Positions 1 to 45,911 of a DNA stretch of 45,911 bases are shown piece by piece. The stretch is from Alphaproteobacteria bacterium. Its GTDB lineage: Bacteria; Pseudomonadota; Alphaproteobacteria; Micropepsales; Micropepsaceae. The position numbers were made by a program, and so were the translations under genes. How positions within the stretch are numbered: the first letter of the stretch is position 1; each line of letters begins with the position of its first letter. The DNA is taken from NCBI GenBank assembly GCA_947467345.1, contig CANIHD010000022.1, forward strand, positions 1-45,911, read 5' to 3'. The notes under the pieces are model-generated. The model had not been told where the DNA came from, ran no database searches, and was given only the letters and a program-made list of their open reading frames with translations.

Positions 1-31
1 GGCTGCTTTCCAGACGGTTTTTCCATGCCGA

Positions 32-46
32 AAACGTGACACGTTT
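32..46. repeat. Perfect 7-1-7 inverted repeat at the left edge
   Basis: AAACGTG-A-CACGTTT is a perfect inverted repeat in an otherwise gene-free stretch (1-91) downstream of acs. It has no T-run in either direction that would make it a clear terminator. It could be an operator for a gene beyond the left edge or part of a weak acs terminator. I see no other feature in 1-91. Confidence 0.35.
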
Positions 47-91
47 CCGACCCGCTGAAAACTGCATTAACAGATTGATTATAATGAAGTT

Positions 92-2065
92 CTATGTGGC
101 GGGGCGGCTAAATTTGTCCACCTTTTCCCGCGAAGAGCCCCGATTCTTGACCAGATCGTCCACCACGGCGGGATCGGCCAAGGTGCTGGTGTCGCCCAGA
201 TTTTGGACCTCACCCTCGGCGATCTTGCGCAGGATGCGGCGCATGATTTTGCCGGAGCGCGTCTTGGGCAGGCCGGGGGCGAATTGGATGAAATCGGGCC
301 GGGCGATGGGGCTAAGTTGTGCGGAGACCCATTGCTTGAGGTCCTTTTCCAAATCCGCCGTCGCCTCCACACCGAGTTTCAGCGTGACATAAGCATAGAT
401 GCCCTGACCTTTGACATCGTGCGGGAAGCCGACAACGGCGGCTTCCGCTACCTGCTTGTTCGCAACCAGCGCCGATTCCACTTCGGCTGTGCCGAGGCGG
501 TGGCCGGCGACATTGATCACGTCATCGACGCGGCCGGTGATCCAGTAATAGCCGTCTTCATCGCGGCGGCAGCCATCGCCGGTGAAATAGCGTCCCGGAT
601 AGGTGCTGAAATAGGTATCGATGAAACGCTGATGGTCGCCATAGACGGTGCGCATCTGGCCCGGCCAGGAATCGCAGAGCACCAGGTTGCCGCTGGCTTC
701 GCCGGCTAGGACATTGCCTTCGGGATCGACAATGGCGGGAACAATGCCGAACAGCGGCTTGGTGGCGGAGCCGGGTTTCAAATCGGTGGCGCCCGGCAGA
801 GGCGAAATCAGAATGCCGCCGGTTTCGGTTTGCCACCACGTGTCCATCACGGGGCAGCGCTCGTCGCCGACCACGCGATGATACCAAAGCCAGGCTTCCG
901 GATTGATGGGTTCGCCGACGGAGCCGAGAAGGCGTAAGGTGGCGCGGCTGGTTTTTTTGACCGCGGCTTCGCCTTCGCGCATCAAAGCGCGAATGGCGGT
1001 GGGCGCGGTGTAGAAGATATTGACCTTGTGCTTGTCGATGACTTCCCAGAAACGCGACGGCGACGGGTAGGTCGGAATGCCTTCGAACATCAGCGTGGTG
1101 GCGCCGTTCGCGAGTGGGCCATAGACGATATAGGAATGGCCGGTGACCCAGCCGACATCGGCGGTGCACCAGTAAATATCGCCATCGTGATAATCGAAAA
1201 TGTATTTGTGCGTGAACGCGGCAAAGAGCAGATAGCCGGCGCTGGTGTGCAGCACCCCTTTCGGCTTTCCCGTCGAGCCCGACGTGTAGAGAATAAAGAG
1301 CGGATCTTCCGCGCTCATTTCTACAGGCGGGCAGACATCGGAAACTTTCGCTGCCTCTTCGTGATACCAGACATCGCGATCGCTTCGCATATCGACCGGG
1401 TTTCCGGTGCGTTTGACCACGATTACGCGTTTCACTATTGGACATTGCGCAACGGCTGCGTCGGTATTCTTTTTCAACGGCACGGTTTTGCCGCCGCGCA
1501 AACCTTCGTCTGCGGTGATCACAAGCTCGCCTTCGCAATCTTGAATGCGGCCAGCGAGCGAGCCCGGCGAAAAACCACCGAACACAACCGAATGAATGGC
1601 GCCAAGCCGCGCGCACGCCAGCATGGCGTAAGCGGCTTCCGGAATCATCGGCAGATAGATGGTGACACGGTCACCTTTGGTGATGCCGTTTGCGGTCAGC
1701 ACATTGGCGAAGCGGCAAACCTCGCGGTGCAATTCGGCATAAGAGATGTGGCGCGACTCGGACGGATTGTCGCCTTCCCAAATGATGGCGGTTTGGTTCG
1801 CGCGCTTCGGAAGATGGCGGTCAATGCAATTGGCAGAAACGTTCAGCGTGCCGTCTTCATACCACTTGATGTGAAGATCTTTCGCGTTGAACGAAACGTC
1901 TTTCACCTTGGTGAACCGCTTGATCCAGGAAAGCTTTTTGCCCTCAGCGCCCCAGAAGGCTTCGGGATTGGTTACAGATTCCCGATACATGTCCTCGTAT
2001 TTTTGAGCGTCGATAAAAGCGCGTTGCTTCCATTCCGCAGGAACGGGAATGACAATATCCGACAT
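92..2065 (-). CDS. acs: Acetyl-CoA synthetase (acetate-CoA ligase, AMP-forming)
   Basis: The enzyme activates acetate with ATP to acetyl-AMP and transfers the acetyl group to CoA in the cytoplasm. The 657-residue length is normal for Acs. The N-terminal ACAS_N region is followed by the AMP-binding domain with the adenylation P-loop [11 protein letters not shown], the acetate/AMP pocket segment TWWQTETGG, and a C-terminal domain with [11 protein letters not shown], whose lysine is the usual acetylation-controlled catalytic residue. An upstream in-frame ATG at 2092 exists, but I chose the ATG at 2065 because the protein then begins with MSDIVIPVP, typical of alphaproteobacterial Acs. The Shine-Dalgarno is weak (AGG about 13 bases upstream). 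It diverges from the riboswitch-controlled thiC. It fits growth on acetate or on acetyl-CoA-yielding aromatics. Family assignment is secure. Confidence 0.97.
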
Positions 2066-2200
2066 GACAAGAACATACCTTTGAGCGCGCACGGATAGTG
2101 GCCGCTGGCTCGCGCCGCTTCAAGCGTGCGGGATGATGCTTAATTCGCTCCGCGTCCGCCCAGATCGCGGTCTGCGAGCCGCGGTTCGCAGTGATATTCC

Positions 2201-2229
2201 TTGACTTCCCACCCCCTCACGGCAACATG
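2201..2229 (+). promoter_or_regulatory. Candidate sigma-70 promoter of thiC
   Basis: TTGACT at 2201-2206 is a good -35 box. A 17-base spacer leads to AACATG at 2224-2229, a poor -10 box. Transcription from here would begin just before the TPP riboswitch, which is the position expected. The -10 match is weak, so this is only a candidate. Confidence 0.35.
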
Positions 2230-2236
2230 CAGCCAA

Positions 2237-4219
<1,983 letters not shown>

Positions 4220-4226
4220 GCGGACT

Positions 4227-4520
4227 GTGAGTACGCGATGCAAGACGGCAGTATTGCTGCTGCCGCTTGCGGTTGCGCTCATGGCAGCCGCCCCGGCGGA
4301 GCCAGTTCAGCCGCGCTGCGAAGACATCGCGAGCATCGGCACCGCCACCATGGCGGAAGATGGCACACTCACGCTGCGGATCCGCTCGCTCCCGCCGGGG
4401 CCAATCGGCGAGGGTGTTTTCCATTACGCGCCCAACGACGCGAACTATCAGGATGTGCTGTCGCATATCACCGGTGGCGTCAAAGCCGGTGAGACCAAAC
4501 CTGTTCGGCCATGGTGCTAG
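4227..4520 (+). CDS. Small predicted exported protein, unknown function
   Basis: A 97-residue frame starts at a GTG seven bases after the thiC stop. The N-terminus has two basic residues then a hydrophobic core (AVLLLPLAVALMAAAPA) and a plausible signal-peptidase site before EPVQPRC. The mature part is about 75 residues with two cysteines (near its start and at the last residue), so a disulfide is possible. I do not recognise a family. Its position suggests cotranscription with thiC. The ribosome-binding site is poor, so translation may be coupled to thiC. A longer frame in phase starts inside thiC at 4092, but lacks a signal peptide and is less likely. It converges with the transporter gene, six bases away. 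Confidence 0.6.
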   Translation: MSTRCKTAVLLLPLAVALMAAAPAEPVQPRCEDIASIGTATMAEDGTLTLRIRSLPPGPIGEGVFHYAPNDANYQDVLSHITGGVKAGETKPVRPWC

Positions 4521-4526
4521 GCGAGA

Positions 4527-5825
4527 TTAAATCTTCGCTGCGCCCTGCCGTAGCTCAGACTGAAGCTTTTCTACGTCCACGGCATTTTCAATGCGCGCGA
4601 TCACGATGGTCGCAAGCGCGTTGCCGAGAACGTTGACGGGTACGAAAGCCGACGACAGCAGGCGATGGACGCCGAGAATAAGCGCAGCGCTGGCGACCGG
4701 AATTGTTCCGGTTGCAGCCAACGTGGATGTGAGCACGACAATCGCGGAACCCGCGACGCCTGCGCCGCCCTTAGAAGTGAAGAGCATGATCGCGAGCAGG
4801 CCGAGTTGCTGTCCGATGGACAGATCGAGCCCAACGGCCTGTGCCAGGAAGAGAGAGGCCGTCGCGAAATAGAGGCAGGTGCCGTCGTGGTTGAAGGCGT
4901 AGCCCGACGGCAACACGAGCGCGACGACAGGTTCATCGACACCAAGTTGCGTCAGCTTTGCATTCAGGCGCGGAAACACGGATTCGCTTGAACTCGTTCC
5001 CACGACGATCATCAATTCCGCCGCGAAATAACGGATCAGGCGAAACAGGTTGATGCCGAACCACCAAGCGATGGGCCACAGCACCAGCACAACGAATAGA
5101 ACGCAGCAGAGGTAAAACGTGCCGACCAGCTTGCCGAGCGAGAGCAGCGATTCAGGTCCAAACCGTGCCACCGTAAATCCGATGGCGCCGAAGGCGCCGA
5201 TGGGCGCCACATACATTACGAAGCCGATGATCTTGAAGAGGACGAGCGTCACGGTGTGAATGCCGTCGAGCATCGGCTTGCCCTTCGCGCCGATGGCGAG
5301 CAGGCCGAAGGCAAACATGACCGAGAAAACCAATACCGGAATCACGTCGCCATCGGCGAAGGCGCCGATAGCGCTGGTGGGAACCAAAGAGAGTAGGAAG
5401 GGTCCGAACCCAACCGGGTGAGCGTCAGCTTCCGCCGTCGCAACATCAGCGCTCGCGAGCGTGGCCGGATCGATGTTCATGCCGGCGCCCGGCTGCAGCA
5501 CGTTCACCACCACGAGGCCGAGTATCAGGGCAAATGTCGTCACTATCTCGAAATAGATCAGCGCCTTGATGGCAACGCGCCCGACCTTCTTTGCTTCGCC
5601 TGCGCTGGCAATGCCGTGAACCACCGTGCAGAAAATGAGGGGCGCGACGACCATCCGCACCAATTGGATGAAGAGATCGCCCAGCGGTTTCAGCGTGTTG
5701 GCGCTTTGCGGCCAAATATACCCGACCAGCGCGCCGAGCAGCATCGCACTGAGAATCTGTACCGAGAGATCGCGATAGAGTGGACGACGGCGGTGCGGCG
5801 CGATTTCGGCGGTGGCAGCGCTCAT
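4527..5825 (-). CDS. DctA-fold (DAACS family) cation:organic acid symporter, altered substrate site
   Basis: This 432-residue inner-membrane protein belongs to the dicarboxylate/amino acid:cation symporter family. Recognisable parts are the serine-rich hairpin (GTSSSESVFPRL), the FNHDGTCLYF segment in place of DctA FNLDGT, the second hairpin TSKGGAGVAGSA, and the last substrate-binding helix ending NVLGNALATIVIARIENAVD. I chose the ATG at 5825, preceded by AAGGA, rather than one 15 codons upstream. In the last helix, E. coli DctA has D-R-F-M-S-E-A-R before the conserved N. Here the corresponding residues are H-R-L-L-S-S-A-F, so both the cation/substrate Asp and the carboxylate-binding Arg are gone. 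A C4-dicarboxylate is therefore doubtful as substrate. It lies 10 bases after the decarboxylase-like gene and is probably cotranscribed with it. Confidence 0.85.
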   Translation of the reverse strand: MSAATAEIAPHRRRPLYRDLSVQILSAMLLGALVGYIWPQSANTLKPLGDLFIQLVRMVVAPLIFCTVVHGIASAGEAKKVGRVAIKALIYFEIVTTFALILGLVVVNVLQPGAGMNIDPATLASADVATAEADAHPVGFGPFLLSLVPTSAIGAFADGDVIPVLVFSVMFAFGLLAIGAKGKPMLDGIHTVTLVLFKIIGFVMYVAPIGAFGAIGFTVARFGPESLLSLGKLVGTFYLCCVLFVVLVLWPIAWWFGINLFRLIRYFAAELMIVVGTSSSESVFPRLNAKLTQLGVDEPVVALVLPSGYAFNHDGTCLYFATASLFLAQAVGLDLSIGQQLGLLAIMLFTSKGGAGVAGSAIVVLTSTLAATGTIPVASAALILGVHRLLSSAFVPVNVLGNALATIVIARIENAVDVEKLQSELRQGAAKI

Positions 5826-5835
5826 CCTGTTTTCC

Positions 5836-6735
5836 TTATGCTCCGTCGACGCCGAGGATGCGCATGGCATCAGCGAAAAGTTCGTCCGCCGAGAACCGTT
5901 TCGGGATGAGACCTTGATGGAATGCGTTGTTCACTAGTTTTTCCAGCGAGCGGCTGACGGCGCCGATGCCGAAACGCAAAGGATCTTCCGCGCCGGTGGG
6001 CAGCGACGTGGCTGCTGCGCGGCTCTCCTTGAGGATGCGATAGAGTTCGCGAACCGCGTCAGGCCGTGACTTCACAATCGACTCGCGGACCACCGCGAGA
6101 TGATTGATCGGCACGCCGCCGCTGCGGGTGGCCCAGGCGCGCCCCGTCGCTTCGTGATCGGGGATGAGATGCTTCAACGGGCCTTCTTCGGCAACATCGC
6201 CGAGAATGGCCGCATCGATCTCACCGTCGAGCAGCATCTGTTTGATGACTTTGCCTTCACCTGCGCGCTCCACATTCGGCGGATCGCGATATTCGGCGAG
6301 GTGCGGGTCCTCGAAGGTGACCCAGGTCACGCCCTTAAGATCGATGCCGTAATCCTCCGCGAGAAAACCGCGAACCCAAGCGCCTGTCGTTTGCGTGTAG
6401 GCGCGCACGCCAACGCGCTTGCCGTTGAGGTCGCGCGCAGTCAGTGGGCCTTTGGCGGAATTGTAAAAGATGGTGTGGTGCTGGTTGCGGCCGACAATGG
6501 TGGCCGGCAGAAGCACATAAGGTTTGCCGTAGATTTTCGCCTGCAAGAAGGTGACGACGGCGAGCTCGCCGAAATCATATTTCTGATCGCGTACCATCGC
6601 TTTGAATTGCGTGTTCGCGACCTTTACTTCGAAAAAATCGAAGTTCACGAGCGGCGATGAAACCTTGCCGCTTTTCAGCGCGAGCGTATTGGGATGATTG
6701 CCGAGAAGGGAATGCAGTGTTACGGGGTCGGACAT
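5836..6735 (-). CDS. 4,5-dihydroxyphthalate decarboxylase-like protein (periplasmic-binding-protein fold, no signal peptide)
   Basis: The 299-residue protein resembles the Pht5/4,5-dihydroxyphthalate decarboxylase group, which shares the type-2 periplasmic-binding fold with NMT1/ThiY proteins. It has the typical order of an F-x2-M-V-R-D-x2-Y-D-F-G-E segment near residue 50, LNGKRVGVRAYTQTTGAW near 110, and a GEIDAAILGD segment near 180. There is no signal peptide or lipobox, which argues for a cytoplasmic enzyme rather than a transport receptor. The ATG at 6735 has AGGA ten bases upstream; a start 51 codons earlier would overlap the previous gene heavily. It sits between an amidohydrolase (8 bases upstream) and a DctA-fold transporter (10 bases downstream). 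Substrate unknown; decarboxylation of an aromatic acid is an inference from family. Confidence 0.65.
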   Translation of the reverse strand: MSDPVTLHSLLGNHPNTLALKSGKVSSPLVNFDFFEVKVANTQFKAMVRDQKYDFGELAVVTFLQAKIYGKPYVLLPATIVGRNQHHTIFYNSAKGPLTARDLNGKRVGVRAYTQTTGAWVRGFLAEDYGIDLKGVTWVTFEDPHLAEYRDPPNVERAGEGKVIKQMLLDGEIDAAILGDVAEEGPLKHLIPDHEATGRAWATRSGGVPINHLAVVRESIVKSRPDAVRELYRILKESRAAATSLPTGAEDPLRFGIGAVSRSLEKLVNNAFHQGLIPKRFSADELFADAMRILGVDGA

Positions 6736-6743
6736 AATGATTC

Positions 6744-7595
6744 CTATGCAAGCGCCGGATACAGCACCTTGGCGGTGCCGGCGAAAATCCACTCGCGGTC
6801 GTGCGCCGGAAGGAAGGACAAGTTTTCCTGTGCCAATGCGACGAGCTGCGGGAGCGTGCGTTCCGACGCGGGGAAATTCGAACCCCAAGCAATGCGTGAA
6901 GCGCCAAAGTCAGACACGAGTCGTCCGAAGAATGTTTCAGGTGTGGCCTTGCCCTTATGCGCGCCTTCGAAATTGCGTTCGGTGGCTTTGAGAAAAACAT
7001 TCTTATAGGGCACGAGACTCCAAAGGCTGTCGGCGCCTTTATAAGGCGGGCCGTCTTCCTGCACCGGGCGTGCAAGATGATCGAGAACGACGCGCAATTT
7101 CGGAAAGCGGGTGATCAGATTTATGACCTGCGGAATGGCCTTGGCGGTCATCTGGAGCGCAACCGGAATATTCTTCTCCGCGGCGAGCGCCCAAGCGGGA
7201 AACGTCTCCGGTGAGTCGAGCCAATCGGCTTGTCCTGGCATCGTGCTGCCGGTGGTGAAGACGCGCATGCCGGTCATGCCTTTGCCGATCCAGCGGTTCA
7301 TTTCCACTGTCGCATTGGGCTGAATGATGTCGCAGGAAAATACGCCGGTGAAACGGTCGGGACGGGCGGCAATGGCATCGGCCACATAGGAGCTGTCGTG
7401 TCCGTAACACGTCGAAGCTTGCACCAGCGCGGCTTTGCGCACGCCGGCTTTGTCTTGCGCCGCAATCATTTGATCGATGCTGGTAGGGCGTTCGGCAGAC
7501 CAGTCCGATTGGTTGCCACCGATGGGCGCGCGCGGATAGCGCTTTTCGTCGGTGGAGATGATGTGCGGATGAATATCCAGAATGTCCAAATCCAC
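6744..7595 (-). CDS. Amidohydrolase family 2 (LigI-like TIM-barrel hydrolase)
   Basis: This 283-residue protein is a metal-dependent TIM-barrel hydrolase of the amidohydrolase_2 family, related to 2-pyrone-4,6-dicarboxylate lactonase and to dihydroxybenzoate decarboxylases. It opens with DIHPH (the HxH metal pair at about residues 8-10), has a central VVLDHLARP with the strand-end histidine, and a late RIAWGSNFP where lactonases of this family usually have W-G-T-D-W-P. The usual catalytic Asp is thus Asn here, which may matter for activity. The start is a GTG at 7595 with AAGGGGG just upstream. It is the first gene of a tight three-gene unit with the decarboxylase-like protein and the transporter. 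Exact reaction unknown. Confidence 0.75.
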   Translation of the reverse strand: MDLDILDIHPHIISTDEKRYPRAPIGGNQSDWSAERPTSIDQMIAAQDKAGVRKAALVQASTCYGHDSSYVADAIAARPDRFTGVFSCDIIQPNATVEMNRWIGKGMTGMRVFTTGSTMPGQADWLDSPETFPAWALAAEKNIPVALQMTAKAIPQVINLITRFPKLRVVLDHLARPVQEDGPPYKGADSLWSLVPYKNVFLKATERNFEGAHKGKATPETFFGRLVSDFGASRIAWGSNFPASERTLPQLVALAQENLSFLPAHDREWIFAGTAKVLYPALA

Positions 7596-7714
7596 GCCCC
7601 CTTATTGGCTCTTATGCCGGTAAAGAGGAGGGGGAGTGGCAGGAATGTCAATTCCCAAGATTTGGGATTGGTTTGAAAGGCTTCTAAGCTGGAAGAACCG
7701 CAGCCGGTTTGACG

Positions 7715-8248
7715 CTATTCCAGCGCGTGGTTGAGATAGGCGACAATTTCGCGACTCTTACCGATCAGCCCTTGGAAGGCCGGAGGTATTTCCGTCACCG
7801 GTATCTTCGAAAGCTCCGACAGCTCCTTGATCAATGCGGCCATCCGCGGCGCGCATCCCATTATGCGTGCCTGGCGCTCAATGCGGGTGGGAGACAGCGC
7901 ATATTCGGCGCCCGGAACGCGCCAACCGCCCCATTCGTTTTCCCCGGTGATAAGCACAGGGTAGGTGCCGGGGTAGGGATGCAACGCCGTCTCTTCGTTC
8001 GACTGCCATTTGTTGCGCGCGCGAATGACGCGCCACTCTTCGGTTTCCGTCGCGGTCGGTTGCTCGAAGGTCAATTCGGACTGCAGTTCATCGGCGCCGA
8101 ATTCGCGCCCCAATCCGACATCATAGAAAATACGGATGGGCTCGTTTAGGCCCTTGGTCCAGTGCGGAACGACGCGTTCGATCAATGCCCAGGTGCCGAC
8201 GGGGCGAACGAATACGCGCTGGTTCTTGTGGAACTGCGCCCTGGCCAT
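7715..8248 (-). CDS. Conserved hypothetical protein, alphaproteobacterial type
   Basis: A 177-residue soluble protein with no signal peptide or membrane segment. The N-terminal 60 residues (QFHKNQRVFVRPVGTWALIERV) look like a small beta-barrel of the kind that starts with a V-F-V-x-P-V-G-T-W strand pair. The C-terminal 50 residues are helical and include CAPRMAALIKELSELSKIP. I do not recognise a functional family. It lies 119 bases upstream of the amidohydrolase unit on the same strand, so cotranscription is possible but not shown. A perfect inverted repeat (8291-8307) lies 43 bases before its ATG. Confidence 0.7.
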   Translation of the reverse strand: MARAQFHKNQRVFVRPVGTWALIERVVPHWTKGLNEPIRIFYDVGLGREFGADELQSELTFEQPTATETEEWRVIRARNKWQSNEETALHPYPGTYPVLITGENEWGGWRVPGAEYALSPTRIERQARIMGCAPRMAALIKELSELSKIPVTEIPPAFQGLIGKSREIVAYLNHALE

Positions 8249-8573
8249 GGGTACCCCGGTGTTGTGTCGGGGGCAGGATGGGTGTCCGCCTTTAACCAGG
8301 GGTTAAATGTGCGTAAGCCCCGCGCAACAGTGCAAACAAGCTCTCAATTTCGTTATTCAACATAGAATATTATGTGAATAATGTTTAGCGCGGGGCGGCA
8401 GGCTTTTTCGTCCCCATCGCGCTTGCAGCAGAGCCAAATTCACATCGCTGAGAGTGTCGTGGAAGCCGGGCGTAACGCGCGCGGCGGCGAAGACAACACG
8501 GCTTGATTGTGGCAAGGTCCGCCCCAAACAAGCCGGGAACCGGCGGTATCAGGGCAGAACCAGGGAGAGATTG
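8249..8573. other. Gene-free divergent intergenic region with AT-rich core
   Basis: This 325-base stretch separates the minus-strand hypothetical gene from the plus-strand exported-protein pair. It contains the inverted repeat at 8291-8307 and an AT-rich island at about 8345-8390, including the imperfect dyad ACATA-GAATAT-TATGT, in a GC-rich background. The island is the likely promoter zone for one or both flanking units. I see no convincing coding sequence here. Confidence 0.5.
8291..8307. repeat. Perfect inverted repeat, candidate operator
   Basis: TTTAACC-AGG-GGTTAAA is a perfect 7-3-7 dyad lying 43 bases upstream of the 8248 start codon. The size and position suit a dimeric transcription factor. 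No regulator gene is adjacent, so its owner is unknown. Confidence 0.4.
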
Positions 8574-9113
8574 ATGCGTCTTGTTGCGATGGCGTTTGCG
8601 TCCGCAGTGGCTGTTTTCGGTATGTCGTTGCCGGCTTCCGCCGCATGGGTCGAGCACAAATACGACGATCTCGGCGTGGTTAAAGAATTCCCCGGTGAAC
8701 CAAAACGAGAAATCGTCGAATACAAAACGCCTGTCGCGGGAACTGCGAAGGCAACGCGCCTCAGCATGAGTGAAGACAACATCGATTACGTACTTACCGT
8801 GGTGCCGTTGAAGGACAAGCTCGATGCCAGTGCGAGCATCATGGGCGAATGTGTGTTCATGGCCGAGGACGAGGGCGAGCCGTTGGCCAACATGACCACG
8901 CGCATCGAGCCTGGTGCGAAAGCCGTCTATGGCCGCCTGCTTTCGGTGGATTTGGCCGACAAGAAAGGGCGCCGGCAGACTGCGTGTCTTTTTACCAAGG
9001 GCAATCTTTATATCGTGCAAGCGACGGTACGGCCGGAGCACGGGCAAATGAATTCGCCACTGGCGATACGCTTCACGAATTCGATGAGCTTCAACATGGA
9101 AGGCGAGCACTAA
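8574..9113 (+). CDS. Predicted exported protein, first of a tandem paralogous pair
   Basis: A 179-residue protein with a clear Sec signal peptide (MRLVAMAFASAVAVFGMSLPASAA, cleavage before W-V-E-H). The start at 8574 follows AGGGAGAG. The mature protein has two conserved cysteines, in MGECVF and RRQTACLFTKG, that are shared with its neighbour and could form a disulfide in the periplasm. The C-terminal half (LANMTTRIEPGA, VYGRLLSVDLADKKGRRQTA, ATVRPEHGQ) is far more similar to the paralog at 9149 than the N-terminal half. I do not recognise a characterised family. The two genes are 35 bases apart and share the terminator at 9726. Confidence 0.8.
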   Translation: MRLVAMAFASAVAVFGMSLPASAAWVEHKYDDLGVVKEFPGEPKREIVEYKTPVAGTAKATRLSMSEDNIDYVLTVVPLKDKLDASASIMGECVFMAEDEGEPLANMTTRIEPGAKAVYGRLLSVDLADKKGRRQTACLFTKGNLYIVQATVRPEHGQMNSPLAIRFTNSMSFNMEGEH

Positions 9114-9148
9114 CGCCTACCCAAATTATATAACCGGGGAGAATTCGC

Positions 9149-9703
9149 ATGCGCCTAGTACCGATGACACTTGCAGCAATGACTGCACTGATTTTGGCTT
9201 GCGGCCCTGCGGCCGCGCAATGGCATGAAGTTGTCTATCCTGACCTAGGCGTCGGCAAAGAATGGCCGGCAGAACCGACCCGCACCAAGGGCGAGTACAA
9301 GACCGAAGTCGTCGGAAAAGAAGGCGTGCCTGCGGACATTTTTCAGGTCGAGGTCGACATGATCGTCTACAAAATGACGGTGGCCGATCTGCAGAAGCTG
9401 GAATTCGTCGCCAGAAGCGCGAGCCTGATGGGCGAATGCGTGTTCGATGCCGAAGAGGCGGGAACGCCGCTGGCGAATATGACGAACCGCGTCGAAGGCG
9501 GGATCAATGCAGTCTATGGCCGCCTCGTCAGCGTTGACCTCGCCGATAATAAAGGCCGCCGCCAAACGGCCTGCCTGTTTACCAAGGGCCGGCTCTACAT
9601 TATCGAGGCGACGGTGCTGCCGGAGCACGGGCAGCCCAATTCGTCGCAGGTCATCCGGTTCACCAATTCGCTGCGTTTCGCCATCGACCACGATTATCAC
9701 TGA
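9149..9703 (+). CDS. Predicted exported protein, second of a tandem paralogous pair
   Basis: A 184-residue paralog of the preceding gene, with its own signal peptide (hydrophobic core then ACGPAAAQ, cleavage before W-H-E) and a good GGGGAG site upstream of the ATG. It keeps both cysteines (MGECVF, TACLFTKG) and the block VYGRLVSVDLADNKGRRQTA. The signal peptide ends in C-G-P-A-A-A-Q; the cysteine there is not in a convincing lipobox. Function unknown; periplasmic location inferred. The pair most likely arose by local duplication. Confidence 0.8.
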   Translation: MRLVPMTLAAMTALILACGPAAAQWHEVVYPDLGVGKEWPAEPTRTKGEYKTEVVGKEGVPADIFQVEVDMIVYKMTVADLQKLEFVARSASLMGECVFDAEEAGTPLANMTNRVEGGINAVYGRLVSVDLADNKGRRQTACLFTKGRLYIIEATVLPEHGQPNSSQVIRFTNSLRFAIDHDYH

Positions 9704-9725
9704 TAAGGCTGATTTTGCCTGAGCG

Positions 9726-9757
9726 AAGCGCCAGTGGCACCCCACCGGCGCTTTTTT
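9726..9757 (+). terminator. Rho-independent terminator after the exported-protein pair
   Basis: AAGCGCC at 9726-9732 pairs with GGCGCTT at 9747-9753, with additional GTGG/CCAC pairing inside the loop, and is followed by a run of T. It lies 22 bases after the stop of the second paralog. Confidence 0.85.
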
Positions 9758-9880
9758 CGTTTTGGTCGAGGGTTCCGCAGGCATGACGCCGAAATAAAGG
9801 GAAATTTACGCCCAATGCGTTATGAAGGTGACGCCCGATGACGCTAAATCTGGGCAACAGAAATCCAATGGATTGGTCTT

Positions 9881-11380
9881 ATGCTTCTGACACCGCGCAG
9901 CGATCTTGTTCCCAACACCCTGGCGTATGAATCCACGCCGCTCGTCACCGCCAATGGCTTTCGCGAATATGACGCGCGCTGGCTGTTTGAGAAGGAGATC
10001 AATCTTCTCGGCATTCAGGCATTAGGCTTGGGCCTCGGCACATATTTTCATGAGCGCGGCGTCGTACCGAAAGTGATTGTCGGCCACGACTATCGGTCCT
10101 ATTCGCAGTCCATAAAACATTCCCTGATTGTCGGGCTGATGGAAGCCGGATGCGATGTCCACGACATCGGGCTGGCGCTTTCGCCGGTGGCCTATTTCGC
10201 GCAGTTCGATCTCGACGCGTCATGCGTCGCCATGGTGACTGCCAGCCATAATGAGAATGGATGGACCGGCGTTAAAATGGGCGCGCAGCGTCCGCTGACA
10301 TTTGGCCCCGACGAGATCAATCGCCTTAAGGACATCGTGCTTGGAGCGACCGGGAAGCCGCGCGCTGGCGGCCGCTACACAAGCATTCCTGATATGCGCG
10401 AGCGCTATCTTGCGGCGGTTACGAAGGGCCATCGCTTATCGCGGCCGATCCGTGTTGTGGCGGCGTGCGGCAACGGTACTGCCGGCGCGTTTGCGCCGGA
10501 GGCCTTGCGGCGCATCGGCGCGGATGTCGTGCCCATGGACGCGGAGCTGGATTGGAATTTCCCCAAATACAATCCCAATCCTGAAGATCTGCATATGCTG
10601 CACGCGATGGGCGCCGCCGTTCACGCCCACGGCGCTGAACTTGCGTTGGGCTTTGACGGCGACGGGGATCGCTGCGGTGTTGTCGATGACACCGGCGCAG
10701 AAATTTTCCCCGACAAAGTCGGTGTGTTGCTTGCGCGCGATCTCTCGTCGCGCACGCCGAATGCGACTTTCGTGGTCGACGTGAAATCGACCGGCATTTA
10801 CGAGGTCGATCCGGTGCTGAAGACGAACGGTGTGACGGTCGATTATTGGAAGACCGGCCATTCCTACATCAAGCGGCGCACGTCTGAGCTTGGCGCCGTC
10901 GCGGGATTCGAAAAGAGCGGGCATTATTTCTTCAATCCGCCGGTCGGGCACGGCTATGACGATTCCATCGTTGCGGCCATCGCGGTTCTCGAAATGCTGG
11001 ACCGTGCAGGCGGCAAGACGGTTTCGCAATTGATGCAGACATTGCCCAAGACCTGGGGCTCGCCGACCATGGCGCCGTATTGTCCAGACAACGACAAATA
11101 CCGCGTCGTCGATGAAACGATAAAAGAGTTTCAGGATGCGGCCGCGCGCGGCGATAAAATCATGGGGCTGTCGATTGCCAAACTCGTCACCGTCAATGGT
11201 GTGCGCGTGACGTTGGAAGACGGCACATGGGGATTGGTGCGCGCGTCGTCGAATAAGCCGTCGCTGGTGGTCGTGGTGGAAAGCCCAACCTCCGAAGAGC
11301 ATATGCGCGGCATGTTTGCCGATATCGATGGGCGGCTGTCCAAGCGCAAAGAAGTCGGCGAATACGACCAAAAGATTTAG
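9881..11380 (+). CDS. Phosphomannomutase/phosphoglucomutase (alpha-D-phosphohexomutase)
   Basis: The 499-residue enzyme interconverts hexose 1- and 6-phosphates through a phosphoserine and supplies GDP-mannose or glucose-1-phosphate for polysaccharide synthesis. All four domains of the AlgC/ManB type are visible. The phosphoserine loop TASHNENGWTGVK has Ser at about residue 122, the Mg loop is GFDGDGDRCG near residue 252, the sugar-specificity loop is G-F-E-K-S-G-H near 345, and the C-terminal phosphate loop region is R-A-S-S-N-K-P near 450. The ATG at 9881 has no strong ribosome-binding site. It stands between a terminator and an intergenic region with several dyads, so it is probably its own transcription unit. 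Confidence 0.92.
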   Translation: MLLTPRSDLVPNTLAYESTPLVTANGFREYDARWLFEKEINLLGIQALGLGLGTYFHERGVVPKVIVGHDYRSYSQSIKHSLIVGLMEAGCDVHDIGLALSPVAYFAQFDLDASCVAMVTASHNENGWTGVKMGAQRPLTFGPDEINRLKDIVLGATGKPRAGGRYTSIPDMRERYLAAVTKGHRLSRPIRVVAACGNGTAGAFAPEALRRIGADVVPMDAELDWNFPKYNPNPEDLHMLHAMGAAVHAHGAELALGFDGDGDRCGVVDDTGAEIFPDKVGVLLARDLSSRTPNATFVVDVKSTGIYEVDPVLKTNGVTVDYWKTGHSYIKRRTSELGAVAGFEKSGHYFFNPPVGHGYDDSIVAAIAVLEMLDRAGGKTVSQLMQTLPKTWGSPTMAPYCPDNDKYRVVDETIKEFQDAAARGDKIMGLSIAKLVTVNGVRVTLEDGTWGLVRASSNKPSLVVVVESPTSEEHMRGMFADIDGRLSKRKEVGEYDQKI

Positions 11381-11411
11381 CGTTCGCTTGTCGCTCTATC
11401 GGCGCTGCCAT

Positions 11412-11446
11412 TTGGCCCAGGCTGGGCCAAGTGCGCAAATTTGCGC
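11412..11446. repeat. Two adjacent perfect inverted repeats downstream of the phosphohexomutase
   Basis: TTGGCCCA-GGC-TGGGCCAA at 11412-11430 and the uninterrupted palindrome GCGCAAATTTGCGC at 11433-11446 lie back to back, two bases apart. The first could act as a transcript-end hairpin, but there is no U-run. The second is more like a protein-binding site, since it has no loop. Confidence 0.5.
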
Positions 11447-11503
11447 GAATAAAAGGCATTTCCCGAGCCTGTTTCTTCCGTGCGGCGACTCCCTCCCGTC
11501 CGT

Positions 11504-11517
11504 CCCTAGTGCTAGGG
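11504..11517. repeat. Dyad CCCTAG-TG-CTAGGG upstream of the methyltransferase
   Basis: A 6-2-6 inverted repeat about 90 bases before the start of the CFA-synthase-like gene. It is a candidate operator; no factor can be named. The rest of 11381-11607 shows no coding potential. Confidence 0.3.
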
Positions 11518-11607
11518 TGAATGTGTTGGCGAGAAGGACGTAGCCAACGCGTGAAGCTGGACGAGGTGATTTGTAACTATCGGCCGCTTCGTTCGCGGTC
11601 CAACTGA

Positions 11608-12804
11608 ATGGGGGCCGCGATGCGTGACGCTGAAATCGACCGCCAGCAAGAATGGAATGCCGCGCCGGCATCGCCTCCGAAGCCCACATTCTTGGGGCGC
11701 TTCGCCCGTCAATTTTCCGACATGCCCGTGCCCTTCGATGTTTTCCTTCCTGATGGGTCGGTCGAACATTTCGGAAAAGGGCCGCCGAGTTTTCGCATCA
11801 CGCTACGGAACAAAAACGCACTGAACGCCGTCACAAGTCTGGACGAGGGGCGGTTCGCCGAAGCCTATCTGGCCGGCGACATCGACCTCGACGGCGACAT
11901 GGTGCGCCCGTTCGAGCTTCGTCATGCGATGAAGGATTTTCATCTGGTGACGGCGGCGTGGCGCTTTATTCTGCCCTTTTTGTTCGGGCAGGTGCGCACC
12001 AATCGCCAGGCCATTGCCGCGCATTACGACATCGATCCGGAATTCTTCCTGGCCTTTCTCGACGCCAAGACACCTTGCTATACGCAAGGCGTGTACGAGA
12101 GCGACGACGAGACGCTGGATGTCGCGACATTGCGGAAGTTCGAATATTGCTACCAGAAGCTTGGGTTGAAACCGGGCGACCATATTCTTGAGATCGGACC
12201 GGGCTGGGGCGCGTGGTTTGAATTCGCCTCGAAACGCGGCGTGAAGTGCACCGGCATTTCGATTTCAGCGACCTCGATATCCTACCTGAACGGACGCGCC
12301 AAAGAATTGGGTTACGATTGGGAGCTGATCAATTCCGATCTGTTGGAATACCAGACCGAGCGGAAATACGACGCCATTGTCATCATGGGCGTGATCGAAC
12401 ATTTGCCCGATTACAAAGCCGTGTTGGATAAATTCGCGACACTCATCAAACCCGGCAAATTCATTTTTCTAGATGGCAGCGCCTGCATCAAGAAATATGA
12501 ATTGTCGTCATTTATGGTCAAATATATCTATGGCGGAAATCATTCCTTCCTGGTGCTCCACGATTTTCTCGACAAGCTCGCGCAGACCAAACTGGAAGTG
12601 ATGGAAATCCTAAATGACCGCCACAGCTATTTTCTGACGTTTCGGCAGTGGGCGATAAATTTCGATACGCATCGCGAGGCGTTGATAGCCCGTTTCGGCG
12701 AATTCAATTTCCGGCGATTCCGCCTCTATCTCTGGGGCGCCACGTATGAATTCCAGAGCCGCAGCCTTGATTGCTATCGGATGATCATAAAGGCGCCGGA
12801 TTAG
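11608..12804 (+). CDS. Cyclopropane-fatty-acyl-phospholipid synthase family SAM-dependent methyltransferase
   Basis: This 398-residue protein has the CFA-synthase layout. An N-terminal lipid-binding region (about 40-110) is followed by the family signature H-Y-D-I-D-P-E-F-F with FLDAKTPCYTQGVY, the SAM-binding glycine motif ILEIGPGWGAW near residue 195, and IVIMGVIEHLPDY as the post-motif acidic strand. The family adds a methylene or methyl group from SAM to unsaturated phospholipid acyl chains at the inner membrane. The canonical E-I-G-C-G-W-G here is E-I-G-P-G-W-G, a common variant. Start at 11608; an internal ATG four codons on (11620) is equally possible. The gene ends in a convergent four-base overlap with the next gene. 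Whether the product is cyclopropane or branched acyl is not decidable here. Confidence 0.85.
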   Translation: MGAAMRDAEIDRQQEWNAAPASPPKPTFLGRFARQFSDMPVPFDVFLPDGSVEHFGKGPPSFRITLRNKNALNAVTSLDEGRFAEAYLAGDIDLDGDMVRPFELRHAMKDFHLVTAAWRFILPFLFGQVRTNRQAIAAHYDIDPEFFLAFLDAKTPCYTQGVYESDDETLDVATLRKFEYCYQKLGLKPGDHILEIGPGWGAWFEFASKRGVKCTGISISATSISYLNGRAKELGYDWELINSDLLEYQTERKYDAIVIMGVIEHLPDYKAVLDKFATLIKPGKFIFLDGSACIKKYELSSFMVKYIYGGNHSFLVLHDFLDKLAQTKLEVMEILNDRHSYFLTFRQWAINFDTHREALIARFGEFNFRRFRLYLWGATYEFQSRSLDCYRMIIKAPD

Positions 12805-12950
12805 CCCTCGGCAGGCTTTTCCGATTCCGGTTCAGCGACGGGCGCTTCGCCCTTGCGACGCTTCTTTTCTTCTTCACGTTTGGCGTTTTTTGCCGCGCGG
12901 TCCAATTCGCGTTGGCGCCGTTCAAAAGCATAATTCGGTGTGCGGGCCAT
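12801..12950 (-). CDS. Small basic conserved protein (MARTPNY-type)
   Basis: A 49-residue, highly charged protein beginning MARTPNYAFERRQRE, a pattern I associate with a short conserved protein of alphaproteobacteria with no known role. A very strong ribosome-binding site (GGAGG ending seven bases before the ATG at 12950) supports it over the longer in-frame start at 13031. The tail is rich in K, E and P and probably disordered. Its TAA stop overlaps the TAG stop of the converging methyltransferase gene (shared bases 12802-12803). Confidence 0.75.
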   Translation of the reverse strand: MARTPNYAFERRQRELDRAAKNAKREEEKKRRKGEAPVAEPESEKPAEG

Positions 12951-13067
12951 TATATTCCTCCAGCGCGGGCGGCAATTTACTGCCAATGGCACTTGTTGCG
13001 TGCGCATGCCGACGATTGCGGCAGCATGCACGTTGAAAAGGCGAAAGTCGATAAAGCTTAAAAGCCG

Positions 13068-13478
13068 TCAGCCTTTGCGCGCCTTGCGGGCGGCATAGCG
13101 CGCGTCGCGCGCGGCTTTGCGTTCGATTTCCTTGGCGGCATCACGCGCGAGACGTTCGGTGCGTTCGGCTTCAAATGCGGCAGCGCGCTCGGCGGCAAGC
13201 GCCTTCTCACGAATTTCGCGCTCTGCATCGGCAATCTTGCGCGCTTCAGCGTCGGCCGCTTCGCGCGCGGTGCGTTCCGCCAATTCTTGCTCTTTGGCGA
13301 GCTTGCGTTCCGCAAGCCGGGCATCGCGCGCCGCGGCAGTCGCAAGCCGCTCCGCTTGCCGCTCGGCGAGACCTTCTTTGTTCGCGGAAGCAATGGCGCG
13401 TGCCTTTTCGAGCTGGGCCTGTTTGGCCTTGGCGGCCATGGCCATGCGTTCGTTGAGGGTTGGCTCCCTGGACTTCAT
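13068..13478 (-). CDS. DUF6481-like coiled-coil protein
   Basis: A 136-residue protein starting MKSREPTLNERMAMAAKAK, matching the pattern of the DUF6481 family of short alphaproteobacterial proteins. The rest is an almost uninterrupted Ala/Arg/Glu-rich helix, predicted coiled coil from about residue 15 to 125, with a basic end (RDARYAARKARKG). The ATG at 13478 has GAGAGG nine bases upstream. Strand and spacing suggest it may be read with the small protein at 12801. Function unknown; RNA or nucleic acid binding is only a guess from charge. Confidence 0.75.
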   Translation of the reverse strand: MKSREPTLNERMAMAAKAKQAQLEKARAIASANKEGLAERQAERLATAAARDARLAERKLAKEQELAERTAREAADAEARKIADAEREIREKALAAERAAAFEAERTERLARDAAKEIERKAARDARYAARKARKG

Positions 13479-13605
13479 TACGGCAATTCCTCTCTCAAGC
13501 GTCGGTGGTCCACCAACGGGGCTGCACATTAGTCATTTTTTAGGTCCGGGGAAGCTGGCCGGGTGCCGGAAAGGGCGCCCTAAGTTGATTCCGCCGAATT
13601 GGCGC

Positions 13606-15144
13606 TTAGGTGCCGCAGAAGGTCTGCTGCACGATCTGGTCGGGCCGGGGTGGCGCCGCATAGGCCGCATATTCAGGCCGGTCTTCGAAGGGGCGGGAAA
13701 GCACCTCCAAGAGGGTTTCAAAAGGCGAGAAATCCCCATCATTTGCGGCGGCGAGGGCTTCTTCGACCAAATGATTGCGCGGAATGAAAGCCGGGTTTGC
13801 GGCGCGCATCATAGCGCGGCGCGTGGTCGCGGCCATGCCGTCCTGAGCGAGGCGCGTCCGCCATGTCTCCAACCAGGCGTCGATGCCCACCGCATCGCTT
13901 AGGCCGGCGCGGAGCACGGCGTCGTTTTGGGGGCCGTCGGTAGAGTCGCAGAGGCGGTGGAAGGTCAGCGTAAAATCGGCGCCTTCCGCATCCATCAGGG
14001 AAAGAAGGTCGGTAACCAGAGTAATTTCATCCGGACCCACATTGCCGAAGCCGAGTTTGCGGGCGAAGCCCTGGGCATAGGCGAATTCGAAACGCGTGGC
14101 GAAACCATCCAGAGCGGCTTGCGCCTCGATGATCGCCGCGTCGCGTGTTTTTCCGAGCAATGGAAGAAGCGCTTCGGCCAGTCGCGCAAGGTTCCACTGG
14201 GCGATATGGGGCTGGTTGCCATAGGCATAACGGCCCATCTCATCGATCGAGCTGTAGACGGTTCCGGGATGGTAGAAATCCATGAATGCGCAGGGGCCGT
14301 AATCGATCGTTTCGCCGGCGATCGACATGTTGTCAGTGTTCATGACGCCGTGAATGAAACCAACCAGCATCCATTTGACGATCAAATCCGCCTGACGCGC
14401 GATGATGGCGTCCAGCATGGCGCGGACGGGATTGCCGGCGCGCCCGGCCTCCGGATAGTGACGTGCGATGACGTGTTCGGAAAGCTGGCGCAGCGCTTCA
14501 GTGTCTTCACGCGCTGCGAAATATTGAAACGTACCGACGCGGATATGGCTGGAAGCGATGCGCGTGAGCACAGCGCCAGGCAATGGCATTTCGCGCATGA
14601 TCGTTTCGCCGGTTGCTACGGCGGCGAGGGAGCGGGTTGTCGGAATGCCGAGCGCCGCCATGGCTTCGCTGATGATGTATTCGCGCAAAACCGGCCCGAG
14701 ACCGGCGCGCCCATCGCCACGTCGTGAGAACGGCGTCGGGCCCGAACCTTTGAGCTGCACGTCGCGGCGAATTCCGTCGCGTCCGATGATTTCACCGAGA
14801 AGGATTGCCCGCCCGTCGCCAAGCTTCGGCACGAAGGACCCAAACTGATGGCCGGCATAAGCGGTAGCTAGCGGCACGCTGTTTTCCGCAATGCGATTGC
14901 CCGCGAGCATCTCGACGCCTTCTTGCGTGGCGAGCTTTTCCGGATCGAGCCCAAGCTCGCGCGCGAGCGCGATGTTGAGGCGGATGAGACGAGGGGCGGC
15001 GACCACGGTCGGCAAATGGCGCGCGTAAAAGCGATCGGGCAGGCGCGCATAGCTGTTGTCGAATGGAAAGAGTTGCGCTGACGCGCCTGCGATATTCATA
15101 GCAGCAGGAAGATCGATATCGGGCTGCCCATCGTCAAGAGACAC
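13606..15144 (-). CDS. selO: Protein adenylyltransferase SelO (YdiU/UPF0061)
   Basis: SelO is a pseudokinase-fold enzyme that transfers AMP from ATP to hydroxyl side chains of proteins, linked in other bacteria to redox stress. This 512-residue homolog has the conserved blocks [36 protein letters not shown], the catalytic-loop equivalent [10 protein letters not shown] and D-Y-G-P (the DFG-like metal site). It ends in TFCGT; this terminal cysteine stands where eukaryotic SELENOO has selenocysteine. The 15144 start is a GTG without a clear ribosome-binding site. An ATG 15 codons later (15099) is an alternative. Confidence 0.93.
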
Positions 15145-15186
15145 GCGTCAAGAGACGCGAGGTACCGCGAACCACCAAATAGGTTT

Positions 15187-15426
15187 TCAGCCGCGGGGCG
15201 CCCGCTTAAGCGGCTTTTTCTTCGGAGGGGCCGGGGGCGCGGGAACAGAGGCGGCTTCCTCGGAGATTTCCTTCGCCAGGCGAAGTTCTTTGAGCTTATT
15301 CATTTTCGCCGTGGCGACGGCCCGTTCCTTTGCCAAGGAGTCTTTTACGAAGACGTCCAGGGCTGCGGCCTTCTCGTCACGACCGCGTACGCTGCGCGCG
15401 CTTGATCCTACGCCGTGGTTGCTCAT
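15187..15426 (-). CDS. Small basic protein downstream of csp, unknown function
   Basis: A 79-residue protein starting MSNHGVGSSARSVRGRDEKAA with a helical charged middle (AKERAVATAKMNKLKELRLAKEI) and a Pro/Lys-rich tail (APPAPPKKKPLKRAPRG) that is likely disordered. GAGG lies six bases before the ATG. It is 77 bases downstream of the cold-shock gene on the same strand, with the terminator at 15459-15487 between them, so it would be read only by readthrough or from its own promoter. Confidence 0.65.
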   Translation of the reverse strand: MSNHGVGSSARSVRGRDEKAAALDVFVKDSLAKERAVATAKMNKLKELRLAKEISEEAASVPAPPAPPKKKPLKRAPRG

Positions 15427-15458
15427 GTGCACCTCGAATGGATGTTGCGGGCCAAGAC

Positions 15459-15487
15459 AAAAGAGCGGACGCAATGCGCCCGCTCTC
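15459..15487 (-). terminator. Rho-independent terminator or attenuator after csp
   Basis: On the minus strand GAGCGG pairs with CCGCTC (plus-strand positions 15463-15468 and 15480-15485). A mismatch, three further GC pairs and a three-base loop complete the hairpin, and TTTT follows. It starts 17 bases after the csp stop. Confidence 0.8.
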
Positions 15488-15503
15488 TTGCAACAAACGA
15501 TAC

Positions 15504-15707
15504 TTAAGCGCTGCGCAGATTGACGGCTTTGCTGCCGCGTGCGTCAGGCTGGATATCGAATTGAACGCGCTGGCCTTCCGAAAGCGACCGCATTCCGGCG
15601 GCCTCAACGGCAGTGGCGTGCACGAACACGTCTTTGGCTCCGCCTTCCGGCGAAATGAAGCCAAAGCCCTTGGATGCATTGAAAAACTTTACAGTCCCGA
15701 TAGCCAT
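15504..15707 (-). CDS. Cold-shock domain protein (CspA family)
   Basis: The 67-residue protein is a single OB-fold cold-shock domain that binds single-stranded RNA and DNA and loosens mRNA structure. RNP1 (KGFGFIS) and RNP2 (VFVHATAV) are both intact, and the start MAIGTVKFFN is typical. AGGAG precedes the ATG. The 226 bases up to dusA (15708-15933) hold no gene and probably carry its promoter and a long 5' leader, which is common for cold-shock genes; I cannot identify the start site. Confidence 0.95.
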   Translation of the reverse strand: MAIGTVKFFNASKGFGFISPEGGAKDVFVHATAVEAAGMRSLSEGQRVQFDIQPDARGSKAVNLRSA

Positions 15708-15933
15708 TATGATTGCTCCTGTGCATCGGATTGCGGCTGAGCGAAATGCTCAAACGCACGAGGAGACGCTGATCATCAGGAGAGGCTGTCTGGTCCAGGC
15801 GCGCGACTGCGAGTCGGATTCACACAGTGCGCATCATCTGACGAGACGCCGTCACGTAAAGGCAACATAGGCCATCGGGCCCTTTGGAACAAGGCTCCGC
15901 GGGAAATATAGTTACAAACCCGTCAGTTTTGGA

Positions 15934-16920
15934 CTATGCGGCATCCTCGTTCGCACTTGCGAGATAAGACAACGCATCGCGCAAAATTTGCAAGTTGGCG
16001 CCGGGCCGCGTCGCGTTTTCACTCAAATGCCGCCGAAAGAGGCGGGCGCCCGGGCGGCCGTGAAAGAGCCCCAGCATGTGCTTGGTCATGGCGTTCAGCG
16101 GAACACCCTTGCCGAGTTCCTCCGCGACATAAGAGAGGAAGACTTCCACCACCTGATCCAGGTCGCAGGGCGCGGAACCAAAAAACCGCGCGTCAACATC
16201 GGCCAGCAGCGCCGGCGTCTGGTAGGCGGCGCGGCCCAGCATGACGCCGTCAACATGCTGCAAATGGGTCTCGGCTTCGTCGAGCGTGGCGATGCCGCCA
16301 TTGATCACAACGAGGAGGTCTGGGCGGGCGCGCTTCAGCGCATAGACGAGTTCGTAGTTCAGCGGCGGCACATCGCGGTTTTCTTTGGGTGACAGGCCGG
16401 CCAGCAGCGCCTTGCGCGCGTGGACGGCAAACATAGTCGTGCCGGCGCGCGACACGGTTTCGACGAGCGCGAAGAGCGCTACCTCTGGATCCTGATCATC
16501 GACCCCGATGCGGCATTTCACGGTCACCGGAATGGACACCGCCGCGCGCATCGCTGCCACGCAATCGCCGACCAATTGCGGCTCCTGCATCAGACAGGCG
16601 CCGAAGCGTCCCGCTTGTACGCGGTCGGAGGGGCAACCGACATTGAGATTGATTTCGTCATAGCCGAACTCCTCGCCGATGCGTGCCGCCTCTGCGAGCT
16701 TCTCCGGCTCCGAACCACCGAGTTGCAATGCCACCGGTTTTTCCTGCCGCGAGAAACCGAGAAGACGTTCGCGATTGCCCCGCAACACCGCGTCGGCGGT
16801 AACCATCTCGGTATACAAAAGCGCGTGACGCGACAGGAGGCGATGGAGGACACGGCAATGCCGGTCTGTCCAATCCATCATCGGCGCGACACAAAATCTA
16901 TGCTGTTGTTTTAAGTGCAT
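15934..16920 (-). CDS. dusA: tRNA-dihydrouridine(20/20a) synthase DusA
   Basis: DusA is an FMN- and NADPH-dependent enzyme that reduces uridines 20 and 20a in the tRNA D-loop. The 328-residue protein begins with the hallmark R-F-C-V-A-P-M-M-D-W-T-D-R-H and has NLNVGCPSDRVQAGRFGACLM, with catalytic Cys at residue 96, followed by TVKCRIGVDD and the VINGGI phosphate-binding strand. FHGRPGARLFRRHLS in the C-terminal helical domain is typical of the A subtype. It diverges from the broken ldh gene. Confidence 0.96.
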   Translation of the reverse strand: MHLKQQHRFCVAPMMDWTDRHCRVLHRLLSRHALLYTEMVTADAVLRGNRERLLGFSRQEKPVALQLGGSEPEKLAEAARIGEEFGYDEINLNVGCPSDRVQAGRFGACLMQEPQLVGDCVAAMRAAVSIPVTVKCRIGVDDQDPEVALFALVETVSRAGTTMFAVHARKALLAGLSPKENRDVPPLNYELVYALKRARPDLLVVINGGIATLDEAETHLQHVDGVMLGRAAYQTPALLADVDARFFGSAPCDLDQVVEVFLSYVAEELGKGVPLNAMTKHMLGLFHGRPGARLFRRHLSENATRPGANLQILRDALSYLASANEDAA

Positions 16921-17105
16921 ATTCTTCGATGTTTCAAACGATCAACCAGGAACTCGCGCACTCCCATATCCACGCTGACCGCACACTTAGCGCAGATGCG
17001 GATGTATTGGGAGCGTCCAGCATTGTCGCACGGGGCGTCAATCAACCGAACGAAATACATGTCACCGTGCTACTATGCTGTTCCAGCAGCACAGGAAGGG
17101 CCAGT

Positions 17106-18081
17106 ATGTCTACGCGCGAGCGCGTTGCAATTATCGGCGCCGGCCATGTCGGCGCAACCACGGCCTATGCCCTCATGCTGAGGGCGTTGTTCCGGGAAAT
17201 TGTCCTGATCGACCGCGATGCCGCGCTTGCGGAAGCGGAAGCCACCGATCTTTCACATGCCAACGCATTGGCGCGACCAGCGCGGATATGGGCCAGCACA
17301 TATGAAGACGCTGCTAGCGCGCGCATCGCCATCATTACAGCGGGCGCTGCCACACATGGGCATGAGACGCGCTTGTCGGTCGCGACGCAAAGTGCCGGCA
17401 TCGTTGCGGGCTGCGTGAAGCAGCTTTGCGATGCGGGATTTAAAGGGCGTGATCGTCGTCGCTGCCAATCCTGTCGACCTGATGACGCTGATTGCTGCGC
17501 GCACCGCCGGATTGCCCGCCGGGCGCGTCATTGGAACCGGCACGTTGCTGGACACAAGCCGCCTGAGGCAGTTGCTCGCTTCGCGACTTGGCGTGGCGCC
17601 CGCATCCGTGGAAGGTGATGTCCTGGGTGAGCACGGCGACAGCGAGGTTGCGGCTTTCTCCACCGTGAGGATCGGCGGGCTCGCTCTAGAACAATTTGAC
17701 GAGGCTGGGCGCACGACCGCGCATGCCGAACTGGCGGAAGACGTCAGGCAGGCCGGTTATCGGATTGTAGCGGGCAAGGGCTTCACTTCGTTTGGCGTCG
17801 CCACCGCCACCGTCCGCATATGCGAAGCAATTTTGCGCGATGAAAAAGTGGTGTTGCCCGTATCTGTCATGCTGACCGGACAATACGGCGTGTCGAATAT
17901 TTTTCTGAGCTTGCCGTGCATCTTGGGCGCTGCGGGTGCCGAACGTATCCTTGCACCCGATCTCACTGCGGCGGAACAGGCCGCACTGCTTGCTTCCGCG
18001 GACACCCTAAAGAAAGCGCTGGCTACACTGGAGCTTTCCGCTTCGGAGGGAAGTTCGCCTCTGCATGCGCCTAACACCTAG
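17106..18081 (+). pseudogene. L-lactate/malate dehydrogenase family gene with a single-base frameshift
   Basis: The first part reads from ATG 17106 (AGGAAGG just upstream) through the Rossmann motif IIGAGHVGATTAY to CVKQLCDAGFKG. The same protein continues in the +1 frame as GVIVVAANPVDLM to the stop at 18081. Removing one base in the TTTAAAGGGC run at about 17440-17450 restores a normal protein of about 324 residues. The substrate Arg (HETRL) and the catalytic motif GEHGDSE are intact. E-H-G-D-S-E points to lactate rather than malate dehydrogenase. The indel lies in short homopolymers, so a sequencing error is possible; otherwise the gene is recently inactivated. Confidence 0.85.
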
Positions 18082-18182
18082 AGGCGGCCGCTCAAATTCG
18101 CGAGCGTCTATATAGGATTTGGCCCGATAGCGCATGCCCGTATTTCCCGCCACAAAGCAAGAGATGTTCGCGGGAGAGTTCA

Positions 18183-18731
18183 ATGCTGTCGATCAAGAGC
18201 ACATCTGTCGCTTCTGCTTTCGCGGTCCTCGTGCTCTGCGCTGCTTGCGCTTCAAAACCTGTTGACGTCGCGGCGCAAGGCGAAGCGGCCACGCCGCAAC
18301 TGAATGTTCAGGCGGCGAATGCCGGGCCTAACGGCATCGCGATGCCTGCACGCATCGTTCCCGGCAGCTTAGAAGATTTTCGAGAGAAAGCCGGCGAGAA
18401 CATCTTTTTCAATTACGATGCTTTCGATCTTACGCCGGACTCTATGGCGACGCTCGACAAGCAAGCCAATTGGCTGAGCTCGTATCCCGGTGTGACAATT
18501 ACCGTTGAAGGCCACTGCGACGAGCGTGGCACGCGGGAATACAACATTGCGCTGGGCGCGCGCCGTGCTTCGGCGGTGCGGGAATATTTGGTGAGTAAGG
18601 GTGTGAACTTCAATCGGGTTGAGACTGTTTCCTACGGGAAAGAGCGGCCAATTTGCGTTGGATCCGTCGAAGCCTGTTGGGCACAAAACCGTCAAGGCGT
18701 TTCCGTTCCCAAGAACGGCGCAACGTCTTGA
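18183..18731 (+). CDS. pal: Peptidoglycan-associated lipoprotein Pal (OmpA-like domain)
   Basis: This 182-residue outer-membrane lipoprotein has a signal sequence ending L-V-L-C-A-A-C, a slightly atypical lipobox with acylated Cys at residue 22. The OmpA/Pal domain follows: NIFFNYDAFDLTPDS, VTITVEGHCDERGTREYN, LGARRASAVREYL, and Y-G-K-E-R-P. It anchors the outer membrane to peptidoglycan as part of the Tol-Pal system. The C-terminus reads Q-N-R-Q-G-V-S-V-P-K instead of the usual N-R-R-A-V, and no tol genes are adjacent. It could therefore be a second Pal-like protein rather than the cell-division Pal. Confidence 0.85.
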   Translation: MLSIKSTSVASAFAVLVLCAACASKPVDVAAQGEAATPQLNVQAANAGPNGIAMPARIVPGSLEDFREKAGENIFFNYDAFDLTPDSMATLDKQANWLSSYPGVTITVEGHCDERGTREYNIALGARRASAVREYLVSKGVNFNRVETVSYGKERPICVGSVEACWAQNRQGVSVPKNGATS

Positions 18732-18743
18732 CGTTGGCGGGGT

Positions 18744-18796
18744 GGTGGCGCCAAGCGGGCAGTGTTTTGGCAGATGCCAAAACCTGCCCTGCCACC
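18744..18796 (+). repeat. Long hairpin between pal and the histidine kinase gene
   Basis: GGGCAG, a bulged T, then GTTTTGGC (18757-18771) pairs with GCCAAAACCTGCCC (18776-18789) over 14 base pairs with a four-base loop. A further six pairs, GGTGGC (18744-18749) with GCCACC (18791-18796), extend it after an internal loop. No U-run follows, so it is not a standard terminator. It may stabilise the pal 3' end or block readthrough into the kinase gene. Confidence 0.6.
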
Positions 18797-18887
18797 GCGC
18801 GGGCCTTTCTCTCATGCTTGCGCTATTCTGCGCGGTGAGGCTGAAAGACCGGCATGCCGGGCTCTGTTGCAAGGGCAATCGGGATAG

Positions 18888-19931
18888 ATGAATTGCAATT
18901 GGACCAAATGGATTCGCGCGCAATCGCCGCGAACAGTGGCGTTAGTCGCATTGGCAGGAACGCTGCTGATCGGTTGCCTGGACTATCTCTCGGGCAATGA
19001 GATTTCCTGGTCGATCATCTATGTTTTTCCCATCGCGCTGGCGACTTGGTATGCCGGACCGATTTGGGCTTACGCGCTTGCTATCGTCAGCGTCGCGTTG
19101 TGGGTTACCGGCGATTTTGCTACGGGCGCGCGATATACGAGCTGGCTGGTTCCGGTTTGGAATTCGATGATCCGGCTCGCATTCTATTACGCGTTTATCG
19201 GTATGCTCTTTTACATCAGAACACTGACCGGCGATTTGGAGGGCCGCGTTCTCGCCCGAACGGCGGAGCTAGAACGGCTTGAGCGGGAATTGCTCGAGGT
19301 CGGCGAACGTGAGCGCCGCCGTATCGGCTCCGATCTGCATGACGGACTTGGCCAGCATCTGACAGGAACCTCGCTCGCCGTTCAGCTTCTGCGCATGCAG
19401 CTTCTGAAACGCGGGCTTCCCGAAGCGGAGCAAGCCGCAAGAGCGGTTTCCTTGATCGAGGAAGGCATAACGCTGTCGCACAAACTGGCGAAAGGTTTGC
19501 AGCCCGTCGAAATGCATGCGGGCGGCCTCATGCAAGCGCTGCAAGATTTTGTGAAAGGCGCGAGCGATCTTTTCAAGGTTTCGTGCCGGTTCGAGTGCGA
19601 CGTGCCCATTCTTGTTTCCGACATAGCTGTCGCCGAGCATCTTTATCGGATTGCGCAGGAGGCCGAAAGCAACGCGATCAAACATGGTCAGGCCAAAAAC
19701 ATTGTTCTTTCGCTGGAGGCAGACGACGACGGGATCGTTTTGCGGGTGAGCGATGACGGCGTGGGATTTTCACTGCCGGCGCCCCTAAAAAACGGCCTAG
19801 GCCTTCGCATCATAGCCAAGCGTGCCCAATTGATCGGCGCGCGATTTGGCATGGAATCTCGGCCCGGCAAGGGCACGATCATCAATTGCCATTTGCCGCA
19901 GCCTTTTGTCGAGCTCGCTCGCCATGCTTAA
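18888..19931 (+). CDS. Membrane sensor histidine kinase, NarL/DegS type (HisKA_3)
   Basis: The 347-residue protein has three to four transmembrane helices in residues 17-110, with little periplasmic sequence, then a short coiled coil (ARTAELERLERELLEVGERERRRI). The HisKA_3 dimerisation box is SDLHDGLGQHLTGT, with phospho-acceptor His at about residue 151. The ATPase domain has N-A-x-K-H-G (SNAIKHGQA), D-D-G-V-G-F and G-L-G-L-R-I. The integral membrane sensing domain suggests a signal in or near the membrane. It overlaps the response regulator gene by eight bases and surely works with it. Confidence 0.93.
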   Translation: MNCNWTKWIRAQSPRTVALVALAGTLLIGCLDYLSGNEISWSIIYVFPIALATWYAGPIWAYALAIVSVALWVTGDFATGARYTSWLVPVWNSMIRLAFYYAFIGMLFYIRTLTGDLEGRVLARTAELERLERELLEVGERERRRIGSDLHDGLGQHLTGTSLAVQLLRMQLLKRGLPEAEQAARAVSLIEEGITLSHKLAKGLQPVEMHAGGLMQALQDFVKGASDLFKVSCRFECDVPILVSDIAVAEHLYRIAQEAESNAIKHGQAKNIVLSLEADDDGIVLRVSDDGVGFSLPAPLKNGLGLRIIAKRAQLIGARFGMESRPGKGTIINCHLPQPFVELARHA

Positions 19932-20583
19932 CCGTCAATCCAAAATATTCCTGGTGGACGACCATCCGCTGGTGCGGTTGTGGCTCGGACAATTGATCGA
20001 AGAGCAATCCGACCTCGTCGTTTGCGGCGAGGCGGACAATGTCTCCGAAGCGTTGCGGCGCATCGAAGCCACCAAGCCCGATCTGGCGATCGTGGATATT
20101 TCATTGCCCGAAAGTTCGGGCCTTGAGCTCATCAAGAAGATTCGCAGCACACAGCCGGATTTACGCGTGATTGTGCTTTCGATGCATGACGAGCGCGTCT
20201 ACGCCGAGCGCGCCATTCGCGCCGGTGCGCGCGGATTCGTCATGAAGCGCGAAACTGCCGATCGCATTATTGAGGCCATCTACAAGGTTCTTCACGGCAA
20301 GCTGGCCGTTAGCGCGTCCGTGACGGCGTCTTTCACGGAAAAGTTCGGCGAGGGCCGCGCGCCTCCGCCCGGGCCGGTTGTTGAACGCCTAAGCGATAGG
20401 GAGCTGGAGATTTTCCAGCTTCTCGGCACTGGCGCCGATAGCCGCGGTATCGCCAAACGACTGCAGATCAGCATCAAGACGGTGCAGGCGCATTGCGCCA
20501 ACATCAAAGATAAGCTCGAGCTTGAGAATGCTACCGAGCTCTTGCGAGAAGCTATTCGCTGGAATGAATACCGCCCACAGTGA
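19924..20583 (+). CDS. Response regulator, NarL/FixJ family
   Basis: A 219-residue DNA-binding response regulator. The receiver domain has the acidic pocket V-D-D-H (residues 11-14), phospho-acceptor Asp at about 58 in IVDISLP, and the switch lysine in FVMKRE. The C-terminal LuxR helix-turn-helix reads LSDRELEIFQLLGTG...IAKRLQISIKTVQAHCANI. The ATG at 19924 lies inside the kinase stop region, so translation is coupled. Targets are not evident; no matching operator was identified near it. Confidence 0.95.
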   Translation: MLNRQSKIFLVDDHPLVRLWLGQLIEEQSDLVVCGEADNVSEALRRIEATKPDLAIVDISLPESSGLELIKKIRSTQPDLRVIVLSMHDERVYAERAIRAGARGFVMKRETADRIIEAIYKVLHGKLAVSASVTASFTEKFGEGRAPPPGPVVERLSDRELEIFQLLGTGADSRGIAKRLQISIKTVQAHCANIKDKLELENATELLREAIRWNEYRPQ

Positions 20584-20595
20584 TGGTCGAGTGCT

Positions 20596-21738
20596 TTACG
20601 CGGTGAATGCGTCAACAAGTTTCGACGCCACAGCATCCCAGTTGAAATGTGTGTGCGTGTGTGTGACGGCGGCGGACGAGGCGGCGCGGCGCCAGGCTTC
20701 GTCATCGATGGCGGGGAGCATCAGCTTCACGAGATGATCAAGTTTCGGCATCAGCTGGACGCCGGGCACGTCTTCAAAACTTACATTCTGGCGCGTGCTT
20801 TCGATTTTGCGACAGAAATATTCGGTGACGAAATCCTCTGTCGGGCCGCCGCGCGTGCAGATCAGCGGCAAGCCGGAGGCGGCTGCTTCCAACACCGGAA
20901 TGTTGAAGCCCTCCGCATGATAGGGCGAGACATAGCAATCGGCGGCACGGTAGAGCGCGGCCATATCTTCGAACGACCATGAGTCGCCAATATAGAGCGT
21001 CTTTTCCAGGACGCTCTGGCGAATGGCTGCTGGGAGCTTTGCCACTTCTGCGCGCAGGCGCGTTCGCGAATTGTGCAGAGGGTCGAGGCCCTTGAGCAGG
21101 AGGCGCGCTTCGGGCCGCAACTGCGCCACCGCGCCAAAAGCATGCAGCAAAGTTTCGATACCCTTATTGGGTGTCAGCGCGCCTACATTGAGAAAGACAA
21201 AGCCATTTAGGTTCAGCTTCGCGCGCGTGGCGGCGCGAGCCTCTCCATCGGGATGAAAAATCTTGGGTTCCACGCCGTGCGGCACCACCGCGACGGAATG
21301 CTGCGAGAGCCCGCGCGCGTAACATGCCCCTGCCGCCCAATTAGAAGGTGTAATGGCGACAAAGTCGTCAGCCTTCGCGAGGGCCTTAAAATCGGGCGTG
21401 CCGGCAAAATGCGCCGAGGGCACGCCGCCGAATTCAGACGTGATGAAGGTTGCGGTTCGCTTCGAAGCCGAGCGCCGGAATTCGTAGGGAAAGCCAATAT
21501 GGAAGTGAACATCGTAGGCTTCGCGCGGATCGCCGTGGGGTAGTGCGGCAAGCGCGGCTTCATCGGCGGCGCTCAATAAACCGCGCGTTTCCCGCCAATG
21601 CGAGAAAGGAATGCTCGCATCTGCAACGTAAAGCTCGACATCCTCGCGCCGCGCTAAAGCCAACAACTGGAACATGTTCACGATGGCATAGGAATGCGGG
21701 AAGAAGCGCCAGCCTTCGACCAGGATGCGGTGTTTCAT
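20596..21738 (-). CDS. Glycosyltransferase, GT4-like (GT-B fold)
   Basis: A 380-residue retaining glycosyltransferase of the GT-B class. The C-terminal Rossmann half has FLNVGALTPNKGIETLLHAF near 185 and the nucleotide-sugar E-x7-E motif in YHAEGFNIPVLEAAASG near 290-306. It has no signal peptide and probably acts at the cytoplasmic face. It starts 27 bases after the aldo/keto reductase stop on the same strand, so it may be the last gene of the lig operon by readthrough, though its role there would be obscure. Near the C-terminus a TG/CA-rich run encodes alternating Thr-His (THTHTH). It converges with the response regulator gene 12 bases away. Confidence 0.85.
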   Translation of the reverse strand: MKHRILVEGWRFFPHSYAIVNMFQLLALARREDVELYVADASIPFSHWRETRGLLSAADEAALAALPHGDPREAYDVHFHIGFPYEFRRSASKRTATFITSEFGGVPSAHFAGTPDFKALAKADDFVAITPSNWAAGACYARGLSQHSVAVVPHGVEPKIFHPDGEARAATRAKLNLNGFVFLNVGALTPNKGIETLLHAFGAVAQLRPEARLLLKGLDPLHNSRTRLRAEVAKLPAAIRQSVLEKTLYIGDSWSFEDMAALYRAADCYVSPYHAEGFNIPVLEAAASGLPLICTRGGPTEDFVTEYFCRKIESTRQNVSFEDVPGVQLMPKLDHLVKLMLPAIDDEAWRRAASSAAVTHTHTHFNWDAVASKLVDAFTA

Positions 21739-21765
21739 GCCCGCGCGCCTGCGAAGGAAAGCAAA

Positions 21766-22776
21766 TTACCGGCCGGCAACCAGCGCATACATGTCTTCGG
21801 TGTCGATTTCGGGAAGGGTGGAAGCGGGATAGCGCGGGCCCGAAACCGTTCTCGGGTTTATCAGCGCTTCCAACTTTTCCATTGCGCCGGTGCTTAACTT
21901 CACCGCGTCGGCGGCGGCGTTTTCCTTTAAGTGATGAAGGCGCGTGGTGCCTGGAATCGGCAGAATGTGGGGCGCGCGGGCAAGAAGCCAGGCAAGCGCG
22001 AGCTGCGCCATGGTGCAGGAATTCTCACGCGCTAAGGCCGCAAATCCATCGAGCAATTTCAGATTGCGCGTGAAGTTTTCGCCCTGAAAGCGCGGGTGCG
22101 GAATGCGAATATCTTTGGCGGGCAGGCCCGACATGTCGCGCAACGTGCCGGGCAGGAAGCCGCGCGCCAGCGGGCTGAACGCCACGAGGGCGATGCCCAA
22201 TTCTTTGCACGTTTCCAGAACGGCGATTTCCGGATTGCGAGTCCACAGCGAATATTCGGTCTGCACAGCGGCGAGCGGATGAACGGCGTGCGCTTTGCGA
22301 ATGGTGGCGGCGGAAACCTCCGACATGCCGATGGTGCGGATTTTCCCTTCCTTCACCAAAGCAGCGAGGCCGCCGATGGTCTCTTCCACCGGAATTCTCT
22401 TGTCCCAGCGGTGCAGATAATAGAGGTCGATCATATCGGTTTTGAGGCGTTGCAGCGCTGCTTCACAAGTTTTGCGCAAGGTCTCTGGGCGACCGTCGAT
22501 CTCGCGCCCGCCGCTCGGGCCTTTATCCATGCCGCATTTGCTGGCCAGCGTGAATTCGCTGCGCCGGCTGCTCAGAACATTCCCGATAAGCGTTTCATTG
22601 GCGCCAAAACCATAAAGCGCCGCCGTGTCAAAATGCGTGTAGCCGAGGTCGAGAGCCTTTAGCAGCACATCGGCAGCCGTCTTCGCATCCGGCGCAGTGC
22701 CGTAGGCATGCGACAATCCCATGCAGCCGAGGCCGATGGCGGAAACCTTGAAAGGACCGAGTTGTCTTTGCTGCAT
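21766..22776 (-). CDS. Aldo/keto reductase
   Basis: The 336-residue NADPH-dependent TIM-barrel oxidoreductase has the catalytic tetrad in context: Asp and Tyr in HFDTAALYG, Lys in LASKCG, His in YYLHRWD. The cofactor site near the end is LPIPGTTRLHHLKEN. It begins 11 bases after ligC, so it is read with the lig operon. Members of this subgroup reduce aldehydes, ketones or sugars. In this context a role on an aromatic aldehyde is conceivable, but the sequence does not show it. Confidence 0.9.
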   Translation of the reverse strand: MQQRQLGPFKVSAIGLGCMGLSHAYGTAPDAKTAADVLLKALDLGYTHFDTAALYGFGANETLIGNVLSSRRSEFTLASKCGMDKGPSGGREIDGRPETLRKTCEAALQRLKTDMIDLYYLHRWDKRIPVEETIGGLAALVKEGKIRTIGMSEVSAATIRKAHAVHPLAAVQTEYSLWTRNPEIAVLETCKELGIALVAFSPLARGFLPGTLRDMSGLPAKDIRIPHPRFQGENFTRNLKLLDGFAALARENSCTMAQLALAWLLARAPHILPIPGTTRLHHLKENAAADAVKLSTGAMEKLEALINPRTVSGPRYPASTLPEIDTEDMYALVAGR

Positions 22777-22787
22777 GACGTTCTCGT

Positions 22788-23744
22788 TTAGGCGTGGGCT
22801 TCGCGCTTCGGATCGATGATCTTTTCCAATTTGCCGAGCACGCGCATGCAGGGCAGGACCTGTTCAACGGAACCGTTGGGTTGGCGCTTTTCTTTGATGG
22901 CGGCAATGAATTCACGGTCTTCCAACTCGATGCCGTCCATGGAGACATCGAGCTTGGACACGTCGATCGGGTTCTTCTTGCCGTCGACGAGATCGTCGTA
23001 ATAGGCGTTGTAGGTGCCGTTATCGCAGATGTAGCGGAAGTAAGAGCCGAGCGGCGCATCGTTGTTGAATGATAGCGACAACGTGCAGAGGGCGCCCGAT
23101 TTGGTCTTGAGCAGAATGCCCATATCCATCGCGATGTTGAGGTTGGGATCCTTCGGGCCCTGCACGGCGTAACAATCGATTACGTCTTCGCCGGTCTGGT
23201 ACATGAACAAATCCACCGTGTGACAGGCGTGGTGCCAGAGAAGATGGTCGGTCCAGCTTCTGGCGTTTCCGGCGGCGTTCTTATTGGTGCGGCGGAAGAA
23301 ATAGGTCTGCACATCCATTTGCTGGATCTTGAGTTCGCCCTTGCGAATGCGGCGATTGATCCATTGATGGCTGGGATTGAAGCGGCGGACATGGCCGGCC
23401 ATGGCGATGACGCCGGTTTCCTTGGCGATCTCGGCGATGCGTTCGGATTCTTCCACTGTGTCGGCAATCGGAATCTCGATGAGTACATGTTTACCGGCGC
23501 GCATCACCTGCTCGGCTTGGCTGAAATGCAGTTTGGTCGGTGTGGTGAGGATGACGGCGTCGGCGCGTTTGATGCCTTCACCGAGATCGTTGCCCCAATG
23601 CTTGATGCCGTATTTCTTGGCGACCTCTTCGCTGCCTGCCGGATTGCCGCCGATCAGCGAGGTGATCTCAACGCCATCAATGCGTTTCAGCGCGTCCAGA
23701 TGTTTCTGACCGAAAGCGCCTTGTCCGGCGACGCAGATTTTCAT
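22788..23744 (-). CDS. ligC: 4-carboxy-2-hydroxymuconate-6-semialdehyde dehydrogenase LigC
   Basis: LigC oxidises the ring-fission product of protocatechuate 4,5-dioxygenase, as its cyclic hemiacetal, to 2-pyrone-4,6-dicarboxylate with NAD(P). At 318 residues it has the size of known LigC and belongs to the Gfo/Idh/MocA group, not to the aldehyde dehydrogenases. The N-terminal Rossmann motif is VAGQGAFGQKHLDAL, with EIPIADTVEES and the catalytic-domain segment WHHACHTVDLF following. GAGGAG precedes the ATG. Position directly after ligAB supports the assignment. Confidence 0.93.
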   Translation of the reverse strand: MKICVAGQGAFGQKHLDALKRIDGVEITSLIGGNPAGSEEVAKKYGIKHWGNDLGEGIKRADAVILTTPTKLHFSQAEQVMRAGKHVLIEIPIADTVEESERIAEIAKETGVIAMAGHVRRFNPSHQWINRRIRKGELKIQQMDVQTYFFRRTNKNAAGNARSWTDHLLWHHACHTVDLFMYQTGEDVIDCYAVQGPKDPNLNIAMDMGILLKTKSGALCTLSLSFNNDAPLGSYFRYICDNGTYNAYYDDLVDGKKNPIDVSKLDVSMDGIELEDREFIAAIKEKRQPNGSVEQVLPCMRVLGKLEKIIDPKREAHA

Positions 23745-23762
23745 GAGAGTCTCCTCAAACGA

Positions 23763-24608
23763 TTATGATTTTTTGTTCTCTAGGATGATGTGCCCAACGG
23801 CCGTGTTCGAGGCGGGCACATGATAGAAACGATGAATTTCGTTCACCTCGTCATCAAGCGCGCCGCGCATCACCTGCCACATCACGAGCTCAATGGCCTC
23901 GGCGCCGGCTTCGCGCAAATATTCGAGATGGGTGATGTCGAGATTGGCAGCGGGATCGTGCACGAGATTGTCGAGGAAGCGGTTGTCGAATTCTTTGTTG
24001 ATGAGTCCGGCGCGCTGACCAGCGAGCTGATGCGACATGCCACCGGTTCCGAAAATGACGACCTTCAGATCCTTATCGAAGGACTCGACGGCTTTGCGGA
24101 TCGCTTTGCCCAGCATGTAGCAACGTTTGCCGGTGGGCACGGGATAGACCACGACATTCACGATCACAGGAATGATCGGGCAGGGCCACTCAGATGGCTG
24201 GCCGAACATTACAGACAGCGGCACGGAGAGGCCGTGATCGACGGCCATCTTGTTGCAGATGCAAAGATCGAAATCGTCTTGCACCACGGACTGGATGATG
24301 TGCCAGGCGAGATCTGGATGGCCCTTGACCGGCGGCACGGGGCGCGGACCCCAGCCTTCATCGGCAATGGGGTACTCTTCGCCGGCGCCAACGCCGAAAG
24401 TTGGAAACATCTCCAGCGAGAAGGCTGAGGCATGGTCGTTGTAGACCGCGATGCAGACATCAGGCTTTAGCTTGGCGATCCATTCTTTAGACTTCTCGTA
24501 GCCTGCAAAGACCGGCTTCCAATAAGGTTCGCCCGTTCTGCCGTTGTCGAGCGCGGCGCCAATGGCCGGGACATGCGACGTGCCTACGCCTGCGACGATC
24601 TTAGCCAC
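23763..24608 (-). CDS. ligB: Protocatechuate 4,5-dioxygenase beta subunit LigB
   Basis: LigB is the Fe(II)-bearing catalytic subunit of the extradiol dioxygenase that cleaves protocatechuate between C4 and C5. The 281-residue protein keeps the metal and catalytic residues of the LigB superfamily in order: His12 (GVGTSH), His59 (YNDHA), His193 (GTGGMSH) and Glu240 (EAIELVMW). It starts with a GTG inside the end of ligA (eight-base overlap), so the two subunits are translationally coupled. Confidence 0.96.
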   Translation of the reverse strand: MAKIVAGVGTSHVPAIGAALDNGRTGEPYWKPVFAGYEKSKEWIAKLKPDVCIAVYNDHASAFSLEMFPTFGVGAGEEYPIADEGWGPRPVPPVKGHPDLAWHIIQSVVQDDFDLCICNKMAVDHGLSVPLSVMFGQPSEWPCPIIPVIVNVVVYPVPTGKRCYMLGKAIRKAVESFDKDLKVVIFGTGGMSHQLAGQRAGLINKEFDNRFLDNLVHDPAANLDITHLEYLREAGAEAIELVMWQVMRGALDDEVNEIHRFYHVPASNTAVGHIILENKKS

Positions 24609-24999
24609 GGTTTTTCCACTCCGACTTGCTGCGATTGCCTTCGACGGAGCGCCCGCCTGCGAGCATCATCTGCAGATATTCTTCTTGGCTGTTCGCCGAC
24701 ATCTTGGCCGCCACTTGCTGAAACGAAAGTCCATCGGTGGCTGCCAGCTTGCCGGTGAAATAGATATTGCCGCCGAGATTGATCATCGCGTTCCAATCGC
24801 GGCTGAGAATGGCCTTCGCCTGCGCTTCCGTCATTGGGAATTGCTTCAGATATTCGGCTTCGTTGGCTTTGAAAGCGACGCGGTTCTCCGGCTTCATCAA
24901 CGTCATGCAGAACATATTGAGGTGATATCCCTGCCGAGCGCGGTCCATGTCGAACACGACCGTGCCGGGAATATCTTCATAGGCGGCGTTGATCGGCAT
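24601..24999 (-). CDS. ligA: Protocatechuate 4,5-dioxygenase alpha subunit LigA
   Basis: The small subunit of the 4,5-dioxygenase, 132 residues, all helical and lacking metal ligands. It contributes part of the active-site lid over LigB. Family features include IPGTVVFDMDRARQGYHLNMFCMTLMKPENR at the start of the fold (quoted residues begin near 10), and DWNAMINLGGNIYFTGKL. GAGGGA precedes the ATG. It starts seven bases after ligI and overlaps ligB. Confidence 0.96.
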   Translation of the reverse strand: MPINAAYEDIPGTVVFDMDRARQGYHLNMFCMTLMKPENRVAFKANEAEYLKQFPMTEAQAKAILSRDWNAMINLGGNIYFTGKLAATDGLSFQQVAAKMSANSQEEYLQMMLAGGRSVEGNRSKSEWKNRG

Positions 25000-25006
25000 T
25001 ATTCCC

Positions 25007-25888
25007 TCACGTCCAATAAAGGTGCATTGGATTGTCGACCAAAAGCTTTTTTTGCAGTTCCGCGGTGCGGGCGATTTTCGGAATTACGTCCACCAGCATT
25101 CCGTCATCGGGCGCTTCCACCGACATGTTGGGATGCGGCCAATCCGTGCCCCAGAGGACGCGGGTGGGGAAGCGCTCCACCAAGGTGCGGGCATAGGGCA
25201 CGACGTCGTCGTAAGGCGCGCCAGCCACGGTGAGGCGCTCCGGACAACTGACTTTGCACCAGATATTTTGGTGCGCGTCCATCATCTTCAGGAAGCGCTG
25301 GAACTCGGGATGGTCGACGCCCTTTTTCACGTCGGGCCGCCCCATGTGATCGACGACCACTGTGGTGGGCAGCGACGTGAAGAACGATTCCAATTCCGGC
25401 AGGTCCGGCATCTCGAAGTACACAACGATGTGCCAGCCGAGCGGCGCGATGCGGGCGGCAAGGCGCTCCAATACGTCGCGCGGCGTGAAATCCACCAGCC
25501 GTTTGACGAAGTTGAACCGCACGCCCTTCACGCCCGCCCGGTTCATCTCCTGTAACTCTGAATCGCTGGTGTTTTCACCGATGACGGCGATGCCGCGCGC
25601 TTTGTCATTGGAATTCACCAGCGCATCGATGAGGGCTGCATTGTCGGTGCCGTGGCAACTCGCCTGCACGACAACGTTCTTGTCGAAGCCCAGATAGTCG
25701 CGCAGTGCGAAGAGCTTTTCCTTCGGTGCATCGACGGGCGTGTATTTGCGCTCCGGCGCGTAAGGAAATCTATTTGGCGGACCGAAGACGTGACAATGCG
25801 CATCCACCGCGCCCGCCGGAACCTTGAAAGAAGGTTTCGACGGGTTGGGGTGAAACGGTATGTAGGGCGGATTGGCGGGTTTGGTCAT
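25007..25888 (-). CDS. ligI: 2-pyrone-4,6-dicarboxylate lactonase LigI
   Basis: LigI hydrolyses 2-pyrone-4,6-dicarboxylate to 4-oxalomesaconate. It is one of the few amidohydrolase-superfamily members that work without a metal. The 293-residue length equals that of known LigI. It has V-D-A-H-C-H at residues 29-33, VVDHMGRPD near 181, and WGTDWPHPN with the catalytic Asp at 249. It lies 16 bases after ligJ in the operon. Confidence 0.95.
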   Translation of the reverse strand: MTKPANPPYIPFHPNPSKPSFKVPAGAVDAHCHVFGPPNRFPYAPERKYTPVDAPKEKLFALRDYLGFDKNVVVQASCHGTDNAALIDALVNSNDKARGIAVIGENTSDSELQEMNRAGVKGVRFNFVKRLVDFTPRDVLERLAARIAPLGWHIVVYFEMPDLPELESFFTSLPTTVVVDHMGRPDVKKGVDHPEFQRFLKMMDAHQNIWCKVSCPERLTVAGAPYDDVVPYARTLVERFPTRVLWGTDWPHPNMSVEAPDDGMLVDVIPKIARTAELQKKLLVDNPMHLYWT

Positions 25889-25904
25889 CGAGAAAGACTA
25901 TCCT

Positions 25905-26939
25905 TTAGTTCACCGAAATCCCGCGTTTATCTAGCGTCGCTTTGAGGCGTGGATAGGCCTTGAGCGCATTGGTGAGGAAGATCTTCTTCTTGTCAGCGGC
26001 GCTGAGCGGCAACGCTTCCACATAACGGCGCGTGTCGTCGTATTCATGCCCCGTCGTCGGATCGATGCCCTTCACGGCGCCCAACATTTCGGAAGCGAAC
26101 AGGACATTATCGACCGGCACGACCTTGGCGAGAAGATCGATGCCCGGCTGGTGATAGACGCAGGTGTCGAAATAGAGATTGTCGCCCATCATTTCAGGCA
26201 GTGTCGGACGGTTGAGGTTTTGCGCTAGACCGCGATAGCGGCCCCAATGGAACGGCGCGGCGCCGCCGCCATGTGGAATGATCATCTTCAGTTTCGGGAA
26301 GTCCTTGAAGAGATCGGCCTGGATGAACTGCATGAAGGCGGTCGTATCGGCGTTGATGTAATGCGCGCCGGTGGTATGGAAGGCCGGATTGCACGAGGCG
26401 CTAACATGGACCATTGCCGGCACGTCGAGCTCTACGAGCTTCTCATAAATCGGATACCAATAGCGGTCGGTTAGCGGCGGCGCCGTCCAATGACCGCCGG
26501 ACGGATCGGGATTGAGATTGCAGCCGACGAAGCCTAGCTCGTTCACGCAGCGCTCCAATTCGGGGATACAGTTTTCCGGCGCAACGCCTGGGCTTTGCGG
26601 CAATTGGGCGACGCCGATGAAGTTCTTCGGGAAAAGCTGCGTGACGCGATAGATGCAATCATTTGAAAGGCGCGACCACACGCGGCTGGTTTCTTCATTG
26701 CCGATATGGTGTCCCATGCCGGCGGCGCGCGGCGAGAAGATGGTGAGATTGGTGCCGCGCTCGCGCTGAATGCGAAGCTGATTGCCTTCGATGCTGCTGC
26801 GGAATTCGTCGTCGGTGATTTTCACGGTGTCCGGCGAGGGGGGAGGGGCTTTGTCCTTCAACGCCGACTGCTGCTTCTGGCGGAATTCGATCAGCGGCTT
26901 CGGTTCGGTGGTGTAATGACCATGGCAGTCGATAATCAT
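25905..26939 (-). CDS. ligJ: 4-oxalomesaconate hydratase LigJ
   Basis: LigJ adds water to the oxalomesaconate tautomer to give 4-carboxy-4-hydroxy-2-oxoadipate. The 344-residue zinc-dependent amidohydrolase-fold enzyme opens with IIDCHGHYTT (metal histidines 6 and 8) and has MVHVSASCNP, IIPHGGGAAPFHWGR and LFASEMLGAVKG, as in known LigJ. Its ATG overlaps the TGA of the upstream dehydrogenase-like gene (ATGA), which indicates translational coupling of the two. Confidence 0.95.
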   Translation of the reverse strand: MIIDCHGHYTTEPKPLIEFRQKQQSALKDKAPPPSPDTVKITDDEFRSSIEGNQLRIQRERGTNLTIFSPRAAGMGHHIGNEETSRVWSRLSNDCIYRVTQLFPKNFIGVAQLPQSPGVAPENCIPELERCVNELGFVGCNLNPDPSGGHWTAPPLTDRYWYPIYEKLVELDVPAMVHVSASCNPAFHTTGAHYINADTTAFMQFIQADLFKDFPKLKMIIPHGGGAAPFHWGRYRGLAQNLNRPTLPEMMGDNLYFDTCVYHQPGIDLLAKVVPVDNVLFASEMLGAVKGIDPTTGHEYDDTRRYVEALPLSAADKKKIFLTNALKAYPRLKATLDKRGISVN

Positions 26940-27850
26940 GGAAACTCCCTCGCGATTGTGGGCGCTGCGGCGCCCCCTTGCTTGATACTGTGGTGAATGG
27001 CGTCCAACATGGCGCCGAGATCGTTTGCGTGAATGAGCGCTGCCTTATGCGGCGCGGAAATATCCTGGCGTTCGGCGGTGGCCATCGCCATCAAAGGCAT
27101 CACGCCGACTTCAGCGACGGTCTTTGCCGCTTCGCGCATTTCTTCGGCGCGGCGCTGCCCGTGTTCCAGCGCGCGTGAAATCATGTAGCGGGCAACGCGG
27201 TCCCAATCACCAACCGGCAAAAGATCGGATAACGAATTCAATACGGTTTTCTCGACGCCGTAAGCGCGCGCGGCCAGCATGGATTCGCTGAGCAACGCCT
27301 CCATGCCCTTGATCACAACGCTGCGGCACATTTTGGTGGCAGATGCCTGTCCGATCCGATCAGAGAAAACTTCGCCGATAAAGCCTAAAGGGCGCGCATG
27401 TTCGATGAAGGCGGCCGCGTGAGGTCCGCCGAGCAACATATAAGAGCCAACGCCCTTCGGGTTGATCGGCGTCATAACGGCGGCTTCGACATAACGACCG
27501 CGGCTCGCTTCCACATGTGCGGCGCAGGCCTGCTTCATCCCGGGCGAAACCGAATTCACGTCGAGATAAAATGCGTCGTTTGCCAGATGCGGCGCCACCT
27601 GCTTGGCGGCATCTAAATCGGCGGCTGCGGTCACGGCGACGATGACCAATTCGGCATCGTTCACAGCATCTTCGTGGCTCAACGCCTTACGAACCGGAAT
27701 GGATTTCGCAGCGCGCGCAGGCGCCGAATCGGGTGTGGCAAAGAGAAGATCGAACGCGGAGACATGCGCGCCAGCCTTGATCAGATCGGGAGCGAGCGTT
27801 TGGCCCACCTCACCGAAGCCGATCAACGCGATGCGCGAGAACGCGGTCAC
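26936..27850 (-). CDS. NAD(P)-binding dehydrogenase-like protein with DUF1932 domain, in the lig operon
   Basis: A 304-residue protein of the 6-phosphogluconate/beta-hydroxyacid dehydrogenase fold. The N-terminal nucleotide motif is IALIGFGEVGQTLAPDL (residues 7-23), with VIVAVTAAADLDA following, and the C-terminal helical domain resembles DUF1932 (SATKMCRSVVIKGMEALLSE). The lysine in this block sits close to where beta-hydroxyacid dehydrogenases have their catalytic Lys. The start is a GTG with GGAGAG upstream. It lies between ligK and ligJ and overlaps ligJ, so it is a fixed part of the operon. No known step of the protocatechuate 4,5 pathway needs such a dehydrogenase, while the tautomerase step has no candidate here. 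Confidence 0.85.
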   Translation of the reverse strand: MTAFSRIALIGFGEVGQTLAPDLIKAGAHVSAFDLLFATPDSAPARAAKSIPVRKALSHEDAVNDAELVIVAVTAAADLDAAKQVAPHLANDAFYLDVNSVSPGMKQACAAHVEASRGRYVEAAVMTPINPKGVGSYMLLGGPHAAAFIEHARPLGFIGEVFSDRIGQASATKMCRSVVIKGMEALLSESMLAARAYGVEKTVLNSLSDLLPVGDWDRVARYMISRALEHGQRRAEEMREAAKTVAEVGVMPLMAMATAERQDISAPHKAALIHANDLGAMLDAIHHSIKQGGAAAPTIAREFP

Positions 27851-27897
27851 GCCGCGCTCTCCGCCGCTTCACATGTGCAATACCGGAATTTCTGCAA

Positions 27898-28584
27898 TCA
27901 ATCCTCCGGCCCATCGACATATTTCAGGCCCTTATCGGCAAGACGCTGACGCCAGCCATACATGTCGAGACCCAGTTCGCCCGCAATATAGCGTTTGCGG
28001 CTTTTGGCTTCTTTCTCTTCGCGGTCGATGCTTTTCTGCACGATGTCGGCAGCTTCGTCCTTGCGCACGCAGACGACGCCATCGTCATCGGCGACTATCA
28101 GATCGCCCGGATTAATGAGCTGACCAGCGCAGACCATCGGCCGGTTCACATTCGCGATGGTTTCTTTGACGGTGCCTTGCGCGAACACGGCTTTGGACCA
28201 AGCGGGGAATTTGTTTTCGGTCAGCTCGCGCACGTCGCGTACGCCGGCGTCGATGATGAGGCCGAGTACGCCGCGCGACTGCAGCGACGTGGCGAGGAGC
28301 TCACCGAAATATCCGTCTTCGCAAGGAGAGGTCGGGGCCACGATCAACACGTCGCCGGCCTGACACATTTCCACCGCGACATGGATCATCCAATTGTCGC
28401 CGGGCGGAACTTCGCAGGTGACGGCTGGGCCGGCGATATGGCAGGGGCGATAGATCGGCCGCATATAGGAGGCGAGGAGGCCTTTACGCCCCTGCGCCTC
28501 ATGGACGGTCGCGACCCCAATCTTGCCCAAGCGGGTGACAACCGCGGGGTCCACCCGGCGAATATTGCGAACGACCGTGCTCAT
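27898..28584 (-). CDS. ligK: 4-carboxy-4-hydroxy-2-oxoadipate aldolase LigK
   Basis: LigK cleaves 4-carboxy-4-hydroxy-2-oxoadipate into pyruvate and oxaloacetate, the last step of the pathway, and usually also decarboxylates oxaloacetate. At 228 residues it matches known LigK/ProA aldolases of the RraA-like fold. It has [37 protein letters not shown] and the metal/substrate strand [20 protein letters not shown] precedes the ATG. It is the first gene of the minus-strand lig operon, so the operon promoter should lie in 28585-28720. Confidence 0.95.
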
Positions 28585-28637
28585 ACGAATTCTCCCAGCC
28601 TTTATAAGGTATTAGACGACAATTTCCCGCGTCCTCC

Positions 28638-28649
28638 AGAGGCGCCTCT
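28638..28649. promoter_or_regulatory. Palindrome upstream of the lig operon, candidate operator
   Basis: AGAGGCGCCTCT is a perfect 12-base palindrome centred 59 bases upstream of the ligK ATG, in the 258-base divergent region between ligK and the carbonic anhydrase gene. The minus strand between it and ligK has an AT-rich TAATACCTTATAA stretch that could hold the -10 box. A second GC-rich symmetry, ACACCCCCGGGGTGT, is at 28727-28741 nearer the plus-strand gene. No lig regulator gene is in the window. Confidence 0.35.
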
Positions 28650-28842
28650 AAGCGGGCGCGTGTTCCATCGCGAGCAGGTTCATTCCTATCGTTTGGGACC
28701 GGATCGTGGCAAGGCGATGGGCTGCCACACCCCCGGGGTGTTTTGCCTTTGGACAGGGCCGCCTGGCGATTTTGCTTGCGTGCGGGCATGAACTTAAGCC
28801 ACCCAGCGCCCTAGAGGCATCGCTTTCAGCTCGGAGCGCGCA

Positions 28843-29454
28843 TTGGATCCTTTGATAGCCGGGTATCAGCAATTCCGGGCCCAGCGCTGGCCGGAGCAGC
28901 GCACGCTCTATGAAGGGTTAGCTGACAGCCAGAAGCCGCAAACGATGATTGTTTCGTGTTGCGATTCCCGCGTCGATCCGGCGACGATATTCAGCGCGCG
29001 CCCGGGCGAATTGTTTATTGTGCGCAATGTGGCCAATGTGGTGCCGCCGTTTGAGCCGGGTGGTGAACACGGCGGAACCTATCACGGCACCTCCGCGGCG
29101 CTGGAGTTCGCGGTCCGCAAACTTGCCGTCTCCACCATATTGGTGCTCGGCCATGGTCAATGCGGCGGTATCGATGCGGCCTTGGCTCCGCCTGAAGATT
29201 CCAGCCCATTTCTGGCGGCATGGATCGCGCTCTTGAGGCCTGCCGTGGAGAATTGCTCGGGACCGGCTGAAACGCTTCATGCCGCGTGCGAACGGGAAAA
29301 CGTGCGCCTTTCGCTGGCGCGGTTAATGACATTTCCGTTTGTCGCCGAGCGGGTTCAAAACGGGACATTGCGGCTGGAAGGCGCGCATTTTGCCATTGCT
29401 GACGGCCGCCTGGAATGGCTGGAACAGAACGGCAGTTTTCGTGCCATCACCTGA
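28843..29454 (+). CDS. Beta-class carbonic anhydrase
   Basis: The 203-residue zinc enzyme interconverts CO2 and bicarbonate. It has the zinc/catalytic motif SCCDSRVDP (Cys, with the Asp-Arg dyad) near residues 38-46, RNVANVVPP, and the second zinc site GHGQCGG near 103-109. The start is a TTG at 28843 with GGAG eight bases before; no ATG fits the homologous N-terminus. It diverges from the lig operon, whose reactions release CO2 or handle oxaloacetate, but a functional link is not shown. Confidence 0.93.
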   Translation: MDPLIAGYQQFRAQRWPEQRTLYEGLADSQKPQTMIVSCCDSRVDPATIFSARPGELFIVRNVANVVPPFEPGGEHGGTYHGTSAALEFAVRKLAVSTILVLGHGQCGGIDAALAPPEDSSPFLAAWIALLRPAVENCSGPAETLHAACERENVRLSLARLMTFPFVAERVQNGTLRLEGAHFAIADGRLEWLEQNGSFRAIT

Positions 29455-29692
29455 TCCAGAACTTTCGGCTCGCGACGGGGCGTTGCGGGGACCGATATTC
29501 GCCATGGCAGCGCGCTGCCATTCCGACACATGCAGCCGATAGGCTGCGCAGCGAAAGAATTCTAAACTGGAAACCGATAGCTCAGCCGCATCTTCGGCGG
29601 CCCCTTCGCACGCGGCACGCAATTGGGTTGCAATCCTGGCGGCCTATCGCGAGCCGAATGCGCTTCGCAGCACACTTGAAGTCATCATCACG

Positions 29693-30601
29693 GTGTTGCC
29701 CTTCATCGCTTTATGGGCTGCTGCGTGGGTAACGATGGATCATAGTTATTTGCTGTCGCTGTTGCTGGCGATTCCCGCGGCCGGTTTTCTGGTGCGACTT
29801 TTCCTGATTCAGCACGATTGCGGGCACGGCGCCTTTTTCCGTCACCGTCTGGCGAATGATTGGATCGGCCGGGTCATCGGCGTTCTGACATTTACGCCGT
29901 ATGACGTCTGGCGCCGTTCGCATGCGCTGCATCATGCCACCACCGGAGATCTCGACCGGCGCGGCATGGGTGACATCAAGACACTGACCTTGGCGGAATA
30001 TCGCGCGATGTCGCTCCCGGGACGGCTCAAATATCGCCTCTATCGCCATCCCTTCGTCATGTTCGTGATCGGGCCGGCGAATTTGTTTTTGTTGCAGCAT
30101 CGTTTGCCGCTGGGCTGGATGCGTGCCGGCTGGTGGCCATGGGTGAGCACGATGGCGACCAATGCCGCCATTGCCGCCATTGTATCGCTTCTGATCTGGC
30201 TGATCGGCGTTAAAGCGTTTTTGCTGATCCATATGCCGATCCTGATCCTGGCCGCATCGATGGGCGTGTGGCTGTTCTATGTTCAGCACCAATTCGCCGA
30301 GACGCGTTGGGATCGCGGTCCCGATTGGGATCTGCATGAAGCCGCGCTGCATGGCAGCTCGCATTATGATTTGCCGCTGGTGCTGCGCTGGTTCACTGCC
30401 AATATCGGCATGCACCATGTGCACCATTTGAACAGCCGGATTCCCTATTATCATTTGCCGCGCGCATTGGCTGACCACCCCGAGCTACGCGACATCAGCC
30501 GTGTGACGCTTTGGGAAAGCCTGCGGTGCGTGCGCTTCGCTTTGTGGGATGAGCAAAAGCGGCGCCTGGTTCCCTTCCGCGCGGCGAGAGTTCGCGGTTA
30601 A
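29693..30601 (+). CDS. Membrane fatty acid desaturase
   Basis: A di-iron fatty acyl desaturase of the inner membrane with the three histidine boxes HDCGH (near residue 41), RRSHALHH (near 75) and HHVHH (near 240), and about four hydrophobic membrane segments. The coordinates use the first canonical start, a GTG at 29693. However, desaturase-like sequence (NWVAILAAYREPN) continues in frame upstream, and the frame stays open back to 29543 without an ATG, GTG or TTG. The true start may be a CTG at 29567 or another rare codon. It probably adjusts membrane fluidity together with the CFA-like methyltransferase elsewhere in the window. Confidence 0.9.
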   Translation: MLPFIALWAAAWVTMDHSYLLSLLLAIPAAGFLVRLFLIQHDCGHGAFFRHRLANDWIGRVIGVLTFTPYDVWRRSHALHHATTGDLDRRGMGDIKTLTLAEYRAMSLPGRLKYRLYRHPFVMFVIGPANLFLLQHRLPLGWMRAGWWPWVSTMATNAAIAAIVSLLIWLIGVKAFLLIHMPILILAASMGVWLFYVQHQFAETRWDRGPDWDLHEAALHGSSHYDLPLVLRWFTANIGMHHVHHLNSRIPYYHLPRALADHPELRDISRVTLWESLRCVRFALWDEQKRRLVPFRAARVRG

Positions 30602-30689
30602 TCCGCTATTCCGCTTGGCGGCAGAGGGGAACGTAGGGGGAGCGCCCGCGTTCATCTTAAGTCTTAGCGTCAGCGCGGGAATCCGTTGA

Positions 30690-31769
30690 ATGGCATGGTT
30701 GGTTTCCCGTTTCAAGAAATACGAACGCTTTATGTCGGCTCTCGCGATGATCGCGGGGTTCACGTTCGACAATTATTTCTTTCAACGCATTGACCATTTC
30801 GCGACGCAGCTCGTGTTGCTGGCCTATTTGACGTTCGCCACCAGCGCCATCGTGCTGCTCCATTATATCGACTCCTGTTCCGAACCAGCGAAGGCACTTC
30901 GGAAGCTTCATTCATTTCTCGTCATGGCCACGCAATTTGCCTTTGGCGGTCTGTGGAGCGCGTTTCTTATTTTCTATGGGCGCAGCGCTGTGCTGGCCGC
31001 GTCATGGCCTTTTCTTCTCATTCTCAGCGCCATGCTTGTCGGAAATGAGGTGTTCCGGGACTATCGCGACCGCCTAGCCTTTACATGCACGCTGCTTTTC
31101 TTCGCCCTGTTTTCCTACATGATCTTCGTGGTGCCGATCGTGACGGGAACGATGGGGCGCCGAATATTTCTGCTCAGCGGCGTGCCGGCGCTTCTTCTAT
31201 TTTCCGCAGTGGTGTTTGTGCTTTGGTGCGTAGGACCGGAACGCATACGGCAGGGTTGGCGCGCGATCGTACTTGGAGCTCTGGGTGTCTACGCCTGCAT
31301 CAATGTTTTTTACTTTACGAGCATTCTGCCGCCTTTGCCGTTGGCGCTGACGCAAGCGGGCGTTTTCTACTCGGTCGCGAAGGATGGCGATTTATATCGG
31401 GCGGTCGGTGGGCAACAGGGTTGGTATGGCACGACGGGCGCGCGGCCCGTTTTGCGTGTCGCTCCGGACGAGGGGCTTTCTGTCTACAGCGCCGTATTCG
31501 CGCCGATCCAGCTGCGAACCGAGATTGTTCATATCTGGCAGCGCTATGACGATGCCGCGCGCTCCTGGCATCAGGAATCGGTGGTGAAGTTTCCCATCAC
31601 CGGTGGCCGCGAAGGCGGTTATCGCGGCTATTCCGTCAAATCGAATCCGCGGGCCGGGCAATGGCGCGTCGATATCGAAACGACGGAAGGCCGGCTCATC
31701 GGGCGGGTGGTGTTTGCCGTGGCGGCGGGAGCCAATGCGGCCGCGCGTCGGGCTGAAGTGCTGCACTAA
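30690..31769 (+). CDS. DUF2914 domain-containing membrane protein
   Basis: A 359-residue protein with about six to seven transmembrane segments in residues 15-225, followed by a soluble C-terminal domain (about 245-345) matching the DUF2914 pattern. That pattern is W-Q-R-Y...W-H followed by V-K-F-P-I-T-G-G-R-E-G-G-Y-R-G-Y-S and W-R-V-D-I-E-T-x-E-G-R-L-I-G-R. DUF2914 resembles a small beta-sandwich found in envelope proteins of unknown role. It lies 88 bases after the desaturase on the same strand. Function not known. Confidence 0.8.
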   Translation: MAWLVSRFKKYERFMSALAMIAGFTFDNYFFQRIDHFATQLVLLAYLTFATSAIVLLHYIDSCSEPAKALRKLHSFLVMATQFAFGGLWSAFLIFYGRSAVLAASWPFLLILSAMLVGNEVFRDYRDRLAFTCTLLFFALFSYMIFVVPIVTGTMGRRIFLLSGVPALLLFSAVVFVLWCVGPERIRQGWRAIVLGALGVYACINVFYFTSILPPLPLALTQAGVFYSVAKDGDLYRAVGGQQGWYGTTGARPVLRVAPDEGLSVYSAVFAPIQLRTEIVHIWQRYDDAARSWHQESVVKFPITGGREGGYRGYSVKSNPRAGQWRVDIETTEGRLIGRVVFAVAAGANAAARRAEVLH

Positions 31770-31991
31770 CAATAATGGCGATTTTTGCTGGCCAGGCCGC
31801 CTCCTGAAGCCCGGGAAGCGGTCTTTGTTCCGACGCTGGCGGATACTTCGTCCTGCGGCTAACGCTCTCGTGACCCGAATTTCGCTGAACCGGGACTTCG
31901 CCTGAGTGCGGTACACGGAAGATTCTTTCTACTATGCGTATGGTAATGACCAGTGGCCACGATAGATTCGTGTCCGAGGAGCCCGTTTCCT

Positions 31992-33668
31992 ATGCAGCAC
32001 GTCTCACCTTTGGTTGGCACGCTTGTGGTTGGTATCGGCCTGGCGTTCTTATTTGGGACGCTGGCCAATCGCCTGCGAATCTCCCCCCTGGTGGGCTATC
32101 TCGTCGCCGGCGTTGTGGTGGGTCCGTTCACGCCTGGAATCATGGCCGACGCCAGTATGGCGGGGCAATTGGCCGAAATCGGCCTGATTTTGCTGATGTT
32201 CGGCGTCGGTCTTCATTTCTCGCTCAAGGACCTTTTGGCCCTTTGGACTGTGGTCGTTCCGGGCGCCATCGCGCAGGTGGCAGTGACCATCTCGCTTGGC
32301 ATGTTGGTTGGGCTAGCCGTTGGCTGGCCGCTGGCCGCTGGGTTTGCCTTTGGCCTGGCACTGTCGATTTCTTCGACCGTCGTTCTGACGCGCGCTTTGC
32401 AGGGGGCGCATTTGCTGGATTCCCAGCGCGGGCATTTGGCGTTTGGCTGGCTGATTGTGCAGGACGTCGTGACCATCATCGCGCTGGTGGTGATGCCGCC
32501 CATCTATGCGGCCATGACATCCGGCGAAACCGCAGGCATCGGCGCATTGGCCGGTGCCCTAGGCGGCGCGATGCTGCGCCTCGCGATTTTCGCGGTGCTG
32601 ATGTTCGCCGTGGGCAAACGCGTGATCCCTGCGCTGCTGCATTACATCGCCCATACGGGCAGCCGCGAATTGTTTCGTCTTGCCGTGCTAACGATTGCGC
32701 TGGTGGTGGCGTTTGCGGCGGCGACCTATTTCGGCGTCTCGCTGGCACTTGGCGCATTCTTCGCCGGCATGATCCTTTCCGAATCCGAACTCAGCCAGCG
32801 CGCGGCGGAAGAAACGCTGCCGCTGCGCGACGCCTTTGCGGTTCTGTTTTTCGTGTCGATTGGTATGTTGTTCGATCCCTATGTCATCGCGCGCGAGCCA
32901 GTGGCGGTGGTTCTGTCCCTGCTGGCGGTGATCATAGGGACGGGCGGCACGGCCTTCGTGGTGGTGCGTTCGTTCGGCTATTCCTTCACCACCGCGCTGA
33001 CAGTTGGCGTCGGTTTGGCGCAGATCGGCGAATTTTCGTTCATTCTCGCCGATCTCGGCGTCGATTTGGGCATGCTGACCAACGACATTCGCAACATCAT
33101 ATTGGCGACATCGATCCTTTCCATCTTTCTCAATCCAGCTTTATTCGCTGCAGCCAGTAGGTTGCGTGCCCGCGGAGTAGAGCTGGTGCCGGCAGCAAGC
33201 GACCCTGCACCGGCGGCAAAATTGGCACCGACGACGCTGACAGGTCATGCCGTTTTGGTCGGCTATGGCCGGGTGGGGCAGATGCTGGCCGAGAATCTTA
33301 TCCAGGATGGCTGGCCGCTGCTGGTCATTGAAGACGCCGCGGACGTGGTGGAGAAATTACGGGCGCGCGGCATAGAGGCGATCGAGGGCAACGCGGCTCA
33401 AGGCATGGTGTTGGGAATTGCGAATCTGGCGCGCGCGCGCGTTCTGATTGTCGCCATACCCAATGGCTTCGAGGCGGGCCAGATCGTGGAGCAGGGGCGG
33501 CGCGCCAATCCGGAGTTGGACATTGTGGCGCGCGCCCATTTCGACGCCGAAGTGGATCATTTGATCGCGCATGGCGCCAATACGGTGATCATGGGCGAAC
33601 GCGAAATCGCCCGCGCCATGTTGGAGCACGTCAAAAGCCGTCTGCCGCGAACCGGCGGCACTTCTTAA
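31992..33668 (+). CDS. CPA2-family cation:proton antiporter with TrkA-N domain (YbaL/KefB type)
   Basis: The 558-residue protein has a Na/H-exchanger membrane domain of about 12 helices (residues 5-385) and a cytosolic TrkA-N nucleotide-binding domain with HAVLVGYGRVGQMLAEN at about 415-431. This layout gates K+ or other cation efflux by NAD(H) or glutathione-type ligands. I chose the ATG at 31992, ten bases after GAGGAG, over a GTG 13 codons upstream. It converges with the NHL-repeat gene; a 7-base-pair hairpin (33679-33701) spans the junction. Confidence 0.93.
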   Translation: MQHVSPLVGTLVVGIGLAFLFGTLANRLRISPLVGYLVAGVVVGPFTPGIMADASMAGQLAEIGLILLMFGVGLHFSLKDLLALWTVVVPGAIAQVAVTISLGMLVGLAVGWPLAAGFAFGLALSISSTVVLTRALQGAHLLDSQRGHLAFGWLIVQDVVTIIALVVMPPIYAAMTSGETAGIGALAGALGGAMLRLAIFAVLMFAVGKRVIPALLHYIAHTGSRELFRLAVLTIALVVAFAAATYFGVSLALGAFFAGMILSESELSQRAAEETLPLRDAFAVLFFVSIGMLFDPYVIAREPVAVVLSLLAVIIGTGGTAFVVVRSFGYSFTTALTVGVGLAQIGEFSFILADLGVDLGMLTNDIRNIILATSILSIFLNPALFAAASRLRARGVELVPAASDPAPAAKLAPTTLTGHAVLVGYGRVGQMLAENLIQDGWPLLVIEDAADVVEKLRARGIEAIEGNAAQGMVLGIANLARARVLIVAIPNGFEAGQIVEQGRRANPELDIVARAHFDAEVDHLIAHGANTVIMGEREIARAMLEHVKSRLPRTGGTS

Positions 33669-33685
33669 GCGGGTATGTCTCGGCC

Positions 33686-35005
33686 CTATTGCCAGGCCGA
33701 GTAAACCGGCTTTCCGATCAGCGTTGCGGGATTGGCATTGGCGCGCGGACGAAATTTCTGGAAGCGTCCCGCATCGACTTCCGCGACGTAGAGATTTCCT
33801 TCCTGATCGGTAGCCATGCCGTGCACGCCCCAGAGCGTGCCGGGGAAATCCCCCACCGTTCCCCATGCATAGATGAGGCGGCCTTCCAGATCATATTTCA
33901 GCATTTTATGCGTGTTGCGATCGAACGCGACCAGCATGCGATCGGCGCCGATTTGTACGAAGTGCAGGCTTGACGGCGTCACGGCAATTTTCCATTCGGA
34001 AATATATTTGCCGTTCTCATCGAAAATCTGAACGCGGTGATTGTCGCGGTCGTTGACGAAGACACGTTTTGTTTCGACGTCGACGGCAACGCCGTGCACA
34101 TTGTTCATATAGCCAGGACGCGTTTCTTTCCCGCGTTCGCCCGGCATGCCGAAATCGAGCAGGAATTTTCCGGCAGCATCGAATTTCGCGACACGCGTGC
34201 CGTTATAACCATCGGCGACATAGAAGGTGCCATCCGGCAACCAAGCTATGAAGGTCGGGCGGTTGAAATGCGTAGCATCGGCGCCCGGAACATTGGGTGT
34301 GCCAATGGTCTGCACCAGCTCTTTACCGTCATTGCTGAATTTGAAGATCGCATGGGTGTGGTCGTCGACAACCCAGACATGTTTTTCGGGATCATAGGGG
34401 CTGATGTAGATCGAATGCGGACGCTTGAACAAATGGTCCCACTGCGTCCATTCCTCAATGATCTTGCCCTCAGCGTTGACCACGACGATGCAATGCTCCC
34501 AGCGTGCATCGACGCCGAGCTCGCGGTAAGGCGGGGCGTCGCCGCGCCATAGATCCATTCCGCGCGCGGGATCTTGCCCTGAGCCGCCGCCGCCTGGCGG
34601 TGTCGCGGCATTGGCGTTGCGCCAGGGCAGGCCGTTCACCGGAAAGAGAACGTTGGGACCGATATCGGTGAGGAGGCGCGGTTCGGGGCGCGGGATATTC
34701 GGCAATTCGCCGCCGCCGAGCAGGAACACGCGATTTGGACTTTCGGCGAAGATTCCGCGTGCGCCGCCGTAAGTCCATTTCTCATGACCGGGCAGTGTGG
34801 CGAGGTCCTGCGGCCAACCCTCCACTACGTCGTAAGGGCCGGAGACATCTTCGCCGCCAATGGCGCCGGGCACGGCGCTGAATGCGGATAGCACAGGCAT
34901 CGCTGCTTCGGGCGCAGGTGGCGAACTGACTTGACGGCCGCCAGCTAGGAAACCAATCGTGCCGCCCACGACAAGCGCACCCAACGCCAAGATCGCCTTG
35001 TTCAT
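33686..35005 (-). CDS. NHL-repeat beta-propeller protein, predicted exported or membrane-anchored
   Basis: A 439-residue protein with an N-terminal hydrophobic segment (LALGALVVGGTIGFLAGG) followed by a long linker and NHL-type propeller repeats. Several blades are readable: W-V-V-D-D-H-T-H-A-I-F-K-F-S, FYVADGYNGTRVAKFDAAGKFL, VFVNDRDNHRVQIFDENGKYI and LYVAEVDAGRFQKFRP. The arrangement resembles the lyase part of peptidylglycine alpha-amidating enzymes, but the catalytic role is not established. GGAGG precedes the ATG. It diverges from the LigW-like gene across 287 gene-free bases (35006-35292) in which I see no clear promoter or dyad. Confidence 0.8.
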   Translation of the reverse strand: MNKAILALGALVVGGTIGFLAGGRQVSSPPAPEAAMPVLSAFSAVPGAIGGEDVSGPYDVVEGWPQDLATLPGHEKWTYGGARGIFAESPNRVFLLGGGELPNIPRPEPRLLTDIGPNVLFPVNGLPWRNANAATPPGGGGSGQDPARGMDLWRGDAPPYRELGVDARWEHCIVVVNAEGKIIEEWTQWDHLFKRPHSIYISPYDPEKHVWVVDDHTHAIFKFSNDGKELVQTIGTPNVPGADATHFNRPTFIAWLPDGTFYVADGYNGTRVAKFDAAGKFLLDFGMPGERGKETRPGYMNNVHGVAVDVETKRVFVNDRDNHRVQIFDENGKYISEWKIAVTPSSLHFVQIGADRMLVAFDRNTHKMLKYDLEGRLIYAWGTVGDFPGTLWGVHGMATDQEGNLYVAEVDAGRFQKFRPRANANPATLIGKPVYSAWQ

Positions 35006-35292
35006 TGAAGTCCTCCGCGCCAGCTATCCTGGCTATTGTTTTCTTGAAATCGGACCAAACGCCCCCGTACCGATCCCACGATAGCGCGTTCACCACGCCC
35101 CCGGAAGGCGGCGGTCCGCAGGTCTCAAATCGTTCACTAGGAAAATACCGCTCTGTGATCCGACGCGATACCGTGAGCGCGCACAATGCCCGGCACTAAC
35201 CAAAAGTTTTCGTTGAGGGTCCGGCGCCAAGTGCCTAGGTTCGGGTGAGAGCCAACGCGCTCAATTTTGACGATAAAATATCGGGGGAAAGC

Positions 35293-36333
35293 ATGGGGCT
35301 GGGGAAGAAACCGTATCTTCGCATCGCAGCAGAGGAGGGTTATTGCCCGCCGGAACTGCTGCAGATCTATCGCGATCTGATCGATAACAAGAAGGTCGAA
35401 GATCCGGCATTCAACACCATGTTCCGCTTTTATCTCGACAGTCCTTCAGCGCGTGTTCGCCAGATCAATGACGGGTTGGTATCGATTACCGGTCATCGGC
35501 TACAGCAAATGGACGAGGCCGGGATCGACAAGGCCATTCTTTCACTGACATCCCCGGGGGTGCAGGTGCTGGAGAAAGAAGACGCGGTTTCTTTCGCGCG
35601 CTATTCCAACGACTGGTTGGTGGATGAAATGGCGAAGGCGCCGCCGGGACGCTTTTACGGGCTGGCCGCTATCGCGCCGCAAGATCCCGTCGAGGCCGCG
35701 AATGAAATCGCACGCGGCAAGCAATTGGGCCTGCGCGGGGTGATCGTCAATTCGCATACCAAGGGCGAGTATCTGGACGACCGTAAATTTTGGCCGATCT
35801 TCGAGGCTGCCGAAGCCGAAGACATGCCGATCTATCTGCATCCGCAAACGCCGCCGCCGAAAATGTCGGCGCCGTTTCTGGAGCGCGGACTAGACGGCGC
35901 CATTTACGGCTTCGCGGTGGAAACCGGCCTGCATATGCTGCGCATCATGACCGCGGGTGTATTCGACCGCTTTCCCAAACTGACCATGGTGATCGGCCAT
36001 TTGGGCGAGGCGCTGCCGTTCTGGCTCTATCGGCTGGATTACATGCACCGCGCGGGCGTGAATTCGAAGCGCTACGAGTCGATGCAACCCACCAAGCGCA
36101 CGATCAGCCAATATATGCGCGAGAATGTTTACATCACGAATAGCGGCGTGGCGTGGGAGCCGGGTATCAAATTTTGCCAGCAAGTTCTGGGCGTGGACCG
36201 TGTGCTTTATGCGATGGACTATCCTTATCAATACGAGCCGTCGGAAGTGGCGGCGCTCGACGCCATGGATATGCCCGATGAAGACAAGAAGAAGTTCTTC
36301 CAGACGAACGCCGAGAAGGTGTTCAAGCTTTAG
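35293..36333 (+). CDS. 5-carboxyvanillate decarboxylase-like enzyme (LigW family)
   Basis: LigW removes the 5-carboxyl of 5-carboxyvanillate, a biphenyl-lignin intermediate, to give vanillate, using a Mn2+ in an amidohydrolase fold. This 346-residue protein begins Y-L-R-I-A-A-E-E-G-Y, where the metal Glu replaces the usual HxH. It has INDGLVSITGHRLQQMDEAG, IYLHPQTPPP, MVIGHLGEALPFWLYRLDYM and TNSGVAWEPGIKFCQQVLG, ending with the catalytic Asp in YAMDYPYQY. These blocks fit LigW better than gamma-resorcylate decarboxylase, but substrate is inferred. The ATG at 35293 follows GGGGGA. The next gene starts six bases after its stop, so the two form an operon. Confidence 0.8.
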   Translation: MGLGKKPYLRIAAEEGYCPPELLQIYRDLIDNKKVEDPAFNTMFRFYLDSPSARVRQINDGLVSITGHRLQQMDEAGIDKAILSLTSPGVQVLEKEDAVSFARYSNDWLVDEMAKAPPGRFYGLAAIAPQDPVEAANEIARGKQLGLRGVIVNSHTKGEYLDDRKFWPIFEAAEAEDMPIYLHPQTPPPKMSAPFLERGLDGAIYGFAVETGLHMLRIMTAGVFDRFPKLTMVIGHLGEALPFWLYRLDYMHRAGVNSKRYESMQPTKRTISQYMRENVYITNSGVAWEPGIKFCQQVLGVDRVLYAMDYPYQYEPSEVAALDAMDMPDEDKKKFFQTNAEKVFKL

Positions 36334-36339
36334 GGCAGC

Positions 36340-37176
36340 GTGACGGACGATATTAATCTGGATGTCTATTTTGCGCGCATCGGATATGCGGGTGCGCGCG
36401 AACCGACGCTCGAAACGTTGCGCGCGCTGCATTTTTTGCATCCGCAGGCACTGGCATTCGAGAATTTGAATCCGTTTCTGGGATTGCCGGTGCTGCTGGA
36501 TGCAGCCTCGTTGACGCGCAAGCTGCTGGAAGGCGGGCGCGGCGGTTATTGCTACGAACAGAATGGGTTGCTGTTTCGCGTATTGCGCCAATTCGGATTT
36601 AAAGTTTCCGGGCTTTCGGCACGGGTGCTTTTGGGGCGCGCGGGGCGGGCAGTGGGGCGCAGCCACATGTTGCTTCGCATCGATCTGAATGATGACATCT
36701 GGATCGCCGATGTCGGCTTCGGCACTCAGACGCTGACGGCGCCGTTGCGGCTTCACGAAAACGGCGTTCAGGATACGCCGCACGGCGCGTTTCGGTTAGA
36801 GGCCATGGGTCCGGAATTTAACCAGCAGAGCAATTGGAGCGGCGCCTGGGAAACCCATTATAGCTTCACCCTGGACGAGCAAATTCTGGACGATTACGAA
36901 GCCTCGAATTGGTACCGCGCCACGCATCCTCAATCTCCGTTCGTGAATAATCTGATGTGCGCGCGCCCCTTGGGCCTGCAGAGATTTGGTCTTTTGAACG
37001 ACGTCTTCACTGTTCGGAACGCTGATGGCTCGGAGCCCAAGCGGCGCATTTTGCGCGATCCGGATGAATTAATGGATGTTCTGGAGGATTCGTTCGGGCT
37101 GACGCTGCCTGCGCCACGCGCCGATTTGGCAACCAAGCTCGCACGCGTGTTTGGGCACGAGCACAGTCTGAAATAG
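36340..37176 (+). CDS. Arylamine N-acetyltransferase
   Basis: The 278-residue enzyme transfers acetyl from acetyl-CoA to aromatic amines or hydrazines. The Cys-His-Asp triad is intact at Cys71 (R-G-G-Y-C-Y-E-Q-N), His109 (GRSHMLL) and Asp124 (WIADVGFG). The start is a GTG with AGGG upstream, six bases after the LigW-like gene. Pairing with an aromatic decarboxylase suggests a substrate connected to aromatic catabolism or detoxification; this is inference. Confidence 0.95.
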   Translation: MTDDINLDVYFARIGYAGAREPTLETLRALHFLHPQALAFENLNPFLGLPVLLDAASLTRKLLEGGRGGYCYEQNGLLFRVLRQFGFKVSGLSARVLLGRAGRAVGRSHMLLRIDLNDDIWIADVGFGTQTLTAPLRLHENGVQDTPHGAFRLEAMGPEFNQQSNWSGAWETHYSFTLDEQILDDYEASNWYRATHPQSPFVNNLMCARPLGLQRFGLLNDVFTVRNADGSEPKRRILRDPDELMDVLEDSFGLTLPAPRADLATKLARVFGHEHSLK

Positions 37177-37290
37177 ACGCTGCCTTGCATTTGCCACGAA
37201 TGCACCTTGCGCTTGTCGCAATCCGGCCCGTGTTCAGACCCAATGCGCTATCAGCTTGCGCGACATCAATCTTTCGCGGGGATGACGAAC

Positions 37291-39051
37291 ATGGCGCAGG
37301 CGAAAAGCTCGATAGCTTTCTTCAACACAAGCGCCGTGGCGGCGTTCGGACTCGTCCTGATCGTGATAGCGGGCTGCTCGCGGACTTTGGAGCAGGGGCG
37401 GCCGCCGGCACCGGAGCCTGAGAGAGAGGCCTACGCATCGCCTCCACCTCCGCCCCCATCGAGCGAGCTTCTACCTTCGCCAGCAGCGCGCGCGCCGAAG
37501 CAGTCTAATTCGCCGATCGTAGGCGGGCTCTTCGATATGCGTGCAGCGCCCGGAATGCAGATTGGTCAGGCCTACGACCGCGCCGAAAACACCGAGCGCT
37601 ATCCTGACGCCACGCCCAATCCGGTGAAGATAACTTCGCGCGAGCCGGTGTCGACGTTCTCGGTGGATATCGATACCGCGTCCTACGCCAATGTGCGGCG
37701 TTTCCTCAACGATGGCGCTCTGCCGCCGGCGGACGCGGTACGTGTCGAGGAGATGATCAATTATTTCGATTATAATTATGCGTTGCCTACCGACCGTTCA
37801 CAGCCGTTTCGCCCGACGGTCGCGGTCTATCTCACGCCGTAGAATCCGGCGACGCAGATACTCCATATCGGCATCAAGGGCTTCGACATTCCCAAAGAGC
37901 GTCGGCCGCCAACGCATATGGTGTTCCTGATCGATACATCGGGCTCAATGAATTCGCCCGACAAATTGCCGCTTCTCAAACGCTCGTTCCACCTATTGGT
38001 GGACCAACTTGGTGCCGACGACAGCGTCGCCATTGTTGTTTACGCGGGTTCGGCCGGCACCGTGCTGGAACCGACCAGCGGTTCCGACAAGGCGAAGATT
38101 CTGGCAGCGCTTGATCGGCTGGAAGCGGGCGGCTCGACTGCTGGCGGCGAAGGCATTCGGCAAGCCTATCAACTGGCCAAGGCAAGCGTCGACAAGAACA
38201 GCACCACGCGCGTGATCCTGGCGACCGACGGCGACTTCAATGTCGGCATCACCGATCCCAACGCGCTGGAGGATTTCGTTGTCCGCGAGCGCGAGAGCGG
38301 CGTCTATTTGAGCGTGCTGGGCTTCGGGAGCGGTAATTATAACGACGCGCTCATGCAGAAGCTGGCGCAGTCCGGCAACGGCAACGCCGCCTACATCGAT
38401 ACGCTGAACGAGGCGCGCAAAGTCTTCGTTGAGCAATTGTCGGGAGCGCTTTTCACCATTGCCAAGGACGTGAAAATCCAAGTGGAGTTCAATCCGGCGC
38501 GTGTCGCCGAATACCGTTTGATTGGATATGAGACCCGCATTCTGAACGAGACCGATTTCAACAACGACAAAGTCGATGCCGGCGATATAGGCGCCGGCCA
38601 TAGCGTGACGGCGATGTATGAGATCACGCCGGTGGTTTCGGAAGCGCGGCTTGCCGATCCGCTGCGTTATAGTTCGGCGCGAGAGCGTGCAAATAGCGGC
38701 GACGAAATTGCATTTGTAAAGATCCGGTACAAATTGCCGAACACGGACACATCGCTTCTGCTGACCCGACCGGTGACGCGCGACCACATCACGCCGGAGA
38801 TTTCGCGCCTGCCTGAAGATTTACGCTTTGCCGCCGCCGTGGCGGGGGCAGGGCAGTTGTTGCGGCACGATCCCTATGTGAAGAGTTTCGATCTTGGCCG
38901 CGCCTTGCAATTGGCCAACGGCGCGCGCGGCGAAGACGCTTTCGGATACCGCGCCGAATTCGTTTAGATGCTGCGCACCGCGCAAAGCGCGGAGTCGATG
39001 GCTGCGCTGGAACGCAATGGCACCGGCGAGGGACGGCCGCACCCACGCTGA
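37291..39051 (+). pseudogene. VWA-domain lipoprotein (YfbK-like) interrupted by two in-frame amber codons
   Basis: The frame begins at ATG 37291 with a lipoprotein signal (FGLVLIVIAGC), a proline-rich linker and the YfbK-type N-domain (PVSTFSVDIDTASYANVRRFL). At 37840-37842 a TAG interrupts it, and the same frame continues NPATQILHIGIKGFDIP into the VWA domain with the MIDAS motif D-T-S-G-S-M. A tryptophan is usual at the first stop (TGG to TAG). A second TAG at 38965-38967 follows G-Y-R-A-E-F-V, and the frame again continues with MLRTAQSAESMAALER, typical of the family's C-terminus, to a TGA at 39051. No frameshift is present. Other genes here use TAG as a true stop, so recoding is unlikely. 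A fragment from ATG 37918 to 38967 could in principle be translated. Confidence 0.8.
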
Positions 39052-39099
39052 TTGTCACCTTCGGCGCCGCGCTCCTCCCGCCGGCGACGATCACGAAGA

Positions 39100-39140
39100 C
39101 GCCGTCTGGCCGCAGCTCCCGCCAGGCGGCGTTTTCGTTT
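39100..39140 (+). terminator. Rho-independent terminator after the VWA gene
   Basis: CGCCGTCTGGC at 39100-39110 pairs with GCCAGGCGGCG at 39121-39131 (11 pairs including one T-G) around a ten-base loop, followed by TTTTCGTTT. It lies 48 bases after the TGA at 39051. That supports 39051 rather than 38967 as the ancestral gene end. Confidence 0.85.
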
Positions 39141-39213
39141 GGAATTGGCAGCGAAGCCTCGCGACAGGATGGCGCGCGGTGCCGTATAGAGGAACGGGAC
39201 TCCAACCGAATCC

Positions 39214-40479
39214 GTGTCGATGCCGTATTTGCAAATGCAGAGCGCGTTCGGGCTTTTGATGCTGATTGCGGTTGCCTGGCTGCTCTCAGAAGACCGTGCC
39301 CGCGTTTCCTGGCGTTTGATCGCCATCGGGCTCACGCTGCAAATCGGTACGGCCTTGGTGTTTCTGGGTTTGGCGCCGGCGCGCGAGGCGCTGCTTTCAC
39401 TGAACGCGGTTTTCGACGCATTGGCTGCTGCGACGCGCGCTGGAACTTCCTTCACCTTCGGTGTCGTGGGAGGCGCCGACGCCCCCTTTGCCGTGACGGC
39501 GCCACAGAACATGTTCAGCTTGGCGTTTCAGGCACTGCCGCTGGTGATCGTGATGTCGGCGCTGTCGGCGTTTCTTTGGTATTGGCGCGTGCTGCCGGTG
39601 ATTGTGCGCGGCTTTGCATTGGTGTTGCAGAAAACGATGGGCCTCGGCGGCGCGGTGGGGTTGGCCACAGCATCGAACGTATTCCTGGGCATGATCGAGT
39701 CGCCGCTTCTAATCCGGCCCTATCTCGCCAAACTGACGCGCGCCGAACTTTTCATCGTGTTCACCGTGGGGCTTGCCACGGTGGCGGGCACCGTGATGGT
39801 GCTCTATGCCAGTGTGCTGTCTTCCAAAATTCCGGGCGCGTTCGGCCATATTCTGGTGGCGTCCTTCATCTCGCTGCCGGCCTCAATCCTGATCGCCATG
39901 GTCATGATCCCGGGCGACAAGCACACGGGAACCGAAGCTGCGATCAAGGTGGAATATCGCTCCAGCATGGATGCGATCGCGCGCGGCACGGAAGATGGCC
40001 TCAGGCTCTATCTCGGCATCGTAGCAATGTTGATCGTGATGGTGGCGCTGGTGGCATTGGCCAATATCGTCATCGGGCAATTGCCGCATGTCGGTGGCAC
40101 GGCGCTTACGGTGGAACGCATCTTCGGTTGGCTGTTCTTCCCGCTGGTGTGGCTTTACGGCATTCCGGCGAATGAAGCATCGGTGGCGGGAAGCCTGCTC
40201 GGCACCAAAACAATATTGAATGAGTTCATCGCCTATTTGAGTCTGGCGGCGCTGCCGGAAGGCGCGCTTTCACCGCGCTCGAATTTGATCATGGTCTACG
40301 CGATGTGCGGCTTTGCGAATTTGGGTTCGGTGGGCATGATGATCGCGAGCCTCACGGCATTGGTGCCGGAACGGCGGGACGAGGTGGTGGAATTATCGCT
40401 GAAGTCGCTTATTTCCGGCACGCTGGCGTCGGGCATGACGGGCGCGGTGATCGGTCTGTTGCCGGCAGCGTGGATTTAA
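39214..40479 (+). CDS. Concentrative nucleoside transporter, CNT/NupC family
   Basis: A 421-residue inner-membrane symporter that takes up nucleosides with H+ or Na+. It shows the CNT core: FGVVGGADAPFAVTAPQ, NVFLGMIESPLLIRPYL, the G-x-x-A-N-E-A-S motif (YGIPANEASVAGSLLGTK) and the final MVYAMCGFANLGSVGMMIASL, with about ten hydrophobic segments. The start is taken as GTG 39214; an ATG two codons later (39220) is equally plausible. No strong ribosome-binding site is visible. It is followed two bases later by a lipoprotein hydrolase. Confidence 0.93.
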   Translation: MSMPYLQMQSAFGLLMLIAVAWLLSEDRARVSWRLIAIGLTLQIGTALVFLGLAPAREALLSLNAVFDALAAATRAGTSFTFGVVGGADAPFAVTAPQNMFSLAFQALPLVIVMSALSAFLWYWRVLPVIVRGFALVLQKTMGLGGAVGLATASNVFLGMIESPLLIRPYLAKLTRAELFIVFTVGLATVAGTVMVLYASVLSSKIPGAFGHILVASFISLPASILIAMVMIPGDKHTGTEAAIKVEYRSSMDAIARGTEDGLRLYLGIVAMLIVMVALVALANIVIGQLPHVGGTALTVERIFGWLFFPLVWLYGIPANEASVAGSLLGTKTILNEFIAYLSLAALPEGALSPRSNLIMVYAMCGFANLGSVGMMIASLTALVPERRDEVVELSLKSLISGTLASGMTGAVIGLLPAAWI

Positions 40480-40481
40480 AT

Positions 40482-41447
40482 ATGCGCGCATGGCTGCGGG
40501 CGCTTGGTTTGTTGTGGGCGCTGGGCATGACGGTGATGGGCGGAACGGCGTGCGCGCCGCAATTGGCGGCGCGTGGGCTTGAAATGCGGATACCTGACAT
40601 CGAAGGTGATCGCTTTGTGACGCGCGACGGCTTACGCCTCGGCCTCAAAGAATGGCGCGCCGAAACTCCGCACGCCGTGATTGTGGCGCTGCACGGGATG
40701 AATGATTACTCCACCGCGTTCGCGATTCCTGCGCCGTATTGGGCGAGTGTTGGGATTACCACTTACGCTTATGATCAGCGCGGCTTCGGCCGTTTCCCCA
40801 ATACTGGCATTTGGCCTGGCGCCGAAACCATGCGGCAGGACCTCAGCGATTTTGTCGACGTGGCCCGCGCGCGCCATCCCGGCGTGCCGGTTTTCGTATT
40901 GGGCGAAAGCATGGGCGGCGCGGTTGTGTTGTCGGCGCTTGCTTCGCCCGCACCGCCGCAGGCCGCCGGATTCATTTTGGTAGCGCCCGCAGTATGGGGC
41001 TGGCGTGCATTGCCGTTTTCCTATCGCGCGACATTGTGGATGGCGGCGCATGTGTTGCCCGGCAAGTCGTTCACCGGCGGGGGATTGAAGATTGTTCCGA
41101 GCGACAATATCGAAATGTTGCGCGCCAACGGACGTGATCCGCTGTTTATCAAGAACACGCGCACGGACGCGATCTATGGCTTGGTCAATTTGATGGGTGA
41201 CGCGCTTGAGGCTTCCTCGCATGTAGAGCGGGGGCCTGTACTCTTCGTGTATGGAGGGCGCGACCAGATCATTCCCAAATCCGCTACCGAGGCAGCGATC
41301 GCGGGACTAGGCGGACGCGCGGAGATCAAGCGCTATGACGAGGGCTATCATATGCTGCTGCGCGATCTGCACGCCGAGCCGCGCTGGGCCGATGTCGCAG
41401 ATTGGATTCGGGCGCACGAAATAGGCCCGCTGGCGGCCATGTATTAG
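40482..41447 (+). CDS. Alpha/beta hydrolase lipoprotein (serine aminopeptidase S33 / monoacylglycerol lipase type)
   Basis: A 321-residue hydrolase with a lipoprotein signal ending M-G-G-T-A-C (acylated Cys at 24), so likely anchored in the envelope. The core has ALHGMNDYS (oxyanion region), YDQRGFGRFP, the nucleophile elbow VLGESMGGAV (Ser near 147), the acid strand LFVYGGRDQIIP and His in GYHMLL, a complete triad. It starts two bases after the nupC-like stop and is surely cotranscribed. Together they might scavenge a substrate hydrolysed outside the inner membrane, but the substrate is unknown. Confidence 0.9.
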   Translation: MRAWLRALGLLWALGMTVMGGTACAPQLAARGLEMRIPDIEGDRFVTRDGLRLGLKEWRAETPHAVIVALHGMNDYSTAFAIPAPYWASVGITTYAYDQRGFGRFPNTGIWPGAETMRQDLSDFVDVARARHPGVPVFVLGESMGGAVVLSALASPAPPQAAGFILVAPAVWGWRALPFSYRATLWMAAHVLPGKSFTGGGLKIVPSDNIEMLRANGRDPLFIKNTRTDAIYGLVNLMGDALEASSHVERGPVLFVYGGRDQIIPKSATEAAIAGLGGRAEIKRYDEGYHMLLRDLHAEPRWADVADWIRAHEIGPLAAMY

Positions 41448-41668
41448 GCGCGGGGTTGAAGCCTTTGCTGCAGGTTTCAATATCTAGGGCCTGCTGGCAC
41501 AGCCCAATTCCGCCGTTTCGGCCGGGATTGAACGGCAGCCTAGTTTCAATATGAACGGATTCTGACAGACGGCCTCAGAACGGGTTCAGGGGGACGCTGC
41601 CATTTTCCGCCCCAGACGTGAGAAGCGTCAGACGCGCCCTTCGGCGCGGCAGACACGAGGAGAGTACG

Positions 41669-41863
41669 ATGAGATCGATTTTGGCCAGTGTTGTAGCGGT
41701 TGCGCTGCTTGGCACTTCGGCGGCGGCGGTAGCTCAGCCGAATGGCGGGTTCCGTGGCGGTGAGCCGTTGGCAGCTACCGACGCCACCGTACCGCCCAGC
41801 GCCGCATTGACCATATTTGCATTGGCAATGTTTCGGACGTTGTCGTCGCCCTTTCCTGGCTGA
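41669..41863 (+). CDS. Truncated exported-protein stub (signal peptide fused to unrelated sequence)
   Basis: A strong GAGGAG ribosome-binding site precedes an ATG and a clean signal peptide (MRSILASVVAVALLGTSAAAVAQ). After about codon 23 the frame runs antisense through the remnant of the TonB-dependent receptor and stops at 41863, giving 64 residues. The junction near 41735 coincides with the end of receptor-like reading on the other strand. The best explanation is that a deletion joined the 5' end of an exported-protein gene to the receptor gene. The 41448-41668 upstream region carries a direct repeat of GTTTCAATAT and the hairpin CGCGCC-CTTC-GGCGCG (41633-41648). Confidence 0.45.
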   Translation: MRSILASVVAVALLGTSAAAVAQPNGGFRGGEPLAATDATVPPSAALTIFALAMFRTLSSPFPG

Positions 41864-43109
41864 CTTGGTAGGCAAGCCGTCCCTTCCACTCCATCGGCAA
41901 ATCGAGATTGAAGCCGAATGAATAGCGCTGGGACAATTCGTAAGACGATAGGCGCGCTGTAAGTTCCGACGAAATATTGTAACTGACGTTCAGCCCGGCC
42001 GGCGCGCTCACGGGATAATAGGGATTGATCGTCGGCACGGTGATGGTGAACCCGGAACTGCTCGCAGGGTTCACCGTTGATGGACAACTAAGCTGCGACC
42101 TGCGATTGGAATAGAAACCGTCCACGAACAGCTCCACCCCGTCGTAGATTTCCTGATCGAAAGTTACTGTGGCCGCGTTACGTTGCTGCGCTGCCGTTGT
42201 CCCGGCATAGGTATAGGGGCTGATTTCGTTGACGACGCCTTTATTGTTCAAAAGCGTCGCCCAGGTCAGCCCGACGCCGTTTTGGCCCTTCGGAACGGAA
42301 TAGCAATTGGTGCAGGTCGTGCCGGTGGCTACATTCGGTCGCCCCGTGGACACGGTGCCAGGTAAAGACGAGTTGACCGGCGTCCGATTGTCCAGACCCC
42401 ACGGCCTGTAATCATAGGTGAGAATGTCCAGCCGCTCCGTCGCGGGAAGCTCGCTCTCGGTGTAGAATTCTTAGCTCAGCGTGACGTCACCGCCCTCCCA
42501 TGTGGTTCCCCACAATTGCGAAAACTGCGTTTTGTCGTCGCCGCCGCGCGCGCGGCCATAACGCGCCTGCGTGATCGCGCCCTCATAGCCGCGTTTCAGA
42601 ATCACGTTGATCACGCCGGCCACTGCATCCGAGCCATAGGTTGCCGAAGCGCCATCGGCGAGCACATCAACGCGATCCACCGCCAATTGTGGAATGATCG
42701 AAGGGTCATAGAAGCTGGTGCCGTGGCCTTGGGCCGGGTAACGCATGCCGTCGATCATGAGCAGCGTGCGCGGCGCATTTGAGTTGAGGCCGTGAATATC
42801 CACTCCGGTGCCGCGCGAGATCGCGCCGCCGGCATTGGTAATGGCGGTGGATGCAGCCACCACAACCGATGGCACATTGCGCAAAAGTTCCGAAACGGTC
42901 AGGGCTCCGGTCTTGCGGAAGTCTTCCGTGCCGACACTCGTGACGGGAACGCCGACCGCGGGGGCGCCGCGAATAAGCGAGCCGGTAACAAGAACTTCTT
43001 CTTCTGCTACAGGTGCGGCCGGTTGAGCGTGCGCCACCGCCGCCGCCAGGGCCGAAAATGCGATGCCCGAAAGAAGTCTGCTGCGCGTATGTCGGCGATT
43101 GTTTGACAT
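41734..43109 (-). pseudogene. TonB-dependent receptor, truncated and interrupted
   Basis: The frame starts at ATG 43109 with a signal peptide (IAFSALAAAVAHAQ) and a TonB plug domain: VLVTGSLIRG, LTVSELLRNVPSV, RTLLMIDGMRYP, VDRVDVLADGASATYGSDAVAGVINVILK. A TAA at 42471-42473 interrupts it after D-V-T-L-S, and the same frame continues E-F-Y-T-E-S into barrel sequence (SFGFNLDLPMEWKGRLAYQVSQE). A one-base shift in the run near 41849-41851 moves the frame to NVRNIANANMVNAALGGTV, which ends with N-P-P-F-G at 41734. The remaining barrel, well over half of a normal receptor, is missing. It lies 71 bases after the tandem hydrolase gene on the same strand. Confidence 0.85.
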
Positions 43110-43180
43110 AGTCCCACCCCAAATGTGACGCGACTGAAAATCAGATGTGTCGTTAAATGCGATCTGTGTCCCCCGTAAGC

Positions 43181-45607
43181 CTAGTGCGCGGCGTGTGCCT
43201 CCGCTTCGATCGGCGCCATCACCTTCTCGATCCAATCGAGGATGACTTTGGCTACCTCGTCGCTATTTTTCTCGAACATCATCATGTGTCCATTGCCTTG
43301 AATGCCGAGATCTTCCAGCTTTATGTGTTCCACCTTCACGCCGGCCTGTTCGAGATATTGAACATTGCAGTGGTTGTAGCCGGTGTAGAACGAAGCTGGC
43401 GTGCGCAGGATCATGATCGGCCGGTCGCCCAGCGCCGTAAGCTTTCGCGCCGGCTCCTTCTGCCGCCAGCAGCGCGCGTAGTCGTGCGCCTGTTCTTTTT
43501 CTTCCTGCACAAATTGTAGCGGCGAGTCGTCAGTGACGGCCGGAAGATAATTGAGCGGCACGTCGCCGAGGCCGTATTTCTTTTCGCGCGGTATGTCGCG
43601 ATAGAAATCCTGCGCGTTATGTTTCCCCGCTTCGTCCCAGCCCACGCCAAAACGCTGCTCGCTGCTGCGCACGACAATCTGATGCACCGGTGGGCCAGAA
43701 GGCTCTGCTGCCGCAATGGCTTTCACCAGATCTGGACGGGCTTGCGCTAAAGGCCACGCCAACGCGCCCGATTGCGAATGCACCAGCAAGATCACCGGTC
43801 CGATCTTGTCCAAAAGCTTTGCGAGCGCCGCTACATTGTTTGTCGACTCCGGAACGCGCAGCCCCATCGCCGGCGCATTCGAGGCCCAATATTGATCGAA
43901 TGTCGGATCGCCAGGTTCGCCGGTGCCCGGCCATTGCGTGTGATTCGCGGCTTGCGGCCAGGCTTTGTATTTTTCCTGCGAGGTGAATTTTTCCAGAACA
44001 TAGACAAGCGATTGCGCATCCGCCTCGCCATACACTTCTTCCGTATACGGAGAGCGCCCACGTCCCACCTGATCGACAATGTAAACCGCATAGCCGCGGC
44101 GCAGGAAATATTGCTCCCAGCCTTCGCGATCATCAGCGGTCGAGCGCCAGCCAGCGCCGGTCTGCCCGCCGCCATGCACCATGAGAATTGGGTAGGGGTG
44201 CGTTTGCTGCGCCGGAATCTGATACTCGACATACATCTGCCAGACGATGTGCTGCTCAGGATGCTCCTTGTCGTAGGAGCCGCCGACATAAAAATTGCCT
44301 TCGGTCTTGAGTTTGATCGGCGTCTTGTTTGGATCGGGCATGAAGCGCGCCGTCTGGCCCGCTTCCAACGGCGTCACCGTTTTCGCCATCCAATCGACAA
44401 TGACTTGCGCAATCGCGTCGCTGTTCTTCTCCAGCATCATCATGTGGCCGTTGCCCTTGATTCCGACATCCGCCAGCTTGATGAAATCGACTTTCACGCC
44501 CGCCTGTTCCAGATATTGCACGTTGCAATGATTATAGCCGGCGTAGAACGACGCTCCGCCTTGCAGCACCAGGATGGGTCTGCCGCCGACATCGACAAGC
44601 GGGCGCGCCGGTTCTTTCTGCTTCCAGCAACGCGAAAGATCGCGCGCTTGCGGCGCATCTTCCTGCACGAATTCCAGCGGGGAGGCATCGGTAACTTCCG
44701 GCATGTATTTCAGCGGGATATTGGTTAGCCCCCATTTTTTCACTGCGGGATTGTCGCGATACCAATCGTCTTCGGTCTGCTTGATGGTTTTTTCCCACGG
44801 CTGGTCAAAGCGCTGTGCGCTTTTGACCACGATATCGTGGACAGGTGGGCCGTTCGGTTCTGCGGCGACGATAGCCTTGACCAGATCTGGCCGCGCTTGC
44901 GCCAGCGGCCATGCATAACTGCCCGATTGCGAATGAACTAAAACAATCGAAGGTCCAACCTTGTCCAGAAGCGCCGTCAGTGCATCAATATTCATCTGCG
45001 TCTGCAGAATACGGTTTTCCATGCCCGGCACGTCGCCCGCCCAATATTGATCCAGCGCCGGATCGCCCGACTCCCCTGTGCCGGGGAATTGCGTGTGCAG
45101 CGCCGCTTGCGGCCAAATCTTCTGCTTCTCCTGCGTCGTAAATTTCTGCAGCACATATTCGAGCGATTGCGAACTGCGCGCGCCGTAAACTTCGGGAACG
45201 AAAGGCGAGCGTCCGCGTGCGACTTGATCGACGATGTAGACCGCATAGCCGCGCCGCACGAAATATTGCGCCCAGCCTTCGCGCCCATCGGGCGTCGCCA
45301 ACCAAGTGGCGCCATGCACGCCGCCGCCATGGATCATGACAATCGGGAAGGGATGTTTCAGATCCTGAGGAATGCGGTATTCGACATAGGCTTGGCCGAC
45401 GAATGGCTTGTTCGGTTTGTCGTTGGCATAGTGACCGCCGGCGTAGAAATAGCCTTGCTTGGCAAGTGTCAGCGGTGGCGGAGCCGCATCTTCGGTCACT
45501 GCGACGGGTGCTTCGCCGTCCGAGGACTTGTTCAAGAGTGAGAAGGCGACTGTGCCAAGCGCGACGACGCCGATGCAAACTACGGCAAGCTTGCTCCAAC
45601 CTTGCAT
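43181..45607 (-). CDS. Exported protein of two tandem alpha/beta hydrolase domains
   Basis: An 808-residue protein with an N-terminal signal/anchor (VVCIGVVALGTVAFSLL) and two complete homologous hydrolase domains at about 50-405 and 432-800. Each has an oxyanion region (MIHGGGVHGATW / MVHGGGQTGAGW), RRGYAVYIVDQV-RGRSP, a nucleophile-elbow equivalent LVHSQSG (Ser near 226 and 608), A-E-P-x-G-P-P-V-H, a cysteine pair (R-C-W-K/R-Q-K-E-P-A-R and YNHCNVQYLEQAG) and a conserved His in GNGHMMM. H-S-Q-S-G replaces the usual G-x-S-x-G in both. The catalytic elements seem present in both copies. GGGGGA precedes the ATG. Substrate unknown; an ester taken in with the adjacent receptor is an inference. 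Confidence 0.85.
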   Translation of the reverse strand: MQGWSKLAVVCIGVVALGTVAFSLLNKSSDGEAPVAVTEDAAPPPLTLAKQGYFYAGGHYANDKPNKPFVGQAYVEYRIPQDLKHPFPIVMIHGGGVHGATWLATPDGREGWAQYFVRRGYAVYIVDQVARGRSPFVPEVYGARSSQSLEYVLQKFTTQEKQKIWPQAALHTQFPGTGESGDPALDQYWAGDVPGMENRILQTQMNIDALTALLDKVGPSIVLVHSQSGSYAWPLAQARPDLVKAIVAAEPNGPPVHDIVVKSAQRFDQPWEKTIKQTEDDWYRDNPAVKKWGLTNIPLKYMPEVTDASPLEFVQEDAPQARDLSRCWKQKEPARPLVDVGGRPILVLQGGASFYAGYNHCNVQYLEQAGVKVDFIKLADVGIKGNGHMMMLEKNSDAIAQVIVDWMAKTVTPLEAGQTARFMPDPNKTPIKLKTEGNFYVGGSYDKEHPEQHIVWQMYVEYQIPAQQTHPYPILMVHGGGQTGAGWRSTADDREGWEQYFLRRGYAVYIVDQVGRGRSPYTEEVYGEADAQSLVYVLEKFTSQEKYKAWPQAANHTQWPGTGEPGDPTFDQYWASNAPAMGLRVPESTNNVAALAKLLDKIGPVILLVHSQSGALAWPLAQARPDLVKAIAAAEPSGPPVHQIVVRSSEQRFGVGWDEAGKHNAQDFYRDIPREKKYGLGDVPLNYLPAVTDDSPLQFVQEEKEQAHDYARCWRQKEPARKLTALGDRPIMILRTPASFYTGYNHCNVQYLEQAGVKVEHIKLEDLGIQGNGHMMMFEKNSDEVAKVILDWIEKVMAPIEAEAHAAH

Positions 45608-45762
45608 GTCATATCCCCCGCGACTCTGCTGTGGCCAATCCTAGCCACATCACAGGCGCAAATTGTCCCGAACACGCGACAGATTAAAGCGTGTTCCGAT
45701 TCCCTGTCAGTGTCCAAAACAGGTTTGCGCAATGGGCTTATCTTCCGGTGGGAACGCGGCAC

Positions 45763-45911
45763 TGACCTGACCGGGCTTTTTTGGACCAAGGGTTTTGATA
45801 GAAACCGTCTTGGAAAGGAGCCTGGTCATGCCGAAGAAGAGGTTCAGCGCGGAGCAGATTGTGACGTTGCTTCGCCAGATCGAAGTCGCGATGGGTCAGG
45901 GCAAATCGACC
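45763..45911 (+). mobile_element. Left end of an IS3-family insertion sequence (cut by window edge)
   Basis: From about TGACCTGACCGGGC at 45763, the sequence continues TTTTTTGGACCAAGG and leads into a transposase OrfA start. This fits the left terminal repeat of an IS3-family element, whose ends typically begin TGA and contain a T-rich stretch. The exact end, the target duplication and the right end cannot be defined because the window stops inside OrfA. Confidence 0.6.
45828..45911 (+). CDS. IS3-family transposase OrfA, partial (5' end only)
   Basis: Twenty-eight codons are present, starting MPKKRFSAEQIVTLLRQIEV, a start typical of the helix-turn-helix OrfA of IS3-family elements. OrfA binds the IS ends and is usually fused to OrfB by -1 frameshifting; none of that region is in the window. 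AAGGAG lies nine bases before the ATG. Confidence 0.85.
   Translation, partial: MPKKRFSAEQIVTLLRQIEVAMGQGKST

Follow-up and report, generated by a model that had tools for sequence, protein, structure and literature searches.

Transporters of the SDF/SLC1 family serve as a model for substrate specificity, and residue R397 of GltPh is treated as the specificity switch. R397 binds the side-chain carboxylate of the substrate, and D394 binds its amino group (PMC7682989; PMC12668577). In the aspartate-bound state D390 coordinates the guanidinium of R397 (PMC7682989), and M311 extends into the site at Na2 (PMC7682989; PMC12668577). Within the SDF family, R397 is the determinant of acidic versus neutral substrates (PMC12668577). 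Both the ASCT2-like GltPh R397C variant and Escherichia coli SstT lack the TM8 arginine, keep D394, and carry amino acids; in R397C with benzylcysteine, the benzyl ring can occupy the space of R397 (PMC5750217).

In the protocatechuate 4,5-cleavage pathway, LigI opens 2-pyrone-4,6-dicarboxylate (PDC) to 4-oxalomesaconate, LigJ and GalB hydrate the next intermediate, and LigK and GalC cleave the product (PMC12314914). In the literature consulted, the uptake systems named for acids of this pathway are of other types: PmdK; GalT; the tripartite TpiBA; and a TRAP system. Searches of an open-access library yielded no SDF-type transporter for aromatic acids or PDC, and no DctA beside a dihydroxyphthalate decarboxylase.

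The gene described here lies in a window of 45,911 nucleotides, the whole stretch of alphaproteobacterial DNA that was analysed.

A DctA-fold transporter with altered pocket residues

The full-length reading frame (4527..5825, minus strand; ATG at 5825, stop at 4527) encodes a 432-residue protein of the SDF/DctA fold. The Pfam SDF model matches residues 20-411 with 323.5 bits (cut-off 27.9), and almost the entire protein can be aligned with E. coli DctA and with structures of the GltPh type. The sequence-only reading had taken the fold to be intact, and the AlphaFold model (pLDDT 79.2) agrees, with Z up to 46.6 against top-ranked GltPh relatives over 383-390 aligned residues. Homologs carry the annotation DctA. 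Two NCBIfam DctA models score below their cut-offs: NF002461 just below (509.9 bits, cut-off 513), and NF009587 at 456.2 bits against 570. The source genome holds a second SDF gene, a paralog with D390 and R397, on a separate contig. The fold and family are already known, but the specificity clade, a separate branch of DctA relatives to which the transporter belongs, appears uncharacterised.

Residues were aligned with GltPh-type proteins, DctA, GltP, SstT, and TcyP, and their roles assigned from the GltPh alignment together with published structures. TM8 reads A-L-I-L-G-V-H-R-L-L-S-S-A-F-V-P-V-N-V-L-G-N-A-L-A-T-I-V-I-A. The sequence-only reading had aligned this helix correctly with E. coli DctA, and the two substitutions that it drew from the alignment hold also against GltP and GltPh types: the aspartate after L-I-L-G (GltPh D390) is His387 (codon 4665..4667, minus strand), and the arginine four residues ahead of the conserved asparagine (R397) is Phe394 (codon 4644..4646, minus strand). 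A third change had been overlooked. In the TM7 motif N-H-D-G-T, His313 (codon 4887..4889, minus strand) occupies the position of GltPh M311, which is leucine in DctA.

The transporter and E. coli DctA (about 46-48% identity) have in common the fold, S394, N401, N405, and the HP1 signature (GltPh numbering for these pocket residues). They differ in that DctA has D390 and R397 in TM8, whereas the transporter carries histidines at 311 and 390, a phenylalanine at 397, and additional substitutions in the pocket. GltPh, GltTk, and the EAATs have the same fold as well, but rely on D394 and R397, both absent from the transporter (PMC12668577). At the D394 position stands Ser391, as in DctA, in place of the aspartate that serves the amino group in GltP, ASCT, and SstT carriers. 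Because this serine replaces D394, neutral amino acids were dismissed as cargo.

The sequence-only reading had the arginine hold the side-chain carboxylate and assigned the aspartate to the cation/substrate site. Its account of the arginine stands; that of the aspartate is incomplete, for D390 forms a salt bridge with R397 in GltPh. Because the two interact, the His390 and Phe397 substitutions remove a single pair and should not be counted as two independent losses. In brain transporters, the equivalent aspartate is said, in the title of one study, to have a cation role. A ring next to residue 397 is sterically plausible, since a benzyl group fits this space in GltPh R397C, although Phe394 itself fills part of it.

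A single clade without the D390-R397 pair

Homologs formed a set of 212 distinct proteins, one of which was too short to score at positions 390 and 397. The remaining 211 comprised 141 with D/R, 41 with H/L, 27 with H/F, and two with H/M; none had a mixed state, with one residue kept and the other lost. The sequence-only reading had proposed a tree of homologs with the H...F pair. The maximum-likelihood tree, built from the first homolog set (42 later sequences, typed by residue only, stand outside it), makes the loss clade-wide: every H390 protein falls in one clade (support 100/100). This clade divides into two groups: HHF (100/99), with His311, His390, and Phe397, which includes the window's gene; and LHL (95/81), with H390 and L397 and no H311. 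The same groups were recovered from a tree without TM7-HP2-TM8, with LHL support falling to 75. In this sample, then, a single loss accounts for the missing pair, and the covariation of D390 and R397 represents one evolutionary event, not many.

Thirteen positions are nearly non-overlapping between HHF (n=18) and DctA-type (n=122) sequences. Ten of these lie in TM7, HP2, or TM8 (310, 313, 320, 358, 361, 362, 387, 392, 394, and 395, numbered as in the transporter), a clustering to which a simple binomial estimate, made without regard to uneven conservation, assigns 4e-5 to 2e-4. Both groups are altered at four of these positions: 358A; 361A; 387H; and the lost arginine at 394. Because His313 and Phe394 are found in HHF only, LHL looks like an intermediate state. 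N401, the gates, and the HP2 signature are kept across the HHF clade. A natural clade without R397 and D390, whose sister (H390/L397, no H311) is intermediate, provides an evolutionary series for pocket rewiring.

Of the six other genomes in the window's genus, four have an HHF member; the group is also present elsewhere in the Alphaproteobacteria, among Burkholderiales, and on a few contigs assigned to acidobacterial bins. Searches of 385 genomes across the class and 398 across the phylum gave no match exceeding 55% identity, apart from the source genome itself. Conservation in a monophyletic group that spans alphaproteobacteria, betaproteobacteria, and acidobacteria-binned contigs argues that the H390/F397 state is more than chance.

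One HHF relative, in genome G008 (loci L179/L005), stands apart from all others with aspartate at 311 and tyrosine at 405. It is possibly drifting, or may have altered coupling.

Gene neighbourhoods of the HHF and LHL groups

Two genes precede the transporter gene on the same strand, with gaps of about 10 bases, and may be co-transcribed with it. AM (6744..7595, minus strand) is an Amidohydro_2 protein which Pfam and structure-sequence matches place as a distant relative of the PDC hydrolase LigI. DH (5836..6735, minus strand), whose stop codon lies 10 bases ahead of the transporter start, is related by sequence homology to 4,5-dihydroxyphthalate decarboxylase (PDB 9jp7; E 1.7e-17), its sole sequence relative in the PDB. 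No hydrophobic N-terminus is visible on DH. AM keeps the HxH and D-H residues of the LigI site, but the aspartate of WGTDWP is asparagine (WGSN), as in every HHF-linked AM inspected (window, L032-L045, L112, and L247-L256). A conserved, enzyme-like protein without the catalytic aspartate suggests a reaction different from that of LigI.

Searches with tblastn, on which all neighbour assignments at HHF, LHL, and control loci are based, place AM beside 26 of the 29 HHF genes. (One of the other three, L042, begins 288 bases into its contig and so cannot be judged.) An apparently complete DH accompanies 22 of the 29, and the order AM-DH-transporter is conserved across phyla. Ten loci of family f221, from Burkholderiales-type genomes, encode AM, DH, the transporter, and LigJ on one strand; LigK follows in nine of the ten when the loci are extended, and the tenth reaches its contig end. 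Three of the four transporter-LigJ gaps examined contain a porin-like reading frame, and at L247 LigJ comes directly after the transporter. Pfam likewise identifies a porin downstream of the transporter in L043 and L112. Several HHF loci have a LysR-type regulator upstream on the opposite strand.

On the acidobacterial-bin contigs of L034 (4152-4352) and L036, AM and the transporter persist, but DH has either shrunk to a match of 67 residues or gone.

In the sister group, LHL genes have LigI, LigJ, a GalB-like PIG-L protein, LigK, or LigAB as neighbours at 30 of 37 loci (L051, L114, and L117, together with 27 of the 34 distinct ones that span 7 kb or more), and the LHL gene of genome G001 sits within a ligABCIJK cluster. 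No such neighbour was found, at the thresholds used, at any of 66 D390/R397 control loci, most of them with comparable flanks and drawn largely from taxa different from those of most LHL loci. Enzymes of the LigI-LigJ-LigK/GalB-GalC pathway, or related ones, are encoded beside both groups. Two weaker counter-cases should be set against this contrast. The own-genome D390/R397 paralog (L176 5373-9759, contig C1) has a DHPD-like gene of 25% identity next to it and an Amidohydro_2 gene nearby; a LigI-like gene (37%) is found 3.8 kb from one D390/R397 gene of G001.

Homologs of DH (46-54% identity to that of the window) occur in the LHL clusters L184, L186, L263, L266, L274, L280, and L283-L285, which also hold LigI, GalB-like, and LigK genes. 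DH might fill a step there.

The window itself contains a complete protocatechuate 4,5-cleavage cluster, identified by homology (22788-28584, minus strand throughout), 17 kb from the transporter gene rather than adjacent to it. It encodes a LigC-like protein, LigB (23763-24608), LigA (24604-24999), LigI (25007-25888; E 5e-105 to a solved PDC hydrolase), a LigJ-like amidohydrolase (25905-26939), a DUF1932 protein (26936-27850), and LigK (27898-28584). LigI was identified via solved structures; the NCBIfam matches included no model naming LigI or LigJ. No transporter gene lies inside this cluster, where related genomes have the LHL transporter.

Other genomes appear to have the lower pathway but no LigAB. 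No LigA match was found in the LHL genomes G785, G534, G767, and G835; G785, G534, and G835 have a single PF02900 match each (105-128 bits), which by their sequences look to be of the DODA/YgiD type. In the eleven HHF genomes, the search with PF02900 gave LigB-type matches of at least 200 bits in four and nothing above 140 bits in the other seven. Some LHL and HHF clusters therefore combine the lower pathway with an absence of LigAB, and the cargo, like PDC, might join the pathway downstream of ring cleavage. If it does, the gene context suggests PDC as the best candidate.

A ring diacid as candidate cargo

The best explanation, to which we give a probability of about 0.6, is that the transporter is an inner-membrane, elevator-type symporter of the SDF/DctA branch, with a pocket whose specificity has shifted from C4-dicarboxylates towards a planar ring acid of the protocatechuate-4,5-cleavage/PDC zone, most likely PDC or a close aromatic or pyrone di- or tricarboxylate. 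As in DctA, N401 and the hairpin tips would grip one carboxylate. With the D390-R397 pair gone and small residues in HP2 (T356A and G359A, GltPh numbering), the ring would find room beside F397, and His390 and His311 may meet the second carboxylate, carry a co-transported proton, or both. The neighbouring amidohydrolase and the DHPD-like protein would then process the cargo, and LigJ/LigK-type enzymes would yield pyruvate and oxaloacetate. What the HHF operon itself handles is less certain, because AM lacks the catalytic aspartate of LigI and the reaction of DH is putative; the three of 29 HHF genes with no AM neighbour also count against this explanation.

The sequence-only reading had predicted a different substrate, perhaps an aromatic or a mono-acid. 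Clade-wide loss of the pair and neighbours related to enzymes of aromatic and pyrone acids support a changed and aromatic-related cargo, but the mono-acid part is not supported. An aromatic mono-acid such as protocatechuate or hydroxybenzoate, with one carboxylate bound in the absence of R397 and Phe394 stacked on the ring, is a less likely alternative. Loss of R397 alone would favour it: a hydrophobic residue replaces this arginine in both HHF and LHL; the arginine decides between acidic and neutral substrates elsewhere in the family (PMC12668577); and certain LHL genes belong to full lig clusters that include LigAB, for which protocatechuate would be the entry compound. Yet comparable clusters occur in genomes without LigAB, and the sister clade is found in PDC clusters. 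A ring diacid is rated higher because the characterised proteins nearest to AM and DH use diacids (PDC and 4,5-dihydroxyphthalate), and because the HHF proteins have gained two histidines, specific to the clade, that could bind a carboxylate.

Automatic annotation would instead make this a C4-dicarboxylate transporter that tolerates loss of the pair, and the near-threshold score of 509.9 bits to an NCBIfam DctA model is in keeping with such a role, as are the DctA labels of its homologs. This appears improbable: D390 and R397 are invariant in the 141 DctA-type homologs; ten clade-specific changes fall in the pocket region; the neighbours are ring-acid enzymes; and the D390/R397 paralog of the same genome can cover C4-dicarboxylates. 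Even harder to sustain is the view that the protein has degenerated, or serves only in regulation as the partner of a sensor, and is no working carrier. E. coli DctA does double as co-regulator of DcuS, according to two reports (PMC8307970, PMC4280142), and the G008 relative has drifted at 311 and 405; however, N401, the gates, and the HP2 signature remain conserved in the clade, and the operon-like order with the enzymes is kept, in some loci with a porin and a LysR regulator.

The ring-diacid reading can be extended, tentatively and at somewhat less than even odds, to the whole subfamily. HHF and LHL together would be dedicated to the lignin intermediate PDC and related ring diacids; a single loss of the D390-R397 pair would have opened the pocket, and the two HHF histidines would have taken over carboxylate binding and proton coupling. 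Were the cargo PDC or a similar ring diacid, an uptake system could be named for a lignin-derived polymer building block.

Lastly, the LysR-type regulators upstream in L037, L043, and L045 each have two HTH_1 matches and exceed 400 residues as called. The regulators beside the LHL genes of L051, L114, and L117 belong to the same sequence family.
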